From Treponema sp. (GTDB taxonomy: Bacteria; Spirochaetota; Spirochaetia; Treponematales; Breznakiellaceae), in assembly GCA_031267675.1 (NCBI GenBank), contig JAIRYT010000051.1:1-64000 (forward strand): 64,000 nt of DNA, given 5' to 3'. The position numbers and the translations under genes were made by a program. How positions within the stretch are numbered: position 1 is the stretch's first letter; the number at the start of each line of letters is the position of its first letter. The notes under the pieces were generated by a model. It was given only the letters and a program-made list of their open reading frames with translations. It had not been told where the DNA came from and ran no database searches. Shown here piece after piece: positions 1-64,000 of this stretch.

Positions 1-38
1 ACAAAATATTTAAAATCATGTAAAAATCAAAGATAATT

Positions 39-312
39 ATGAAAGAAATTTTGAAAATATTCCAAAAGATTGAATGGGAAAAACTCCATTCGGCATCAAA
101 GATTGAAAATATAAATGAAAATTTCCGGGATCTAATATCAGAAGAAACGGAAATTTCTGAAAGGGCATATTGGAAATTTGATAATGTAATTGTCCTTCAG
201 GGCGATTTATATGAAGCAGCATTTTACATAATTCCATTTTTATTAAAATTATTAGAAAAAACTAAAAATATAGAAAAAATATTGAACTTATTATTTGAAA
301 TCTCAAACGGAT
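39..312 (+). pseudogene. 5' fragment of a HEAT-like hypothetical protein, 3' end lost
   Basis: The first ~90 codons form a plausible protein: a charged N-terminus, then a stretch around YWKFDNVIVLQGDLYEAAFY and IIPFLLKLLEK that resembles helical immunity-type or HEAT-like proteins found near polymorphic toxins (family assignment uncertain). After about residue 92 (FEISNG) the open frame continues to 545 only because it runs antisense through the ankyrin gene on the other strand, and that part looks like noise (R-, H- and P-rich). I therefore read it as a gene truncated near base 310. The DNA is AT-rich compared with everything after 1100. No strong ribosome binding site is visible before the ATG. 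Confidence 0.45.
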
Positions 313-654
313 CCGAAACCAAACATAAGGGCGTGCATGAATATCAGCTCCGGCATTTAACAAAATGTTTAACATTTCGACATCGGGCAAGATATCCTGT
401 ATATTATCTTCCCGCCATAAGGTTAAATAGGTGTGAACCGCGAACAATGGATTTTCATCAATCCAACCAAATTCACCTATACAATAATTTGGATCCGTGC
501 CTTCGGCAAGGAGTTTGCGTACCTTATCCGTTTGTAACCCCATAATATTAGAATACAAACGTCTCGAAAGATCAATCTTTGTCTCGTCAAAACCGAGACA
601 CCCCAATACAAATACTACGAAAAGTATAATTAAAGCCGTTCTCCTAATTTTCAT
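306..654 (-). pseudogene. 5' fragment of an exported ankyrin-repeat lipoprotein
   Basis: The N-terminus MKIRRTALIILFVVFVLGC is a lipoprotein signal peptide with the lipid-accepting Cys at residue 19. It is followed by DKVRKLLAEGTDPNYC and, later, EMLNILLNAGADIHARPY, two recognisable ankyrin-repeat helices (xLLxxGADxN/H pattern). Homology-like sequence stops near RPYVWF (about base 310), where the coding sequence of the opposing gene fragment begins, and the frame then runs on to 262 as low-quality sequence. Family members normally carry several more repeats, so the 3' part is missing. The upstream sequence on the minus strand contains GAGG and GAAGG near the ATG. Confidence 0.55.
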
Positions 655-1024
655 CCTTCAAACCTCAAGTAATTGTTACCCGGCTCCCTTCTTGAGATAC
701 TTTAAGTTTTCTCAAAAATTCCAGCAATAATTTTCCGCCATACCTGTTTTTTACCTTCTTTCGGACATTTCATCAATGACTTCACTAAACGTATATGTCA
801 ACATGCTTCGGTCATATTCTACCTGTTGCGCCCGGTTTTTACAAGGGTACGCAAAAACGGCCGGCATTTCACCCTCTTTTTAGCGACAGCGAAACCCTGC
901 GCGGGCTCTATGCAGTTTGCGAATTTATCTGCTGGTACAGCTTACTGGGTAAACATGCCCTCTATCAGCCCTTGAAATTCGCCCCTAAAGCAAATACCAT
1001 AAAACCAGAGCCCGACAAGCTGCC
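655..1024. other. Gene-free stretch
   Basis: No convincing coding sequence. Open frames here are short, lack a ribosome binding site and have no recognisable composition. The stretch marks the transition from AT-rich accessory DNA to the GC-richer core DNA that begins about base 830. Confidence 0.4.
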
Positions 1025-1088
1025 GGGAGTGACCTAAAGGCCAGTCCCCGCCAGCCGCCGCAGGCTGCGAATTTATTCGCCGGCGGCA
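1025..1088 (+). repeat. Dispersed three-hairpin repeat, copy 1
   Basis: The copy contains GACCTAAAGGCC (1031-1042), an imperfect middle stem CAGCC..GGCTG, and the perfect hairpin GCGAATTTATTCGC (1067-1080). Other copies of the same family lie at 9166-9225, 14205-14268, 29389-29450 and 56835-56895. This one sits just upstream of the FapA-like gene. Confidence 0.75.
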
Positions 1089-1111
1089 AGCCGACAGAAA
1101 GAAGTCTGGTA

Positions 1112-2581
1112 ATGGAAAAAATGGAAACCGGTCCGCGGGAACACGCAGGGGAACAGAACGAACGCGTGCTGCTTTTGGCGGGAAACCGGAACGACGGCAA
1201 CGTATCGGTTCTCTTTTTGCCCGGCAAGCTCGAAGCCAGGGCGGATTTTTATCCTTCCATGAAGGATGGAAAACCGCTTGACAGCGAGTATGTTGTCAAC
1301 GCCCTGTCCAGACTCAATGTGGTCGAAGTACTAACGGACAACATAAAAGAAGCGGTAAACAATTGTAACCATAACCGGCATATTGTCCGCGATGTGGTTA
1401 TCGCGCGGGGACATCCGCCGGTAAACGAGATTGCCGAATACTTCCAGCTTAACCCCAATCTGCACTACGAACCCGGAAGCGACCTAAAGGTCAATCCTCG
1501 ACAGGCTGCCAGGACGGATGGAACAGACAGCGTCGACTTCAAGGCGTATTCGCCGTTTACGATTGTAAAAAAGGGGCAGGCGCTGGCAAAACTTAAATCG
1601 CGCAGGGAAGGCCGTGACGGCGTTGATATTCACGGCGCGCCAATTCCCCATTCGGTGGTAAAACCGCCGAGCGTAAGCGGAGGAAGCAACACCCGCAGCG
1701 ACGGCGTGTTTATTTATTCCGAAATTAACGGCCAGCTTATTGAGACGGACGGAGTTCTTGCAGTAAGCGATTCGCTGGTAATCAAGGGCGCGGTCGATTA
1801 CCGCACCGGACATATTGAGTTTCCCGGCAATGTTGAAATTGAAGGGCCCGTTTCAGACGGTTTTAAAATTTATTCGGGCGGATCGGTAAGCATAAAACAG
1901 ACATTTGACGTTACCGACGTTATTACCAAAACAGACCTTTCTGTTACCGGGGGAATTATAGGACGGGGCCGCGCGCTGGTAAAAGTAGGCGGTGTTTTAC
2001 GCACCAAATTTATCGAGAACTGCAAAGTCGCCTGCCGGGGGGATATTTTTGTCGATTCGGGAATACTTAATTCATCAGTATATACCATGGAAAAAATTGA
2101 AATGGGCGAAAAGGGCGCCATTATCGGCGGCGAAATTTATTCGGTCAAGGGAATTAAAACAGGCAGCATCGGCAAAAAAGAAGGCCGCGCCACGCATATT
2201 CACTGCGGCGTTGATTTTACCGCCCAGCAGGAAAAGGAACGCTGCAATAACGCGCTGCGTCTCATAGCCGGCAAACTTGGTAAACTAAAAGAATTGATGG
2301 AAGCCGAAACCGCCCAGGAAAACTCGGAGGCCAGGCTTGCCAAAATGACCGAACTGCAAAAGCGGCTTGAAAACGAACAAAAAACGCTCAGCGCGGCCCT
2401 GAGCGGAATCCTTGTCCGCATTAACGCGTTCGATGAAGCCGTCGTGGAAGTACTTGGCGAAATTGCCGAAGGAACCCTGATCGAGATTTGTCAAATCGCC
2501 CTTTTTGTGACCACGCCGCTTAAGCATGTACGCATTCATTTGGACCGCGCCCAGGGCAAACTTGCGGCGGACCCGCTTTAA
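1112..2581 (+). CDS. FapA-family (DUF342) polymer-forming-like protein
   Basis: 489 residues. The middle (about residues 145-350) has the DUF342/FapA pattern: FTIVKKGQALAKLKSRREG, then DGVDIHGAPIP, followed by a long run of short beta-helix-like turns rich in G, V and I. Residues ~375-435 form a coiled coil (EKERCNNALRLIAGKLGKLKELM), and a small C-terminal domain follows. Proteins of this family are cytoplasmic and in some bacteria affect surface signalling or flagellar control; the precise role is unknown. Residues 124-137 (DLKVNPRQAARTDG) are encoded by part of the dispersed repeat, inserted in frame before the FapA core. The gene is convergent with mutS2, and the two ends overlap by 4 bases. 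No strong Shine-Dalgarno sequence is seen before the ATG. Confidence 0.8.
   Translation: MEKMETGPREHAGEQNERVLLLAGNRNDGNVSVLFLPGKLEARADFYPSMKDGKPLDSEYVVNALSRLNVVEVLTDNIKEAVNNCNHNRHIVRDVVIARGHPPVNEIAEYFQLNPNLHYEPGSDLKVNPRQAARTDGTDSVDFKAYSPFTIVKKGQALAKLKSRREGRDGVDIHGAPIPHSVVKPPSVSGGSNTRSDGVFIYSEINGQLIETDGVLAVSDSLVIKGAVDYRTGHIEFPGNVEIEGPVSDGFKIYSGGSVSIKQTFDVTDVITKTDLSVTGGIIGRGRALVKVGGVLRTKFIENCKVACRGDIFVDSGILNSSVYTMEKIEMGEKGAIIGGEIYSVKGIKTGSIGKKEGRATHIHCGVDFTAQQEKERCNNALRLIAGKLGKLKELMEAETAQENSEARLAKMTELQKRLENEQKTLSAALSGILVRINAFDEAVVEVLGEIAEGTLIEICQIALFVTTPLKHVRIHLDRAQGKLAADPL
1480..1510 (+). repeat. In-frame partial copy of the dispersed repeat inside a CDS
   Basis: GACCTAAAGGTC (1481-1492) followed by AATCCTCGACAGGCTGCC matches the left half of the repeat at 29396-29425 with three mismatches. 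It starts exactly on a codon boundary of the FapA-like gene (codon 124) and keeps the frame open. Confidence 0.75.
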
Positions 2582-4959
2582 CCGGCAAGAATAACTTCTG
2601 TCCGGCCAAAGCCGCCGAGCTCGGGACGGGAAAAATAATAATCGGCGACCGGGGAACAATTTTTAAGAAATTCATGCACCGCCCGCTGTAATACGCCGTC
2701 TCCCTTGCCGTGTATTACCGCAAACTCACGAAGACCCGAAAGCAGCGCCGCCTCGATCTGCCGGTCCAGCGCTTCGAGCGCGTCTTCAACATGCATGCCA
2801 ATGAGCGATAATTCGCCGCGCGCCGTTACCGGCGTTATTTCGGCGGAAACAGAAACAGCAGGCGGCGGGGACGGCGGCGCGGGAATTAAATCGGCGGCGG
2901 CAAAACTCATTCGCACCGAACCAAGTTCTACAATCCATTCGCCGTTTTTTTCCTGACGAAGCGCCCTGCCGCGCTGCCGCCGCGTTCCGGCCAGCACTTC
3001 ACTGCCCGCGCTGATTTCGGCGGAAAAACCGGCGTTATCGCCTTTGGTCAGCAGCGCTTCTTCCTTATCAAGTTTGTTTTCCATGTCAAGCGCGTCCGCT
3101 TCCAGATTGTGCAAAAATTCCTTTACCGCCAGGGTTTTTTCGCGGTTCATTTCGCCTTCACGGATTTCCCGCACCAGGTTTTCAAGTTTTTTTCTGCTTT
3201 CTTCCAAAAACCGGCGGAATTCCCCCGCTCCTTCCCGCTTTAAAATCAATTCTTTTTGGCGAAGGCGTAAATCCCGTAAATCCGACTGCCGTTTTTCTTC
3301 GCGAAGCCGGAATTCGGTTTCCTTCGCCGTCCTTTGCCGCAATTCGGCGTCGCGGTGTTTTTCTTTTAAGCCGGAAATAAGCGCCGATATATCAAAGCGT
3401 TCTTTGTCCAGATAGCCGCGGGCTTTTGCCACCAGCGCCTCGCTCAATCCGTTTCGCAGAGCGATGTCAAGCGCGCGGCTTTCGCCGGGAATTCCCATAA
3501 TGATCCGGTAGGTAGGAGAAAGGGTGTTCGGGTCAAATTCGACCGAAGCGTTTTCCACACCCGGTCTTGAATAGCCGTAATTTTTTAGTATGCCGTGATG
3601 AGTTGTTACCAGCACGCGGCTTTGTTTTTCCAGCAGCTGATCCAGAATCGCCAGCGCGATCGCGCTTCCTTCTTCCGGATCGGTTCCCGCGCCCAGTTCG
3701 TCAAGCAGTACCAAAGAATTTTTACCGGCCTCGTTAATGATGTTTCCCGTGTTTTGCAGATGGGCGGAAAACGTAGAAAGATTTTGCGCAATCGACTGCT
3801 CATCGCCAATATCGGCGTACACGGCCCCAAAAAACGGCACGACGGTTCCTTCTGCTGCGGGAACGGCAAGGCCCGCATGGTTCATTAACGCAAACAATCC
3901 CGCCGTTTTAAGCGCGACGGTTTTTCCGCCGGTATTGGGGCCGGTTATAATTACTACGCGGATTTCTTCGTCCATGCGCCGCATCGAAAAATCAATGGGA
4001 ACTGCGGTTCCCAACAGGGGATGCCGCGCTTCCCGTAGTTCCATCACTTCCCCGTCCTGGGCAAAAACATATCCGTTTTCGAGGGAATAGACGGCGCGCG
4101 CCCTTAGTGTTTCAAGGTGAACGATCCCGCCGGTAAACAGTTCCAGCGCGGCATGGTGTCCGCCAAGCGACGCCGTTAATTCACGAAGTATTTTTCGCAG
4201 TTCGGCGGACAGCCCGCCCTCCTCAATGCGGAGCTGATTGTTCGTTTCGACTGATTCTTCGGGTTCGACAAAAACGGTCTGCCCGGTGGCGGAAACTTCA
4301 TGAACAATCCCCTTAATGCGTCCGCGAAAATTCGCCTTGAGCGCGAGTACAAGCCGGCCGTCCCGCTGGGTGGGAAGCTGCGATTGCAGCATGCGCCGCG
4401 TTTCTTCGCTGCCGTGATAGCGGGCGGCAATATGTTCCAGTTCTGTTTTAAGGGTTTGTATGCGATCCCGTATTTTTTTAAGCGCCGGCGTATCTTTTAC
4501 CCTGCCCTCGTGATCAATAACAGAAAATATCAGCGCCCCCTGGGCGGAACAATCGTTCACCGATTCCGCCGTTTGCAAAAGCGCGCTTCCTTCTGCGGCG
4601 TTTTTTACCAGCGCGCCGCGCAAACGGACGCCGCGTTCAATAAACAAACCCAGCGCGAGCGCTTCGTCCGCCTCAAGCGCCGCGCCTTCGACCATAAGAC
4701 GCGAAACAACAGGGGAAACCGCAGGCAGTTCTTCCGCGGGCAAAAGATCCGCTTTTAAAAGGGCGTATATTTCCTTGACAATTTCTTTTCGTTTTTGTTC
4801 CAAAGCCGTCCCGGCGGCGGAATCGTTTACAAAAGGAATCTCGCCGCTGATAATGCGCGCAGCCTCGGCGCTCAACGCACAGGAAGCGGCGGCGGCAATT
4901 ACTTTGTCAAATTCCAGCAGGGCAATTGTTTTTTTTATGGAAGCGATACGTTCACTCAT
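2578..4959 (-). CDS. mutS2: Endonuclease MutS2
   Basis: 793 residues from the ATG at 4959, which is preceded by GGGGAG at suitable spacing; the upstream in-frame extension lies inside rsgA and is rejected. Domain order is MutS core/clamp, MutS-type ATPase, long coiled coil and C-terminal Smr nuclease. Visible motifs are the Walker A GPNTGGKTVALK, the Walker B/signature region LLDELGAGTDPEEGSA, and the Smr pattern LIGMHVEDALEALD with VIHGKGDGVLQ. MutS2 suppresses homologous recombination and, in Gram-positives, rescues collided ribosomes. The start overlaps the end of rsgA by 8 bases, so the two genes are translationally coupled. Confidence 0.95.
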   Translation of the reverse strand: MSERIASIKKTIALLEFDKVIAAAASCALSAEAARIISGEIPFVNDSAAGTALEQKRKEIVKEIYALLKADLLPAEELPAVSPVVSRLMVEGAALEADEALALGLFIERGVRLRGALVKNAAEGSALLQTAESVNDCSAQGALIFSVIDHEGRVKDTPALKKIRDRIQTLKTELEHIAARYHGSEETRRMLQSQLPTQRDGRLVLALKANFRGRIKGIVHEVSATGQTVFVEPEESVETNNQLRIEEGGLSAELRKILRELTASLGGHHAALELFTGGIVHLETLRARAVYSLENGYVFAQDGEVMELREARHPLLGTAVPIDFSMRRMDEEIRVVIITGPNTGGKTVALKTAGLFALMNHAGLAVPAAEGTVVPFFGAVYADIGDEQSIAQNLSTFSAHLQNTGNIINEAGKNSLVLLDELGAGTDPEEGSAIALAILDQLLEKQSRVLVTTHHGILKNYGYSRPGVENASVEFDPNTLSPTYRIIMGIPGESRALDIALRNGLSEALVAKARGYLDKERFDISALISGLKEKHRDAELRQRTAKETEFRLREEKRQSDLRDLRLRQKELILKREGAGEFRRFLEESRKKLENLVREIREGEMNREKTLAVKEFLHNLEADALDMENKLDKEEALLTKGDNAGFSAEISAGSEVLAGTRRQRGRALRQEKNGEWIVELGSVRMSFAAADLIPAPPSPPPAVSVSAEITPVTARGELSLIGMHVEDALEALDRQIEAALLSGLREFAVIHGKGDGVLQRAVHEFLKNCSPVADYYFSRPELGGFGRTEVILAG

Positions 4960-5899
4960 CGTATCTCCCCGGCAGTTCTTCCCGTATGCGTACATAACTT
5001 TCGCCGCGGTCTTTGTGAATGGCCCGCGATTCGAGCGCCGCCGCAACCGCGCAGCCGCTTTCGCCCGAATGGGAACAGGAAGCGCCGTACAAACAGCGTC
5101 CGTCCAGCGGAGCAAATTCTTTCATATATAAGATTAAATCCTCAGGCGCGATTCCCCACAGAACCATGTGGCGAAGCCCTGGCGTATCAATCAAAAAGGT
5201 CTGCGGCATTCCCGGCCCGCCGGAGAACTCCAAATCGTACAGCGCCGAAAGCGTCGTTGTATGGTTTCCCCTGTCATATTTTTCGTTTAGCGCGCCGGTG
5301 CGCAGGCCAAGACGGGGACACAGCGCGTTGATCACGCTTGATTTTCCCACGCCGGATTGACCCAAAAGAATGGCGGTTTTTCCTTCAAGGCGGCGGCGCA
5401 GTTGTTCCATCCCCTCGCCTGTTTTGGCGGAAACGCGCACTACCGGATACCCAATCCGTTCATAATCGGCCAGGCGGTCTTCCACGGGCTCCGTTGAAAC
5501 AAGATCGCATTTATTGCAAAGCACCAGCGCGGGAATTCCCGCCGCTTCGGACTGAACCAAAACGCGGTCGATAAAGCGCGGACGGAACGGCGGCGAAGAA
5601 AGACTGGTGACGCAAAGAACCATATCAAGATTGGAGCCGAGTATTTGGGGGCCTTTTTGATTAAAACGGACAAAGAAATTTCGCCGCTCTACCGCGTCAA
5701 GAATAAGCCCCCGCCCTCCTCCGTGGTCTTCGGCATAGACAATATCGCCGGGCGCCAGCGGATTGTAGAAACGCCCGCTTTGTTTAAGTATTTTACCCTT
5801 GATACGGCACTCAAGAACATCCGGCAAAAACCCGTCGAGCGGCCGCAGGGTAAACACATTCCGGGAGCCCCGTATTACCAGCGCTTTTAAGGCAGCCAT
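4952..5899 (-). CDS. rsgA: Small-subunit ribosome biogenesis GTPase RsgA
   Basis: 315 residues with an N-terminal OB-fold and a circularly permuted GTPase, so the G motifs come in the order NKCD (G4), SAKTG (G5), GQSGVGKSS (G1) and DTPG (G3). A C-terminal zinc knuckle is visible as CLYGASCSHSGESGC (Cys, Cys, His, Cys). RsgA checks maturation of the 30S subunit and is released by GTP hydrolysis. It lies between the zinc-ribbon gene (2 bases away) and mutS2 (8-base overlap) in one operon. Confidence 0.96.
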   Translation of the reverse strand: MAALKALVIRGSRNVFTLRPLDGFLPDVLECRIKGKILKQSGRFYNPLAPGDIVYAEDHGGGRGLILDAVERRNFFVRFNQKGPQILGSNLDMVLCVTSLSSPPFRPRFIDRVLVQSEAAGIPALVLCNKCDLVSTEPVEDRLADYERIGYPVVRVSAKTGEGMEQLRRRLEGKTAILLGQSGVGKSSVINALCPRLGLRTGALNEKYDRGNHTTTLSALYDLEFSGGPGMPQTFLIDTPGLRHMVLWGIAPEDLILYMKEFAPLDGRCLYGASCSHSGESGCAVAAALESRAIHKDRGESYVRIREELPGRYDE

Positions 5900-5901
5900 C
5901 G

Positions 5902-6195
5902 TCAGTTAAAAAGATCGCTAAAGGCTGATTTTGCTTTTGCCGCCGCGCCGGCGTTATTCTGCGCGCCGTCATGTTTTTTTCGCAGCGCCGCATTGAGCGA
6001 AAACCAGTCGCAAAAATTGGCCCGTTCCATGTCGGACGGTTTTTCAGCCTGGCTCTCTGAACAGTTTCCGCGCGCCGCAGGCAGATAAAAGCGGCAGTTT
6101 TTACAGCAGCGCATATCCCGTCCGCAGCCGGAACAGACAAGGCTCCTTCCCAACGGTTCCGCTTCTGTTACCGGCATTCCGCAATACCAACACAT
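5902..6195 (-). CDS. Small zinc-ribbon protein of unknown function
   Basis: 97 residues. The N-terminus has MCWYCGMP and later CSGCGRDMRCCKNCRFY, two Cys-x2-Cys pairs plus an extra CC..C, a typical zinc-ribbon arrangement. The tail (NNAGAAAKAKSAFSDLFN) is low complexity. It is the first gene of the rsgA-mutS2 operon. A -10 TATGAT lies exactly 6 bases before the ATG, so the mRNA is probably leaderless. No enzymatic motif is seen; binding of nucleic acid or protein is only a guess. Confidence 0.75.
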   Translation of the reverse strand: MCWYCGMPVTEAEPLGRSLVCSGCGRDMRCCKNCRFYLPAARGNCSESQAEKPSDMERANFCDWFSLNAALRKKHDGAQNNAGAAAKAKSAFSDLFN

Positions 6196-6201
6196 GGCAG
6201 T

Positions 6202-6252
6202 ATCATAGCGGTGAAACTTTTCCTTGACCAGTACCCCGGAGTGTATTAGACT
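6202..6252. promoter_or_regulatory. Divergent promoter pair with overlapping -35 boxes
   Basis: Plus strand: TTGACC (6224-6229), 17 bp, TAGACT (6247-6252), then 6 bases to GTG 6259. Minus strand: TGGTCA (6230-6225), 17 bp, TATGAT (6207-6202), then 6 bases to ATG 6195. The two -35 elements overlap, so the promoters should compete. Neither leaves room for a Shine-Dalgarno sequence. Confidence 0.6.
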
Positions 6253-6258
6253 GTGTTA

Positions 6259-6849
6259 GTGTTTACCATTGTTCCCTGCGCGGCAGGCTGCGGCAGAACA
6301 GCTATCTTTGATTCGCACCTGTGTGCGATTCACGCGGTCGAACCGGAAAAGGACGCCCGCCGGGTAAGCAGTTATATTCTTTCCCACCAAGTGGTAAAAG
6401 ATGTAAACGCGCCGGGACTTGCGTTTGAAAGCGTCGATTTTTCTTCGCGCGCGTTTTACGGCTGCAATTTTACCCGCGCGTCTTTTTCGATGTGCCTTTT
6501 TCCTTCTTCGATTATGCGTATGTGTTTTTTTGATTTTGCCTCATTTAACAACTGCGATTTTTCCCGTAACGATCTGCAGTTTCTTTCGTTTGCCGGCTCT
6601 ACCATAGACAACTGTACCTTTGAAAATTCCGAACTGATCCATTTGAATTACGGGGGAACAAAAATTTCGGATTCTACCTTTAACAATTCAAATCTTTATA
6701 ATTCGCGTTTTATTGATTCGGAAATCGCCAACAGCGATTTTATCGACTGTAATTTAAAAAAAGTTTCCTATGTCAACGCAAAGATTTCAGGCGTATCCTT
6801 TAAGGCTTCAAATACCGCGGAAGCTGTTTTTGAAGGACCGCCGGTATGA
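6259..6849 (+). CDS. Pentapeptide-repeat-like protein with N-terminal Cys/His motif
   Basis: About 196 residues. The N-terminus has CAAGCGRTAIFDSHLCAIH, a possible zinc site. From residue ~55 on there is a regular five-residue periodicity (SFAGSTIDNCTFENSEL, STFNNSNLYNSRFIDSEI) typical of the right-handed quadrilateral beta-helix of pentapeptide-repeat proteins. The start is chosen at GTG 6259 because it sits 6 bases after a good -10 box; GTG 6253 is an alternative. It overlaps the next gene by 4 bases (ATGA). The function is unknown; related folds mimic DNA or act as scaffolds. Confidence 0.7.
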   Translation: MFTIVPCAAGCGRTAIFDSHLCAIHAVEPEKDARRVSSYILSHQVVKDVNAPGLAFESVDFSSRAFYGCNFTRASFSMCLFPSSIMRMCFFDFASFNNCDFSRNDLQFLSFAGSTIDNCTFENSELIHLNYGGTKISDSTFNNSNLYNSRFIDSEIANSDFIDCNLKKVSYVNAKISGVSFKASNTAEAVFEGPPV

Positions 6850-7478
6850 AAATTTTTGTAACCTACTGTCCCTTTGGTTTTAGCAACTGTTATATACTGG
6901 GAACAGACGCGCTGGACGATGAAAGTCCCCGCGACGCCATTGTGGTAGATCCGGGCAGCGTGGAACAGCCCATGCTGGGGTTTATCGAAAAACATGATTA
7001 CACCGTCAGGGGAATTCTTGTTACCCATGATCATATTGGCCATGTTCACGGGCTGCGTACGCTAAAGCGAATTTATGACGCCGAGATTTACGCGGTCAGC
7101 CCCATGGTGCGGGAATACAAAACACGAATCCTTAAAGACGGTGAAATACTCCACCTGGGAAGCATTGACGCGGAGGTAATAACGGTGCCCGGACATTCAT
7201 CGGATTCGGTGGTGTTTAGGGTAGGCCATACGCTTTTTACCGGCGACGCGATTTCTGCGGGAAACGTCGGTTCAACCATCAGTTCCTACGGCATGACGAT
7301 ACAGATAAACGCGCTTCGAAGCAAGGTGCTTTCGCTCCCCGGCGATCATATACTGCTTCCCGGCCACGGGCCGCCCACATCGCTGGATGCCGAGCGTCAG
7401 TTTAACGCCGGCATTCAGGAATACGATCTGTTTAAAACCCGCCGCAAAAAATTCCGCATCGACACTTCGTTTGAGTAA
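6846..7478 (+). CDS. Metallo-beta-lactamase-fold hydrolase (glyoxalase II-like)
   Basis: 210 residues. The metal-binding signature THDHIGHVHG, the later LFTGDAISAGNVG (bridging Asp) and LPGHGPPT (last His) give a complete binuclear site. Length and pattern match the YcbL/glyoxalase II-like branch, which hydrolyses thioesters such as S-lactoylglutathione or related substrates; the real substrate is not evident. It is translationally coupled to the preceding pentapeptide-repeat gene by a 4-base overlap, so the two probably share a leaderless mRNA. Confidence 0.85.
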   Translation: MKIFVTYCPFGFSNCYILGTDALDDESPRDAIVVDPGSVEQPMLGFIEKHDYTVRGILVTHDHIGHVHGLRTLKRIYDAEIYAVSPMVREYKTRILKDGEILHLGSIDAEVITVPGHSSDSVVFRVGHTLFTGDAISAGNVGSTISSYGMTIQINALRSKVLSLPGDHILLPGHGPPTSLDAERQFNAGIQEYDLFKTRRKKFRIDTSFE

Positions 7479-7515
7479 CATAACGAAGGGATTTTGACTT
7501 CCCCAAAAACCGGCC

Positions 7516-8292
7516 TTACAGCGCGACAACATTTTTGGCAATTAATTTTGCAAGCGAGTATTTTCGTTCCATGGTAAAGTCCGCTTTTTCGCGCACAAAG
7601 GTTTCAAGCTGGGCTTTAAATGATTCGGGCAGTACGGGAAGTTCAAGCACTTTGTTGTAATACCCCCGGTGGGACGGTTCGAATTTTTTATTGATGCAGA
7701 ACAGTATAAGGCAGATGCTTTTTATAAACAGCGCGGAAGAAATAAGGTAATGAAACTGGTCATCGTTGATTAACGCCGCGCCAAGATCGCTTAAATAATG
7801 TTCCATTTTGGATTGATTGGCTTCCCGCACCTGGGTCCAGAAATCATCGTCCAGCACGGACAGGCGTTTTTGTATTCCCGTAATCCAGCCGCTGCGCGAA
7901 AAAAGAACTTCGCCCTGTGTAAGACGGTAATACCCGTAGGTCCCTGAATCTTTTATAAGCCAGAGCTGTTCGCGTTTTTCGGCTATTTCAACAAGTTCCT
8001 CGATTTGTTTGGCCGCCTTGAATTCAAGCCGTACCGGCAGATTCCCGATTAAAAAACGATCTTTATGTCCGCTGCTTGATGTCTCAAAAGCCGCCGCGTC
8101 ATTCCCGTAAATTCCCTTTCGTTCCCCGGGTCCGGGAATTTCTTCGCGGTAATACACGTCAAGGATCAGCGCAAAATAGGGGTCCAGGGTATCGGAGTCT
8201 GCGGCTTCGTTAAGGCTGATGCATTCCACCTGCGGCCACCGGGAAAGCAGTGAAACAAAACGATCCGCTAAAAGCTTTGTCTTATATTTCAT
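7516..8292 (-). CDS. Conserved hypothetical cytoplasmic protein
   Basis: 258 residues, no signal peptide. YFALILDVYYREEIP and FLIGNLPVRLEFKAAKQIEEL suggest an alpha/beta fold with some similarity in style to nucleotidyltransferase-like proteins, but the metal-binding GS..D..D triad is not clear, so I do not assign a function. Codon use is like its neighbours. It is divergent from the gene at 8323, with only 30 bases between the starts. Confidence 0.65.
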   Translation of the reverse strand: MKYKTKLLADRFVSLLSRWPQVECISLNEAADSDTLDPYFALILDVYYREEIPGPGERKGIYGNDAAAFETSSSGHKDRFLIGNLPVRLEFKAAKQIEELVEIAEKREQLWLIKDSGTYGYYRLTQGEVLFSRSGWITGIQKRLSVLDDDFWTQVREANQSKMEHYLSDLGAALINDDQFHYLISSALFIKSICLILFCINKKFEPSHRGYYNKVLELPVLPESFKAQLETFVREKADFTMERKYSLAKLIAKNVVAL

Positions 8293-8322
8293 GGTTATTT
8301 AGCATATCATAGAACCATTTCC

Positions 8323-8865
8323 ATGGAAACACTTTTGGCGCTTATTCCCCATCGCGACCTGTTCCCCGTATTTTTTAAATGGAAAGAGGCGCTTTTTAAC
8401 AGCGGCGTCGACGGCGCGTGGTCGCTTCCCGTATTTTGTCCGCTGGCGCGTCTGGAGCGGGCCCTTGACCGGGAAGAACTGCGATGCGAGGCGATACGCC
8501 TTCGTTCCCTGCTGGGCGGCGGCAAATTCAGCCTGGGGGAGCCCGCCTGCGTTCCCCTCGCCCGCGGCGAAGGAAGCCGCATATACGGGCCGCTGCTCTG
8601 TATCGAAACAGACGCGGGCGCAAAGACGTTTCCGCCGGCGGCCGTACCAGGCGCCGTGATACCGCCGCTGCTCGCCGCCGCTGTTCTTTACGGTGACGAA
8701 GAAGCGCCCGCCGTACCGCCGCCCCGTTTTTGTTTCAGGGCGGCGGCGCTGGCAAACCTGAGCCTTGATCCGCCCAGGCATTCTGAACCCGGCGATTCGC
8801 CGGAAGCGTTGTATTCCTTTACCTGGAAATTTGGCGCGCCCCGCTGGCTGCCCAAAAAAGCATAG
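8323..8865 (+). CDS. Hypothetical protein
   Basis: 180 residues, rich in Ala, Pro and Arg, without a signal peptide or recognisable motif. It begins METLLALIPHRDLFPVFFKWKEAL. The reading frame and codon positions look like real coding (GC-rich third positions), but several overlapping frames are also open because of high GC, so moderate caution is needed. It is followed directly by the degenerate repeat array. Confidence 0.6.
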   Translation: METLLALIPHRDLFPVFFKWKEALFNSGVDGAWSLPVFCPLARLERALDREELRCEAIRLRSLLGGGKFSLGEPACVPLARGEGSRIYGPLLCIETDAGAKTFPPAAVPGAVIPPLLAAAVLYGDEEAPAVPPPRFCFRAAALANLSLDPPRHSEPGDSPEALYSFTWKFGAPRWLPKKA

Positions 8866-8867
8866 CC

Positions 8868-9225
8868 TGGCGCGGATTGACTTTGGAAATCAAAGGAGGA
8901 TCACCGCCAGCCACACCAACATCACGAACCAAAGAAAATTTAACGGACAATTCTTTGCGAATAAATCCGCAAGCGCAGCAACCCGGCGCGGCTTGACTTC
9001 GGAAACCAAAAGAGGATCACCGCCAGCCACACCAACATCACGAACCAAAGAAAATTTAACGGACAATTCTTTGCGAATAAATCCGCAAGCCGCGCAGCAA
9101 CCCGGCGCGGATTACCAACAAACTCGCAAACCGCAGCAACCCGGCGCAGATTGACTTGGTCCTTGCAGACAAATTCGCAAGCCGCGCAGCGGCTTGGCGC
9201 AGATTGACCTTTAGGTCATTCTGGC
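8868..9225 (-). repeat. Tandem array of degenerate dispersed repeats (116- and 119-bp period)
   Basis: A ~116-bp unit starting at GGCGCGG 8869 recurs at 8985 and, truncated, at 9104, with long identical internal stretches (e.g. AGGATCACCGCCAGCCACAC twice). Each unit contains GCGAATAAATCCGC, a variant of hairpin III of the dispersed repeat. The array ends with a nearly complete minus-orientation copy at 9166-9225: AAGCCGCGCAGCGGCTT at 9179-9195 and GACCTTTAGGTC at 9206-9217. It fills the whole interval between the hypothetical gene and the DUF167 gene. Confidence 0.75.
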
Positions 9226-9506
9226 GAGGTCATTCTGGCGAGCGCAGCCCGGCAGGAGGAAGGAAGGCGGAGTGTTTTAAGATGAGACTTTTCGCCGCTG
9301 CTAATGGAAACATCCTGTTTGGCGCATCCCAGCAGTTTTACCATAAAGGCGATAAGGGCGTTGTTCGCCTTGCCGTCCTGGGGCGCGGCGGCAATACGAA
9401 TACGCAGCCTGCGGCCCTGCATGCCAGCAATTTCTGTTTTTGACGCGCCCGGCGAGACTTTTATGTCAAGAAAGATATTGTCTTCCGGCGAACGTATCGA
9501 ACCCAT
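9216..9506 (-). CDS. YggU/DUF167-family protein
   Basis: 96 residues matching the family pattern DIKVSPGASKTEIAG, RLRIRIAAAPQDGKANNALIAFM, VSISSGEKSHLKTL. The family has a small alpha/beta fold and no established function. The last codons and the stop (TGA at 9218-9216) lie in the dispersed repeat, so the C-terminus SCRAALARMTSPE is partly repeat-encoded. A 14-bp tandem duplication (GGTCATTCTGGCGA twice) sits at the end. Confidence 0.85.
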   Translation of the reverse strand: MGSIRSPEDNIFLDIKVSPGASKTEIAGMQGRRLRIRIAAAPQDGKANNALIAFMVKLLGCAKQDVSISSGEKSHLKTLRLPSSCRAALARMTSPE

Positions 9507-9728
9507 GTATGTTTCTGAGTGTAGTAAAACGGCTGACCGCGTACAAGCCCCCGGAATGACGGTTCTTGTTTTTTACCACCAACCTCTCTAACCACACTGA
9601 ACCAACAGCCGAAGAAAACAATGAGGGGCAGCGTTTTGGTGCCACCTCGAATAGGATCCCGGTCTACCCCGAGCAGAGACCCCTATTCCCGCCTGCTCTC
9701 CCCGGAGAGCAGGCAGGAACTTCCGCTG

Positions 9729-11090
9729 TTAGTTGTCAAGCTTGTTAAGGGCCGCCTTGGCCGCCAGGGACAGTTTGTCCTGGGGCATAGCGGCGGCGCC
9801 CCTGATTCGCGTAACCCTGGGGCCGATGTTGACCGTGGTGATGGGGCAGCCGCTGAAGCACCCGCCGCTTAAATCGATATTTGCGTTAATGGTCAAAGCC
9901 GCCAGAGAGGTGCAATCCCCAAACGCGCCGCCCCCTATGCTCCGCAGGCCCGCGGGCAGGGTGACTGCTGTAAGGCCCGTACAGCCGTAAAATGCATTGT
10001 CCCCTATGCTTTCCAAGCCTGCGGGAAAGGTGATTGCCGTAAGGCCCGTACAACGGGCAAACGCGCCAGCCTCTATGTATCGCAGGCCCGCGGGCAGGGT
10101 GATTGCCGTAAGGCTCGTACAGCCGCGAAACGCTCTGTGCCCTATGCTTTGCAGGCCCGCAGGCAGGGCGATTGCCGTAAGGCTCGTACAGCCGTTAAAC
10201 ATGCCGGTATCTCTCCAATAGTCGCCGGGAATGGCGGTAAGGTTCCGGGGCAGCGTTACCGAGACAAGATTCGTACAGTCTTCAAACATGGACAGGCCAA
10301 GGCCGGTAACGCTGTCCGGTATGGTAACGCTGCTTATATTCTTGTTGCCCTTAAACACGCCGTTCTCGATTTCCCTGACCGGAAAGCCCTCTATCACGGC
10401 GGGGATATTCACGATGGTGGCGGCCCCTTTGTAACCCTTGATGACAACGCCCTTCCCGTCTCTGGCAGCGTCGTAGACAAAGTCCGCCGCCGTTACCCCG
10501 GCATTATTGGCGGCGGCAAGGGCGGCGGCCTTTTCCTCGGCAGCCTTCTTTTCCGCCGCCTGCTGTTCCGCCTGCCGTTCCGGTTCCGCCGCTATCCAGT
10601 CCTTGACGGCTTGTAATTCGGCCAGGCAGGCGGCCCCGTTCTCCTGCCAATACGCAGCCAGGGCTGCCCGCTGCATCCTTGTCTGGCTGTCCATGGTTTG
10701 CGCCTGTTTCAGCAGGTTCTGTACCCGGCCGCCGCCGCCGTTTAAGCCCCGCGCCTGGGCCTCGGCGGCGCGGACTTCCTGCCGCCATGCTTCCGCCTCC
10801 GCCTGCGCCTGTTCCGCTTTCACTTTCGCTTCCGCCGTTTCCGCCGCCGCCCGTTCGTTAAGCCGCTGCTGTTCCAGCGCCGCAATTACCCCGGCGTAGT
10901 CCTTCTTTTTATAGGCGTTCAGGGCGTTCCGGTTTCCGGCGGCTTCCACGGCGGTCTGCACGGTCCTGGCCCTTGCCTCCACGTTAAGGTACTCCGCCAG
11001 CTGCCGCAGGCTCCCCTTATTCTGGGCGAAAACAGCCGCCGCGCACAGCCCCATCATCACAACAAATACGATGGTTTTCTTTGTCCTCAT
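9729..11090 (-). CDS. Exported coiled-coil plus BspA-like leucine-rich-repeat protein
   Basis: 453 residues. A signal peptide (MRTKKTIVFVVMMGLCAAAVFAQ) is followed by a long Ala/Glu/Gln-rich coiled coil (~residues 60-190), then at least six BspA/LRR_5 repeats of the form xFxGCTSLTAITLPAGLxxIGxxAF (~225-430). Such repeats form surface ligand-binding solenoids in treponemes and oral anaerobes. The start has a clear AAGGAG upstream. It shares the motif VPG/VIEGFPVxEI with the LRR protein at 29528, so the two are paralogues in that domain. Confidence 0.85.
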   Translation of the reverse strand: MRTKKTIVFVVMMGLCAAAVFAQNKGSLRQLAEYLNVEARARTVQTAVEAAGNRNALNAYKKKDYAGVIAALEQQRLNERAAAETAEAKVKAEQAQAEAEAWRQEVRAAEAQARGLNGGGGRVQNLLKQAQTMDSQTRMQRAALAAYWQENGAACLAELQAVKDWIAAEPERQAEQQAAEKKAAEEKAAALAAANNAGVTAADFVYDAARDGKGVVIKGYKGAATIVNIPAVIEGFPVREIENGVFKGNKNISSVTIPDSVTGLGLSMFEDCTNLVSVTLPRNLTAIPGDYWRDTGMFNGCTSLTAIALPAGLQSIGHRAFRGCTSLTAITLPAGLRYIEAGAFARCTGLTAITFPAGLESIGDNAFYGCTGLTAVTLPAGLRSIGGGAFGDCTSLAALTINANIDLSGGCFSGCPITTVNIGPRVTRIRGAAAMPQDKLSLAAKAALNKLDN

Positions 11091-11197
11091 AGAAAAACTC
11101 CTTCGCGGCGTTATCCGCGTTTAAACTTTTTAGGTATAACCGTTTGTACGGATACCATACCCGTTATGGGATCAGCATTTACCGGCGGCCCTTCCCC

Positions 11198-12136
11198 TTA
11201 CTGTTTGACCCAGATGTCGGTAAGATCACCACCTCCTTGGGTAAGTTTGTCCTTACCGGCATTCAAAAAGAAACGATTCGCCCAGGTACCGCCGACTTCC
11301 CAGGGAACATCACCTTCCGCCTCGGTGGTAGTATTGTTGAGGCTCCAGCCGGAAGGATATTCGGCAGCCGCTTTCTTTACAGCTTTGTTTTCACTCATGC
11401 CGCTATCATTTGCGACCGCTCTGCTTCCGGTAATCGCTGCCATTGCCGATCTGCCGTCGGAGTATTTCCACTGCAGCTGATCGGCGGTAATAATCAGTGT
11501 TGAATCAAAGGCCCGCTTAGAAGCCGCGCCGGTACGTACCCAGGTTCCCAACAGTTCCTCAGGTGCTTCCTTAGAGAAGGCGCTAAGATCCCAAAACGCG
11601 TCCATAGCGCCCGCAAAGATACCGGCTGTCTCGCCGACAGCCCTGCCCCTTGCCATGAGTTCACGCTCGGTAGGATTTTTTTCGACAGCTCTTCCCGTCC
11701 TCAAGTCGGTCAATTTGACATAGTGAATGAGGCTGGTTTTATCATCGTAGCCTGCCCGAAAACTTACCTCCAAACGCAGGGCGTCAACACTTTTGCCCTC
11801 AGGGTCCTCCAGCGTCAAAAGGAGTTTGGCGCCAAAGCCGATGATGTCAACATCGTCATAATAAGTTTCTTCTACCGTAACGGTGCAGGGCGTATCCGTG
11901 TTCATGAATTTTACGGCGAACGGCGCGTCTGCCCCGAATAAATCCCGTACGGTAAAGAGGCTGCCCTTGATCATACCGAGGTAAGCGATAGGGAAATTCG
12001 CAGGGTAGTCCTCAAAACGGACTTTGTCCTTATTGTAGATACTGTTCGGGTTTTGCGCCCAGCTTTCTTTTTTAGCGCAGCCGGCCGCCAGCGCCGCTAT
12101 TATGACTACTCCCATTACCAATGCTTTTTTCTTCAT
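11198..12136 (-). CDS. Treponemal-type lipoprotein of unknown function
   Basis: 312 residues with the lipoprotein signal MKKKALVMGVVIIAALAAGC (Cys 20) and AAAGGAGG before the ATG. The mature part has a beta-rich region (FTVRDLFGADAPFAVKF, CTVTVEETYYDD) and a C-terminal domain (LLGTWVRTGAASKRAFDSTLIITADQLQWKYSDG) that reads like a lipocalin-like or stress-response beta-barrel found in other exported proteins. No enzyme motif is seen. It is in the same orientation as the LRR gene downstream, 108 bases apart. Confidence 0.75.
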   Translation of the reverse strand: MKKKALVMGVVIIAALAAGCAKKESWAQNPNSIYNKDKVRFEDYPANFPIAYLGMIKGSLFTVRDLFGADAPFAVKFMNTDTPCTVTVEETYYDDVDIIGFGAKLLLTLEDPEGKSVDALRLEVSFRAGYDDKTSLIHYVKLTDLRTGRAVEKNPTERELMARGRAVGETAGIFAGAMDAFWDLSAFSKEAPEELLGTWVRTGAASKRAFDSTLIITADQLQWKYSDGRSAMAAITGSRAVANDSGMSENKAVKKAAAEYPSGWSLNNTTTEAEGDVPWEVGGTWANRFFLNAGKDKLTQGGGDLTDIWVKQ

Positions 12137-12290
12137 AGAAAAACCTCCTTTGCGGTTTTATTGTCCCGCCGACAAAATTGTATGCGTAACCGCTGCCCGT
12201 CGGCATATTACAAACGGCCCAACGAACCGTTGTTCTCAATACTGCACATTCCTCTTCCCTTCCCTGCGGAATGATCTCACTGCGGGGAAC

Positions 12291-12325
12291 AGATCAGAGT
12301 CTGGGAGGATATAGATCAGAGTCTG
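12291..12325. repeat. Short direct repeat upstream of the lipoprotein gene
   Basis: AGATCAGAGTCTG occurs at 12291-12303 and 12313-12325, a 22-bp period (two helical turns). It may be a paired protein-binding site or a small duplication. Confidence 0.5.
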
Positions 12326-12408
12326 CCTTAGCGCAACATGCGGCGCCAAGACCGCTTCAGGTAGCGTGGAAATAGGGCGATTATCAGAAAAGGGCGCTAT
12401 ATATATAT

Positions 12409-12423
12409 GGGGGGGGGGGGGGG
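12409..12423 (+). repeat. Homopolymeric G15 tract
   Basis: Fifteen consecutive G follow an alternating AT stretch (12399-12408). It lies in a ~800-bp gene-free interval, outside any convincing CDS. Long poly-G tracts slip during replication and in Treponema pallidum tune promoters of surface genes. Confidence 0.8.
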
Positions 12424-12429
12424 TACTGC

Positions 12430-12456
12430 CTAATTCCTTACTGTATAAGGAATTAG
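12430..12456. repeat. Perfect 11-bp hairpin beside the G15 tract
   Basis: The arms CTAATTCCTTA (12430-12440) and TAAGGAATTAG (12446-12456) are perfectly complementary around a 5-base loop. They start 7 bases after the G tract. There is no T-run on either side, so it is not a standard terminator. Confidence 0.7.
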
Positions 12457-12730
12457 AACGAAGGCGCACTGTGTTACCGCGCAGCCGCAAAATCCCGGCG
12501 CAGCCAGTGTTCCGTACTTTTTTCATGATCACCACTATATCTTGGCAGACAAGAATTTGTCAACTCTTTTTCAGAATCAACATAGGTGGAAGAATTTTTT
12601 CCTTGATTTCGGTACTTTCAATTTATAACTCATGTTCAGACCAAAAAATTTAACCACCACACGAAAAGCGAACTTTTTGTCAGAAATTTCAGCTTTGTTC
12701 GTACGCTTTATGATATTTTGTAAAAGATAA

Positions 12731-12752
12731 CCTATATCCGACGGGATATAGG
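12731..12752. repeat. Perfect 9-bp hairpin beside the C9/pyrimidine tract
   Basis: CCTATATCC (12731-12739) pairs with GGATATAGG (12744-12752) around the loop GACG. Eleven bases later a C9 run (12763-12771) begins. Read on the minus strand, the order is G-run, short spacer, hairpin, the same order as at 12409-12456 on the plus strand. Confidence 0.65.
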
Positions 12753-12762
12753 CCCGGAAATG

Positions 12763-12855
12763 CCCCCCCCCTCTTTTTTCTTTCTTTCTTCTTTCTTTCT
12801 TCTTCGACTTTTTCGACTCCGCGGTTATCCTCTTCTTCCTCTTCTTCCTCTTCAT
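12763..12855. repeat. C9 run and simple pyrimidine tract
   Basis: Nine C, then about 80 bases made mostly of CTTT, CTT and TCCTCTTCT units. The long minus-strand reading frames that cross it are Lys/Glu homopolymers and are not taken as genes. The rest of the 12137-12899 interval shows no gene, RNA or terminator that I can support. Confidence 0.6.
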
Positions 12856-12899
12856 TCGTGTTGTCGTCGTTGGTGGTGATCCTCTTCATGATCGTTGTG

Positions 12900-12928
12900 C
12901 AGACATTTTTTTTTCTGTCAGGTATACT
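12900..12928 (+). promoter_or_regulatory. Promoter of icd, predicted leaderless
   Basis: CAGACA (12900-12905), 17 bp, TATACT (12923-12928), then exactly 6 bases to ATG 12935. No Shine-Dalgarno sequence fits in between. Confidence 0.55.
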
Positions 12929-12934
12929 TTGTTT

Positions 12935-14137
12935 ATGCAAAAGATACCAATGAAAAATCCCCTGGTTGAAATTGACGGGGACGAAATGACGCGGGTTCTT
13001 TGGGCGCTGCTTAAAGAAAAATTGATCCTTCCCTTTGTTGATCTTAAAAGCGAGTACTATGACTTATCGCTCGAAAACCGTGACGCGACAGGAGACGCGG
13101 TAAGCGCCGCCAGCGCGGAAGCAATACGCAAATACGGCGTAGGAGTAAAATGCGCCACAATTACCGCAAACGCGGAACGTAAAACCGAATACCATTTAAA
13201 GGCGCTCTACCCCAGTCCAAACGGGACAATCCGGGCGATACTTGGCGGCACGGTGTTCCGCAAGCCCATTGCCGTTTCAACCATCAGGCCCGGTATTTCG
13301 ACCTGGAAGAAACCCATCGTAATAGGCCGCCACGCGTACGGCGATGTCTACAAAGCGGCGGAAATGGAAATCCCCGGCGCGGGAAAAGTTGAACTTGTGT
13401 ACACCGCGCATGACGGAAGCACCCAGCGCCGGCAGGTCGCCGAATTTTCCGGGCCGGGTATTGTTCAGGGAATCCACAACTATGACGAATCAATCCGCGG
13501 TTTTGCCCGATCGTGTTTCCTTTTTGCCCTTGACGAAAAACTTCCTGTCTGGTTTGCCGCAAAAGATACCGTTTCCAAATTATACGACGGCCGCTTTAAG
13601 GCAATTTTTAACGAGGTATACGAAAACGAATTCCGGGCAAAATGCGACAAGGCGGGAATCAGCTATTTTTATACCCTTATTGATGACGCGGTGGCGCGGG
13701 TTGTCAAGGGCGAAGGCGGAATGCTCTGGGCCTGTAAAAATTATGACGGCGACGTAATGAGCGACATGATCGCGTCCGCCTCGGGAAGCCTTGCCATGAT
13801 GACCAGCGTCCTTGTTTCGCCCCTGGGATGTTTTGAATATGAGGCCGCGCACGGTACGGTGCAAAAGCATTACTACCGCTGGCAAAAGGGCGAAAAAACC
13901 AGCACAAATCCCGTCGCGCTTATTTTTGCCTGGACCGGCGCGCTGTCCAAACGCGCCGAAATCGACGCGCTGCCCGGGCTTTCCGCCTTTGCGAAACGCC
14001 TTGAAAACGCCGTTGTCGCCGCCATCGAAGCAGGCGTTATGACCGGGGACCTTGCCGGACTTTCACGCCCCGCTCCGGCAAAGATTTATAATTCCTGGGA
14101 ATTTATAGACGCGATTGCCGCACGCCTCGGCGCGTAA
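12935..14137 (+). CDS. icd: Isocitrate dehydrogenase, eukaryotic-type (NADP-dependent)
   Basis: About 400 residues. MKNPLVEIDGDEMTRVLW, the substrate loop ECHLKALYPSPNGTIR-like region (EYHLKALYPSPNGTIRAILG) and FEYEAAHGTVQKHYYRW identify subfamily II isocitrate dehydrogenases, which convert isocitrate to 2-oxoglutarate plus CO2 with NADP. Asp pairs for the metal are in YTLIDDAVARV and the neighbouring NYDGDVMSD. It would supply 2-oxoglutarate for glutamate synthesis. ATG 12935 is chosen over 12929 and 12950 because the -10 box is placed 6 bases before it. A strong terminator follows the gene. Confidence 0.93.
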   Translation: MQKIPMKNPLVEIDGDEMTRVLWALLKEKLILPFVDLKSEYYDLSLENRDATGDAVSAASAEAIRKYGVGVKCATITANAERKTEYHLKALYPSPNGTIRAILGGTVFRKPIAVSTIRPGISTWKKPIVIGRHAYGDVYKAAEMEIPGAGKVELVYTAHDGSTQRRQVAEFSGPGIVQGIHNYDESIRGFARSCFLFALDEKLPVWFAAKDTVSKLYDGRFKAIFNEVYENEFRAKCDKAGISYFYTLIDDAVARVVKGEGGMLWACKNYDGDVMSDMIASASGSLAMMTSVLVSPLGCFEYEAAHGTVQKHYYRWQKGEKTSTNPVALIFAWTGALSKRAEIDALPGLSAFAKRLENAVVAAIEAGVMTGDLAGLSRPAPAKIYNSWEFIDAIAARLGA

Positions 14138-14159
14138 CAAACAGCCGTGATCGCCAAAA

Positions 14160-14188
14160 AAAGCGCCGGAAAAACCCGGCGCTTTTTT
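14160..14188. terminator. Rho-independent terminator after icd
   Basis: GCGCCGG (14163-14169) pairs with CCGGCGC (14176-14182), followed by T6 on the plus strand and preceded by an A-run, so it can also stop minus-strand transcripts (from htrA). Confidence 0.88.
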
Positions 14189-14204
14189 CGCGGCAACTTG
14201 GCCG

Positions 14205-14268
14205 CCAGCCGACAAATTCGCAAGTTGCGCAGCAACTTGGCGAGGATCGACCTTTAGGTCGCTCCTAC
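14205..14268 (-). repeat. Dispersed three-hairpin repeat, copy at htrA 3' end
   Basis: In minus orientation it contains AAGTTGCGCAGCAACTT (14222-14238) and GACCTTTAGGTC (14249-14260), plus AAATTCGC on the distal side. Its edge, read on the minus strand as GTAGGAG, supplies the TAG stop codon of htrA (14267-14265). Confidence 0.8.
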
Positions 14269-15752
14269 CGTTTATACCGCGGCGTTTCAAGACTGGCTTC
14301 GCCGCGCCGTACATCGAACCACAATTCCTTTGACGCTTTATCGCGCAGCGATTTGTAGAACGAGGGCAAATCACGGATACGCTCGCCGTTTACCTGGGTA
14401 ATAATATCCTGACGCAAAAGGCCGACCACCGCCGCAGGGCTTTTTGCAATCACCTGGCCTACATAAAGACCTTCGACATTGCCGGGCAGTTTAAGGCTCG
14501 TGCGGATATCGTCGCTAAGGGGGATCGCGATTAGGCCGGGCCAGAGTTTGCCGTTTTCCGCGGCGACATCATTGTTCCGCGCCTCGATACGCACCCGCAC
14601 ATCCCGGCTCGCGCCGTCGCGCAACAGGGTAAACGCCGCCTGTTCGCCGGGCTTAAGTTCGCCCACCAAAAGGGTAAGCTGGTTCATTCCCCGTACTTCC
14701 CTTCCGTTAAGCGCGGTAATAAAATCGCCGGGATGTATGCCGCCCTTTTCCGCGGGCGAACCCAGGAACATCTGCGAAACCAGCACGCCGCGCTTGCCCT
14801 CAAGTTTCATGGAGCGAAGGGTTTCGCGGTCGGGATCGACCAGCGACACCCCCAGCCAGCCGTAGGAGATTTCGCCGTTCGAAATAAATTCGTCAATCGA
14901 GCGCTTTGTATTATTAATGGGAATCGCGAAGCCCAAACCGACAGAACCGCCGCCCGAACCGGAAGCGATCCAGGTATTGATGCCGATCACCTCGCCCCGG
15001 ATGTTTACCAGCGCGCCGCCGGAATTCCCCTGGTTGATCGAAGTATCGGTTTGAATAAAATCGTTAATATTGCCCGCGGGGCCTCCGGTACGGCCGACGG
15101 CGCTTACAATGCCCATCGTCATTGACGACATAAATCCCAGGGGGTTTCCCACGGCGATGGCCCAGTCGCCGACCTTTACCATCTCGGAGTCTCCCAGTAC
15201 GGCCAGGGGCAGATCGTCGGAACATTTGAACGAAACCATCGCCAGATCCTTGCGTTCGTCCTTGCCGACAAGGGTTGCCGCGTATTCGGCGCCGTCATTT
15301 AACGCCGCCGAAATTTCGTTGGCGTCGGCGACCACATGGGCGTTGGTAAGCACATAGTAAACATCCTTGTCGCGGCGGACGATGATCCCCGAACCCAGGC
15401 CCTGTGAGCGGAATTCCCGTTCATCGCCGTTTTCGTTCGGCTGGCCAAAAAAGAATTCAAAGGGAATGCCGTTAAAATTGGGAACCTGCTGTCTGCGTAT
15501 CGACACGGTTTTTAGCTCAACCACGCTGGGGAGCACTTTGTCGGAAATCGCCCTAAAAGCGGTCTGCAGGTTTTCCGCCGCCGCCAGCGCGTCCTGGGGA
15601 ATTACCGCCGTCTGCGATTCCTGGGCCCTGGCCTCGTTCCCCCGCGAACAGGAAAACGAAAGGAACGCCAGGGTAAAACCAAAAAGCGCCGCCAGGAGCA
15701 CCAGGTTAAAGAGAAATAAATTTTTTGATAAAAGTCCTTGCTTGAGTTTCAT
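14265..15752 (-). CDS. degP: Periplasmic serine protease HtrA/DegP family
   Basis: 495 residues from the ATG at 15752, preceded by AGGAG; the 11-residue upstream extension has no ribosome binding site. An N-terminal membrane anchor or signal (LFLFNLVLLAALFGFTLAFL) is followed by the trypsin-like domain with the complete triad: His in LTNAHVV, Asp in KDLAMVSF, Ser in QGNSGGALVN. Two PDZ domains follow (GRGLGWLGV-like start SYGWLGVSLVDP; then GLIAIPL..., GLLRQDIITQVNGE). It degrades or refolds misfolded envelope proteins. The stop codon is inside a dispersed repeat. Confidence 0.94.
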   Translation of the reverse strand: MKLKQGLLSKNLFLFNLVLLAALFGFTLAFLSFSCSRGNEARAQESQTAVIPQDALAAAENLQTAFRAISDKVLPSVVELKTVSIRRQQVPNFNGIPFEFFFGQPNENGDEREFRSQGLGSGIIVRRDKDVYYVLTNAHVVADANEISAALNDGAEYAATLVGKDERKDLAMVSFKCSDDLPLAVLGDSEMVKVGDWAIAVGNPLGFMSSMTMGIVSAVGRTGGPAGNINDFIQTDTSINQGNSGGALVNIRGEVIGINTWIASGSGGGSVGLGFAIPINNTKRSIDEFISNGEISYGWLGVSLVDPDRETLRSMKLEGKRGVLVSQMFLGSPAEKGGIHPGDFITALNGREVRGMNQLTLLVGELKPGEQAAFTLLRDGASRDVRVRIEARNNDVAAENGKLWPGLIAIPLSDDIRTSLKLPGNVEGLYVGQVIAKSPAAVVGLLRQDIITQVNGERIRDLPSFYKSLRDKASKELWFDVRRGEASLETPRYKR

Positions 15753-15809
15753 GCTGTCTCCTATATGAAATATAATATACTTCAACCCATAATAGTTACA
15801 CCCCGATAG

Positions 15810-16574
15810 CTACCAGACAATCTCCTCTGTTAACACTTCTACCGCGCCGCCGCAGACCGCCAGGGTATGTTCCCAGTGGGCGGCAAGGGAGTTGTCTGCG
15901 GTAACCACGGTCCAGCAGTCGTCAAGAAGCCGTACCTCGCCTCCGCCTTCCGTGATCATCGGCTCCACGGCGATAACAAGACCGTTGGAAAGCCGGGGAT
16001 TGGCGCCTTTGGGCACATTGGGAACATGGGGGTCCTCGTGAACGCCAAAACCGACTCCGTGGCCGCCGTACTGCGTTACGATGCCGTAGCCGGCCTGCCG
16101 CGCCCGTTCTTCTACCGCGCGTGAAATCTGCAGCAGGCGGTCGCCCGCCTTTGCCGCCGCAAGACCTGCAGCAAGGCATTCCCGGGTAACGCGGTTAAGC
16201 GTGTGGGCCGCCGCGCTTACGGTTCCCGCTTCTACCGTTATCGCCTGATCGCTGATAAAGCCGTCAAGATTTATTCCGCAGTCAATCGACACCAGATCGC
16301 CCGGCATGATTTTTCGCGGCGAGGGGATGCCGTGAATCACTTCTTCGTTAATTGAAACACACAGCGCTCCGGGAAAGGGATTTTTTTTGTCGCCGTATCC
16401 CAGAAACGACGGGCGGCCCCCCGCTTTGGTAATCCAGTTATGAGCCCAGCTGTCCAGATCGGCGGTGGATACTCCGGGTTTGACCCGGGGAACCAGTTCC
16501 CGGAACATCGCCGAAAGCAGCTTGCAGGATTTACGAATTCCGTCGATTTGTTTTTCGTTTTTAAGCCGGATCAT
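15810..16574 (-). CDS. map: Methionine aminopeptidase, type I
   Basis: 254 residues. Metal ligands are visible: Asp in VSIDCG, Asp in GFISDQAIT, His in GHGVGFGVHEDP, Glu in AVEPMITEGGG and Glu in WEHTLAV; the catalytic His is in VIHGIPS. The enzyme removes the initiator methionine from nascent proteins. There is no N-terminal zinc-finger extension, which is the usual bacterial form. Its start overlaps the end of the upstream J-domain gene by 4 bases. Confidence 0.95.
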   Translation of the reverse strand: MIRLKNEKQIDGIRKSCKLLSAMFRELVPRVKPGVSTADLDSWAHNWITKAGGRPSFLGYGDKKNPFPGALCVSINEEVIHGIPSPRKIMPGDLVSIDCGINLDGFISDQAITVEAGTVSAAAHTLNRVTRECLAAGLAAAKAGDRLLQISRAVEERARQAGYGIVTQYGGHGVGFGVHEDPHVPNVPKGANPRLSNGLVIAVEPMITEGGGEVRLLDDCWTVVTADNSLAAHWEHTLAVCGGAVEVLTEEIVW

Positions 16575-17305
16575 ACTGCCGCCCTAAAAATGCCCGATTT
16601 TAAAAGCGCTTCGGCGTTTCGTGTTTCACCCAGCGAATAGAGGGTTTCCGCCAGCAGGACTTTCCAGCGGTATTGTTCGCGCGTTCCAAAGCCAAGTGTA
16701 AGCAGTGTTTCAAGGCATTCGACAAAACGCCATCCGCCCACTGCCGCCTTAAGCTTACGGCGCACCAGTTCCTTAAGCATTGTTTCGATCTCCGGCATAA
16801 AATGTTTAAAATACGGCCTGCGCCGTTCCTCCCGCACCAGGGCGGCAAGGAGTACAAACGCCTCGTAAACCCTGCCGCGCCTTTCCAGTTCTTCCGCCAA
16901 AAGAAACGCGCAGTCAAGGTAATCTTCGCGCTCCAGGTATTTTTCCAGCCGAAAATCGAGCGCGCCCTGGGCATCCCAGACCCGAATTGCCTCATCGTCG
17001 CCCAAATGAAGAAATTCAAAAAAAATACGCTTTGCCTGGCTTGCAGGATCGGAACGCGCGCGCAGAAAGGTCCGGTAATCAAAACCGCCCGCTCCGACAA
17101 AACGGGAATATGCCCTGTCGTACTCAAAACGCCGTTCGCGGTCGGCAAGAACCTGGTACGCGGCAAGAAGCCGCCGCATCTGGGCTTCGCCGCTCTTGCC
17201 GGCAATATCGGGGTGGAGTTTTTTTGCCCGCTCCCTGAAGGCCTGTTTAATGCTCTGCCGCGAAGCTTTTGAATCAAGACCCAGCAGGGAGTAATAGTTT
17301 TCCAT
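16571..17305 (-). CDS. J-domain protein with helical C-terminal region
   Basis: 244 residues. Residues 1-65 are a J domain with the diagnostic HPD (KKLHPDIAG) in YYSLLGLDSKASRQSIKQAFR, so it should stimulate an Hsp70 ATPase. The remainder lacks the G/F linker and zinc centre of DnaJ and instead has TPR-like helices (CAFLLAEELERRGRVYEAFVLLAALV; KVLLAETLYSLGETRNAEALLKSG). It is therefore a specialised co-chaperone, not DnaJ itself; the client is unknown. It overlaps map by 4 bases and follows the Usp gene by 11. Confidence 0.85.
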   Translation of the reverse strand: MENYYSLLGLDSKASRQSIKQAFRERAKKLHPDIAGKSGEAQMRRLLAAYQVLADRERRFEYDRAYSRFVGAGGFDYRTFLRARSDPASQAKRIFFEFLHLGDDEAIRVWDAQGALDFRLEKYLEREDYLDCAFLLAEELERRGRVYEAFVLLAALVREERRRPYFKHFMPEIETMLKELVRRKLKAAVGGWRFVECLETLLTLGFGTREQYRWKVLLAETLYSLGETRNAEALLKSGIFRAAV

Positions 17306-17316
17306 AACGGACAGGC

Positions 17317-17817
17317 TTACGCCTGTTTATAAAGCATATCGATTGCCGGTTCCTTTACCAGAAGCACCGAGCACTTGGCCCCCACCATAATTTCGCGGTG
17401 GGCATGGGTAATAATATCGCGGGCGCTCCGGTCCTTTTCCCAGCCGCCCAGTACAATCAAATCGGCCTTTCGTTCATCGGCCGCCGCCAAAAGCTCCGTA
17501 TACACGGCGCCCCGGCGCATTTCCTTTTCAATCCGCACTCCCTTGGCGCGGGCAAGCTCTTCGACAAACGAAAGATAGCGCTCGCCGTTTGACTCAAGGC
17601 TTTTTTCGTATTCCTGGCTCTCTTCCTGTATAAAGATCTTGCTTAGGGTAAGCTGGCGGATCGTGGCGGTATCGACGACATACACCGCGGCCAGGCGGCA
17701 GCGGTACAGCTTGGCAAGCACAATCGCGTATTTTGCCGCCAGTATCGAAGCGTCGGAACCCGCGACCGCCACAACCACATTGGAAAAAAGCCCCTTAATC
17801 ATCGCACGCGGGTTCAT
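17317..17817 (-). CDS. Universal stress protein (UspA family)
   Basis: 166 residues with the Usp pattern: VVVAVAGSDASILAAKYAIVLAKLY at the start, a central ADLIVLGGWEKD, and C-terminal KCSVLLVKE. The canonical ATP-binding G-x2-G-x9-G-S/T is degenerate here (GGWEKDRSARDIITHAHREIMVGAKC), so nucleotide binding is doubtful. It lies between the V-ATPase subunit D gene and the J-domain gene, all on the minus strand. Confidence 0.85.
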   Translation of the reverse strand: MNPRAMIKGLFSNVVVAVAGSDASILAAKYAIVLAKLYRCRLAAVYVVDTATIRQLTLSKIFIQEESQEYEKSLESNGERYLSFVEELARAKGVRIEKEMRRGAVYTELLAAADERKADLIVLGGWEKDRSARDIITHAHREIMVGAKCSVLLVKEPAIDMLYKQA

Positions 17818-17889
17818 ACCGTCAGGACGAACCCCCTCCTTTTTGTTTGTTCGGACGTTAAGCCCGCGCGGACCGGCTCCCCTCAGGAG

Positions 17890-18513
17890 CTATTCTTTAC
17901 CGGCCTTTCGTTTTAACAGCTTGCTGGTAAAAAACGCGTCACGGTCCCGTTCTTCCAGCGCCGCTTCGATATAAATTTTCGTTTCCCGGGCGGTGGGAAT
18001 TACCATTTTTTCCAGCGCGTTCACCCGCCGCTGGGTCTTGCGCACCTCGCGGGCAAGCCGCCAGGCAATCGTTCTGACCGCCGCCAGCTCGGTCAAAACC
18101 TTTAACAACTCAAAGAATTCTAACACGGTTTCATCACATTCTGCAAATGAATTTGCGGGCGAATACTTTAATTCCACCTCGGGCAGCCGTACTTTGAGGC
18201 CCGGAAGGCTCATGCCCGCGACAAGGACCCGTTTTTCTTCAAGTTCGAAGCGGTAGTGTATACCCTGCGAGATACGGTCCGCCCGTTCCCGGCCCGCCGT
18301 AATCAACATGCGCCGCAGCGCGGGATACGCTGTCTCGATCCGCTTGTCCAGTTCCCGCTCCATAAGCTTTACCTGCTCAACCTTGCGCATAAGTTCCATT
18401 ACAAGGATTTCGCGCTTTTGGTTGAGCAGATCGTAGCCTTCTTCCGCCGTCTGGAGCCGCTCCCTGACCCGCAGGAGATTGCTTTTTGTGGGCGCTGCCT
18501 GTTCCCGTGCCAT
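17890..18513 (-). CDS. atpD: V-type ATPase subunit D (central stalk)
   Basis: 207 residues. It begins MAREQAAPTKSNLLRVRERLQTAEEGYDLL, the hallmark start of archaeal/V-type subunit D, and ends in a long helix (RRVNALEKMVIPTARETKIYIEAALEERDRDAFF), as needed for the rotor axle. ATG 18513 is chosen; the upstream TTG extension is rejected. A -10-like TATACT lies 7 bases before the ATG. All other V-ATPase subunits are at 34516-42508, so this essential rotor subunit is split from its operon by about 16 kb. Confidence 0.93.
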   Translation of the reverse strand: MAREQAAPTKSNLLRVRERLQTAEEGYDLLNQKREILVMELMRKVEQVKLMERELDKRIETAYPALRRMLITAGRERADRISQGIHYRFELEEKRVLVAGMSLPGLKVRLPEVELKYSPANSFAECDETVLEFFELLKVLTELAAVRTIAWRLAREVRKTQRRVNALEKMVIPTARETKIYIEAALEERDRDAFFTSKLLKRKAGKE

Positions 18514-18607
18514 TATGTAGAGTATACGCAATTTGGTAAAAATTTGTTAGTATAGAGTATAGTCGCCGGATCGAAGGCGGCTTACATTACAAGCCAGGAG
18601 CAAAAAG

Positions 18608-19432
18608 GTGCAATTCCTTCGCGACTTTGAAGCAAAAGAGCAGATTTTAGAAATCGGCCGGCGCATGTACGCCAAAAACTATGTCGCCGCCAATGACGGA
18701 AACATCACCTGTAAAACAGGGCCCGATACGATCTGGGCAACCCCTACCGGTGTTTCCAAAGGTTATATGAAGGCCGAAGAACTTGTTAAGATGCGGCTGG
18801 ACGGAACGGTTATCCAGCAGGGCCCGCTTAAGCCTTCGTCCGAAATAAAAATGCATCTGCGGGTATACAACGAAAATCCCGAAGTGTGCGGCGTCTGCCA
18901 CGCCCATCCGCCGGTGTCAACATCGTTTGCCATTGCGGGAATCAGCCTGGACAGGGCGATTTATCCGGAAGCCCTTGTCAACCTGGGAACGGTTCCCTGT
19001 GTCCATTATGCGGCGCCCGGCTCACAGGGCATTCCCGACTCGGTCGCCCCATATTGTAAAAGCCATAACGCGCTGCTTCTGGCAAACCACGGGGCGCTCG
19101 CCTGGGGTCCGACCCTCCTGGAATCGTGGTACCGGCTTGAATCGGTGGAACATTACGCGATGATTCTTATGTACACCGGAAACATCATCGGCAAAGCCAA
19201 TGTGCTTAGCTGCGATCAGGTGCGCGAACTGGTAAACATCAGGGAAAAGCTCGGCATACGCTCGGGCGGTCTGCCTTCCTGCTGTGTGCCGCAGGCGACA
19301 AACCTGACCGATGTCGGCGGCGCCCAGGCGCTTTGCCTGGCGGACGCGCCGGCCCGGAAAGATGTTTCCGCCGGGGATATAGAGCCGCTTGTCAGGGAAG
19401 TGCTCGCGGCGCTTCTTCCGGCGGCGAAATAA
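18608..19432 (+). CDS. Class II aldolase (fuculose-1-phosphate type) with BMC-like C-terminal peptide
   Basis: 274 residues; GTG start preceded by AGGAG. Zinc ligands of the class II aldolase/adducin fold are present: His98 and His100 (CHAHPP) and His161 (LLANHGAL). The catalytic acid is Glu79 (PSSEIKMH), and the phosphate-binding region is GNITCKTGPDTIWATPTGVSKG. After a linker (LADAPARKDVSAG) the last 18 residues, DIEPLVREVLAALLPAAK, form an amphipathic helix of the kind that targets enzymes into bacterial microcompartments. Candidate substrates are 5-deoxyribulose-1-phosphate, methylthioribulose-1-phosphate or fuculose-1-phosphate, giving DHAP plus an aldehyde. In other bacteria such an aldolase (Ald2) acts after MtnK and MtnA, which are encoded at 27039-29338. 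Confidence 0.85.
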   Translation: MQFLRDFEAKEQILEIGRRMYAKNYVAANDGNITCKTGPDTIWATPTGVSKGYMKAEELVKMRLDGTVIQQGPLKPSSEIKMHLRVYNENPEVCGVCHAHPPVSTSFAIAGISLDRAIYPEALVNLGTVPCVHYAAPGSQGIPDSVAPYCKSHNALLLANHGALAWGPTLLESWYRLESVEHYAMILMYTGNIIGKANVLSCDQVRELVNIREKLGIRSGGLPSCCVPQATNLTDVGGAQALCLADAPARKDVSAGDIEPLVREVLAALLPAAK

Positions 19433-19452
19433 AGTTACCGCGAAGGATACGA

Positions 19453-20835
19453 TCAGCCCATTTCCGAAAAGGCGACAAGCCGGACGCCGGTTTTTTCCGC
19501 CTCTTTTTTACATTTTTGGGTAAAGCCTTTTTTTGCAAAGAGGTAAAGAAACTTTTGTGTATACGCGAACAGCGCCGCCCGTTCGGCAAGGGTGTTCAAC
19601 ACGTCATGGGAAACAAGGCTGTTTGTCCATTTGCATTCCCCAAAAATCGCCGCCTGTTCCGCAAGGCAAAGAATATCAATTTCCGCCGCCTGTTTTCGTA
19701 CCGGATCGTTTCCCCACCACCGTCCCGACCGGGTAAATTGGACGGACAGTTTTCCTGCGGCGTTTTCGCGCCACAGCCACTGGGCGCATATATCTTCAAA
19801 AACACTCCCCATGAACGCGGGAATTTGCGGCTTAATCCGCTCCCATGCGTGTTCTGCCATGCCGCCGCGGACAAGGGCGCTGTTTTCCGGAATAAAACGG
19901 TACCAGAAACGAAACATACCGTCCGCCAGCCGGTAAAGGCTCTTTCGCCGGGATGCTTCACCAACCGGTTCTTCCCTAAGAACGATACCTAACGAAATAA
20001 GGTTTTTTAGGTACGATGACGCCGCGCCGCTTTCCATGCCCGTTCTGGAGGCGATTTCCGAAACTTTTGTACTCCCCGACGCGATTGCCCTGATAACCGC
20101 GTTATACAGCGCCGCTTCCCGCAGTTCCTGCTTGAGCAAATTTGACGGTTCTTCAAAAAGATACGATGAGGGATCCAAAAAATTCCGTTTTATGTTTTCT
20201 CCCAGGGACAGCTTCCCGTTGAACAGCGATACATACTGGGGAATACCCCCGGTAATGCCGTAAACAACAGCCGCATCTTCGCCGCTAAAACCCCGGCATA
20301 ATTCCCTGGTTTCAAAAAAATTAAACGCCGTGATCTTAAACTGGGCGGTACGCCTGCCGTAAAGCGGGCTTATATAGCCCAGTACCTGGTTTTCCATAAA
20401 CGACATGGATGAACCGCAGAGAATCAGCATAAGGGAAGCGCCTTTGAATTTATGATCTATCTGCCTTTGCAGAATTGAGGAAAATCCCCTGTAGGAAGCG
20501 GCAAGGTACGGATACTCGTCTATTACCAGGACGATTCGTTCTTTTTTTGCCAGGCCGTATATCTCGTCCAAAGCCGCCTGAAAATTCGCGAACACGGGAG
20601 CCTCGCCGCCGCCTGAGCGGGTAAAAGCCATGATACTGCGGCTAAAGCTTTCCAGATTTTCGGTGGTACTGGTTTCTTCGCCGGTAAAAAATATTGTCTT
20701 TTTGTTCCGGATAAATTCATTGATAAGCGTGGTTTTTCCTACCCGCCGCCGGCCGTAGATAACGGCGCATTCAAAATTCCCGCCCGCATAAAGCTCGTTA
20801 AGTCTGTCTAATTCTTTTTTTCGCCCGATAAACAC
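19453..20835 (-). CDS. AAA-type ATPase with C-terminal DUF234-like nuclease domain
   Basis: About 460 residues from GTG 20835 (GGGAG upstream; starts FIGRKKELDRLNELY). P-loop VIYGRRRVGKTTLINEF, Walker B IVLVIDEYPYLA, sensor-like ILCGSSMSFME, then a winged-helix region and a C-terminal domain with KQAAEIDILCLAEQAAIFGECKW, a PD-(D/E)xK-like core (E-x-D, then E-C-K). This is the archaeal-type ATPase/DUF234 family, thought to act on DNA or in defence or self-mobility, but experimentally unclear. A 13-bp perfect palindrome sits immediately upstream. Confidence 0.8.
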   Translation of the reverse strand: MFIGRKKELDRLNELYAGGNFECAVIYGRRRVGKTTLINEFIRNKKTIFFTGEETSTTENLESFSRSIMAFTRSGGGEAPVFANFQAALDEIYGLAKKERIVLVIDEYPYLAASYRGFSSILQRQIDHKFKGASLMLILCGSSMSFMENQVLGYISPLYGRRTAQFKITAFNFFETRELCRGFSGEDAAVVYGITGGIPQYVSLFNGKLSLGENIKRNFLDPSSYLFEEPSNLLKQELREAALYNAVIRAIASGSTKVSEIASRTGMESGAASSYLKNLISLGIVLREEPVGEASRRKSLYRLADGMFRFWYRFIPENSALVRGGMAEHAWERIKPQIPAFMGSVFEDICAQWLWRENAAGKLSVQFTRSGRWWGNDPVRKQAAEIDILCLAEQAAIFGECKWTNSLVSHDVLNTLAERAALFAYTQKFLYLFAKKGFTQKCKKEAEKTGVRLVAFSEMG

Positions 20836-20846
20836 AGCCCGCTCCC

Positions 20847-20880
20847 TATAATTTAGTAAGTTACGATTTACTAAATTATA
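20847..20880. promoter_or_regulatory. 13-bp inverted repeat upstream of the DUF234 ATPase
   Basis: TATAATTTAGTAA (20847-20859) and TTACTAAATTATA (20868-20880) are perfectly complementary with an 8-base loop. A third TTACTAAAT follows at 20883. TTTACTAAA at 20867-20875 is identical to the boxes around the lacI-type gene, so this may be an operator of the same regulator or an autoregulatory site. Confidence 0.6.
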
Positions 20881-20935
20881 ACTTACTAAATCCCGAATGT
20901 CAACCGCGCTGCGCCTTTGTCCTTTGTGTTGCCGG

Positions 20936-21814
20936 TTAAAAGACTTCCCCGGCCAGGGGTATCGCTTCCATGGCGCCTTTCCGGGAAACCGCCAAAGACG
21001 CGGCTTTGGACGCGGCGCGCATGGCATCCCCTACCGAAAGATTTTTACAGCGGGCGGCGATAAAGTAGCCGGTAAAGGTGTCCCCGGCGCCCACCGTATC
21101 GACAACCGGTACGTCAAGAACGGCCGCCTGTTCCCTGATTTTACCGGAACCGTAGTAAGCGCCTTCTTTACCGGCGGTAAGAATAATTTCGGCGCGGGGA
21201 AACCGGCCGGTCAGCTTGTCCAGAACCGCCGGCAGCGCTTCCGCCGGGGCGGACGCCATGGCCGCGCCTTCTATTTCGTTGACAAAAAAAAGATCCACCA
21301 AATCCAGGGGAAGCTCCTCTACCGCCTGCGTATAGGGCGAAGGGTTAAAACAAATCCGCAGTCCCCGCCTTCCCGCCGCCTTCATAATTTCGCCCAAATG
21401 GGATATTTCATTCTGCAGCACAATAAGATCGCCCCGGTCAAAAACTTCGATAACGGCGTGAATTTCTTCCGCCGTAACGGCCCTGTTTCCCCCGCCAAAA
21501 AGAAAAATCCCGTTCTGCCTGTTTTTGTCAATCTGGATAATGGCCTGTCCGGTGGCCCCTTCGTAACGGATTACCTGATCCGTATTGACCCCGTACGAAT
21601 TGAGCAGCGTCAAAAGAAATTCCCCGTCCGCGCCAATCTTTCCCGCCATGTATACCGGAAGCCCCGCCTTTGCCAGAGCTGCGGCCTGATTCGCGCCCTT
21701 TCCCCCGGCGCTCTTTAGAAGGCCGGTGCTGGCGATAGTTTCGCCGGGGGTAACAAGATGATCGACGAAAAAAGTCAGGTCGATATTGATGGAACCAAAA
21801 ACAAGTATTTTCAC
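20936..21814 (-). CDS. Ribokinase-family (PfkB) sugar kinase
   Basis: 292 residues; GTG start with AAGGAG. N-terminal VFGSINIDLTFFVD, sugar-binding GGKGANQAAALAKAG, and the C-terminal catalytic motif DTVGAGDTFTGYF define the ribokinase family. Substrate choice between ribose, 2-deoxyribose and related pentoses cannot be read reliably; the Asn/Asp of SINID are as in ribokinases. Either ribose or deoxyribose would fit: deoxyribose-5-phosphate is the substrate of DeoC, encoded at 59810. It lies directly downstream of the LacI regulator, 46 bases away. Confidence 0.88.
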   Translation of the reverse strand: MKILVFGSINIDLTFFVDHLVTPGETIASTGLLKSAGGKGANQAAALAKAGLPVYMAGKIGADGEFLLTLLNSYGVNTDQVIRYEGATGQAIIQIDKNRQNGIFLFGGGNRAVTAEEIHAVIEVFDRGDLIVLQNEISHLGEIMKAAGRRGLRICFNPSPYTQAVEELPLDLVDLFFVNEIEGAAMASAPAEALPAVLDKLTGRFPRAEIILTAGKEGAYYGSGKIREQAAVLDVPVVDTVGAGDTFTGYFIAARCKNLSVGDAMRAASKAASLAVSRKGAMEAIPLAGEVF

Positions 21815-21860
21815 GGGAATCTCCTTGGGTCCGCCGGATGATCCGCGCCGTATTTACACC

Positions 21861-22898
21861 TCATATTTTTTTTACGCTGTCGCGGACAACCAGTTTTCCG
21901 GCGACCAGTATGTTTTCCGGCGCGCTTTCTTTAAAGCTGCTGATGCGCTCCACCACTTTTTCAAGCGCCCGTTCCCCAATTTGGTGATTGGCAACCCGGA
22001 TCGTGGTAAGGGGCGGATCGGGCAGGCTGCTTGAGGGCAGATCGTCAAAACCCACAATGCTCACATCCTCCGGAATGCGGTAATTGTGCTCCTTGAGCGC
22101 CTTCATGCAGGCGTAGGCTATTGTATCGTTCATGCAAAAAAAGGCCGAAGGCTGGGCGCTGTTTTTTTTAAGATATTTATTCATATCCACGATTGCCCGA
22201 TCATAGGCCGGGTCAACGGTAATAATAAATTTTTCCTGGACGGGCAGCGAAAAATAATCCATAGCCTCCCTAAAGCCGAATTCCCGCATGGTAAAATTTC
22301 TGGTGGCAAGCCCTCCCTTGACCAGCCCTATGTTCCGGTGGCCGTTTTTGTACAAATGCTGAATGGCTTTAAAAACTCCGTCCATGTTATCCATGTCGAT
22401 ACAATCATAAACCGAAAAGGGAAAGTACGTGTCAATAAAAACGACCGGTTTTGTAAGTACGGTAAAAAAATCAACTTCATGGGCGTTGAGCTCCGTTCCC
22501 AGAATAATAAGCCCGTCCACGATGGTTTCGCGGTGCGCGTCTATAATTTCTTCTACGGGAACCCGGTTAAAAAACGAAACTTCCAGCTTGTATCCGCGTT
22601 TTTTGGCGGCGGCCTCAATTCCTTCCATGTACTCGGTAATAAACGCGTTATGCCGTTCGTTGACAATATGACCGTGGGTTGCGATTTTTAACAGCTTGAC
22701 GGTGATGCTTTCGTTTGTATCGCTTTGAAGATTTACCGCCGTTTTATAGCCCATGTCCACCGCAATGGCAATAATTTTTTGCCGTACTTCGGCGCTGATT
22801 CCCGGCTTGTTGTTGAGCGCCAGCGATACGGCCGAGGGAGAAACCCTGGCAGCCTTTGCGATGTCGATTATGCGTGCAGCCATTCCTTGGTATACCAT
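21861..22898 (-). CDS. LacI-family transcriptional regulator
   Basis: 345 residues. The helix-turn-helix IIDIAKAARVSPSAVSLALNNKPGISAEVRQKI is followed by a periplasmic-binding-protein-like sensor domain (GLIILGTELNAHEVDFF, NDTIAYACMKALKEHNYRIPEDVSIVGFDD). It should sense a sugar or sugar phosphate and repress the divergent import/catabolism operon. The first ATG (22898) has little Shine-Dalgarno sequence; the second (22883, MAARIID) has AAGGA very close, so the start is uncertain by five residues. It heads the cluster lacI-pfkB-DUF234 ATPase. Confidence 0.92.
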   Translation of the reverse strand: MVYQGMAARIIDIAKAARVSPSAVSLALNNKPGISAEVRQKIIAIAVDMGYKTAVNLQSDTNESITVKLLKIATHGHIVNERHNAFITEYMEGIEAAAKKRGYKLEVSFFNRVPVEEIIDAHRETIVDGLIILGTELNAHEVDFFTVLTKPVVFIDTYFPFSVYDCIDMDNMDGVFKAIQHLYKNGHRNIGLVKGGLATRNFTMREFGFREAMDYFSLPVQEKFIITVDPAYDRAIVDMNKYLKKNSAQPSAFFCMNDTIAYACMKALKEHNYRIPEDVSIVGFDDLPSSSLPDPPLTTIRVANHQIGERALEKVVERISSFKESAPENILVAGKLVVRDSVKKI

Positions 22899-22901
22899 TA
22901 T

Positions 22902-23116
22902 TTTACTAAAAGATCAATCAAAAAAGCGAAACTGCTAAAAAAAATCTTAAAATTTTAGGAAATTTACTAAAAAAACATGGCCGCCGGCTGATTTTTGGAG
23001 ATATTTATGCCAATTTACGCCAATATCAAAAATATTTCTTGACACTTCGAAGTGAAAGCCTTTATACTGATTGAGAGATAAAAAGTGGTTTACTAAAACT
23101 ACTAAAATTTTTTAGT
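22902..23116. promoter_or_regulatory. Divergent control region with TTTACTAAA boxes
   Basis: The box TTTACTAAA occurs at 22902-22910, 22963-22971 and 23089-23097. The perfect dyad ACTAAAATTTTTTAGT is at 23101-23116. The first lies just before the regulator start and the last two lie downstream of the importer promoter. The pattern suggests repression, with possible looping, by the LacI-type protein. The interval 22899-23255 holds no gene. Confidence 0.6.
23039..23068 (+). promoter_or_regulatory. Promoter of the sugar importer-mtnKA operon
   Basis: A perfect -35 TTGACA (23039-23044), 18 bp, and -10 TATACT (23063-23068). The start codon is ~185 bases further on and is preceded by AGGAGAGG, giving a long leader that includes operator-like boxes. 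Confidence 0.7.
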
Positions 23117-23255
23117 TGCTTCTATAATGGTGATTGCGCATTTTGAAACGGCTAAAAGGGGGTGTGTTTGACAAATATCACGCTTTATGCAATCGTAAAA
23201 TCCAGTTTTAAACCGGATAGTTTTTTTTAAAGAACCTTTAGTAAGGAGAGGAAAA

Positions 23256-24389
23256 ATGAAGAAAATTATTTTTGGCGCCCTTGCGGCACTTCTTGTTTTT
23301 ACCGTCGCGGGATGCGGCGGCGGGTCGACGACGGGTTCCGGCAACGCGGAACTTGACGCCCTGCTTGTCAAATATTTTCCCGATCAAATGAAAGACGGCG
23401 CCGTCAAGATAGCGGTTGTCCGCAACCTTAATGCCGGCGACCATACCCAGCAGTTCCTGGACGGATGCGTATCCGAAGGAGTCGCGATGGGCTTTATTGT
23501 CGACACCTTTGTCACCAACGGCGATAACGCCCAGTGCCAGGAAACCCTGGCCCAGGTGATCCAAAAGGACTATGACGGGATCATTCTTTCCCACGGAGAA
23601 GCGGGCTATACCTACGACGCCCTTAAACCCGCCGTGGACAAGGGTATGAAGGTAGTTACCTTTGACTCGGTTCCCTATCTGAACGGCGACCCCAACGGAA
23701 CCATTCTTACCGGCGTAACCAGTACCGCCCAGGAAGACTATAAGCTTGCCGAACTTTCACTTGCCTCCATAGTGGAGAATTTCCCCGCCAACAGGCAGCC
23801 GATCAAAGTAGTGCGCGCGTGGATGGGCCCCGGCGTTCCTCCCCTGGATCGCCGCCAGACCATTTACGACCGCTATGTCCAGGAAGGAAAGATCGTAGAA
23901 GTGGCTCCGGTAGGCCCGGTAGATTCTTCCAATCCCCGGGGCGGCACCCAGGATTCCTTTGCCGCGGTTCTTCCCCGTTTTGCCCCCGGTTCCGTGGACG
24001 CCATTTGGGGTTCCTATGACGAATTGGCCAAGGGCTGCCTTCAGGCGCTGGATGAAGCGGGCCGCAAGGACATACTGCTTATGTCCATCGATATTTCAAA
24101 CGACGATATCAACCTGATGTTGTCTCATCCGGATGTATGGGTTTCTACCGCCGCGGTCGATCCCAAACTTATCGGCATTGCCGACATGCGGCTTCTTGCC
24201 GCCAAGTTTGCCGGCGAATCAACTCCGGACACCTACAATCTGGACGCCCAGAGCGTAAAGACGACACAGCTTAATTCATCCATCGATATGACCAACATCG
24301 CCACCGTGGTGCCCGGCTGGGGCCAGGAACAGGGCGTATACGACGGTTATGCCTGGATGGCGGAACTTAAAGCGGCCGTTAAAAAATAG
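23256..24389 (+). CDS. Sugar ABC transporter substrate-binding lipoprotein
   Basis: 377 residues. Lipoprotein signal ending FTVAGC (Cys 20ish). The mature protein has the periplasmic sugar-binding fold of the ribose/galactose class (VKIAVVRNLNAGDHTQQFLDGC, DYDGIILSHGEAGYTYDALKPAVDKGMKVVTFDS, VDAIWGSYDELAKGCLQALDEAG). The ligand is not deducible from motifs. The operon also encodes MtnK and MtnA, which suggests 5-methylthioribose, 5-deoxyribose or a related nucleoside sugar. A terminator-like hairpin downstream probably raises its level relative to the ATPase. Confidence 0.9.
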   Translation: MKKIIFGALAALLVFTVAGCGGGSTTGSGNAELDALLVKYFPDQMKDGAVKIAVVRNLNAGDHTQQFLDGCVSEGVAMGFIVDTFVTNGDNAQCQETLAQVIQKDYDGIILSHGEAGYTYDALKPAVDKGMKVVTFDSVPYLNGDPNGTILTGVTSTAQEDYKLAELSLASIVENFPANRQPIKVVRAWMGPGVPPLDRRQTIYDRYVQEGKIVEVAPVGPVDSSNPRGGTQDSFAAVLPRFAPGSVDAIWGSYDELAKGCLQALDEAGRKDILLMSIDISNDDINLMLSHPDVWVSTAAVDPKLIGIADMRLLAAKFAGESTPDTYNLDAQSVKTTQLNSSIDMTNIATVVPGWGQEQGVYDGYAWMAELKAAVKK

Positions 24390-24428
24390 GCCGTCACGCC
24401 GGTTTTAAAACGGCATGACAAGGATGTC

Positions 24429-24460
24429 AAGGCCCGATCCCGCAAAGACCGGGCCTTTTT
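24429..24460 (+). terminator. Intra-operon hairpin terminator/attenuator
   Basis: AAGGCCCG (24429-24436) pairs with CGGGCCTT (24450-24457), followed by a T-run. It lies between the binding-protein and ATPase genes, the usual place for partial termination or 3' end protection. Confidence 0.75.
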
Positions 24461-24494
24461 ATCCGGCGATCCCCGGGATCATAAAGAGGGTAAA

Positions 24495-26018
24495 GTGGAA
24501 GCGCAGAACAAATCAACCCTGAATATGCGGGATATTTCGATTGAGTTTCCCGGTGTCAAAGCGCTTTCCCATGTTAATTTTAACATGGAAAGCGGCAGGA
24601 TTTACGCCCTTATCGGGGCCAACGGCGCGGGAAAATCAACGCTGATGAAGGTGCTGTCCGGCGTAAACAGCCACTACCGCGGACAGGTTTTAATCAACGG
24701 AAAAGAAGTGGAAATCCGTTCCCCCAAAGCCGCCAAGGAACTGGGTATCGAAATCGTATACCAGGAAGTTGATGTAGCGCTTACCCCTACGCTTTCGGTG
24801 GCGGAAAATATCATGACCAATGTGCTGGTCAATAAAATGGGAAAGAAACAGTTTGTAAACTGGAACAGTCTGCGTAAATCCGCGGGCGAGGCGCTGGCGC
24901 GTCTTGGGGTTGATATCGATGTGCGAAAGCCAGTTTCCGGTTTAAGTCTGGCGGAAAAACAAATGGTGCTCCTGGCCAGCGCCGCCCGCGAACGCTGCAA
25001 ATTTTTGGTTCTTGACGAACCCACCGCCCCGCTTTCCAACACGGAAACAAAAAATCTTTTTAAAGTGGTGCGCGTCCTGGCAAAAGAAGAAAATGTAGGA
25101 ATTGTTTTTATTTCGCACCGGCTGCCGGAACTTTTTGAAATTTGCGAACATATTACGATCATGAGGGATGCCCAGGTGGTAAAAGACATGGACATTACCC
25201 CCGACCTTTCTGTCAATCAGATAATTGAATATATGCTGGGCCGTAAATTTGACGAGGTCTATGAAAAGAAAACCGTCCCCATCGGCAAGGTGCTTTTGGA
25301 GTTAAACAACCTTACCGAGGCGGAAGGCCGTATTAAAAACATCTGTCTTACGGTACGCAGGGGCGAAATCGCGGGAATCGCCGGACTGGTGGGAGCGGGA
25401 AAAACCGAACTTTGCAAAACCATATTCGGCGCGTACCGCAGTTCTTCCGGCGAGGTGCTCCTTGACGGAAAAAATATTACTCCGCGCTCGCCCTTTCAGG
25501 CGGTAAAGCGCGGACTGGCGCTGGTTCCGGAAGAACGGCGTAAAGAAGGAATCATTGTCCTTGATCCGGTATATGCCAATATTACCATTTCCGCCCTGCA
25601 AAAGTTTCTTAATGTGTTCCGCTTTGTCGTCAAACGCCGCCAGATTGCCGTTACCCAAAAAATGATAACGGAACTGGGAATTAAAACCCCCTCGGAAACA
25701 CAAATTCTTGCCAACCTTTCAGGAGGCAACCAGCAAAAAGTAGTCGTGGGAAAATGGCTTGTATCCGACGCGGATGTGTATATTTTTGACGAGCCCGCCA
25801 AGGGAGTTGATGTTGGGGCCAAAAGGGATATCTTTAAACTTATTGAAGATCTGGCCGCTCAGGGCAAGGGGATTATTTACACCTCGTGCGAGTTTTCAGA
25901 GATTATGGCGATTGCCGACAGGGTCTATGTGATGTATGACGGCGAAATTGTTAAAGAAGTAGCGGTGTCACAGTCCAGTGAAAAAGAACTGCTCTATTAT
26001 TCAACCGGAGGTAATTGA
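24495..26018 (+). CDS. Sugar ABC transporter ATP-binding protein (RbsA/MglA type)
   Basis: 507 residues; GTG start. Two fused nucleotide-binding domains, as usual in this class. First: Walker A GANGAGKSTLMK, signature LSLAEKQMV, Walker B FLVLDEPTAPLS. Second: divergent P-loop GLVGAGKTELCKTIFG, strong signature LSGGNQQKVVVGKW, and DVYIFDEPAKGVD. It energises import with the permease at 26015 (4-base overlap). Confidence 0.94.
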   Translation: MEAQNKSTLNMRDISIEFPGVKALSHVNFNMESGRIYALIGANGAGKSTLMKVLSGVNSHYRGQVLINGKEVEIRSPKAAKELGIEIVYQEVDVALTPTLSVAENIMTNVLVNKMGKKQFVNWNSLRKSAGEALARLGVDIDVRKPVSGLSLAEKQMVLLASAARERCKFLVLDEPTAPLSNTETKNLFKVVRVLAKEENVGIVFISHRLPELFEICEHITIMRDAQVVKDMDITPDLSVNQIIEYMLGRKFDEVYEKKTVPIGKVLLELNNLTEAEGRIKNICLTVRRGEIAGIAGLVGAGKTELCKTIFGAYRSSSGEVLLDGKNITPRSPFQAVKRGLALVPEERRKEGIIVLDPVYANITISALQKFLNVFRFVVKRRQIAVTQKMITELGIKTPSETQILANLSGGNQQKVVVGKWLVSDADVYIFDEPAKGVDVGAKRDIFKLIEDLAAQGKGIIYTSCEFSEIMAIADRVYVMYDGEIVKEVAVSQSSEKELLYYSTGGN

Positions 26019-27022
26019 GTATGGGCGCTAAAACCATAAAACAGGATTTAAAAAATAACGCTATTGATTTTATCGCTAAATGGGGCGTGCTCCTGACCAT
26101 TGTTGCTCTGCTTGCCGCGTTTTCGGTTTCCATGCCCTTTTTTAGAACGCTTTCCAATATGATTACCATTATCCGGGCAGTCTGTATTGTCACCATTGTC
26201 GCCATAGGGATGACCTTTGCCCTTACCGTAAACGGCATTGACCTTTCGGTGGGATCGGCGGCGACCATGTCCAATACGGTCTGTATGACATTCTTTATCT
26301 GGTTTTCAATGGGAACCACCATTCCGGGAACCCTGCTGGCAATATTCCTTACCCTGATCATCTCGCTGGCTGTTGCGTCAATAAACGGGTTCCTTATCGT
26401 CAAGTTAAAAATATTCGACATGCTGGCAACGCTGGCAACCATGTTTATGTTCGAAGGGGTTGCCATGACCTATGCCGGCGGCGGAGCGATCAACGAACGT
26501 ATGGTAAAACCGGACGGAACCGCCGCCACCGGCACGGTACCGGTGTTTCTGCGTACAATGGGGCGGGAGCCCTGGATCATTATTATTATGCTGGTGCTGG
26601 TGCTGCTGGCGTTTCTTTTTCTTACCTATACAAAGCACGGTCGTTATATGTACGCGGTCGGCTCCAATATTGAGGCTGCCGGACTTTCCGGTATCAATGT
26701 ACAAAAATACCGCGTCGCAGCCTATGTTTTTAGCGCCGTACTTGCTTCCATTGGCGGCATACTCGTAGGCGCCCGCGTGGGGAACGCCCAGATCAACTCG
26801 GGCTCGCCCTACCTTATGGGAGCGGTGGCGGCGGCCCATATCGGCGTATCGGTCGCCGGCATAGGACGGCCCAACGCGTTTGGCACTTTGGCGGGGGCGT
26901 TTCTTATCGGCGTTCTGGAAAACGGTCTTATTATGGCCTCGGTGCCCTACTATACGGTTAATATTTTTAAGGGCCTTGTACTCGCAATCGCACTGGCCCT
27001 TAATTCGGTACGAAAAAAATAA
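26015..27022 (+). CDS. Sugar ABC transporter permease (RbsC/MglC type)
   Basis: 335 residues with 8-10 hydrophobic segments. VNGIDLSVGSAATMSNTVC is the family hallmark after the second helix; INGFLIVKLKIFDMLATLATMFMFEGVA and YAVGSNIEAAGLSGINVQKYR (the coupling EAA-like loop) follow. It forms the inner-membrane channel with the ATPase encoded just upstream and overlaps that gene by 4 bases. Confidence 0.94.
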   Translation: MSMGAKTIKQDLKNNAIDFIAKWGVLLTIVALLAAFSVSMPFFRTLSNMITIIRAVCIVTIVAIGMTFALTVNGIDLSVGSAATMSNTVCMTFFIWFSMGTTIPGTLLAIFLTLIISLAVASINGFLIVKLKIFDMLATLATMFMFEGVAMTYAGGGAINERMVKPDGTAATGTVPVFLRTMGREPWIIIIMLVLVLLAFLFLTYTKHGRYMYAVGSNIEAAGLSGINVQKYRVAAYVFSAVLASIGGILVGARVGNAQINSGSPYLMGAVAAAHIGVSVAGIGRPNAFGTLAGAFLIGVLENGLIMASVPYYTVNIFKGLVLAIALALNSVRKK

Positions 27023-27038
27023 TCCTAAGGAGGATCCA

Positions 27039-28259
27039 ATGTCTCGCTTTGACAAATACTTTTTAATGAAGGAAGGGGATGTTACCGAATATGTACATTT
27101 CCGTATTCCCCGTTATTTTAACGCCGGCGCGAAAACAAGCGTTAAAGAAATCGGAGACGGCAACCTAAACTATGTATTCCGCGTGGTGGACGATGAAAGC
27201 GGCAAATCGATCATTATCAAGCAGGCGGGGGAACAGCTTCGTATTTCGGCGGAAATGCACATCTCCACCGACCGCAACCGCATTGAGTCGGAAATACTGC
27301 TGCTCCAGGATAAATACGCGCCGGGCCTTGTTCCCAAAATTTTTGAATATGACACGACAATGTGCGCCTGCCTGATGGAAGATTTTTCCGATTACCAGCT
27401 TATGCGCTACGCCCTTATGGAACATAAAACATTTCCCCGCTTTGCCGGCGACATTACCACCTACATGGTAAACACCCTGCTTAACACCACCGACGCGGTA
27501 ATGGAACACAAGGCAAAAAAGGCGCTGGTAAAAAGTTTTATTAATCCCGAACTCTGCGAAATTACCGAGGACCTTGTTTATACCGAGCCGTACAATGACG
27601 CAAAAGGACGGAACATTGTTACGCCGGAAAACCTGGATTTTGTTAAAAAAGAATTATACGAAGACAAGGCCCTTCATCTGGAAGTCGCAAAATTAAAATT
27701 TGATTTTATGAACAACGCCCAGGCGCTGCTTCACGGGGATCTTCATACCGGCTCGATTTTTGTTAAACCCGACTCTACCAAAATTTTTGATCCCGAGTTT
27801 GCTTTTTACGGCCCCATGGGTTACGACATCGGGAACGTGGTCGCCAATCTTTTCTTTGCCTGGGATAACGGAGACGCCGCGGGGAACGGGGCCTTTTGCG
27901 ACTGGGCGCTTAAAACCGCCGCGGAAGTGGTGGATCTTTTTAAAAAAAAGTTCCTGGCGGAATACGCAAAAAAAGCGGGAGACATTATGGCGGCGACAGA
28001 AGGCTTTGCCGAATATTATCTGGACACGATTATTGCCGACACCGCCGCAGGATGCGGCACGGAACTGATACGCCGCACGGTAGGCATGGCCCAGGTAAAA
28101 GATGTTACCGCCATTGCCGACAGGGCAAAGCGCGTACGGGCGGAGCGGATCAATATACGCTGCGCCAAAGACCTTATTATGAACAGGGCCTCTTTTAAAA
28201 CAGGGGATGATTTTACCGCCGCCTTCCAGAGGGCGGTTAAGGAACGGAGCCATACATGA
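27039..28259 (+). CDS. mtnK: S-methyl-5-thioribose kinase (5-deoxyribose kinase candidate)
   Basis: 406 residues from ATG 27039, preceded by AAGGAGG; the longer in-frame extension overlaps the permease gene and is rejected. A protein-kinase-like (choline-kinase) fold with catalytic loop [13 protein letters not shown], metal-binding [16 protein letters not shown] and nucleotide region [15 protein letters not shown] matches MtnK over its full length. It phosphorylates C1 of methylthioribose; homologues in DHAP-shunt operons also use 5-deoxyribose. It overlaps mtnA by 4 bases. Confidence 0.93.
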
Positions 28260-29338
28260 GCAAGAATATACTGTCGATTGATACGGTCGCGCTGGATGAA
28301 GAAAAAAGGGCGCTTAAAATAATCGATCAAACAAAACTTCCCGGCACGGTAGAAATTCTTTACCTGACAAAACAGGAAGAAATTTATGAGGCGATTTACC
28401 TGCTTCGCGTCCGGGGCGCGCCGGCCATCGGCGTCGCTGCGGCAATCGGGATTTATTTGGCCGCGCTGGAAATTACCGATACCGCCTATGATGATTTTTA
28501 CGCAAAGTTTAAAAAAGCAAAGGACTACCTTGACTCGTCGCGGCCCACGGCGGTTAATCTTTCCTGGGCCCTAAAACGCATGGAAAAAGTCGTGCTGGAT
28601 CACAGGGGCGCGGAAAGCGCCGTACTTAAAGAACTGCTCCATGACGAAGCGGTAAAAATCCGCGACGAGGACGTGTGGGTTTGTAAATCACTGGGCGAAT
28701 ACGGACTTTCCCTTATCAAGGACGGAGACGGAATCCTTACCCACTGTAACGCCGGGCAGCTTGCCACGGTAAAATACGGCACCGCCCTGGCCCCGGTACA
28801 TCTTGGCGGCGAAAGAGGCATGAAGTTTAAGGTCTTTTGCGATGAAACCCGTCCCCTGCTGCAGGGCGCGCGGCTTTCTTCATTCGAGATGGTCAGCGCA
28901 GGTATGGACACGACGGTAATCTGCGACAACATGGCAAGCCAGGTAATGAAAAACGGCTGGGTAAAAGCCTGCTTTGTGGGCTGCGACCGCGTGGCCGCCA
29001 ACGGAGACGCGGCCAATAAAATCGGCACATGCGGCGTGGCAATTTTGGCAAAACATTACGGCATTCCTTTTTATGTCTGCGCCCCTACCTCTACCATTGA
29101 TATGTCCGTCAAAGAGGGAAAGGACATCGTTATCGAAGAACGAAAGGGGGAAGAAGTTACCGAAATGTGGTACCGGGAACGAATGGCCCCCCAGGGAGTA
29201 AAGGTTTTTAATCCCGCCTTTGATGTTACCGATCACGATCTTATTGACGCGATAATTACCGAATACGGCATTGTCCGCGCTCCCTACACGGAAGGCTTGA
29301 TAAAAATTTTTGAAGAAAAAGCAAAACAAAACGGGTAG
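28256..29338 (+). CDS. mtnA: S-methyl-5-thioribose-1-phosphate isomerase
   Basis: 360 residues. [18 protein letters not shown], the active-site Cys in [18 protein letters not shown], and the catalytic Asp in [17 protein letters not shown] are the signature of MtnA (eIF2B-like fold). It isomerises the aldose-1-phosphate to methylthioribulose- or 5-deoxyribulose-1-phosphate. The later methionine-salvage genes (mtnB, mtnC, mtnD) are not in the window, but a class II aldolase is encoded at 18608, so a DHAP-shunt outcome is plausible. Confidence 0.95.
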
Positions 29339-29388
29339 GAGTTTCTTCATAATTTACCTTGAAACACGGCTCCGGATACAGTATATTT

Positions 29389-29450
29389 TAGGAGCGACCT
29401 AAAGGTCGATCCTCGACAAGCTGCTGCGCAGCTTGCGAATTTATTCGCTG
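29389..29450 (+). repeat. Dispersed three-hairpin repeat, best-preserved copy
   Basis: Starts TAGGAGC, then three perfect stems: GACCTAAAGGTC (29396-29407), AAGCTGCTGCGCAGCTT (29418-29434) and GCGAATTTATTCGC (29435-29448). It lies between mtnA and the LRR gene and defines the family consensus. Confidence 0.85.
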
Positions 29451-29527
29451 GTGGAGCCCCCCGGTAAACCGGCAGGCTGTCAGGTATGCCGTTAGGCAGA
29501 CTATATTTTACACATGGCAGGAAAATC

Positions 29528-30217
29528 ATGAAAAAATCCGCCGTTTTTTTACTTTGTTTTTTGGCGCTTGCCGGAACAGTCTTTGCGGACAGCGCTCCTT
29601 CGGGGATGCAGTTTTCGCTCAACGCGGCCAATGACGGGGTGGTAATTACCAAATATAACGGAACCTCGCTTAAACTGCTTGTTCCCGGCGATATTGAAGG
29701 CTTTCCGGTTACCGAAATCGGCGCGAACGCGTTTGCCGGCGGCACGATAAACGAAATTACCCTTCCGCCGACGCTTAAAATTATCGGCGAGGGCGCTTTT
29801 TCCAAATCGCGGCTTACCAAAATCGCCATTCCCGAAGGCGTTACCCGCATCGAAAAATCGGCCTTTGAAGGCTGCTTTAACCTTACCGGCGTGGTTCTTC
29901 CCTCAAGCCTTACCAGCATTGGCGACAGCGCCTTTGCGTCCTCAAGTCTTGTCGCCGTTGTCCTGCCCGCCCATGTAAGCGAAATCGGCGCAAAAGCATT
30001 TGCCGGCTGTACACGGCTTGCCAGCGTTACCCTGGGCGCCTATATCGGCAGCATTGGCGTTGAAGCGTTTGCCCGGTGCGGCAGCCTAAAAACCCTTGCC
30101 ATCCCCGATGCGGTAAAACGCATCGCCTTTGGCGCCGACGCGTTTACCGGCTGCAAGGGCCTTATTTTGGCGACGCAGGCAAAACTTAAAACTTTGGGAT
30201 ACAGCGGCGGATTTTAG
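29528..30217 (+). CDS. Exported BspA-like leucine-rich-repeat protein
   Basis: 229 residues from ATG 29528, which is preceded by CAGGA. Signal peptide MKKSAVFLLCFLALAGTVFAD, then LRR_5 repeats (INEITLPPTLKIIGEGAF, LTKIAIPEGVTRIEKSAF, LTGVVLPSSLTSIGDSAF). Probably a periplasmic or surface binding solenoid; ligand unknown. Its last codons and stop (TAG 30215-30217) lie in the left copy of the 27-bp repeat that bounds the restriction-modification island, so the island did not truncate it. Confidence 0.85.
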   Translation: MKKSAVFLLCFLALAGTVFADSAPSGMQFSLNAANDGVVITKYNGTSLKLLVPGDIEGFPVTEIGANAFAGGTINEITLPPTLKIIGEGAFSKSRLTKIAIPEGVTRIEKSAFEGCFNLTGVVLPSSLTSIGDSAFASSSLVAVVLPAHVSEIGAKAFAGCTRLASVTLGAYIGSIGVEAFARCGSLKTLAIPDAVKRIAFGADAFTGCKGLILATQAKLKTLGYSGGF

Positions 30218-30231
30218 GAAGCGCCGGACGA
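30205..30231. repeat. Left 27-bp direct repeat of the restriction-modification island
   Basis: The 27 bases are identical to 34507-34533, while the flanking bases differ on both sides. The repeat contains the end of the LRR gene and, read on the other strand, the end of the V-ATPase subunit B gene. Confidence 0.9.
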
Positions 30232-30497
30232 ACGCGGTTCTTCATTGAGCGGGAAAAATAGAAACAGGCCTCTTGGGCTGTTTGGGCGCTTCTTTTTGGG
30301 AATCGTGTTTGCATATCCATGATATTACACAACCCGCCAATAATGGAAATGAAACAACACTCAGGCGATTGTACGCCAACGCATCATTTATTCTAAAATG
30401 AATTATTGACCAAACCGCCCGGGTTGTCCACTGGCGGCGAAGCGTAAACAGACCTGTTATGTGCAGTGTGGGCGTATACCATTATATTATTTTACAA

Positions 30498-30842
30498 TTA
30501 ACTGCCTATACGCACCCATTGTTCACCATTCCCCGAAAAAGTTTCATCGTCATCAACGGTATAAACATAGGTCTTTCCAGCCACAATTTGCCAATCTCCA
30601 CTGGCTTGGCTGTTAAAAGTGATAACAAGTCTACTTCCACTGATACTATACCGCCCAATTGCTAAAATAGAATTGGGCATACTGTTAGTAATACCCTGCA
30701 CAGTTCCGTTAGGAAAAAAACGTAAAATTAAATCGGTGCCAGGATAAGCAAACCTTCCGGTCTTGAGAGTTTGCGCATGTACAGTCGATACAAATACCAG
30801 CAGCAGCATTCCCAACAAAACGACATTTTTTTTGTGTTTCAT
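30498..30842 (-). CDS. Small exported protein, function unknown
   Basis: 114 residues; AAGGAG upstream. Signal peptide MKHKKNVVLLGMLLLVFVSTVHAQ. The mature part alternates short beta strands (GRFAYPGTDLILRFFPNGTVQGI, GRYSISGSRLVITFNS, KTYVYTVDDDETFSGNGEQW), suggesting a small lipocalin-like beta barrel. It is the last gene of the minus-strand side of the island. Confidence 0.7.
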   Translation of the reverse strand: MKHKKNVVLLGMLLLVFVSTVHAQTLKTGRFAYPGTDLILRFFPNGTVQGITNSMPNSILAIGRYSISGSRLVITFNSQASGDWQIVAGKTYVYTVDDDETFSGNGEQWVRIGS

Positions 30843-30871
30843 CTAAAAACTCCTTAAAACAAAAAAATCTT

Positions 30872-30896
30872 ACCACCGCCCAAGGCGGTGGTTTTT
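30872..30896. terminator. Hairpin between the two exported-protein genes
   Basis: ACCACCGCC (30872-30880) pairs with GGCGGTGGT (30884-30892). T-rich sequence follows on both strands (TTTTT on plus; ATTTTTTT a few bases later on minus), so it can end the upstream minus-strand transcript. Confidence 0.75.
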
Positions 30897-30917
30897 AGAG
30901 TTCAGTAAATAAAAAAG

Positions 30918-31553
30918 CTACTCCCTCCTTGGTTGGGAAACAGAAAGATTGCCACCTCTCATGCTTACTTCTGTGACCATATCTTCCCTTATTGCAACAT
31001 TACGACTCTCAATATAAATTGTATCAGTAACATCACCTGTTCTCATATCGAACCAGTTGCGAAATACTTCTACTTTAACATCATATATTCCAGTCGGAAG
31101 AGCAATTGAAGTCGATTTATCTGTTCCTAGACGAGAACTAGAGTAGGACTCATATGCAGAAGATGATGAAGGTTTTATAGAAATTCCATCTACCCACATC
31201 TTGGTCTGGTTAAGGTTTGTCGGCCATGGATGACTGTTGGTTATTTTTAAGTAACCAATAGTCTGCGGAGTAACCGCTTGTGATTGAGCGGGCTCATCTA
31301 TTCTTTCAGCATTAGCAAATTTAAATTCCCAGCCTGTTTGCTTTAATGCATCCCATTGTCTTGTAGCTTTATTTTCAGCTTCTGTAGAAGATGTTGCTAA
31401 AACATCAATTTTTTCCGTACGAATATTTCCATCCGTTTCTAAATATGTTATTGTGACAACATATTTATTCTCTTGGGCTCCATTGGACTGCGCAAAAGTA
31501 ATAACAGAAGCAAAGCTTAAAACCAAAACCAAACAGATTACGATTTTTTTCAT
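30918..31553 (-). CDS. Exported protein, function unknown
   Basis: 211 residues; AAGGAG before the ATG. Signal peptide MKKIVICLVLVLSFASVITFAQ. The N-terminal half contains KYVVTITYLETDGNIRTEKIDVLATSSTEAENKATRQW, like a small domain about converting a signal or peptide; the C-terminal half is beta-rich (TIGYLKITNSHPWPTNLNQTKMWVDGISI, GIYDVKVEVFRNWFD). No motif allows a function. AT-rich like the rest of the island. Confidence 0.7.
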   Translation of the reverse strand: MKKIVICLVLVLSFASVITFAQSNGAQENKYVVTITYLETDGNIRTEKIDVLATSSTEAENKATRQWDALKQTGWEFKFANAERIDEPAQSQAVTPQTIGYLKITNSHPWPTNLNQTKMWVDGISIKPSSSSAYESYSSSRLGTDKSTSIALPTGIYDVKVEVFRNWFDMRTGDVTDTIYIESRNVAIREDMVTEVSMRGGNLSVSQPRRE

Positions 31554-31809
31554 CTGTTTCTCCTTAATTAATTATTATGAAACACAATAGTTTCATAATT
31601 CAAAATGACGCAACGCATCATATTTATTAAAGACCGATACATTCATTTTGCCAAGTGCTTTTGATTTGTTTGAATCTGCCATAAGATACTCCATTTTTTG
31701 TAAAAGCTTCCTGCTGATACTAATATACAATTCATACAAACTACTTTTTTACATCCACAAAAGTGGCATAAGATATGGTATGTAAAGCCTGTACATGTGT
31801 CTTTCGCTG

Positions 31810-32004
31810 TCACGTCAAATTCCGGTTTTCATCTTCTACAGGCAAAACAACAGAAATTCCGGTAATTACGTCTTTGTTTTCCTGTTGAACCTTTAAAAGG
31901 GTTTTTGCCGTTTTTATGACGCTTACCCTGCCATCAAAGGACAGAAGCTTAAAACCCGTGCCAAAATCGAAGGACTCCCTGACCGTGCCTTTTATTTCCC
32001 TCAC
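31810..32004 (-). CDS. Small hypothetical protein
   Basis: 64 residues; GTG start with GGAAGG at good spacing. MREIKGTVRESFDFGTGFKLLSFDGRVSVIKTAKTLLKVQ reads as a small beta-sheet protein. It is divergent from the XRE regulator gene, and the 168 bases between them hold AATGATT/AATCATT half-sites that may be operators. Confidence 0.5.
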   Translation of the reverse strand: MREIKGTVRESFDFGTGFKLLSFDGRVSVIKTAKTLLKVQQENKDVITGISVVLPVEDENRNLT

Positions 32005-32172
32005 TTTTTCCTTCCCAGTTGATTGAATAGCGATAATACTAATGATTGTTTAGCATAATGTCAAGTTCTTTTTCCGTTTTTCCCCATATTTTTCCACTTT
32101 TTTCACGTTGTCAAAGGCAAATCATTGTTTTTCCGGGCTATTCTTCGTATGATATTGATATGGGATACGGTA

Positions 32173-32535
32173 ATGATTGCTAAACTGCAAAATAGGCTGG
32201 TTGCGGTCCGGGAGGCTTTGGGGCTCTCACAAAGGGAGTTTTGCAGGGGTATCTATGTGAGCCAATCCTATTATGCCCAAATTGAAGGGGAAACCCGCCC
32301 TATAAACGACCGGATTATCGCCTTGATATGCTCCCAATACGGCGTTTCGAAAGAGTTCCTAACAACCGGCTGGGGGGAACTATTTAGCGATTCACTGCCG
32401 GATATACAATTGAACAATCTTTTGGAAATTTACAGTGAACTTGACCCGCTTTTTAAATCCTATGTTGTAAAGCAAATAAGGGAGCTTTTAGAACTTCAGA
32501 ACAAAAACAAGGAACAGGGTCAATCGCCCGCCTAA
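32173..32535 (+). CDS. XRE-family regulator, probable controller of the R-M system
   Basis: About 120 residues from ATG 32173 (MIAKLQNRLVAVREALGLSQREFCRG); an upstream ATG in the same frame has weaker support. The helix-turn-helix is LGLSQREFCRGIYVSQSYYAQIEGETRPI, and YGVSKEFLTTGWGELF is typical of phage-repressor-like HTH_3 proteins. Placement directly upstream of the methyltransferase, and a dyad overlapping the methyltransferase promoter, suggest timing control of modification versus restriction. Confidence 0.82.
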   Translation: MIAKLQNRLVAVREALGLSQREFCRGIYVSQSYYAQIEGETRPINDRIIALICSQYGVSKEFLTTGWGELFSDSLPDIQLNNLLEIYSELDPLFKSYVVKQIRELLELQNKNKEQGQSPA

Positions 32536-32553
32536 CCTGCTTTGTGTATAAAA

Positions 32554-32601
32554 AAGTAGACAAATCAGCTGTTTACACTTTTTTACTATGTATGGTATAA
32601 T
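32554..32601 (+). promoter_or_regulatory. Promoter and dyad operator of the R-M genes
   Basis: -35 TTTACA (32572-32577), 18 bp, -10 TATAAT (32596-32601). An imperfect dyad AAGTAGACA...TGTTTACACTT spans 32554-32580 and covers the -35 box, a fitting site for the XRE regulator. Confidence 0.6.
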
Positions 32602-32630
32602 GCAATCTTACATCAGGAAGAGAGAAAAGT

Positions 32631-33503
32631 ATGCAACACTTAAAAATAAACCTTCCGGCTAAAATCAAATTATCGGAATCCCTTGTTTTGGAGGGAGATT
32701 CTCTCAATATACTCAGGATGCTTCCTTCCAATTCGGTACAATGCGTCATAACATCGCCTCCTTATTGGGGACTTCGGGATTATAATATTAAAGGCCAAAT
32801 AGGGTTGGAATCTTCTTTACAGGAATTTATCAATCACCTTGTGGGAATATTTAATGAATTAAAGCGGGTTTTGCGAGACGATGGTACATTATGGCTCAAT
32901 ATTGGCGATGGATACACAAGCGGCAACCGGGGCTATAGAGCGAGTGATAAAAAAAATCCCGCAAGGGCTATGAGTTTACGTCCAAATACCCCCGAGGGGT
33001 TAAAACCAAAAGATTTACAGGGTATTCCGTGGCGGTTGGCATTTGCGTTGCAGGATGACGGATGGTATTTGCGGAGTGACATTATTTGGAATAAGCCCAA
33101 TGCCCAGCCTGAAAGTGTAAAAGACAGGCCGACAAAATCCCATGAATATTTATTTATGCTTACAAAGGCAGAACAGTATTATTACAATTATGAAGCATCA
33201 AAAGAAATTGGCTTGAATGGAAATCACCGAAACCGGAGGACGGTTTGGAATATAAATACCCAATCTTTTTCTGACGCTCATTTTGCTACTTTTCCGACAA
33301 CGCTAGCTGAGCCATGTGTTTTTATTTCTTCAAAACCCGGTGATTTTGTTCTGGATCCTTTTTTTGGCTCCGGCACAGTCGGTGTTGTTTGCGCGAAAAA
33401 TGACAGGCATTATGTGGGAATTGAATTAAACCCGGAATATGTGGACATTGCCGCCAGAAGATTAGGACTTGCAGAAAACAATATTATGAAAGTTGCTGTA
33501 TGA
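32631..33503 (+). CDS. Type II DNA methyltransferase, beta class (probable N4-cytosine)
   Basis: 290 residues; GGAAGAG before the ATG. Motif IV TSPPYWGLRDY comes first (residues ~40-50) and motif I DPFFGSGTVG near the end, the order of the beta class. SPPY rather than DPPY favours N4-methylcytosine. The target recognition region lies between (residues ~100-210). The stop overlaps the endonuclease start by 4 bases, so methylase and nuclease are coupled. Confidence 0.92.
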   Translation: MQHLKINLPAKIKLSESLVLEGDSLNILRMLPSNSVQCVITSPPYWGLRDYNIKGQIGLESSLQEFINHLVGIFNELKRVLRDDGTLWLNIGDGYTSGNRGYRASDKKNPARAMSLRPNTPEGLKPKDLQGIPWRLAFALQDDGWYLRSDIIWNKPNAQPESVKDRPTKSHEYLFMLTKAEQYYYNYEASKEIGLNGNHRNRRTVWNINTQSFSDAHFATFPTTLAEPCVFISSKPGDFVLDPFFGSGTVGVVCAKNDRHYVGIELNPEYVDIAARRLGLAENNIMKVAV

Positions 33504-34480
33504 CGGCAAAAATAAGTATCCCGTCTCCTGAATTACAAATTGGTTTTTCACGTATATTGGTAAATATTCGGGAAACGTATTTACATGAGGCATTAAGCAA
33601 AACTATCGAAAAAATAACATTGTCTAACCTGGATAAAGAACTTTCGGAATATGTACCCGAGAAACAATTAAAATTATTGGCAAAACACGGCTTAAGAGGT
33701 GAACTGCTATTTCCGGTTCCCTGTTTATTGGAAACCAATCCTTATTTATTGGGCTATTATCGTTTATTATTGGGTTTTAGCCAAAAAGAATTTTATGGTT
33801 CCATTTTTGGCGTTTCATGTTTTAAAAATATGGAAACAAAGGGTATACTCAACAAACGATATAAAGACAGGTTGCCTGATCTGTGTAAAGCCTTGATAGA
33901 AAGTTCTGTTTCTTTAACGGAAGAATTATCATCAAAAAATTTAAACAGTAAATTTATTGATGATCTTACTCTCTTGACTATCGGGCCTCAATTAAGGGGC
34001 GGTGCCAATGTGGAAAAAGGCACTGCCGGGATTATAGATGTTTTTAATGTCATACACATGATTGTGGAAAAATCAATTAATGCCCCAGAATCCAGCAAAA
34101 GGAAAATTACTATTAAAAATGCGGCTGATAGAAAAGTTTTAATAGAATTCGCGTCAGACCCGGATATTGTAATACGGGAAGAAATCGGCGAAAACCATTA
34201 TAGAAATATTGTTGCAATTGAAGTAAAAGGCGGCAGAGACTTTTCAAATATACATAACCGCGTTGGAGAAGCAGAAAAAAGTCATCAAAAGGCGAAACAA
34301 AACGGTTATGTAGAATGCTGGACGGTTGTAAATGTAGATCGTATCGATATAGAAACAGCAAAAAAAGAATCCCCTACGACTAATAAATTTTATATAATAT
34401 CCCAACTGGTTTCAGAAAAGGGGAATGAATATCAGGATTTTAAAGAAAACATTATTTCATTGACTGGAATAAAAATATAA
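33500..34480 (+). CDS. Type II restriction endonuclease (XcyI-like)
   Basis: 326 residues. GELLFPVPCLLETNPYLLGYYRLLLGFSQKEFY resembles the XcyI family (CCCGGG cutters); I hold this family call with moderate confidence. A PD-(D/E)xK catalytic core is visible: Asp in SDPDIVIREE, then IVAIEVKGGRDF (E-x-K). It cuts unmethylated DNA at the site protected by the adjacent methyltransferase. Strongly AT-rich codon usage differs from the V-ATPase genes beside it. Confidence 0.8.
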   Translation: MTAKISIPSPELQIGFSRILVNIRETYLHEALSKTIEKITLSNLDKELSEYVPEKQLKLLAKHGLRGELLFPVPCLLETNPYLLGYYRLLLGFSQKEFYGSIFGVSCFKNMETKGILNKRYKDRLPDLCKALIESSVSLTEELSSKNLNSKFIDDLTLLTIGPQLRGGANVEKGTAGIIDVFNVIHMIVEKSINAPESSKRKITIKNAADRKVLIEFASDPDIVIREEIGENHYRNIVAIEVKGGRDFSNIHNRVGEAEKSHQKAKQNGYVECWTVVNVDRIDIETAKKESPTTNKFYIISQLVSEKGNEYQDFKENIISLTGIKI

Positions 34481-34506
34481 AACGGTGTCTTCGCATAACA
34501 GGACTC

Positions 34507-34533
34507 CGGCGGATTTTAGGAAGCGCCGGACGA
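34507..34533. repeat. Right 27-bp direct repeat of the island
   Basis: Identical to 30205-30231. It includes the stop and last codons of V-ATPase subunit B. Confidence 0.9.
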
Positions 34534-35907
34534 CGGCAGGTATTTTTCGACATACTCGCGCTTTACCCGCAAAAGTTCGTCGCGGGGAATTTCGGCGAGC
34601 ACCTGCCAGCCCAGATCAAGGGTGCGGCCTATGCCGCGGTTTTCATACTCGTCCTGGGTAAGGTAGATCTGTTCGAATTTTTCGCCAAATGTTAAATACT
34701 GCCGGTCGCCCCCGGACAGTTCTTCTTCGCCGATTATCGAGGCAAGGTTGCGCACCTGTTTGACTTTTGAATAGGCGGCAAAAAGCTGGCTGGAAACATC
34801 CTTGTGATCTTCCCTGGTCATGCCCTCTCCTATTCCGTCCTTCATCAGGCGGGAAAGGCTGGGAAGGCCGGCCACCGGGGGATACACGCCGCGCTGGAAT
34901 AATTCGCGATCCAGTACAATTTGTCCTTCGGTAATGTAGCCGGAAAGATCGGGAATGGGATGGCTAATGTCGTCATTGGGCATGGTTAGAATGGGAAGCT
35001 GGGTAATCGAACCGCCCGATCCTTCTATCTTTCCGGCGCGTTCGTAAAGGCTGGCAAGATCGGAATACAGATAACCGGGGTATCCCTTGCGGCTGGGAAC
35101 CTCGCCCCGGATGGAAGAAACTTCCCGTAACGCTTCGCAGTAATTGGTCATATCGGTCATTACCACAAGAACGTGCATATTTTTTTCGTACGCCAGATAT
35201 TCGGCGGCGGTAAGGGCGCAGCGGGGAGCGACAAGCCGTTCCAGCGAGGGGGAATCGGCAAGTGATAAAAATACGGCGACACTGGAAAGCACGCCGGATT
35301 GTTCAAAATCATCCAGAAAAAAACGGGCGACATCGTACTTTACCCCCATTGCGCAAAATACAATTACAAACTGCCCCTCGCCGCCTTCGGCAAGAATTTT
35401 TGCCTGGCGTACAATCTGCGCGGCAAGGCGGTTATGGGGAAGTCCGTTCCCCGAAAACAGGGGAAGCTTCTGCCCCCTGATAAGGGTGTTCATTCCGTCA
35501 ATGGCGCTTATACCGGTCTGAATAAAATCTTTTGGATACCTTCGCGCATAGGGGTTGATGGGCAGGCCGTTTACGTCAAGACAGGTCGATGATATTATTT
35601 CGCCGTAACCGTCTATTGGTTCGCCCAGGCCGTTAAATACGCGGCCCAAAAGGCCCCTTCCTACGCGCAGTTCCATCGGCTTTCCCAAGAATTCAACGCG
35701 CGCGTCATCGGCGGAAAGCCCCGTATTGTTTCCGAATATTTGTATCGCCGTCCAGTTTTCGTTCATGTCAACAACGCGGCCCAGACGGCGTCCGTCGTTA
35801 CGGTCATAGACGGCGACTACCTCGTTAAAACCTACATTGCCGGTTTGTTCGGTAATAATGACCGGCCCTTCGATACGCGTTAAGCCGCGGTATTCGATTC
35901 CCCTCAT
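34516..35907 (-). CDS. atpB: V-type ATPase subunit B
   Basis: 463 residues from ATG 35907 (AAGGGA upstream). Non-catalytic subunit: the P-loop position reads [17 protein letters not shown] without GxxxxGKT, while the conserved [12 protein letters not shown] and [11 protein letters not shown] are present. It pairs with subunit A in the catalytic hexamer. It is the last gene of the operon, 16 bases after atpA. Its C-terminal codons are in the 27-bp repeat but the protein is intact. Confidence 0.96.
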
Positions 35908-35923
35908 GGAGTTTCCCTTATGC

Positions 35924-37804
35924 TCATAATAAATCTCCGCGGTAATCGCGTTCAAGCCTTTCAAACGCGGCGATCATTTCCTGTTCAAAACTGACAAACG
36001 CTTTTTCATCGTCATTTTTTATTTCGCTTTTAAGGCGCGAAAGCTGTTCCCGCAGGGGCAGCGCCGGCACGCTCCCTGCCTGCGAAGCCGCTTTTGCCAG
36101 CCCGTCCGGCCCATCCGCCGCGTCTTTTACGGCGGCTGTTACTTCTTCCGCGCCGCCCGACGCGCTTAGCTGCGTTATTTTATAAAGCGGCGCGCCCATT
36201 TTTATAACGGCCCGCGCGCGGCGGTAAAAATCCATAATAAGGCAGAGCAGCCGCACCTGTTTTGAGGGAACACAGTACATGTCAATTTCATCAAATGAAT
36301 TTTGCTGCAAAAAACCGTTTTTAATGATATCGGCGGTAAGCAGAATAAGCCGCTCAAGATCGGGCAGCGCGTCGGGTCCGATAAGGCGTACAATTTCGGC
36401 CAGGTGCTGTTCTTTTTTTAACAGCCCCAGCGCGTCCTGACGCACCTGGGCCCAGAGCGGGTTAAGGCGTTCCCACCAGGGGCGTACTTCGTCGGCATAT
36501 TCGGAATAGCTTTCGATCCAGGAAATGGCCGGATAATGGCGGGCGTTTGCAAGGTCGCGGTCAAGCGCCCAGAAACAGCGTATAAAGCGCCGGGTATGCT
36601 GGGTTACCGGCTCCGAAAAATCCCCGCCCGGCGGCGAGACCGCCCCGATAATCGAAACGGAACCTTCACGTCCGTTAAGTGTTTCTACGCGCCCCGCCCG
36701 TTCGTAAAATTCCGCAAGCCGCGTAGGAAGATAGGCGGGGAATCCTTCTTCGGCGGGCATTTCCTCCATGCGGCCCGAAAGTTCCCGCAGCGCTTCGGCC
36801 CAGCGGCTTGTCGAGTCCGCCATAATCGCCACATGGTAACCCATGTCGCGGTAAAATTCCGCAAGCGTAACACCGGTATAGATGGAGATTTCGCGGGCCG
36901 CGACAGGCATATTGCTTGTATTCGCAATAAGTATTGTCCGTTCCATAAGCGAGCGGCCGCTGCGTGGATCGCGCAGTTCGGGAAACTCGGTAAGCACGTC
37001 GGTCATTTCGTTGCCGCGTTCGCCGCATCCTATGTAAACGATTACATCGGCGTCGCACCATTTGGCAATCGCGTGCTGGGTCATTGTTTTGCCGGTGCCA
37101 AAACCGCCGGGTATGGCCGCTGTGCCGCCCTTTGAAAGGGGAAAAAACAAATCAATTACCCGCTCCCCGGTAACAAGGGGCGTGTCGGGCGAAAGCCGCC
37201 GCGCGATGGGCCGGGGTATCCTGACCGGCCACCACTGGACAAGGGTGATTTCTTCGCCGGCGCTTGTTTTTGCAATTACATCCAGTGCGGAATATTCCCC
37301 CCGGGGAGCAAGGGAGGCAAGCGTACCGCCTTTTTTGACCGAGGGAGGAACCATAATCGAACAAACAAGGCTTTCTGTTTCTTTTACCGTACCCAGCACA
37401 AGGCCCGGAGTGACAGGACCGGCAGGCGCAAGGTTCCGGTTTGGTTCAAAGGCCCATTTCTTTTTCATGTCGAGCGGATCGCCGCGTACACCGGGGCTCA
37501 TAAAGGCGCCGCCCTGTTCGTAGAGCAGCTTTAGGGGCCGCTGTATGCCGTCATAAATCGTACCGATAAGTCCGGGGCCCAACAGCGCCGAAAGCGGCCT
37601 TCCTGTCGAAACGGCGCGGGAACCGATTTGCAGTCCGGTGTCGTCTTCATACACCTGAATTACCGCCGTGTCGTTTTCAAGGCGTACTACTTCGCCCAGT
37701 ATGCGTTTTTCGCCGACTTCGACCACGTCAAAAAGCCCCGCCTGTCCAAGGCCGCCCGCGCGAATAATGGGCCCCGAGATTCGCGTAACGACGCCCTCTA
37801 TCAC
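35924..37804 (-). CDS. atpA: V-type ATPase catalytic subunit A
   Basis: 626 residues. Catalytic P-loop [12 protein letters not shown], the catalytic Glu in [13 protein letters not shown], the A-subunit-specific non-homologous insert (~residues 115-185) and [31 protein letters not shown] are all present. It couples ATP hydrolysis or synthesis to rotation of subunit D. It overlaps atpE by 4 bases. Confidence 0.97.
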
Positions 37805-38418
37805 AGGACGCCTCCGTTAAGCGCGTCTCCCAAAAGAGCGGCGGCAAGTTCAAAACGCTTTTCAAGCAGCAGTTCGCGGGCGGCGAGAAACACCGAAACG
37901 GTAACGCGCACCGCCGAATTTTCCAAAACAAGGGCCGGCAGCGTTCCTTCTATGTTGTCAAGGGAATCGGCGGCAAGGGCGGGTTTATCCGGCATTTTGG
38001 AAAGCAGTGTTTCAAGTTCGCCGTCGTCGAGGCCCCGGTAGCGTAAAATTGTTTTACCGCCGGGACGGCACAGGGCGATCCGTTCGAAAAATTCTTTTTC
38101 CAGCAGCGCGAACAATTTGCCGCGCTCCAGCGACTGTATGTACAAATCCATGGCCCGGCCAAGCAGGGCTCTGATTTTATCGGTATAAATACGCTGCCTG
38201 TCCATGGGGAGCCGGGCCATTGTTTCGCCCCGGATTGTTTCAATTTTTTTGCCGTAATTTTTGCGCGCTTCATCGCGGGCCTTTGCAAGTTTCCGCTCCC
38301 AAATTTTTACCCGCGCGCCGGAATCTTCATCGGCGTTTTTAAGAATTTTATACGCCTTCTTCCGCGCATCTTCAAGAATCTCGTGATCCAGCACTTCGGT
38401 TGACTGTATTTCTTCCAT
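37801..38418 (-). CDS. atpE: V-type ATPase subunit E (peripheral stalk)
   Basis: 205 residues. An N-terminal helix ([47 protein letters not shown]) would pair with the small coiled-coil subunit from 42176; a C-terminal globular domain follows. Length and position between F and A agree with subunit E. Confidence 0.85.
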
Positions 38419-38431
38419 CTTTTTTTATGCC

Positions 38432-38782
38432 CTACACATGTACGCCGATAGCTTCGCGTATGGAATCCACCAGGGTTTTTCTTCCCGGCTGCCGGCCGGT
38501 GATTCCGGGAATTTCAACCACCAGCGGGTAGCGCCCCCCAAGCTGCCAATTGTCCAAATCCTCGCCAAGCCAGTCCGCCGCTTCCTCGGTAAGGATCAAT
38601 ACACGGCACAGCGACGCCAGTTCCACTCCGGGCAGCACCGCGCCCGCGGTGGCGTTGTAGCCTTCGGTAATGCGGCGGAAAGCGGAAAGCGTCTCGCTCT
38701 GGTTTTGTACCGCTTCCCCGCTTACGCCCGCAAAGCGAAACGCGGTAACAAGTTCCGGGTCGCCCAAAAAATAATAATCCAC
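38432..38782 (-). CDS. atpF: V-type ATPase subunit F
   Basis: 116 residues. MDYYFLGDPELVTAFRFAGVSGEAV and LCRVLILTEEAADWLGEDL match the Rossmann-like subunit F that binds the D rotor. Only 3 bases separate it from atpK. Confidence 0.88.
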   Translation of the reverse strand: MDYYFLGDPELVTAFRFAGVSGEAVQNQSETLSAFRRITEGYNATAGAVLPGVELASLCRVLILTEEAADWLGEDLDNWQLGGRYPLVVEIPGITGRQPGRKTLVDSIREAIGVHV

Positions 38783-38785
38783 GTA

Positions 38786-39100
38786 CTACAATATCATTAT
38801 AAGAAGCGCGACCAAAAACCCCCATAGACAAATTCCTTCGGCAAGGCCGGCGTACGGCAGGGCCTTGCCCGAAAGCTCGGGGTTTTCGCTCATGGCGCCC
38901 ATGGCGGCGGAACCTATCTGCCCCACGGCGATTCCGCCGGCAACGCAGGAAATGCCCACGGCAAGCGCGGCGGCAAAGTACTTCCATACCGAAGTCGTAC
39001 TTTCGGCTGCCGGCGCCGCTTCTTCCTGCGAAAAAAGCAGGGAAGCCGATACCAGCAGGAAGAACAGAAGCACCAGTTTTTTACTGCTTGTTTTCATCAT
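38786..39100 (-). CDS. atpK: V-type ATPase subunit K (proteolipid c ring)
   Basis: 104 residues. A cleavable-looking signal (MMKTSSKKLVLLFFLLVSASLLFSQ) precedes a single two-helix hairpin: VWKYFAAALAVGISCVAGGIAVGQIG and YAGLAEGICLWGFLVALLIMI. The Glu in GLAEGICLWG is the ion-binding carboxylate; the Gln in VGQIG could be a second ligand, so Na+ versus H+ is undecided. It is a one-hairpin subunit rather than the fused 16-kDa form. Confidence 0.9.
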   Translation of the reverse strand: MMKTSSKKLVLLFFLLVSASLLFSQEEAAPAAESTTSVWKYFAAALAVGISCVAGGIAVGQIGSAAMGAMSENPELSGKALPYAGLAEGICLWGFLVALLIMIL

Positions 39101-39109
39101 TAAACTCCA

Positions 39110-41134
39110 TTATCCTTTTCTAAAGCGGAACGGCGTAAACGCTATTCCTGTTTCGGTAAAAAATTTACTAAAGAATTCATAGTATTGCAATCGTATCACC
39201 TGAATCGCGACAATCATGCCTTCAAGCAGAATAATAAGCGCGTTTCCAAAAATTACGATAATGACCGCAAAAGCCGGACCCACAGCGCCGCCGTCTCTGA
39301 CCATTTCCGAAAGTTTAAACACAATGAACGAAAGCACCGCGTGCGAAAGCGCAAACGCGCCGACACGCAAAAAACTTACCGTATTGGAAATATATGTCGA
39401 CGCCGATTCAAGTATTTCGACAAATCCTTCCATAACAAAAACAAGCAGGCCCTGTTCCAGTACCGGCCGCCCGCCCGATGCAAGCCGCCAGATTGCCGGA
39501 CCAAAAAAGATCAGCGCGGCGGGAATGCCAATACCCGCAAAATCGGCGCGTACAAAAGCGCCGCCAAAAATAAGCCGCAGCGCGATAAACACACCATACC
39601 AAAAAAGGGCAAGTCCCGCAATTCCCGTTTTTGCAAACAGGGCTTTTTCGTAGCGTTTGAGCGACCATTGATTGATTATATTTACAAGTAAACCTATCGA
39701 ATTAAGAAGAATTCCAACGGAAACGGTAAACCCGAAAAAGTAAAAAAGTTTGGCCAGGTTTCCCTTTTCGGGCATTAAGTGAAGAATGCGTTCGGGCGGC
39801 TCGCCTTCCATGCCGGCAAGCTTCATGATAAAAGAACACAGCGCCCGGGTGGGTTTTATAAACGCGCGTTCGTTGGTAAAAAATTCGCCGTTTAAAAAAC
39901 CCATCACCATGGACGAAATACCGACCGCCTTTAGCGGCGTGCCGAATTTTTTATATGACGCAAAGAATTTTGATCCGGGAACCGCAAAGCCCAAAAGCAA
40001 AAGCACCAGGCCCTGGCCTACGTCGCCAAACATTATGCCGAACAGCAGGGTAAAAAAAACAGCGACAAAGGGCGTAGGATCAAGCGTGCCGTACAGCGGC
40101 GCTCCGTAGGAAAACACGACGCTTTCAAAACCTTTTACAAACGCTCCATGTTTAAGCGAAACAGGGACCTTTTCGCTGCCGTCCCGCACGGTTTCAATTT
40201 CTTCCGGGTTATAGGCCCGTATCGCCGTGCGCCCGCCGGTCCGTTTCGCAAGCTCGGCGGCCAGCGCGGCGACTTCGTCCTGGGGAACCCAGCCCGAAAT
40301 TACAAATACATTTTTTGTTCCCTTAAGGCGCGTTTTTAATTCTTCTACCGACCGGGCCATAAGGTACGATCCGTAAAGACGGATAAACACCTTTTTATAT
40401 TCACCTGCAAAAGCGGATCGTTTTTCGCCTATTGCCAGCAGTTCTTTTTCCGCGCCGTCAAGACGCTCGTGAAGGCTTAAAAGCAAATCCTGGGGAACAC
40501 CCCGGTAGCCTTCGGGAATGGTGATGGGCGTAAAGGCGATTTTTTTAAGCGCCGAATCCAGCGCAAAACGGCCTTTACGCGACGCCGCGGCAAGGATGCG
40601 TCCGGTATCGTCCAGCGGAATTATTACCGCGCGATCGGCAAGGTTTGTCCGCAGTTCTTCCTGTCTGCGCGGATCCAGGCGGCCCACCCGCAGCGTTAAA
40701 TACGAAAGCTGATCAAGATCCGAAAACGGCGCGTTAAGCCGGGAAAAGGCCTTTGCCTCGTTTACGGTTTCTTCAAGTTTTTTCTTTTCCTGCGTCCGGG
40801 TTTTTTCCTGTTCAATAAGCGTAAAAATAATTCCGCACAGTTTATGAGTCAGCTCGTCGTTGCTTTCGCCGGGAAGCTCGCTTTCCGCCTGCGGTTCCTG
40901 CGGTAATTCAACGCCAAGCCACAGGGAGGCCCGCGCGATGCGTTCAAGGTTTTCGTTGATATGCGCGGCGTTTCCGTGCGAAAAGGCGTTTTTATCTTCA
41001 ATGTCGCCCGGAACCGGCGCGGCCCCTGCGGAAAAATGCATAATTCCGTGCCGCCCCAAATATTCAATGACCAGATCGACATCGCGGGACAGTACGGTCA
41101 TTTCTATCTGCTTCATCCTGCGCGGGCGTATCAC
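39110..41134 (-). CDS. atpI: V-type ATPase subunit I (membrane a-subunit)
   Basis: About 674 residues. GTG 41134 is chosen because GGGAGG precedes it; ATG 41116 is the alternative. The N-terminal cytosolic coiled coil (~1-330) is followed by 7-8 membrane segments (PFVAVFFTLLFGIMFGDVGQGLVLLLLG; SVGILLNSIGLLVNI; ISNTVSFLRVGAFALSHAVLSFIVF). The conserved Arg of LRVGAFALSHA is the rotor-facing arginine needed for ion release. Confidence 0.94.
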   Translation of the reverse strand: MIRPRRMKQIEMTVLSRDVDLVIEYLGRHGIMHFSAGAAPVPGDIEDKNAFSHGNAAHINENLERIARASLWLGVELPQEPQAESELPGESNDELTHKLCGIIFTLIEQEKTRTQEKKKLEETVNEAKAFSRLNAPFSDLDQLSYLTLRVGRLDPRRQEELRTNLADRAVIIPLDDTGRILAAASRKGRFALDSALKKIAFTPITIPEGYRGVPQDLLLSLHERLDGAEKELLAIGEKRSAFAGEYKKVFIRLYGSYLMARSVEELKTRLKGTKNVFVISGWVPQDEVAALAAELAKRTGGRTAIRAYNPEEIETVRDGSEKVPVSLKHGAFVKGFESVVFSYGAPLYGTLDPTPFVAVFFTLLFGIMFGDVGQGLVLLLLGFAVPGSKFFASYKKFGTPLKAVGISSMVMGFLNGEFFTNERAFIKPTRALCSFIMKLAGMEGEPPERILHLMPEKGNLAKLFYFFGFTVSVGILLNSIGLLVNIINQWSLKRYEKALFAKTGIAGLALFWYGVFIALRLIFGGAFVRADFAGIGIPAALIFFGPAIWRLASGGRPVLEQGLLVFVMEGFVEILESASTYISNTVSFLRVGAFALSHAVLSFIVFKLSEMVRDGGAVGPAFAVIIVIFGNALIILLEGMIVAIQVIRLQYYEFFSKFFTETGIAFTPFRFRKG

Positions 41135-41171
41135 AAAAACCTCCCGGGCCCGACCGGGCAAATGTTCATGT

Positions 41172-42176
41172 TCATGCGCCCGCCTCAAGCATGCGGGCGA
41201 CATCGTCGCCCGACATTCCCAGGCTTAAGCCCTCGGCATAACTGGTAAGCAAATCTTCTTCAAACTGTTTAAGTTTAATAAAACAAAACGCGGCGTCAAT
41301 CGAAAGCGCGTGAAGGCGCATTCCGCGCAGGGCAAGGCGGTACAGATAAAGCGACGCGCTGTTTTGAAAATACCGGGGGTCCGCTTTCCACGCGGCGGAA
41401 TCGTCATTTAAAAACGCAAGGCGCTTCCAGCGCAGCCAGGCTTCGCGGTTATCCAGCGGCAGTTCCAGCGCGGCTTCCGCGTCCGCGCTAAAATTTTCGC
41501 CTTCGACGGCGACAAGGTGGCGCTTTACCGTATCCGGCGGCATTTCGTAATAGGTGCGCAGACGCAGGGCCCATACACAGTTGCGCAGCGAAATCTCTTC
41601 GCGCAGAATTTTTTCCGAGGCGGCGCGGTCGCGTTTGCGCAGGCGGACAAGGCTCTTCCACAGTTTGGCGTAATAATCATTATCCAGCGCCGTTTCGACC
41701 GATACGCCTTCATCGCTTATAAACGCGCCGCGCCGGTCAATAATAAACGCGTATTCCGTTCCGGCGAGCATTCCCGCCAAATCGGGCCAGGCTTGGTAAC
41801 GGATTGCGCCAAAAGCGCCGATATCCGCGTGCGAAGGCGGCGCTGAGGGAAACCCCCGGCGCTTAAGGGCGACAAGCGATTTAAGTTCGGCATATTCATA
41901 TACTTTGACAAGACGGATTAAAATTTCGGGCGGACGCGCGTACGAACCAAGAAGCGACAGGGCCGCGTTGACCGATCGTGTCAGCAGCCGCGCCTCAAGA
42001 TCGCCAAGAAGTTCCTTTTCGGGAAGCTCCCGCGCTCCGGTGGAAAAAACAAGGCGGTCAAGTTCGGCAAGACGGCTTATACCGCGCAGGGTCGCGGCGC
42101 GCCGGCCGATCCAGGACTTGCTTACAATCCCGCACGCTTTGGCAAACACATAGGCCCTTTCCCCCGCGCTCGCCAT
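41172..42176 (-). CDS. atpC: V-type ATPase subunit C (AC39/d-like)
   Basis: 334 residues, all helical, beginning MASAGERAYVFAKACGIVSKSWIGRR, with VYEYAELKSLVALKRRG. This matches the funnel-shaped subunit C that sits on the c ring and holds the D/F stalk. It is divergent from better-known homologues, but place, length and N-terminal helices agree. Its first base is shared with the end of the upstream small subunit gene. Confidence 0.82.
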   Translation of the reverse strand: MASAGERAYVFAKACGIVSKSWIGRRAATLRGISRLAELDRLVFSTGARELPEKELLGDLEARLLTRSVNAALSLLGSYARPPEILIRLVKVYEYAELKSLVALKRRGFPSAPPSHADIGAFGAIRYQAWPDLAGMLAGTEYAFIIDRRGAFISDEGVSVETALDNDYYAKLWKSLVRLRKRDRAASEKILREEISLRNCVWALRLRTYYEMPPDTVKRHLVAVEGENFSADAEAALELPLDNREAWLRWKRLAFLNDDSAAWKADPRYFQNSASLYLYRLALRGMRLHALSIDAAFCFIKLKQFEEDLLTSYAEGLSLGMSGDDVARMLEAGA

Positions 42177-42508
42177 TATTTTTCTCCAAAGAAAAACGAC
42201 TGCGCCAGCGCGGCAAAACGCTCCTGGTCAAGGGGAATGCTTTCAAGGCTCGCGCGGTACTGATCCAGCATCGTGCGGTATTCCTCCTCTACGGCGTCGC
42301 GGTTTTTTTTATAATCGGTTTCAAGTTCCTCTATCATGGTTCGATAGCTCTCGTCATAGGCGGCGCGGCCTTTTTCTTCGGCCGCTTTGATACGGCTGTC
42401 CGCTTCCCGCTGGGCTTCGTCCACCAGAGCGGCCGCTTCGTTTTCAACTTCCAGAAGATGCCCCAGTACATCGGGGGACTCGTCGCCGGAGTAAAAGCGC
42501 TCGTCCAT
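42176..42508 (-). CDS. V-type ATPase small coiled-coil stalk subunit (G/H)
   Basis: 110 residues, an almost pure charged coiled coil (VLGHLLEVENEAAALVDEAQREADSRIKAAEEKGRAAYDESYRTMIEEL), as in the archaeal/Thermus subunit G/H that dimerises with E. It is the first structural V-ATPase gene, starting 8 bases after the ptsN-like gene ends. Confidence 0.8.
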   Translation of the reverse strand: MDERFYSGDESPDVLGHLLEVENEAAALVDEAQREADSRIKAAEEKGRAAYDESYRTMIEELETDYKKNRDAVEEEYRTMLDQYRASLESIPLDQERFAALAQSFFFGEK

Positions 42509-42516
42509 ATCAGCAG

Positions 42517-42990
42517 CTAATCCAGCGCGGCAAGAATACTTTCATGTTTTTTAATTACCGCGGCGGCGGCGGCGGAATCGTTCTGGGCTGCCAGATCGGT
42601 AAAAAACCGGGGATCCTGCAGCATTTCGGCAAGGCGCTTTAACACCCGCAGATGCTTTTCGGTTTCTGTCTGCGGCGCCAATACCATAAAGAGCAGGTAC
42701 ACCGGCTCGCCGTCAAGCGCGTCGTAATCAATCCCCCGGCGCGAAATTCCCAGTATGCCCCGGACGCGGTCTACCGCGCCGGTCCTGCCGTGGGGAACGG
42801 CGATGCCCTTTTGAATGCCGGTGGACATTTTCGCCTCGCGCTCCCGCACCGCGTCAAGAATTTCTTCCCGTATGTCGAGCTTTGACGCCTGACAAAACGC
42901 GTCGGCCAGCTCTTCGAACGCTTCGTCCTTGTCTTCCGCTTCGATGCCTATTTTTATAAATTCAGGCGTAAAAAGGTCGCTTAGCGCCAT
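42517..42990 (-). CDS. ptsN: PTS IIA domain protein (PtsN/fructose type)
   Basis: 157 residues. The phosphorylatable His is in GIAVPHGRTGAV; LLFMVLAPQTETEKHLRVLKRLAEML is the family core. As a single IIA domain without IIB/IIC it is more likely regulatory than a sugar transporter. It sits between secG and the V-ATPase genes with 8-10 base gaps. The start has AAGGAG. Confidence 0.9.
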   Translation of the reverse strand: MALSDLFTPEFIKIGIEAEDKDEAFEELADAFCQASKLDIREEILDAVREREAKMSTGIQKGIAVPHGRTGAVDRVRGILGISRRGIDYDALDGEPVYLLFMVLAPQTETEKHLRVLKRLAEMLQDPRFFTDLAAQNDSAAAAAVIKKHESILAALD

Positions 42991-43000
42991 TTTCCGCTCC

Positions 43001-43402
43001 TTACTCCGCCGGCGCTGCCGGAAGAGTCGCCCCCTCGGTGCCAGGTATGTTCAGGGTTTGGCCGTCATTGGGAACCGAAGCGCCGGAATCGTCTTCGCGG
43101 TACCATTCCGTTCCCTGTTCCTGTTCGGCAGCCTGGCGAAGGCCCGCTTCTTCAACGCCCGCGCCCCCGGGAGTCCGGTTAATAAACGCAAGAAAAAAGC
43201 TGATGGTAAGAAAAAGAAACCCCAGCACCGCGGTGGTACGGGTAAGCACGTTCCCCGACCGCGAACCAAACGCCGAAGCGCTGCCTCCGGCAAAGATACC
43301 GCCCAGGCTGTCCCCTTCCTCGTTCTGGACAAGGACCAGCAGGATCAGCAGAATGGCAATAATAACAAAGGCGACCAGAAGCAATATACTCAGTATTCCC
43401 AT
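43001..43402 (-). CDS. secG: Preprotein translocase subunit SecG
   Basis: 133 residues: two membrane helices (LLLVAFVIIAILLILLVLVQ and TTAVLGFLFLTISFFLAFI) around the diagnostic QNEEGDSLGGIFAGGSASAFGSRSGNVLTR. The acidic, Gln/Glu-rich tail is longer than in E. coli. It is the first gene of the secG-ptsN-V-ATPase operon, with its own promoter. Confidence 0.93.
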   Translation of the reverse strand: MGILSILLLVAFVIIAILLILLVLVQNEEGDSLGGIFAGGSASAFGSRSGNVLTRTTAVLGFLFLTISFFLAFINRTPGGAGVEEAGLRQAAEQEQGTEWYREDDSGASVPNDGQTLNIPGTEGATLPAAPAE

Positions 43403-43429
43403 AAAAACCTCAAAACAAGACTTTCACTT

Positions 43430-43458
43430 ATTCTAGCGGATGGGTTAATTTTATTCAA
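43430..43458 (-). promoter_or_regulatory. Promoter of the secG-ptsN-V-ATPase operon
   Basis: Minus strand: -35 TTGAAT (43458-43453), 17 bp, -10 TAGAAT (43435-43430), followed by a ~25-base leader with GAGG before the secG ATG. Confidence 0.65.
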
Positions 43459-43480
43459 CCAACCCCCGAAAAGGCCGCCT

Positions 43481-44206
43481 TTAATACGGCCGGTAGCGGA
43501 CCCCGTGATCATAGGTGTCGACGCCTTCGGATTTTTTAAGGACGCGGACGGCAAGGTAGGTAAGCGGGGTAAGGAGCACTTCGAGCAGGCATTTTAAAAG
43601 ATAGTTGGTAAAAACAAGGGATTTAAAATCGGCCCAGACAAAGACTCCCGCCAGGGTGGCTATGAATACAAAAATAAAGCTGTCCAGCAGTTCCCCTACC
43701 AGGGTGCTCCCGATAGTCCGTATCCAGAGGAATTTGCCCGAAAAAAGAATCTTCATCCGCGAAAGAACGACCGAATTTGAAAATTCCCCTATCCAGTACC
43801 CTGCAAGGCTTGCCAGCGCAAGTCCGCCGGAACTCATGCCGCCGAGTATCGCATCATAGGCGGCGCTTCCCGCGTAGGATTCCCATTCGGCGGCGCCGGG
43901 GAGCAGGCGCAGCAAAAAGAAAATGGCCGAAACAAGCGCCAGCGCGGCAAAGCCGGTCCAGATTACCCTTCGCGAAGCCTTAAAACCGTACACTTCGGTA
44001 AGTATGTCGCCGAATACGTACGAAAGGGGAAAGAGCAGGGTGCCGCCGTCAAAGGCCAGGGGTATTCCCAAAAGCGAAAACCCAAGGTCGACGATCTTTG
44101 CCGATGAGGCGATATTGCTTGACACCAGTATCGCCACAAAGAAGGCCATTACCAGATCAAGGTGTTTGAACGAAAGCGCCTTTGCGCCTGTTGAATGAAT
44201 ACTCAT
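43481..44206 (-). CDS. yhhQ: Queuosine precursor transporter (YhhQ/VUT family)
   Basis: 241 residues, six hydrophobic helices. VSSNIASSAKIVDLG, FPLSYVFGDILTEVYGFKASRRVIW and FSNSVVLSRMKI are family hallmarks. It imports a queuine precursor (preQ0/preQ1 or queuine) for tRNA modification. It is translationally coupled to the upstream activase gene (4-base overlap), an association without an obvious metabolic link. Confidence 0.92.
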   Translation of the reverse strand: MSIHSTGAKALSFKHLDLVMAFFVAILVSSNIASSAKIVDLGFSLLGIPLAFDGGTLLFPLSYVFGDILTEVYGFKASRRVIWTGFAALALVSAIFFLLRLLPGAAEWESYAGSAAYDAILGGMSSGGLALASLAGYWIGEFSNSVVLSRMKILFSGKFLWIRTIGSTLVGELLDSFIFVFIATLAGVFVWADFKSLVFTNYLLKCLLEVLLTPLTYLAVRVLKKSEGVDTYDHGVRYRPY

Positions 44207-45048
44207 GTTACTACCACTGTCCTCCAGCCATTATCAAGAGCCTCCCTGCACAGATCTTCCATTACCGCCTGGGGCGGAGTTCCCAGCGCGCGAAACTCGC
44301 GCCGGACACCGTAAACACGAAAGGGAATCAGCCGGTAGCGTATGTCCTGCACCGCCAGATACGGGCGAAGGAGCCGCGTAACCGCGCCGACCGTTTCCCG
44401 CGCGCCGTAATCCGCCGTGGTAACCACGGTGCGTACTTCGGCAAGTTTTCCCCGCCGCGCCAGATAGACCGCGTTTTTTACCGCTGTTTCGTTTCCCCAG
44501 CCGGTAAGCTCGCGGTGCTTTTGGGGGTCAAAGGCCTTAATGTCGAGCATTACGCCGTCGCAGACCGCAAGCAGATTGTGCTGTTCTTCAAAATCAATTG
44601 AACCGTTGGTGTCGATAAGGCAGCTGTACCCTTTTTCTTTTACAATGGGAAAGAGGGTTTCCATAAATTCCGCCTGAAGCATACACTCGCCGCCCGAGCA
44701 GGTAATTCCCCTGATTCGTTTTCCGTTTTCCTTGAGCCGGTCCAGTATATCCTTGATCGACATGCGCCTGATTTTTGGAGAAGCGTCCTTGCGGCACGCG
44801 TTGATACAGGAACCGCAGCCGGTACAGTACTCCTCAAAAAAATCGGGCGTTTTCCCCGGCGCTTCATGTCTGAGCGCCCCCGTAGGACAACCCAGCGCGC
44901 AGATACCGCAGCCGTTGCAGGTTCCCAGGGTGTCCGGCCAATGACAGTAACGGCAGTTAAAATTACAGCCCTGAAATACCAGCACGGTACGGATTCCCGG
45001 GCCGTCCACGCCGGAGTAGTTTATTATCCTGTTGATCAGCGCGGTCAT
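44203..45048 (-). CDS. yjjW: Glycyl-radical-enzyme activase, YjjW family
   Basis: 281 residues. Radical-SAM cluster Cys in FQGCNFNCRYCHWP; an inserted ferredoxin-like domain with two 4Fe-4S sets (CNGCGICALGCP and CTGCGSCINACR); SAM-binding ITCSGGE; and CDGVMLDIKAFDPQKHRELTG, which closely follows YjjW of E. coli. It should install the glycyl radical in a YjjI-type partner, which is not in this window. In E. coli yjjW and yjjI are neighbours of deoCABD, which is notable because a deoC-containing BMC operon lies at 59810. Confidence 0.9.
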   Translation of the reverse strand: MTALINRIINYSGVDGPGIRTVLVFQGCNFNCRYCHWPDTLGTCNGCGICALGCPTGALRHEAPGKTPDFFEEYCTGCGSCINACRKDASPKIRRMSIKDILDRLKENGKRIRGITCSGGECMLQAEFMETLFPIVKEKGYSCLIDTNGSIDFEEQHNLLAVCDGVMLDIKAFDPQKHRELTGWGNETAVKNAVYLARRGKLAEVRTVVTTADYGARETVGAVTRLLRPYLAVQDIRYRLIPFRVYGVRREFRALGTPPQAVMEDLCREALDNGWRTVVVT

Positions 45049-45060
45049 GGCGTTTAGAAT
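45032..45060 (+). promoter_or_regulatory. Promoter of ychF, predicted leaderless
   Basis: TTGATC (45032-45037), 17 bp, TAGAAT (45055-45060), then exactly 6 bases to ATG 45067. The expected transcription start is the A of the ATG. Confidence 0.65.
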
Positions 45061-45066
45061 GATACC

Positions 45067-46182
45067 ATGGCTTTACGCTGCGGGATAGTAGGCTTACCCA
45101 ATATCGGCAAATCAACCCTGTTCTCCGCCCTGAGCGCGGCGCCCGCCGAGGCGGCCAATTACCCCTTCTGCACCATCGACCCCAATGTGGGAATCGTCAA
45201 TGTTCCCGACGACCGGCTTTACCGGCTCCAGGCGCTGTTTAACCCCAAAAAAACCATTCCCGCGACGGTGGAATTTGTCGACATCGCCGGCCTTGTCAAG
45301 GGGGCCAGCAAGGGCGCGGGACGGGGCAACCAGTTTCTGGCCCACATACGGGAGTGCGCCCTTTTGATTCACGCGGTACGCTGCTTTGACAACCCCGATA
45401 TTATTCATGTCAATAACCGCGTCGATCCCGCAGGCGATATTGAAACAATCAATATAGAACTGGCCCTTGCCGATCTGGACACCCTTGCCAAACGAAAAGA
45501 ACGCGCCGGCCGCTCCCTTAAAATTCCCCAGGAAAAGAAAGCGGCGGAGACCGTGCTTCAGGCGCTGGCAAAGATACAGGAATTTTTGGAGAACGGCAAA
45601 GGAGCGCGCGAAGCGGATTTAAGCGCCGACGAAAAAGAGGCGGTGTATGACTGCCATTTTATCACCATGAAAAGCGTGCTCTATGTCTGCAATCTTGACG
45701 AAAAGGGAATACGGGAGACCGCCCTGGGAAAGACCACGCCCCATGTTGAGGCGGTCAGGGCCGCTGCGGAGGATCGTGCGCCGGTGCTGTGCATTTGCGG
45801 CAAGTTTGAAGCGGAACTGGCGGGAATCGAAGACGCGGAGGAAAAAAAACAATTTCTTGCGGAACTGGGGCTTGCCGAATCGGGACTGGCGGCGCTTGTC
45901 AAATCCGCGTACGGGCTTTTGGGGCTGCGCACGTTTTTTACCGCGGGGGCGGACGAATGCCGCGCCTGGACCATACACTCGGGCGACAGCGCGCCCCGCG
46001 CCGCAGGGGTTATTCACAGTGATTTTGAAAGGGGTTTTATCAAGGCCGAGGTATACGGCTGTGACGATATTTTTACCTACGGAAGCGAGGCAAAAATAAA
46101 AGAGGCCGGTAAATACCGCGTCGAAGGAAAAGAGTATATTGTAAAAGACGGTGATGTACTGTTTTTTAAATTTAACGTATAG
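45067..46182 (+). CDS. ychF: Ribosome-associated P-loop ATPase YchF/OLA1
   Basis: 371 residues. G1 [14 protein letters not shown], the G3 [20 protein letters not shown] and the altered G4 (NLDE in VCNLDEKG), which underlies ATP preference, followed by a coiled coil and a C-terminal TGS domain ([14 protein letters not shown] ... [16 protein letters not shown]). A universal translation-associated regulator. No leader is present before the ATG. Confidence 0.96.
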
Positions 46183-46221
46183 TGCCGGAGCCGGGCTTTG
46201 ATACGCCGGCAAGGAGCCATT

Positions 46222-46653
46222 GTGGATATCGAACCGTTAAGCCTGCAGCGTTATTCGCTTTTTGGCGGCTTACTCGAAGACCAGATAAAACGAATTCTTC
46301 CCATTATGACAAAAGAATCGTATGTTCCCGACGAGGACATTATTGTCGAAGGCAGCCCCAACGACAAGATACGTTTTATTCTGGAAGGAAAGGCAGCCGT
46401 CATAAAAAACAACATTGTCTTGAGCGAGTTTTCCGAAGGAGACGCGTTTGGCGAAATGGAAATACTTGACGTAATGCCTTCGGCGGCAACCATTAGGGCG
46501 CTTTCGCATATTTCGCTTATTTCCATTTCCAACAAGGGCCTGCGCGAAATTTACAAAATTGACGCGCCCGCCTTTGCCCTTATTATTATGAACCTTGCCC
46601 GCGACCTGTCGCGGCGCCTGCGTAAAATGGACGAACGCGTCGCCCACAGCTGA
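46222..46653 (+). CDS. Stand-alone cyclic-nucleotide-binding-domain protein
   Basis: 143 residues from GTG 46222 (AAGGAG upstream). One cNMP-binding fold: IIVEGSPNDKIRFILEGKAAVI, then the phosphate-binding cassette FGEMEILDVMPSAATIRA. The Arg that normally binds the cyclic phosphate (P-R-A-A-T) is Ser here, so binding of cAMP is questionable. No DNA-binding or kinase domain is attached. An adenylate cyclase gene lies 1.9 kb downstream. Confidence 0.85.
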   Translation: MDIEPLSLQRYSLFGGLLEDQIKRILPIMTKESYVPDEDIIVEGSPNDKIRFILEGKAAVIKNNIVLSEFSEGDAFGEMEILDVMPSAATIRALSHISLISISNKGLREIYKIDAPAFALIIMNLARDLSRRLRKMDERVAHS

Positions 46654-46661
46654 TGTTCTGC

Positions 46662-47447
46662 TTACTTTCGGCCCACGGCAATTAACTTTTCGGCGTTTTC
46701 GTCATAGGGCGACTGATCCCAGTCGCCGTAGATTTCGACGCTTTTAAACCCCGCCTGCAGCACAAGGGCGCGTAATTCCACGGCGGAATAAAGCCGCTGG
46801 ACAAATGTTTTTTCGGCAATCTGGCCGTTTTTGTCAAAAAGCCGCCAGGTGTTTTGGAGCGCGCCCCAGGAATCAACAATATGGTAGCTGGTAAGTACAT
46901 AGCAGCCGGCGCGCTGAAACCATTCGCCCCTGGTAAAATCGCGCGCGGCGATTTCCTTTCCCAGCGTTTCCATAAAAAAATCGCCGCCGTCCTTGAGCGA
47001 ATCATAGGCGTTTTTTACCAGGCAAAGATCATCGGCGCTGTCTTCAAAATAGCCAAAGGAAATATAACAGTTAAGGGCGATATCGTAAGCGCCGCGTTCG
47101 CAAAATTCACGTACATCGCGTTTTATAAACAGTACGTCAAGTTCTTCCTCCCGCGCGTCATCCCTTCCCGCTTCCAGATAACTTTCGGTAATATCAACGC
47201 CGGTTACCAAAAAACCCCTTCGCGCCAGCTCCAGGGCGATTCTGCCAAAGCCGCAGCACAGATCAAGGCAGCGCGGCGTAGTTTGTACGATTGTTTCGCC
47301 TTCCACAAGCGGATACAGCGAAATCCGCGCCAGCGCGGTAATGCCGTCGGCCACCATGGGAACTTCTTTCCAGCGCCGGTCATCAAAAATGATCGGGGCA
47401 AACTGTCCCCAAAATCCGTCATCGTTAAACCATTCCGCTTTTGCCAT
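46662..47447 (-). CDS. SAM-dependent methyltransferase
   Basis: 261 residues. Rossmann-fold class I: motif I CLDLCCGFGRIALELARRG, Asp at the end of strand 2 (VTGVDITESYLEAG), and DIALNCYISFGYFED for motif IV. The substrate is unknown; the small size and lack of extra domains suggest a small molecule. It is divergent from the lipoprotein gene at 47509, with 61 bases between the starts. Confidence 0.85.
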   Translation of the reverse strand: MAKAEWFNDDGFWGQFAPIIFDDRRWKEVPMVADGITALARISLYPLVEGETIVQTTPRCLDLCCGFGRIALELARRGFLVTGVDITESYLEAGRDDAREEELDVLFIKRDVREFCERGAYDIALNCYISFGYFEDSADDLCLVKNAYDSLKDGGDFFMETLGKEIAARDFTRGEWFQRAGCYVLTSYHIVDSWGALQNTWRLFDKNGQIAEKTFVQRLYSAVELRALVLQAGFKSVEIYGDWDQSPYDENAEKLIAVGRK

Positions 47448-47473
47448 ACAATTATAATATACCGCAAAAACAG

Positions 47474-47502
47474 TTGACTGCGAAGCCGCGCTCCAGTATC
47501 CT
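47474..47502 (+). promoter_or_regulatory. Promoter of the DUF3298 lipoprotein gene, predicted leaderless
   Basis: TTGACT (47474-47479), 17 bp, TATCCT (47497-47502), then exactly 6 bases to ATG 47509. Confidence 0.6.
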
Positions 47503-47508
47503 TTAGGT

Positions 47509-48291
47509 ATGAAGCGAATTTATCCGATTATGGTTTTGGCGCTTTTGTTTTTTTCGTGCGCGAAAACGACTATGGAGAATCCCCTGTACCAGGGGTTGTT
47601 CGAGGAAGTTTCCGTAAAAGAAACAATCCCCTTTAAATCGGGGAGCATCGAATTTTCGCTGACGCTGATAGATGTCAGGTCCAAAGGTCCGCTGCAAAAA
47701 CTGGTCCGGCAGCTTTTATACGGGAATATTCCGCCCGGCGATTATGCGCGAAATTCAATCGCAAAGGCAAAATCCGGCTACGAAGAATTTTTGGCGTCCA
47801 ACGGCGATACGGAAAGCGCAAGTTCCCACTGGTCGTACGAAGAAACTCACCGCGTTGACATTACCGCCCACTACGCCGTTTTAAGTGAAACAGCCTATTC
47901 GTTTACCGGGGGCGCCCACGGGAATTATTACTCGCTTGCCCGCGTAATCGATTTAGATACGGTGGAACATCTTGGCCCCGCGTCGCTTTTTGACAAGCCC
48001 GGCCTGGACGCGCTTGTCGCCCGCGAACTGCGCAGGGTTTCACGGGAACGGACCGGCGAAGAACTTTCTCCGGACGCGCCGCTGAGCAGCGGCATTTATT
48101 TTGAAGACCGCATACCGGCCAGCGGGAACTTTTTTCCGGATAACGCGGGAATCAATTTTCAGTGGAGTCCGTACCAGATTGCGCCCTATGTCTGGGGCCA
48201 GATAGCGATTTTGATACCCTGGACCGACGCGGCAAAGCTTCTTTCGCCAAAGGGCAGGGCGTTAATGGAGGCGTACACGACGGCTAACTAG
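47509..48291 (+). CDS. Lipoprotein with DUF3298 (RsiV-like) domain
   Basis: 260 residues. Lipoprotein signal MKRIYPIMVLALLFFSC. The mature part shows the DUF4163/DUF3298 pattern: DYARNSIAKAKSGYEEFLAS in the first half, and AYSFTGGAHGNYYSLARVIDLDT with the C-terminal QIAPYVWGQIAILIPW in the second. Homologues include the lysozyme-sensing anti-sigma factor RsiV, but here there is no cytoplasmic sigma-binding part, so a cell-wall-related binding role is only a possibility. Confidence 0.85.
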   Translation: MKRIYPIMVLALLFFSCAKTTMENPLYQGLFEEVSVKETIPFKSGSIEFSLTLIDVRSKGPLQKLVRQLLYGNIPPGDYARNSIAKAKSGYEEFLASNGDTESASSHWSYEETHRVDITAHYAVLSETAYSFTGGAHGNYYSLARVIDLDTVEHLGPASLFDKPGLDALVARELRRVSRERTGEELSPDAPLSSGIYFEDRIPASGNFFPDNAGINFQWSPYQIAPYVWGQIAILIPWTDAAKLLSPKGRALMEAYTTAN

Positions 48292-48502
48292 CCGCCATTC
48301 CGGCCGCAAGCTCGGAAAGAAATCCTGTTTTTACACAAATATCAAAAAGATGGCGGTCAATAAATTGTTCAAAAACACGTTCGTTTCCGTCGCTCCGCCG
48401 GGTAAGCCTGATGTTGTACCCCGAGTCGCTTTCATGGAGAACGTCCACGTATTCCGACCGTTCCGGCCTGGATTTGATACAATATCGTTTCACGGTATAC
48501 AA
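48284..48502 (-). CDS. Small hypothetical protein
   Basis: 72 residues (TTG start; a GTG at 48493 is an alternative). SEYVDVLHESDSGYNIRLTRRSDGNERVFEQFIDRHLFDICVKTGFL is a compact, charged sequence with no known motif. It overlaps the end of the lipoprotein gene on the other strand by 8 bases. A TATAAT lies upstream. Confidence 0.55.
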   Translation of the reverse strand: MYTVKRYCIKSRPERSEYVDVLHESDSGYNIRLTRRSDGNERVFEQFIDRHLFDICVKTGFLSELAAGMAAS

Positions 48503-48559
48503 TCGGCAGATTTTCCATTATACTTTAGCAGCCATGAAGCGGTATAAATCAGGGCGGAT

Positions 48560-50242
48560 ATGAAGATACGCACCAAAATTTTCCTGGTAGTGCTGCCGGT
48601 AATTGTGGTAACGGTAGGGCTCTCGCAGACGGCGTCCTATTTTCGCGCGGTAAGCGGAATAACGCGGGTCGCGCAGCAGTTCCTTTCATTCAAGGCGTCC
48701 GAACTGCGGCGTTATGCGGAAAGCCAGTGGGATCTGCTTGCCGAAAACAACTATGATCTGCGGCCCGACATGGCCGCCGCCGCCAAAGAGGCGGTAATGG
48801 CCTATGCCGCCGGCATGGAACTTGGCGACACCGAGCTTACTTTGGCGCTGCCCTACCCTGCCGGCGAAACACGCTCGACCAGGGCGCTGGAGCTGCTTCC
48901 CGGCGAGGCGGACAAACTGCTCGTCCTTTTACAGGAAGAACGCGAAGGCCTCGAAGAAGCGTTCATCGGCGGAAAGCTCCGCGTGTTCCGTTCGTTTTAT
49001 TTTACGCCGTTTCAATGCTATTTTGTCCTGTGCGAAGAAAAAACCGCCTTTTATACCGACGCGCAAAAAATTACCGTACAGACCGCAATTACCGCCGCCC
49101 TTTCACTTGCCGCGGCGGCGATCCTGCTTGCCCTTTTTGCGCGGCGGCTTACCAATCCCCTTTCAAAAGTAATTGGAGAAATGAACCGCATTATTTCGGG
49201 CGGCGATCTGCACGGAAGGGTTCCCGTTGAATACCGCGATGAAACCGGACGTCTCGCGCTTACCTTTAATACCATGATCGGCGAACTTGACCGCGCGTAC
49301 GAAGAAATCAAGCGCCGCGCGCTTGCGGCGGTGCTCGCCCAAAAAAAGGAACAGCGCATACGCACCATTTTTCAAAAATACGTGCCAAAAGATTTAATCG
49401 ATAAATATTTTAGCGCTCCAGAGTCAATGCTTGTCGGGGATAACCGCGTCCTGTCAATTCTTTTTTCCGATATCCGGGGGTTTACCACCATAAGCGAGGG
49501 CCTTGCGCCCGATGAACTGGTAAAATCGCTAAACCGTTATTTTTCCGGCCAGGTTGACATTATCATGAACCGCAGCGGCATTGTCGACAAATATATCGGC
49601 GACGCGATTATGGCCTTTTGGGGAGCGCCTGTTCAGCATGAAGACGATGTGCTGCAGTCGGTGGAAGCCGGCCTTGACATGATCGACGCCGTCCGGTCAT
49701 TCAACATACAGCAAAAAGAAAAAGGCAAAACGCCGTTTAATATCGGCATTGGCATTAACTACGGCACCGTTACCGTGGGGAACATCGGCAGCGACCGTAA
49801 AATGGATTATACGGTAATCGGCGACGCGGTAAATTTAGCATCGCGCATGGAAGGACTGACAAAAACCTATCACGAAGAAATTCTGGTAAGCGAAAGCGTA
49901 CGGGAGGCGCTTGACCAGTCAGGCGCCAAAAACAGCGGGGCAAAACTTCCCCTTAGGCTGCTTGATACGGTGGCGGTCAAGGGCAAAACAAAGGGGGTAA
50001 AAATTTATACGGTACGGCGCCGCCTTGAAACACCGGAGGAGGAGGCGTGGAACACGCACAACGAGGGAATGGAATTGTATTACCGCCGTGAATTTATCCG
50101 GGCGGCCGCGCGCTTTGAAGAGGCGCTGCGCCTGCTCCCCGGCGACTTTAACGCCCAAAACCTTGCCGAACGCTGCCGCGCTTACGCGCTTGCGCCTCCG
50201 GGCGAAAACTGGGACGGCGTGGAGGTAATGAAAACCAAATAA
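48560..50242 (+). CDS. Membrane adenylate/guanylate cyclase, class III
   Basis: 560 residues. One N-terminal membrane helix (IFLVVLPVIVVTVGLSQTASYF), a ~150-residue extracytoplasmic sensor, a second helix (AAALSLAAAAILLALFA), HAMP (RRLTNPLSKVIGEMNRII) and the class III catalytic domain. Metal Asps are in ILFSDIRGFTTISE and KYIGDAIMAFWG; transition-state Asn/Arg are in GDAVNLASRMEG. The last ~60 residues are TPR-like (ELYYRREFIRAAARFEEALRLLPG). It probably makes cAMP in response to an envelope signal. Confidence 0.93.
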   Translation: MKIRTKIFLVVLPVIVVTVGLSQTASYFRAVSGITRVAQQFLSFKASELRRYAESQWDLLAENNYDLRPDMAAAAKEAVMAYAAGMELGDTELTLALPYPAGETRSTRALELLPGEADKLLVLLQEEREGLEEAFIGGKLRVFRSFYFTPFQCYFVLCEEKTAFYTDAQKITVQTAITAALSLAAAAILLALFARRLTNPLSKVIGEMNRIISGGDLHGRVPVEYRDETGRLALTFNTMIGELDRAYEEIKRRALAAVLAQKKEQRIRTIFQKYVPKDLIDKYFSAPESMLVGDNRVLSILFSDIRGFTTISEGLAPDELVKSLNRYFSGQVDIIMNRSGIVDKYIGDAIMAFWGAPVQHEDDVLQSVEAGLDMIDAVRSFNIQQKEKGKTPFNIGIGINYGTVTVGNIGSDRKMDYTVIGDAVNLASRMEGLTKTYHEEILVSESVREALDQSGAKNSGAKLPLRLLDTVAVKGKTKGVKIYTVRRRLETPEEEAWNTHNEGMELYYRREFIRAAARFEEALRLLPGDFNAQNLAERCRAYALAPPGENWDGVEVMKTK

Positions 50243-50246
50243 TCCG

Positions 50247-50268
50247 GCCTGCGAATTTGTCCGCCGGG
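50247..50268. repeat. Remnant of the dispersed repeat
   Basis: CTGCGAATTTGTCCGCCGG matches the hairpin III side of copy 1 (1066-1084) with a few changes. It lies between the cyclase and the histidine kinase genes. Confidence 0.45.
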
Positions 50269-50307
50269 CCTTGGTTTTTTTTTCAAAAACGGATACGCTT
50301 GTACGAA

Positions 50308-52509
50308 ATGAAGCAGTTTATCGCCCGGTTTAACAAATTGTATATATTCAATGACGCGCTTTCGCTCGAAGCCCGGATTTTTAACCTGGTTATGATTTTT
50401 GGGATTTTTGCCGGCTGCGCGGCGATGATCGCCCGTATCGTCGAAAAGGTGTCGTTTATCGCCGTCGGCGCTGTTTTTGCGACAAGCGTTATTATCTACA
50501 TCGCGTTTGTCATTTCCAATAAATTTAATCTGCACAAATACGCGATATTCGCGGCCATTATTATAATCTGCGATTTGCTTTTTCCGCTTATCTATTTTTC
50601 CAACGGGGGAATCTCGAGCGGCATGGGGGGCTACTTTATCCTGGGGATATTTCTCCATTTGCTTTTGCTCAAAGGCAAAACCTGCGCCGTCATGCTCGTT
50701 ATCAATGTAATAATTGTACTGGGCTCTTATATTGCCGAAAAACTCTTTCCCGGACTGGTAACGCCTTTTTCGGCGGATTTTCAAATATACGCGGATCATA
50801 TACAGACAGTGCTGGTGTCGGGAATGTTTATCGGCCTGGTGGTAAAATATCAAACCCGCATTATTGAACTTGAACGAAAAAAGGCGGTGTCGGCCACCCA
50901 GGCAAAAGCCAATTTTCTTGCCAATATTTCGCACGAAATCCGCACTCCCCTTAACGCGATAATGGGCCTGGGAGAGCTGGAATTGAGCAAAAATCATGAC
51001 ACTGAAACACTAAGCAATTTGGGAAAGATGAACGATTCGGGTAAAATTCTTCTTACCATCATTAATGATCTTCTTGATATTTCAAAAATAGAATCGGGCC
51101 GCTTTGAAATTATTCCGGTTGATTATCAAATTACCAGCCTTATCAACGACACGGTCAACATGAATATTGTACGCATACGCAACAAGCCGGTCGAGTTTCA
51201 TTTAAAGGTCGATGAAAATTTACCCATGATGCTTTTTGGGGATGAACTGCGCATACGCCAAATTCTTAATAATCTGCTTTCCAACGCGTTTAAATATACC
51301 CGCCGGGGCGACGTGTGGCTGAGCGTAAGCGGCAAACCAATCGACGCCCGGGGCGGCAGACAACGAATGCTGCTCGAAGCGGCGATAAAGGATACCGGCA
51401 TCGGCATACAAAAAGAAAACATCGGCAAACTGTTTTCGATTTACAGCCAGCTTGACGCAAAAAGCAACCGCCTTATAGAAGGAACCGGACTGGGGCTGTC
51501 GATTACCCGGAACATGGTAGAAATGATGAACGGTTCCGTCAGCGTTGAAAGCGAATACGGACAGGGAAGCACCTTTACGGTCAGCATTCCCCAGCAGATT
51601 GTCGACCCTGCCGTACTGGGAAGGACGGCGGCGGAAAGCCTGGAGCGTTTTCGTTTTTACGAAATGAGCCGCGAACGCAGGCAAAGGACCCATATCCAAA
51701 TGCCCTACATCCATGTGCTTGTTGTGGATGATGTGCCGACAAACCTTGATGTCGCCAGGGGCATGCTCATGTCCTATGGAATAACGGTCGACTGTGTTCC
51801 TTCGGGTTTGGAAGCAATCGAGTTAATCCGGGCGCGCGCGGTTTTGTACGACGCCATTTTTATGGATCACATGATGCCCCAAATGGACGGCATTGAAACA
51901 GTAAACGTTATCAGGAACGAACTTGACAGCGATTATGCAAAAAATATTCCCATTATCGCCCTGACCGCGAACGCCATCATTGGAAACGAACAGCTCTTTC
52001 TGGAAAACGGGTTTCAGGATGTGCTTACCAAGCCGATTGATATGACAAAGCTTGATAATATACTTCAAAAATGGCTTCGAAACCCGCAAAAAGAAGCGGA
52101 ACTTGGCCTGGGCAAAAACACCGGCGAAGACGAAAAAACCAATGACGGGGAAGGTGAATTTTCGATGTTTGCAATTGACGGTCTAAATTATAAAGAAGGG
52201 CTTGAACGTTTTGGAAACCGCAAAGAAAGCTATCACCGCGTCCTTGTTTCCTACGCGGCGGGCCTTCCCGCACTGCTTGAAAAATTAAACTGCGTAAATG
52301 CCGAAGACCTGGCCGACTACCGGATAACGATCCACGGCATTAAGGGCGCAAGTTACGGCGTGTCCGCGAACGCCCTTGGCAAAAAGGCGGAAGCGCTGGA
52401 AATGGCCGCAAAAAACAACGAACTGGAAACCGTACGCGCCGGAAACGATCCTTTTATTGACGACGCCAATGAGTTTCTTTCCGCGCTTAACAACGCGTTG
52501 AGTCCGTAA
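50308..52509 (+). CDS. Hybrid sensor histidine kinase (HisKA-HATPase-REC-HPt)
   Basis: About 733 residues. ATG 50308 is chosen; earlier TTG codons are possible because no clear ribosome binding site is seen. Five or six membrane helices (~20-195) replace a periplasmic sensor. HisKA phosphoacceptor His209 (NISHEIRTPLN); HATPase with NNLLSNAFKYT, DTGIGI and GTGLGLSI; receiver Asp520 (IFMDHMMPQMDG); and C-terminal HPt His676 (ITIHGIKGASYGV). It is a complete internal phosphorelay; the output regulator is not nearby. Confidence 0.93.
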   Translation: MKQFIARFNKLYIFNDALSLEARIFNLVMIFGIFAGCAAMIARIVEKVSFIAVGAVFATSVIIYIAFVISNKFNLHKYAIFAAIIIICDLLFPLIYFSNGGISSGMGGYFILGIFLHLLLLKGKTCAVMLVINVIIVLGSYIAEKLFPGLVTPFSADFQIYADHIQTVLVSGMFIGLVVKYQTRIIELERKKAVSATQAKANFLANISHEIRTPLNAIMGLGELELSKNHDTETLSNLGKMNDSGKILLTIINDLLDISKIESGRFEIIPVDYQITSLINDTVNMNIVRIRNKPVEFHLKVDENLPMMLFGDELRIRQILNNLLSNAFKYTRRGDVWLSVSGKPIDARGGRQRMLLEAAIKDTGIGIQKENIGKLFSIYSQLDAKSNRLIEGTGLGLSITRNMVEMMNGSVSVESEYGQGSTFTVSIPQQIVDPAVLGRTAAESLERFRFYEMSRERRQRTHIQMPYIHVLVVDDVPTNLDVARGMLMSYGITVDCVPSGLEAIELIRARAVLYDAIFMDHMMPQMDGIETVNVIRNELDSDYAKNIPIIALTANAIIGNEQLFLENGFQDVLTKPIDMTKLDNILQKWLRNPQKEAELGLGKNTGEDEKTNDGEGEFSMFAIDGLNYKEGLERFGNRKESYHRVLVSYAAGLPALLEKLNCVNAEDLADYRITIHGIKGASYGVSANALGKKAEALEMAAKNNELETVRAGNDPFIDDANEFLSALNNALSP

Positions 52510-52512
52510 AGG

Positions 52513-53103
52513 TTAATCTCCGGTTTTTGACAGCCGCGACCTGCTCCCGCCGCGGGGAATATGCTTCCAGGCCAGAACCACGGCAAGGGAAATCGCCGCG
52601 GAAAAACCGGCTTCGACGGTTCCGTTAAACGCGGCGACTGTCGCGGCAAGCTGCCAGGTGATTTCCGGAACAAGAAGCGCCAGCGCGGAAAGCACCAGCA
52701 CGGTGTTTATAAGGGAGCCCGCGACAGCGCCCAAAAGAACGGCGGTTGTTTCACGGATTGGCGACGTTTTGCTTCCGGCGATTGACGCGTAAACCAGATA
52801 CGCGCCCGGACCAATAAGCATGCGCGGAACAATGGCGATAAACGGATAATTTAAAAACGCAAGGTCGACAGGGGTCGAACTGGCGATTCCCGCCTGTACA
52901 ATGCTAAAAATCCCAAACAACAATCCGGTAAAACAGCCGGCAAGCGGACCTTCCAGAATTGCGCATATAATTACCGGAACCTGTAAAATTGTTATCGCTC
53001 CCATCGGCAGCGGGATAAAGCCAAGCTGGCTTATTCCCAATACCATGACCAACGCGGAAAAAATTCCGGCAACAACGACTTTTCGTACTCTGTTTGATAC
53101 CAT
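52513..53103 (-). CDS. ECF transporter S component
   Basis: 196 residues with six hydrophobic helices. VVVAGIFSALVMVLGISQLGFIPLPMGAITILQVPVII and LEGPLAGCFTGLLFGIFSIVQA are typical of ECF substrate-capture proteins of the pantothenate/biotin-like (PF12822) group. The vitamin cannot be fixed from sequence. It follows the fused ECF energising protein by 72 bases on the same strand, so the two form a dedicated transporter. Confidence 0.85.
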   Translation of the reverse strand: MVSNRVRKVVVAGIFSALVMVLGISQLGFIPLPMGAITILQVPVIICAILEGPLAGCFTGLLFGIFSIVQAGIASSTPVDLAFLNYPFIAIVPRMLIGPGAYLVYASIAGSKTSPIRETTAVLLGAVAGSLINTVLVLSALALLVPEITWQLAATVAAFNGTVEAGFSAAISLAVVLAWKHIPRGGSRSRLSKTGD

Positions 53104-53175
53104 AACAGCAGATTGTAGCGCGGCGCGCTTTTTTCGTCTACCGTGCGGTTTTGGTTAAAAGTTTTTCCGCGCGGA

Positions 53176-55683
53176 TCAATGGTAGCCCCGCAGCACCATG
53201 GCTTCGGCGAGTGTTTCGGCGCGTTCCAGCGCCCGCAGAAAAAGCGGAACAATAATGGAAAAGGTCTGCCGTATTTTTCCGCCCCGCGAAAGCTGCGCGC
53301 TGACAATACGTTCCGCTTCTTCGCTTAATACCGGAACAAAACGCAGTGCAATGCCGATGGCAAGGCAGAGATCGCGCGCGGGAAACCCAAAACGCGAAAG
53401 CCGCCCGAGTACGCCGTTAATTGCCCGCATTGTCTCGCGCAGCGGCGTAACAGCCGAATACAGCGAAAGCAGCGACATAATCGCCGCGACCCGCATAACA
53501 AGCGAAAGCGCGCGGAGCAATTCCGTTACGGTTACGCCGACCCGCCATAAATGAAAAAGCTCCGCGCTTGTATCAAGGGCGGATGTATACAGCGCCTGAA
53601 CCGCGACAATAATACCAAGCCAGGGCGCCAGCGGACGGAGCCCGCGTAAAAGCCGGCGGGGACCGGCACGGCCGGCGGCGGCTCCGGCGGCAAGCACAAG
53701 CGCCAAAATTACCGGAGCAAAGAGTAAAGGCGGCCCCGCGATAACGGCGGTAAAGAAAAGCAAAAGAAGCGCCAGTTTTGTTTCGCCGCGAAGATTTCGT
53801 AACGGGGACGGCGGGTGGTCCCCCGCCGTAAACGTACGAAAAAATTCAAGCCCTGTCTTTCGGCGTCTGCCCCGGACACACGCTTTATGTCCGGCGTAAA
53901 AATCCGCCGCGCTGTTCCGGTTTTTGGGGAGCCTGTTTTTGGGGGTGTTTTTAAACATGTCCGGCAGTTCTTCCGCGCCCAGCGGAACCGTATTGGCGGA
54001 CAGCGCGCGGGCAAAGGCGCATGTCCAGGGCAGCGCCAGCCCCCAGCGGGGATTCCACAACGGTCCAAAAATTTGGCGCGGCGGACCAAAGGCCGCCATT
54101 GTTCCGTCTATCATCACGCCGATATAATCAAACAGTGACGCGGTCTCCATTGAATGAGTGGTAACAATAATTGTTTTTCCGCGCCGCCTGTTCCCGATCA
54201 ATGAAAGTATCTTTTGGCGGTGAATACCGTCAAGCGCGGCAAGCGGCTCGTCAAGAAGCAGTATATTGCTGTCCAGCGCCGCCGCTCCGGCAATGGCGGC
54301 GCGGCGTTTTTCGCCGCCGGAAAGCGTCCGGGTTTCCCGGTCGGCAAATTGTTCAAACGAAAGCCCCGTTTCCTCCATGGCGTCTTTGACGCGGGAGCGC
54401 AGGGCGGTACCGCCAATACCCGCGTTCTTTGGACCAAAGGCGATATCGTCGGCGACATACGTTTCAAAGAGGGCGCTTTCGGGACTCTGTACGGCAAGGG
54501 CCGCTCTTTGGCGCAGCAATCCAAGATTGGTTTTTGAATCCAGGGTGTCGCGGCCCTGCACAAGAACCGTTCCGTCCCGGGGCAAAAGCAGGGCGTTGAT
54601 ATGCTTAAGCACGGTTGATTTACCCGACCCGCTTTTGCCAATGAGCGCGACGCTGGAACCGGCGGGTACGGCAAAGGAAACAGCATTGATCCCCTGGGTG
54701 GTTCCCCAATATTCATGGGACACGGAGTGAAATTCAAGCGCGTTTGTATTCGCGGCGTTTGCCTTGTCTGTATTCTCGTTTACGTTTGCCGCGTCCGCGT
54801 CTCCGCGACCCAGCCATGCCTGCCGCAGGCTTTCCGGTATGAACGGACGGAGCGCGGCGGCCGCCTCTCCGCTGTCAAGGGAACGCGCGGTAAAACCGGG
54901 ATACAGCCGTGAAAGCAGGCGCAGCGCCTTGACCGGCTCGGGGATTGCGAAACCCCAGGCTTCAAGCCGGCCGCCGGCATTATTGATCGGCAATAGATCA
55001 AAGGGGCTTCCGTCATATACCAGATTCCCTTCGTTCAAAACAAGACAGCGTTTACAGGGCGACACCCCCCGGGGAAAAAGATCCTCCAGTGCGTGTGTTA
55101 CCGTAATTATGGTTTTTCCGGCTTTATTTAATTTTTCAAGCAGCAGCAAAAAATCATCGCGGCCCTGGGGGTCCAGCATGGAAACCGCCTCGTCAAGCAA
55201 AATAAGCTGCGCGTCCATGGCAAGAGCGCCCGCCAGGGCAAGCCGCTGGCGTTCGCCGCCCGAAAGAAACTGGGCCGCGCGGTTACGAAGATGGAGTAAA
55301 TTGCAGGCGGCAAGGGCGCCTTCGACACGGCGTTCTATTTCTTCTTTGGGAAGATCCAGATTTTCCGGCCCGAACGCAATATCTTCTTCGACGATGGAAC
55401 TGATAATTTGATCATCCGGATTTTGCAGCACCGTCCCCATGGTACAATGCGAAATTACTGTGCCTTCCGGCGGCTGCAGTATCGTGTTAATACAGCGGAG
55501 CAGGGTGCTTTTTCCTGATCCGTTCGCGCCGAGTACGGCGACATATTCGCCTTTACAGACGGTAAAATGAATTCCGCGCAGCACGGGCGCCTTTTCCGCG
55601 TCGTACGAAAATGTTAGATCCCGCACACTCAAGCACACTTCAGGCACTTCAGGCACTTCGGCTGTTTTATCGCGTTCACTCAC
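53176..55683 (-). CDS. Fused ECF energising module: EcfA-EcfA'-EcfT
   Basis: 835 residues. Domain 1 (~15-240): P-loop LGANGSGKSTLLRC, Q-loop LQNPDDQI, signature LSGGERQRLALAG, Walker B ILLDEAVSMLD. Domain 2 (~315-560): P-loop LIGKSGSGKSTVLKH, signature LSGGEKRRAAIAG, Walker B ILLLDEPLAALD. Domain 3 (~650-835): EcfT membrane protein (ALLLLFFTAVIAGPPLLFAPVILALVL) with the coupling motif AQLSRGG near the end. The three parts are normally separate proteins; here one chain carries them, giving a fixed 1:1:1 stoichiometry. Confidence 0.92.
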   Translation of the reverse strand: MSERDKTAEVPEVPEVCLSVRDLTFSYDAEKAPVLRGIHFTVCKGEYVAVLGANGSGKSTLLRCINTILQPPEGTVISHCTMGTVLQNPDDQIISSIVEEDIAFGPENLDLPKEEIERRVEGALAACNLLHLRNRAAQFLSGGERQRLALAGALAMDAQLILLDEAVSMLDPQGRDDFLLLLEKLNKAGKTIITVTHALEDLFPRGVSPCKRCLVLNEGNLVYDGSPFDLLPINNAGGRLEAWGFAIPEPVKALRLLSRLYPGFTARSLDSGEAAAALRPFIPESLRQAWLGRGDADAANVNENTDKANAANTNALEFHSVSHEYWGTTQGINAVSFAVPAGSSVALIGKSGSGKSTVLKHINALLLPRDGTVLVQGRDTLDSKTNLGLLRQRAALAVQSPESALFETYVADDIAFGPKNAGIGGTALRSRVKDAMEETGLSFEQFADRETRTLSGGEKRRAAIAGAAALDSNILLLDEPLAALDGIHRQKILSLIGNRRRGKTIIVTTHSMETASLFDYIGVMIDGTMAAFGPPRQIFGPLWNPRWGLALPWTCAFARALSANTVPLGAEELPDMFKNTPKNRLPKNRNSAADFYAGHKACVRGRRRKTGLEFFRTFTAGDHPPSPLRNLRGETKLALLLLFFTAVIAGPPLLFAPVILALVLAAGAAAGRAGPRRLLRGLRPLAPWLGIIVAVQALYTSALDTSAELFHLWRVGVTVTELLRALSLVMRVAAIMSLLSLYSAVTPLRETMRAINGVLGRLSRFGFPARDLCLAIGIALRFVPVLSEEAERIVSAQLSRGGKIRQTFSIIVPLFLRALERAETLAEAMVLRGYH

Positions 55684-55721
55684 GCGGGAAGTATACTACA
55701 ACAGGGCCGTTCTAAAACAGC

Positions 55722-56780
55722 TTACTTCTTGGCGATATACTTTCGCACGTCAATAGCCACCGCGATAACAATGATAAGACCGCGGATAATATACTGATAG
55801 TACGCGTTGACTCCAAGGAAGTAGAGGCTGTAGTTGATCGACTGGAGCAGTATGCTGCCTATGACCACGCCGACAATGGTGCCGACACCGCCAAAGAAAC
55901 TAACGCCGCCGATTACACAGGCGGAAATCGCGTCCAGTTCATAGTTGATTCCCGTGTTGGCGCCCACCGATTGTACGCGGGCGGCTTCAAGGAACGAGGC
56001 GATTCCGTAACAAACACCGGCCACAAGGTACACCAGCATAATGGTCTGGGGAACACTTACGCCGGAAACACGGGCCGCTTCTTCGTTGCCGCCGACGGCA
56101 AACATATTTTTGCCTAGTTTGGTACGGGTCCAGATTATATGCATAAGGACCGCGCATATAAGAAAATAAATTACCACAAAGGGCACTTTTATATCCCCGA
56201 TGGCAAAGGACCCCGCCGCCTTGTTAAGAAAGTTTTTTTCGAAGGTAGAAAGCGCCTGCGCGGTTCCCGAAGGCTGCGCCTCAATGTAAAGACAGGTGCT
56301 GCCATAGGCGATAAGCTGGGTTCCCAGCGTAACAATAAAGGGATGCATCCTTAGATACGCGGCGCCAAACCCGTTTATTAAACTAAAACAGACCGCGATG
56401 GCAATGGAAAGAAAAAGCGGTATTAACAGGTTTACCGGCTCGGTAATTCCCGGATAGTAGCGCGAAGAATAGGTAACCGACTGCACAAGAGAAGCGGTAA
56501 CGGCGGCGGAAAATCCCAGTACCCGCCCTATGGAAAGATCCGTTCCCGCCAGCACGATCAAGCCCGCCACGCCAAGCGCCAGAATGCCCTTGGTCGAAGC
56601 CTGTTTGATAATGTTAATCAGGTTGGAGATCGACGCGAATTTGGGATCGATTACCACCACGGTGATTAAAATCGCCACTAGAATAAAATACAGCGCATAG
56701 TTTAAAAAGAACGTAGTAACATCTTCCCGTTTAATGCCCTTCATTCTGTCCGACAGGGAAGCCTGGTTTAAAAATGACAT
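55722..56780 (-). CDS. Galactose/ribose-type ABC transporter permease (MglC-like)
   Basis: 352 residues with ~8-10 helices. LIVLAGTDLSIGRVLGFSAAVTASLV, INGFGAAYLRMHPFIVTLGTQLIAYG and FAVGGNEEAARVSGVSVPQTIM are MglC/RbsC hallmarks. It works with the ATPase at 56892 and the binding protein at 58511. A dispersed repeat separates it from the ATPase gene, an odd interruption within an operon. Confidence 0.94.
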   Translation of the reverse strand: MSFLNQASLSDRMKGIKREDVTTFFLNYALYFILVAILITVVVIDPKFASISNLINIIKQASTKGILALGVAGLIVLAGTDLSIGRVLGFSAAVTASLVQSVTYSSRYYPGITEPVNLLIPLFLSIAIAVCFSLINGFGAAYLRMHPFIVTLGTQLIAYGSTCLYIEAQPSGTAQALSTFEKNFLNKAAGSFAIGDIKVPFVVIYFLICAVLMHIIWTRTKLGKNMFAVGGNEEAARVSGVSVPQTIMLVYLVAGVCYGIASFLEAARVQSVGANTGINYELDAISACVIGGVSFFGGVGTIVGVVIGSILLQSINYSLYFLGVNAYYQYIIRGLIIVIAVAIDVRKYIAKK

Positions 56781-56834
56781 AGCCGTTCTCCGTTTCTGGC
56801 AGCCGCGGGGGTTACCGGCAGCTGTACCAGCAGA

Positions 56835-56895
56835 TTAATTCGCAAGCTGCGGCACCGCGCAGCAGATCGAGGATTGACCTTTAGGCCACTCCTAC
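56835..56895 (-). repeat. Dispersed three-hairpin repeat inside the mgl-like operon
   Basis: Minus orientation, with GACCTTTAGGCC (56876-56887), a degenerate middle stem and TTAATTCGC at the far side. Its GTAGGAG edge supplies the TAG stop codon of the ATPase gene (56894-56892). Confidence 0.75.
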
Positions 56896-58415
56896 ACGTA
56901 TCTTGCCGCAAGGCGCAGTATGGTTTCCTGTTCGCCGTCAACGCCGCCGAAATCCACGCCCCGTTTAACAACACCGCCGACGCGGCCGTTGCTCATTACA
57001 ATAATATTGTCGCAGATGCCCAGCAGCTCCGACATTTCAGAGGAAACCATAATAATTCCCTTGCCCTCTTTGGCAAGGTCTATGATCAGTTGATAGATCT
57101 CGTATTTGGCGCCCACGTCAATGCCCCGTGTCGGCTCGTCCAAAAGAAGCACTTCCGGATTGGTCAAGAGCCAGCGGCCCAGAATTACTTTTTGCTGGTT
57201 TCCGCCGGAAAGGTATTTAATACGGGTCTTTTTGCTGGGGGTTTTTACTTTAAGATCGCTGATAACCTTGTCCGCCGCCGCGTTCGCCCTGCCAAACCGT
57301 AAAAGGCCCGCGTTGATATAGGAATCGATGCTGCTGATAATCGAATTAAAAACAATGTTCCCTTCGGGAAAGATCCCGGTCGCGCGGCGCTCTTCGGTTA
57401 TCATGGCAAAGCCGTTTTTCATGGACTGCCCCGCATTGCGGTTGGCAATTACCTTTCCCTTGAATTTTATTTCGCCCCCCGCCCTGGTCATGGTGCCAAA
57501 AAGGGTGTTTAAAAGCTCGGTACGCCGCGATCCGACAAGGCCGGCCACGCCAAGTATTTCTCCTTTTCGGAGCGTAAAACTTACATCTTGACAGGTGGGC
57601 ATGTATTTTCCGGTAATTCCCGTACATTCCAAAAGCGGCTCGCCCGCCACATTTGTCTTGGGGGGAAAAAATTGTTCCATGTCGCGGTTTACCATAAGGC
57701 GGATAATTTCGTTTACCGGACAGTCTTTGGTAACATTGGTGGCGACCCATTTACCGTCGCGCATTACGGTTACTTCGTCGGATATCTTTCGGATCTCGTC
57801 CATCCGGTGCGAGATATAAATTATTCCCACATTCTTTGCGACAAGCATCTTCATTATTCTAAAAAGATGGTTTACTTCTTCTTCGGTAAGGGAAGATGTC
57901 GGCTCGTCCAGCACAAGCACTTTGGCGTCGGAGGACACCGCCTTGGCGATTTCTACCAGCTGCCGTTTTGACACGCTTAACCTGCCGATAATTTCGCGTG
58001 GATTAACATCGATCTCAAGATCGGTAAATATTTTTTTGGTGTCGCCGTACATTTTTTTGTGATCGACAAAGCCGTACTTCATGGGAAGCCGCCCAAGCCA
58101 CATGTTTTCCATTACATTTCTGCGAAGAATCTGGTTAAGCTCCTGATGCACCATGGCCACCCCGTTATCAAGCGCGTGGCGGGGATTGGTAAAATTTACC
58201 TCTTCGCCGTTCATCCTGATACTGCCCTTGTCTTTCCGGTAGATACCAAAGAGGCACTTCATCAGCGTACTTTTACCCGCGCCGTTTTCGCCCATCAGGG
58301 CGTGGACGGTCCCCCGCCGCAGTTTTAACTGGGCCTGATCCAGCGCTTTTACCCCGGGAAAGCTTTTGTCTATCCCGGTCATTTCCAGCAGCAAAGGCTG
58401 ATTTTCCGACGGCAT
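56892..58415 (-). CDS. Galactose/ribose-type ABC transporter ATPase (MglA-like)
   Basis: 507 residues, two nucleotide-binding halves. First: MGENGAGKSTLMKCLFG, signature LSVSKRQLVEIAKAV, VLVLDEPTSSLT. Second: GLVGSRRTELLNTLFG (degenerate P-loop), strong signature LSGGNQQKVILGRWL, VLLLDEPTRGIDVGA. The stop codon comes from the adjacent repeat. Confidence 0.94.
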   Translation of the reverse strand: MPSENQPLLLEMTGIDKSFPGVKALDQAQLKLRRGTVHALMGENGAGKSTLMKCLFGIYRKDKGSIRMNGEEVNFTNPRHALDNGVAMVHQELNQILRRNVMENMWLGRLPMKYGFVDHKKMYGDTKKIFTDLEIDVNPREIIGRLSVSKRQLVEIAKAVSSDAKVLVLDEPTSSLTEEEVNHLFRIMKMLVAKNVGIIYISHRMDEIRKISDEVTVMRDGKWVATNVTKDCPVNEIIRLMVNRDMEQFFPPKTNVAGEPLLECTGITGKYMPTCQDVSFTLRKGEILGVAGLVGSRRTELLNTLFGTMTRAGGEIKFKGKVIANRNAGQSMKNGFAMITEERRATGIFPEGNIVFNSIISSIDSYINAGLLRFGRANAAADKVISDLKVKTPSKKTRIKYLSGGNQQKVILGRWLLTNPEVLLLDEPTRGIDVGAKYEIYQLIIDLAKEGKGIIMVSSEMSELLGICDNIIVMSNGRVGGVVKRGVDFGGVDGEQETILRLAARYV

Positions 58416-58469
58416 GTTCGCTCCCTCGTTACTTTTCCAGCGACAGCTGTTACGCCGTGCTTTTAGAGA

Positions 58470-58489
58470 CCGGCGGCTCTCGCCGCCGG
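58470..58489 (-). terminator. GC hairpin after the binding-protein gene
   Basis: CCGGCGGC (58470-58477) pairs with GCCGCCGG (58482-58489) around a 4-base loop. The T-run is short, so it is more likely an mRNA-stabilising or attenuating structure between the binding-protein and ATPase genes. Confidence 0.6.
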
Positions 58490-58510
58490 ACTAACCTTTC
58501 GGTCAACTAA

Positions 58511-59551
58511 CTACTGGGTGATTTTGGCATAGGGAATACGAATCGAGTAGCCGTCACTTGCCATCGAATACGTTGTTCCGTCCAACCATCCCCTGCCCTG
58601 GATTTTGTTAATGGCAAGAAGAATATTGGCCCGGCCCATCGCGTCGCCGTCCTGTTTTACCGTAGCGGTCATACCGCCGGACTTGATTGATTCCAGAGCG
58701 CCGTCTACCGCGTCAACGCCGATTACGACCGCGTTGGGGGCGCCGGCGTCGCCGGTGTTGTAGCCGACGCTGTTGAGGGCGGCCAGAGCGCCAAGCGCCA
58801 TCTGGTCGTTGTTGGCGAATACCACTTCGATGTTTTCTGCGCCGTACTGGGCGATCGTCGCGGTCATGGCGTCCTGAGCGGCGGCCTGATCCCAGTTACA
58901 CACCAGTGTCTGACCAAGCTGGCGGAGGGTAAGACCGTTCGCCTGGGCGGTTTCGACGCTGTACTGACTGCGGGCAATCGCTTCCGGATTGTTCGGCTCG
59001 CCCATAAACATGACATAGTTAAGAGTGCCGTCTCCGTTCTTGTCGATTGAAGGATTGGCTTTGTAGAGATCTGCAAGGATTTCGCCCTGCATATCACCGG
59101 CCTCGCGGGGAGAAGTTCCCACAAAAATCGAACCGGGGCCAAGAATGGTGTCCTGCCGCGTGTCCTCGGTGGGTTCCTTGTTATAGAACAGGAAGGGAAC
59201 CCCGTTCTCCTGCGCAAGATCAACAAGCGTTTTGCCGGAAGCGACTTCGGCTACGTTGATAATGACAAAATCGGGCTTGCTGGCAAACATGATGGTTGCC
59301 TGATCGGTCTGGGTCGCCATGGAATCGTTTGCGTCCTGAAGATCCAAATTGATTTTGAGTCCCCGTTCCGCGCCGATTTCCCGGGCGTAATTGATCATCG
59401 CCTGCCGAACCGTTGAGCCGTAGGCGTCGTCATATTTCCAGACAAGAACGCCGATATTAAGCTCGTTTTCCGCTTTTGTGCTGCCGCCCCTGCATTGGAC
59501 AAGCGAGAACGCCAACAGAACCGCAATTCCAACTACTAATACCTTTTTCAT
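58511..59551 (-). CDS. Galactose-type periplasmic binding lipoprotein (MglB-like)
   Basis: 346 residues; GGAGGAAG before the ATG. Lipoprotein-like signal MKKVLVVGIAVLLAFSLVQC. The mature protein has the MglB pattern including an EF-hand-like calcium loop (DKNGDGTLNYVMFMG), FANNDQMALGALAALN and VVIGVDAVDGALESIKSG. The ligand may be galactose, but the next operon upstream is a BMC with deoxyribose-phosphate aldolase, so a pentose or nucleoside ligand is also possible. Confidence 0.92.
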   Translation of the reverse strand: MKKVLVVGIAVLLAFSLVQCRGGSTKAENELNIGVLVWKYDDAYGSTVRQAMINYAREIGAERGLKINLDLQDANDSMATQTDQATIMFASKPDFVIINVAEVASGKTLVDLAQENGVPFLFYNKEPTEDTRQDTILGPGSIFVGTSPREAGDMQGEILADLYKANPSIDKNGDGTLNYVMFMGEPNNPEAIARSQYSVETAQANGLTLRQLGQTLVCNWDQAAAQDAMTATIAQYGAENIEVVFANNDQMALGALAALNSVGYNTGDAGAPNAVVIGVDAVDGALESIKSGGMTATVKQDGDAMGRANILLAINKIQGRGWLDGTTYSMASDGYSIRIPYAKITQ

Positions 59552-59622
59552 TTCTTCCTCCTCAAATATTAAACAAAAGCATAGGCCTTTGTCTTTTACC
59601 TTTTTGGTTTTCCTTCTGTGGT

Positions 59623-59651
59623 ATTATAAGAGCCAAAAATTGATTTGTCAA
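59623..59651 (-). promoter_or_regulatory. Consensus sigma-70 promoter of the mglBAC-like operon
   Basis: Minus strand: TTGACA (59651-59646), 17 bp, TATAAT (59628-59623). Both hexamers are perfect. Its upstream edge overlaps the tail of the terminator ending the BMC operon. Confidence 0.9.
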
Positions 59652-59654
59652 CAG

Positions 59655-59675
59655 AAAAAGCGTGTTCGTACACGC
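59655..59675 (-). terminator. Rho-independent terminator of the BMC operon
   Basis: Read on the minus strand: GCGTGT, loop ACGA, ACACGC, then TTTTT. The T-run lies directly against the -35 box of the next promoter. Confidence 0.75.
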
Positions 59676-59683
59676 ACCGGGAG

Positions 59684-59764
59684 GCTGTTTTTGCTGTTTT
59701 TGCTGTTTTTGCTGTTTTTGCTGTTTTTGCTGTTTTTGCTGTTTTTGCTGTTTTTGCTGTTTTT
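59684..59764. repeat. Nine perfect copies of a 9-bp tandem repeat
   Basis: The unit GCTGTTTTT is repeated nine times without error, followed by a variant GCGGTTGCC. It lies between the deoC stop and the BMC terminator, i.e. in the 3' untranslated part of the BMC mRNA and ~35 bp upstream of the -35 box of the next operon. Confidence 0.9.
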
Positions 59765-59809
59765 GCGGTTGCCCTTTTAGCCGTTCCTATTCTTCCGTAC
59801 GGGCATGAT

Positions 59810-60586
59810 CTATGGGGAGCGCCGGTCCAGTTCGTTTACCACGGCGAATGTCGCCGACATGCCGATGCGGTCCGCACCCGCCGCCAGTATTTGGAGCGTC
59901 CGTTCCAGGGTTTTAACGCCGCCGTCAATCTTGATCCCTACCGTATCCCCTACAAGACCGCGTACAAAGCGGATGTCGGCTTCTTCGGCCTTTTTTCCGC
60001 TAAGGGCGTTCGAGATTTTTACAAAATCCAGGCCGCATTCCCGAATAAGCGAAAGTACGGTTTTCTTTTCCTCGTCATTGTACAGCGACTGCTCATAAAT
60101 CGCTTTGAGCCGGCAGCCGCCCCGCGCCATGTGCGAAAGTTCCTGCAGTTCACGGCGGGCGGCGTCTGTTTCCCCCGACTTGATCGCCAGCGCATTGACC
60201 GCCACATCCATTTCCGCCGCGCCCCTGCGCATACATTCGCGTAATTCGGCGCTTTTTGCCGCGGCGGAGCAGGCGCCGTGGGGGAAGCCGGCCGCCGAAC
60301 AGACGGCGACGCCGCTTTTAGCCAAAACATGCGCGGCGCAGTCTACATAATAGGGCGACACCACCACCGCGGCGATACCGCAGACTGCGGCAGTTTCGCA
60401 CTCGGCGATAATTTTTTTACGGGTGATCGCCGGATCAAGCAGGGAATGTTCCAGTCTGCCGGATATCTGCCGCGGACGATCCGTCCGCGGAACGCTCAAA
60501 ACAGGCCGGTCGTCTTCAACATAAATGGAGCTGTCCAGCGCCTTGTTGGTCGCTTTGACAATTTCTTCTATTGCGGCGTTATTCAC
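59810..60586 (-). CDS. deoC: Deoxyribose-phosphate aldolase with N-terminal BMC-type extension
   Basis: 258 residues. The aldolase core starts at LEHSLLDP (residue 45). Schiff-base Lys190 (DFVKIS), proton-relay Lys219 (VGIKIDGGVK) and Asp127 (AEMDVAVNALAI) are all present; the usual KTSTG is altered to KISNA. It cleaves deoxyribose-5-phosphate to glyceraldehyde-3-phosphate plus acetaldehyde. Residues 1-20 (MNNAAIEEIVKATNKALDSS) form an amphipathic helix, followed by a linker absent from free DeoC proteins, the architecture of an encapsulation peptide. It overlaps the EutN gene by 4 bases and is last in the BMC operon. Confidence 0.9.
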   Translation of the reverse strand: MNNAAIEEIVKATNKALDSSIYVEDDRPVLSVPRTDRPRQISGRLEHSLLDPAITRKKIIAECETAAVCGIAAVVVSPYYVDCAAHVLAKSGVAVCSAAGFPHGACSAAAKSAELRECMRRGAAEMDVAVNALAIKSGETDAARRELQELSHMARGGCRLKAIYEQSLYNDEEKKTVLSLIRECGLDFVKISNALSGKKAEEADIRFVRGLVGDTVGIKIDGGVKTLERTLQILAAGADRIGMSATFAVVNELDRRSP

Positions 60587-60882
60587 GGGGTTGCTCCCTT
60601 TTGCCTGGGCGGAGTTCCAATGGTAACGCTGTCAAGGACTCCGCAAATGGTATAGTCGGCGATAAGTTCGCGGTCGCCGGTAAACATGTTGGCCGCGCCG
60701 CCGTCGATATTTACCAACACCGTGTCTCCGATTCCCGCATCGGCGGCGTCAAGGGCAATCTGCCGCGCGCCGTCGGGAGATCCGTCGGGGTTTACAAATT
60801 CGACAATCATCAACTTATAGCCGTGAAAACCCCTGTCCTTAACCGTAGACACCAGGTTTCCAACAACTTTTGCGATCTTCAA
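60583..60882 (-). CDS. BMC pentameric vertex protein (EutN/CcmL family), copy 1
   Basis: 99 residues. MKIAKVVGNLVSTVKDRGFHGYKLMIVEF and GIGDTVLVNIDGGAANMF are the EutN/CcmL fold signature; GxGDxVLV is conserved. Pentamers close the vertices of the polyhedral shell. It lies between the BMC-H gene and deoC, with a 28-base gap and a 4-base overlap respectively. Confidence 0.92.
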   Translation of the reverse strand: MKIAKVVGNLVSTVKDRGFHGYKLMIVEFVNPDGSPDGARQIALDAADAGIGDTVLVNIDGGAANMFTGDRELIADYTICGVLDSVTIGTPPRQKGATP

Positions 60883-60910
60883 GAATTACTTCCGGTGTTT
60901 GGAGACCGCA

Positions 60911-61180
60911 TTATTTGGGGAGTATCCCTTCAACATCGTCATGGGGAGAAGGAATCACATGGAGTCCGTAGAGTTCTCCTACTGTTTTGGCCGCCGCCGC
61001 TCCCGCGTCAACCGCCGCTTTGACCGCGCCGGTGTCGCCGCGTACCATTACGGTTACCAGTCCGCTGCCAATCTGTTCCTTGCCGATAAGGCGCACATTG
61101 GCCGCCTTGACCATGGCGTCCGCCGCTTCAATCGCGCCGATAAGGCCCCTGGTTTCTACCAGTCCCAACGCTTCTTTCAT
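60911..61180 (-). CDS. BMC-H hexameric shell protein, copy 1
   Basis: 89 residues: single BMC domain with [26 protein letters not shown], pore loop around GSGLVTVMV, and [32 protein letters not shown] (PduA/EutM/CsoS1 type). It forms shell facets with a small central pore. It is nearly identical to copy 2 at 61471 through the first 85 residues, indicating recent duplication. AGGAGG precedes the ATG. Confidence 0.95.
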
Positions 61181-61203
61181 ATTAATCCTCCTGACATTAG
61201 TTT

Positions 61204-61470
61204 CTACAACGCTTCGTTGTAGCTGTCAATAAAACCTACAATCGCCGCGTCCACCGGGCATAAATCCTGGCGGAACATTTTTGCGGCTTCCTTTGATCCG
61301 ATAAGGTATACAAAATCATCCGGGCCGGCCTGGCGGGTCGAATCGGCGGCGACAATCGTAGCGCCTTCTTTTCCGTTCTCCAGCACCTTTACGGCAAGAA
61401 GGGGAATATTCGCCAGATGCGGTTCCTTAATGCTGGCAACTACCGTTCCGGTAACTCTGCCGGTATACAC
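61204..61470 (-). CDS. BMC pentameric vertex protein (EutN/CcmL family), copy 2
   Basis: 88 residues: [31 protein letters not shown], then [28 protein letters not shown] and [13 protein letters not shown], the typical EutN sequence. It differs clearly from copy 1, so the shell has two kinds of vertex protein. It abuts the upstream BMC-H gene with no gap. Confidence 0.92.
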
Positions 61471-61773
61471 CTATTTTTTCCCCTGGCCTTCCGCCTGAGC
61501 CGGAATCGAAGGAAGGATTCCTTCGACGTCATTATGCGGCCGGGGAATAACGTGCAGACCATAGAGGTTGCCCACCCGTTTTGCCGCTTCCGCGCCGGCG
61601 TCGACTGCCGCTTTGACCGCGCCGACATCGCCCCGGACCATAACGGTTACCAGTCCCGAACCAATCTGCTGCTTTCCTACAAGCACCACATTGGCCGCCT
61701 TTACCATGGCGTCGGCCGCTTCAATCGCGCCGATAAGACCCTTGGTTTCTACCATTCCCAATGCTTCCTTCAT
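61471..61773 (-). CDS. BMC-H hexameric shell protein, copy 2
   Basis: 100 residues. Same BMC-H domain as copy 1 ([49 protein letters not shown]) with a C-terminal extension [12 protein letters not shown]. The differing position-38-to-42 surroundings (KQQIGSG versus KEQIGSG) leave the pore loop unchanged, so the two may form mixed facets. Confidence 0.95.
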
Positions 61774-61858
61774 ATTTACTCCTTGTTATCATAGAGCCGC
61801 ACAGGCGGCCCGGATTATTCTTTGCGGTCAAGACCGCGCTTGCTTCCATATACTACTG

Positions 61859-62407
61859 TTACAGAATTGCCTCCGCGATTTTTTTATGGGGCGACGGAAT
61901 TATTACACTCGCGCCAAGCATTCCCTGTATTTCTTCCACCGCTTCTGCCGCCCGGACAGCCGATTCAACGGCGGCGACCTCGCCGGTAAACAGTACAAAG
62001 GCCTTTCCGCCAAGGCCCCGGCCCAGGCGTACTTCGACAAGCTGTACCGGCGCGGCCTTTACCGCGGCATCCGAGGCGGTAACCGCCGCGCATAACGAGT
62101 ACGATTCCATTACGCCCAGCGCCTCAACCTTTTCTATTTCGCCTGCGGCGTTAATCGCCGGCGCAACCTGTTCATGAATCCCCGCTATAACCAGTGAATC
62201 TACCAGCGTGGAACCGGCCGCTTCTTTACCCGCCTCTACCGACGAACGCACCGAAGAAACTTCGCCTTCGACTACGACAATGTATTTTCCCGCGCAGACA
62301 GCCTGACTGGTAACAAGATCCACTCCGGCGGCTTTTAACATCGCGTCCGCGGCAAATATTCCCAGCGGTATCGACATGGTTTCTATCATTCCCAGCGCGT
62401 TTTTCAT
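61859..62407 (-). CDS. pduT: BMC-T tandem shell protein, PduT-like with Fe-S pore Cys
   Basis: 182 residues, two BMC domains in tandem (ALGMIETMSIPLGIFAADAML and ALGVMESYSLCAAVTASDAAV) ending SVIIPSPHKKIAEAIL. Cys38 (SQAVCAGKY) is at the position that in PduT binds a [4Fe-4S] cluster at the trimer pore, so it can pass electrons through the shell, matching the PduS-like protein encoded by the overlapping upstream gene. Confidence 0.92.
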   Translation of the reverse strand: MKNALGMIETMSIPLGIFAADAMLKAAGVDLVTSQAVCAGKYIVVVEGEVSSVRSSVEAGKEAAGSTLVDSLVIAGIHEQVAPAINAAGEIEKVEALGVMESYSLCAAVTASDAAVKAAPVQLVEVRLGRGLGGKAFVLFTGEVAAVESAVRAAEAVEEIQGMLGASVIIPSPHKKIAEAIL

Positions 62408-63747
62408 AGAGTATGCTCCGCCTGTATTTCGATATGGTCATTTGATACCGCGCTTATCACGCCGTCAATAGAAGCGTGAATGGGCGCTCCCAATCCGTCG
62501 CTTTGGGCGATAAGCGCTCCTTTTTTTACCGCCGTCCCCGCCGTTACGACCGGCCTGCAGGGAACGCCTATATGCATCTTGAGCGGAATTTTTACGCGGG
62601 GAACTTTTACGGAAAAGGGAACAAGGGGCGCGTTCCTGTTATAGCGCCCAAGATCAAGCCGCGCAACCAAACGGGCAACCGGCACTTTTTTATTGTCGAT
62701 TCCCGCGTCAACAGGACGCAGGCTTTCTTTTTGCGGTTTAATTCCCTGGGCCGCGAGTTCCCTTTTAAAATTCCCCATAATTACGTGGGGGGCAAGGCCA
62801 AAGTTGCACGCAAAGTACGAGCACAGGCCGCACTCACAACAGGAAAAAATACTGTTCATATTGTCCAGCAGTTTTCCCCGCTCCGCGGAAAGCGCGCGCA
62901 TGGCCTTGTGCGGCGACACGTTAAGGCCCAGCGCGGATCGCGGACAAAGCTGCGTGCAAAGCGAACACTGGCAGCATACCGCCTTTGCCATTTTTGCCTG
63001 ACGCGAAATATCAATTGTTTTATAGTAAACAAGTTTATGCGTTTTGGGAAACGGAATAATCCCGCCGGTTGTTTTGGTAACGCCTTCGTCAAGATTTTTT
63101 GCGCTGACGCCCATTAACGGCCCGCCAAGAATTATATGATAGTCGTCCTCTCCGCCGGATTCAAAACCTCCGGCTGCCTCGATAAGGGACGAAAGCGGCG
63201 TGCCGATGGGAACTTCCACGGTAACGGGATTTTTTACCGCGCCGCTTACGGTAAGCACCTTGTCCGTTACCGGCTTTCCGTCCAGCGCGGCGCCGATATT
63301 AACAAGCGTCGCCGTGTTACAGACAACACAGCCGACATCATGCGGAAGGCCGCCTGCCGGTATGATCCGTCCGCTTACCTCGTGAATAAGGGTGCGCTCA
63401 TCGCCCGAAGGGTAGGTGCTTTTTAGTAAATGAAGTTTTATGGCGGTTCCCTCCGCAGCCCTGCGAAGCGCGGCGACCGAAGCGTGGTAATGGCTTTTTG
63501 TGGCGATTACCACATTTGCGGCTCCCAGCGCACGGGCGGAGGCAAGCAGGGCCCGGACAATGTCCGGCGCTTTTGTTTCCATAAGCCGCTGATCGCTTTG
63601 CAGCAGGGGTTCGCATTCGGCGCCGTTGGCAACAAGGTAGGCGTCGCCGAAATCCCCGCCGGCCGGGGCAAGTTTAAAGCAGGTGGGAAAACCCGCTCCC
63701 CCCGCGCCGACTATGCCCGCATCACGGACCAGATCAATAAAACTCAT
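62404..63747 (-). CDS. pduS: PduS-like flavo-iron-sulfur protein (RnfC family)
   Basis: 447 residues. An N-terminal SLBB/RnfC-like NADH- and FMN-binding region (GIVGAGGAGFPTCFKL, VANGAECEPLL, GGLPHDVGCVVCNTATL), then two 4Fe-4S motifs (CCQCSLCTQLCP and CCECGLCSYFACN), and a C-terminal barrel-sandwich segment (GVPCRPVVTAGTAVKKGALIAQSDGLGAPIHASIDG). In Pdu compartments PduS handles electron transfer for cofactor recycling. It overlaps pduT and the pduP-like gene by 4 bases each. Confidence 0.94.
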   Translation of the reverse strand: MSFIDLVRDAGIVGAGGAGFPTCFKLAPAGGDFGDAYLVANGAECEPLLQSDQRLMETKAPDIVRALLASARALGAANVVIATKSHYHASVAALRRAAEGTAIKLHLLKSTYPSGDERTLIHEVSGRIIPAGGLPHDVGCVVCNTATLVNIGAALDGKPVTDKVLTVSGAVKNPVTVEVPIGTPLSSLIEAAGGFESGGEDDYHIILGGPLMGVSAKNLDEGVTKTTGGIIPFPKTHKLVYYKTIDISRQAKMAKAVCCQCSLCTQLCPRSALGLNVSPHKAMRALSAERGKLLDNMNSIFSCCECGLCSYFACNFGLAPHVIMGNFKRELAAQGIKPQKESLRPVDAGIDNKKVPVARLVARLDLGRYNRNAPLVPFSVKVPRVKIPLKMHIGVPCRPVVTAGTAVKKGALIAQSDGLGAPIHASIDGVISAVSNDHIEIQAEHTL

Positions 63748-64000
63748 ACGATTCTAAAATCCCCGTAAAGCACGCAGCGCCGGGAGCGGGTAAAGGAACG
63801 CGCCGATGTAAGTCCTTCGCCGGTGGGCGTGGCAATGGTAAGTGTCGCGTATCCTTCGCCGGAAAACCCAAGCCCCGAATAGGAAGGAGCGTTTTTTACA
63901 AATATGGTTGTATTAAGCATGCGCGCGGCCTGGCTCATGTTTTTAATATTGGTAGAATGAATCAGCGCCGAATGGCGGCATCCCTGTTCCGCGTGCAGCG
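63744..64000 (-). CDS. pduP: CoA-acylating aldehyde dehydrogenase (PduP/EutE-like), C-terminal part
   Basis: Partial: the gene continues beyond 64000. The 85 visible residues (LHAEQGCRHSALIHSTN, TTIFVKNAPSYSGLGFSGEG, TLTIATPTGEGLTSARSFTR, RRCVL) match the C-terminus of PduP/EutE aldehyde dehydrogenases, which turn acetaldehyde or propionaldehyde plus CoA and NAD into acyl-CoA. The catalytic Cys lies outside the window. It is the core enzyme expected in an aldehyde-handling BMC. Confidence 0.93.
   Translation of the reverse strand, partial: LHAEQGCRHSALIHSTNIKNMSQAARMLNTTIFVKNAPSYSGLGFSGEGYATLTIATPTGEGLTSARSFTRSRRCVLYGDFRIV

Follow-up and report, generated by a model that had tools for sequence, protein, structure and literature searches.

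5-Deoxyribose and methylthioribose are by-products of S-adenosylmethionine (SAM). They can be salvaged through the DHAP shunt, which runs either via DrdK, DrdI, and DrdA or via MtnK, MtnA, and an aldolase, and yields DHAP together with acetaldehyde or, from methylthioribose, methylthioacetaldehyde (PMC6079011, PMC10986504). Class II aldolases are also known from microcompartments (BMCs). The PVM and GRM5 types encapsulate fuculose/rhamnulose aldolases (PMC8217296, PMC4207490), the PVM-like and MIC4 loci of gut bacteria, which include class II aldolases, are thought to be similar (PMC8156839), and the class II aldolase of ACI compartments bears an encapsulation peptide (EP) at its C terminus (PMC8217296). 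Such peptides are helices of 15–20 residues in which hydrophobic and polar pairs alternate, and a flexible linker connects them to one end of the cargo (PMC8217296, PMC12108088). Cargo may be encoded away from the shell genes: an EP-bearing DeoC lies elsewhere in some HO-type genomes, and the ACI aldehyde dehydrogenase (AldDH) is found in a satellite locus (PMC8217296).

A Class II Aldolase Beside Methylthioribose Genes

The window analyzed here is a stretch of 64,000 nucleotides, the first 64,000 of the 76,658 bases of contig C105 in a treponeme genome that is 88% complete. On its forward strand, positions 18608–19432 encode a class II aldolase of 274 aa with a GTG start and an AGGAG-type ribosome site upstream. 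The Pfam Aldolase_II match (4.7e-46) spans residues 11–186 only, and the assumed metal ligands (E79, H98, H100, and H161) are invariant in 74 homologs. No NCBIfam equivalog exceeded its cut-off for this protein, and the FucA equivalog models fell far short of theirs (TIGR01086: 63 vs. 400 bits). The best fold matches were 6voq (YgbL) and 6btg/6btd (DrdA of B. thuringiensis), with TM-target values of 0.90–0.91; FucA-like structures were also among the best matches, and the scores of DrdA and FucA structures differ little. Because neither sequence nor fold can tell an aldolase for deoxyribulose from one for fuculose, the substrate assignment rests on gene context. No second class II aldolase matching this one at 1e-10 was detected in its own (88% complete) genome.

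Downstream of the aldolase follow, on the reverse strand, genes for an ATPase, a PfkB/ribokinase-like kinase (20936–21814; PF00294 1.5e-48, TIGR02152 below its cut-off), and a LacI-type regulator recognized from its translation (21861–22898). Next, on the forward strand, comes a sugar ABC transporter made up of a substrate-binding protein (23256–24389; PF13407) that accompanies the aldolase and mtn genes in relatives, an ATPase (24495–26018; two PF00005 stretches), and a permease (26015–27022; PF02653). The series ends, still on the forward strand, with MtnK, a 5-methylthioribose (5-deoxyribose) kinase (26880–28259; TIGR01767 410.7 bits, cut-off 275), and MtnA, a methylthioribose-1-phosphate isomerase (28256–29338; TIGR00512 404.8 bits, cut-off 279). 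The true start of MtnK is probably at about 27066; the TIGR01767 match begins at residue 64 of the open reading frame. The relatives G013, G232, and G233 have these genes in a compact series, aldolase-transporter-MtnK-MtnA, and MtnA is present in 15 of the 16 checked genomes with this aldolase, the one without it being 71% complete. As in the DHAP shunt, an MtnK/DrdK-type kinase, an MtnA/DrdI-type isomerase, and a class II aldolase share one neighborhood, and some known clusters likewise include a sugar transporter; unlike in the described shunt, the aldolase of the window carries a tail that resembles a shell-targeting peptide, and shell genes are linked to it in many relatives.

The first-pass annotation had set the enzyme against plain fuculose-phosphate aldolases, which it described as ending without such a tail. 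An L-fuculose- or L-rhamnulose-phosphate aldolase that yields lactaldehyde would agree with the class II fold and the FucA-like structures among the best matches, and has precedents as cargo in PVM and GRM5 (PMC8217296, PMC4207490). However, neither an isomerase nor a kinase for fucose or rhamnose was seen next to the gene, whereas MtnK and MtnA, both above curated cut-offs, are in its neighborhood; the presence of MtnA in 15 of 16 genomes and the low scores of the FucA models also argue against this substrate, which we consider unlikely. Assignment as FucA was rejected on the curated cut-offs and the gene context. A fuculose substrate is probably wrong, as the mtnK and mtnA neighbors indicate 5-deoxyribose or methylthioribose, and the enzyme is probably a 5-deoxyribulose/5-methylthioribulose-1-phosphate aldolase.

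A C-Terminal Helix Resembling an Encapsulation Peptide

The last 18 residues of the aldolase (residues 257–274, positions 19376–19429), DIEPLVREVLAALLPAAK, form a predicted EP-like helix that is preceded by a linker (residues 237–256, positions 19316–19375) of variable length. In an AlphaFold2 model built from a 74-sequence alignment (mean pLDDT 93), the class II aldolase core is followed by the linker, where confidence is low (pLDDT about 54 at residues 241–250), and by a separate, confident helix at residues 255–273. This model replaced an earlier one from 16 sequences, with a mean pLDDT of 51, which was dropped. The reading of the open reading frame and the model both bear out the earlier description of a C-terminal helix after a linker, with small corrections: the interval given for it, 19375–19432, holds the last 18 residues but starts one base early and takes in the stop codon, and the linker, described as Pro/Ala-rich, is Ala-rich with a single Pro.

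A helix is predicted and is conserved in the family, but the hydrophobic moment of this single tail is 0.46 (shuffle p = 0.07), so that its amphipathicity alone does not go beyond chance. We rate the tail as more than chance because of the contrast in conservation across ten tailed family members, in which pairwise identity is 55% in the helix vs. 23% in the preceding linker. The arrangement of a short terminal helix after a flexible linker, amphipathic with the p-value of 0.07 just given, is that of the encapsulation peptides of PduP, PduD, PduL, and CcmN type; it differs from these in that the aldolase tail is C-terminal and its targeting role is putative.

The BMC Locus and Its Distance From the Aldolase

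The BMC shell genes found in the 88% complete genome, with four domains matching PF00936 and three proteins matching PF03319, are all on contig C105, in a single locus that spans position 59810 to about C105:67322 and thus runs past the end of the window. Within the window the locus lies on the reverse strand and encodes, in order of position, DeoC2, a deoxyribose-phosphate aldolase with the N-terminal EP-like helix NNAAIEEIVKATNKALDSS (59810–60586; TIGR00126 149.7 bits, above cut-off); a BMC-P pentamer of the EutN/CcmL family (60583–60882; PF03319 7.6e-22); a BMC-H shell protein (60911–61180; PF00936 5.2e-28); a second BMC-P pentamer (61204–61470; PF03319 7.3e-16); a second BMC-H protein (61471–61773; PF00936 6e-29); a PduT-like BMC-T shell protein (61859–62407; two PF00936 stretches, TIGR02526 below its cut-off); a PduS/RnfC-like electron-transfer protein (62404–63747; TIGR01945 above cut-off); and an acylating AldDH that is cut by the window end (63744–64000; NF011927 631.7 bits, above cut-off), the whole gene of which occupies C105:63744–65174 in locus L035. 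Beyond the AldDH, the open reading frames of L035 encode BMC-P at C105:65167–65478, PduL, and DeoC1, which also exceeds the TIGR00126 cut-off, and then a DeoR-type regulator, LsrF, and LsrK. The locus therefore holds a metabolosome core of acylating AldDH, PTAC (PduL), BMC-H, and BMC-P, and its own cargo carries N-terminal helices comparable to the aldolase tail.

From the aldolase to the nearest BMC gene (59810) the distance is 40.4 kb on the same contig, as the first-pass annotation had stated (40 kb). In the relative G233 the aldolase is 60–66 kb from either contig end and the BMC is on another contig; as the gene is far from both ends, an assembly join is unlikely to be the cause of the distance. 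The annotation had added that cargo so remote would be missed by locus-based surveys. Surveys limited to 10 kb around shell genes would indeed overlook the aldolase, both in the window and in one or more Paenibacillus chromosomes, but the principle of remote cargo is not new, being documented for other BMC types (PMC8217296). A parallel in this respect is the HO microcompartment with a remote DeoC, where the aldolase likewise has an EP-like end and is encoded apart from the shell genes (PMC8217296), but there the enzyme is a class I DeoC with an N-terminal extension, whereas the enzyme of the window belongs to class II and has its tail at the C terminus. Such cargo can be found from the tail alone.

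In Paenibacillus faecalis (G248, L112), a tailed aldolase is part of an mtn operon at position 4.19 Mb of its contig; the shell genes closest to it are at positions 0.51 and 1.56 Mb of that contig, over 1 Mb away.

The Tail Follows Shell Genes Across Homologs

Eighty homologous aldolase loci were collected from named genomes, and 79 of them have a complete gene. Tails were classed by their extension past the core as long (at least 41 residues) or short (at most 31 residues), and an aldolase was counted as shell-flanked when shell genes were present within the fetched flanks of up to 10 kb per side. All 34 shell-flanked aldolases among the 79 complete homologs are in the long-tail class, whereas shell genes were found in the flanks of none of the 33 untailed ones (0/33), which supports the earlier reading of the tail as similar to a BMC targeting peptide. 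Since mtnA or mtnK flank 24 of the untailed homologs, the tail follows the shells and not the metabolic operon.

Under a rule that combines length and hydrophobic moment, 33 of the 34 shell-flanked copies are tailed (L155 is just under the moment threshold; table 33/13/1/32), and the association of tail and flanking shell genes has a Fisher p of 2e-10, with kinship ignored. By the same rule, 43 tailed copies come from genomes with a BMC at any position and 3 from genomes without one, and the untailed copies divide into 13 with and 20 without (p = 4e-7). A core-domain tree requires 12 or more changes of the tail; in six well-supported independent pairs, shell genes agree with the tail in 5.2 on average and oppose it in none. 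To the extent that these data allow, the association thus holds when phylogeny is considered, although the median sign-test p of 0.06 stays above 0.05.

These data also bear on whether the tail might be an oligomerization or regulatory helix of an aldolase subfamily, with no part in targeting. A terminal helix can pack onto its own enzyme, and the N-terminal helix of PduE has been shown not to target (PMC12108088). Against this, close homologs that lack the helix keep their mtn neighbors (24 loci), which implies that the enzyme works without it, and the helix tracks shell genes while the linker before it is poorly conserved. We regard a role of this kind as very unlikely.

The tail is, as expected of an encapsulation peptide, present with shell linkage and absent in non-BMC homologs, with exceptions at the genome level. 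Three tailed homologs come from genomes in which no BMC genes were detected, namely G020 (91% complete), G246, and G255. The case that the first-pass annotation had named as refuting its reading, a tail kept by relatives that lack a BMC, is seen in these three homologs only. G255 is a Christensenella with a single-contig chromosome and no PF00936 genes; its tailed aldolase (L124) is possibly a relic or has another role. Three further tailed, BMC-negative treponeme genomes are 62–72% complete, and two of these have BMC-positive congeners. Nearly all of the treponeme genomes compared are fragmented and incomplete. Within the family, the tailed aldolase is present in all eight genomes that share the same BMC core genes (G000, G001, G006, G013, G043, G059, G232, and G233), and G048 and G005 have neither BMC nor tail. 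In G158 the BMC is of another kind and the aldolase lacks the tail, and G047 has no BMC, yet a different helical tail.

The exceptions would suit a scenario in which the tail is a relic of ancestral BMC cargo that became cytosolic when the genes separated, its helix now neutral or slowly decaying: tailed copies in G020, G246, and G255 suggest that a tail can outlast its shell. A relic would, however, be expected to lose the contrast between helix and linker, and this contrast (55% vs. 23%) is seen in relatives with the aldolase apart from the shell genes. Apart from the BMC-negative genomes, moreover, all these relatives retain the DeoC-type shell. A relic thus appears improbable for the window. 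We consider it likely, from sequence comparison, that the tail serves as an encapsulation peptide for an aldolase encoded far from its shell.

Relation to mtn-Type Loci

In 20 loci (19 from Bacillota/Synergistota and one from a treponeme), mtnA and/or mtnK, a tailed aldolase, and shell genes all lie within 10 kb, and in most of these mtn-type loci AldDH and PduL are within 10 kb as well. They form two lineages by their AldDH. In the first (Lacrimispora, Anaerocolumna, Paenibacillus, and Proteocatella) the AldDH is just 44–51% identical to that of the window, whereas in the second (the treponeme G043, several Oscillospiraceae, Lachnospiraceae, and other Clostridia) identity is 61–73%. The window AldDH clusters with those of the second lineage in a clade of 16 rows (SH-aLRT 100; tree without SPU AldDH), and the order PduL-BMC-P-AldDH-PduS-PduT-BMC-H-BMC-P-BMC-P in the window locus is also that of the fullest loci of this lineage and of the mtn-type loci of G043, L113, L126, and L161.

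The window genome and six relatives share the core PduL-BMC-P-AldDH-PduS-PduT-BMC-H with the mtn-type loci but have the mtn/aldolase module elsewhere, and DeoC1 is upstream of PduL, where mtn-type loci have the aldolase or mtnA. The simplest reading is that, at the shell locus, DeoC enzymes replaced the mtn/aldolase module, which may have moved away with its tag kept.

A compact locus is present in the cultured strains Lacrimispora celerecrescens, Anaerocolumna aminovalerica, Proteocatella sphenisci, and Paenibacillus dendritiformis, which makes the idea of a DHAP-shunt compartment directly testable.

A Possible DHAP-Shunt Microcompartment

The C-terminal peptide probably directs the enzyme to the interior of the BMC whose genes lie 40 kb off; targeting, substrate, and flux direction are here predicted from the sequences. 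The ABC transporter would import 5-deoxyribose or methylthioribose, which MtnK could phosphorylate and MtnA isomerize in the cytosol. As no EP-like end was found on MtnK or MtnA, only the aldehyde-releasing step would take place inside the shell, where cleavage of the product by the tagged aldolase may give DHAP plus either acetaldehyde or methylthioacetaldehyde. The acylating AldDH and PduL would convert the aldehyde to acetyl-CoA and then to acetyl-phosphate, and PduS may help in cofactor re-oxidation. The same shell would be fed by the EP-tagged DeoC enzymes, which could release acetaldehyde from deoxyribose-5-phosphate; because the DeoC and aldolase routes both give acetaldehyde, a single set of core enzymes can handle the two inputs. 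The aldolase would then be a second front end that has become detached, at the level of its genes, from the shell locus.

More generally, anaerobes of the Bacillota, Synergistota, and Spirochaetota may share a widespread DHAP-shunt type of microcompartment that encapsulates a 5-deoxyribulose/methylthioribulose-1-phosphate aldolase and handles SAM by-products; in one treponeme group DeoC would have taken over the shell core, with the remote tagged aldolase still feeding the shell, giving two acetaldehyde inputs. We see the chances for and against this wider proposal as evenly balanced. It would tie the disposal of radical-SAM waste to a bacterial organelle.

Comparison With Known Compartment Types

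The SPU microcompartment resembles the window locus in its combination of DeoC and AldDH with shell genes, in the PduL of most SPU loci, and in acetaldehyde as the presumed intermediate (PMC8217296, PMC4207490). DeoC (pfam01791) is encoded in the window (DeoC2) and just beyond it (DeoC1). However, RpiB (pfam02502) is common to all SPU subtypes and is absent from the BMC locus of the window genome, in which it occurs only on contigs C60 and C109 and not on C105. Assignment of the BMC as SPU was rejected on the absence of RpiB from the locus. The AldDH groups with mtn-type loci in a tree that contained no SPU AldDH.

With PVM, PVM-like, GRM5, MIC4, and ACI compartments the system shares a class II aldolase as signature enzyme and, in the case of ACI, the C-terminal EP (PMC8217296, PMC8156839). 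In PVM and GRM5 the fuculose/rhamnulose aldolase is the signature enzyme within the shell locus, whereas the aldolase here is 40 kb off, beside mtn genes. The substrates proposed for the five types are fucose/rhamnose or unknown, and no mention of mtnK or mtnA was found in the main texts on these types. The mtn-type loci described here may be identical with some of the PVM-like or MIC4 loci, perhaps already cataloged without their mtn genes having been noticed.

The open literature on the DHAP shunt that we searched does not mention microcompartments, and in the open literature searched no compartment was linked to 5-deoxyribose or methylthioribose. Microcompartment and methylthioribose appeared together there only in an unrelated review and in a passing mention for Acetobacterium woodii of a kinase gene adjoining the pdu cluster, which was called unrelated. 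Remote cargo and EP-bearing aldolases are thus known in principle, and the link between BMC and DHAP shunt was not found in this literature. The finding suggests a substrate class for some class II aldolase microcompartments that have been assumed to use fucose/rhamnose or left unassigned.

Additional Features of the BMC Loci

Inverted repeats were listed for the upstream regions of the transporter/mtn genes and the BMC genes in a search for a common operator, and none was evidently shared. A short tandem repeat with the unit TTTTTGCTG occupies positions 59686–59770, between an MglB-like gene and DeoC2. Adjoining the BMC locus, C105:68242–71100 (L035:5242–8100) encodes a small cupin and two enzymes that score above curated cut-offs, the thiolase LsrF and an autoinducer-2 kinase. 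The BMC loci of G001, G232, and G233 (L167, L174, and L176) have three DeoC paralogs each, mostly with EP-like N-termini (MDINEIVKEVT, MNVNEII, and IDKELIEKITREVLEQI). DeoC1 of the window genome (C105:66438–67322, L035:3438–4322, reverse strand) and of six relatives has a conserved ferredoxin-like C-terminal extension with the motif CxxCxxCxxxCP, an unusual addition for a deoxyribose-phosphate aldolase.
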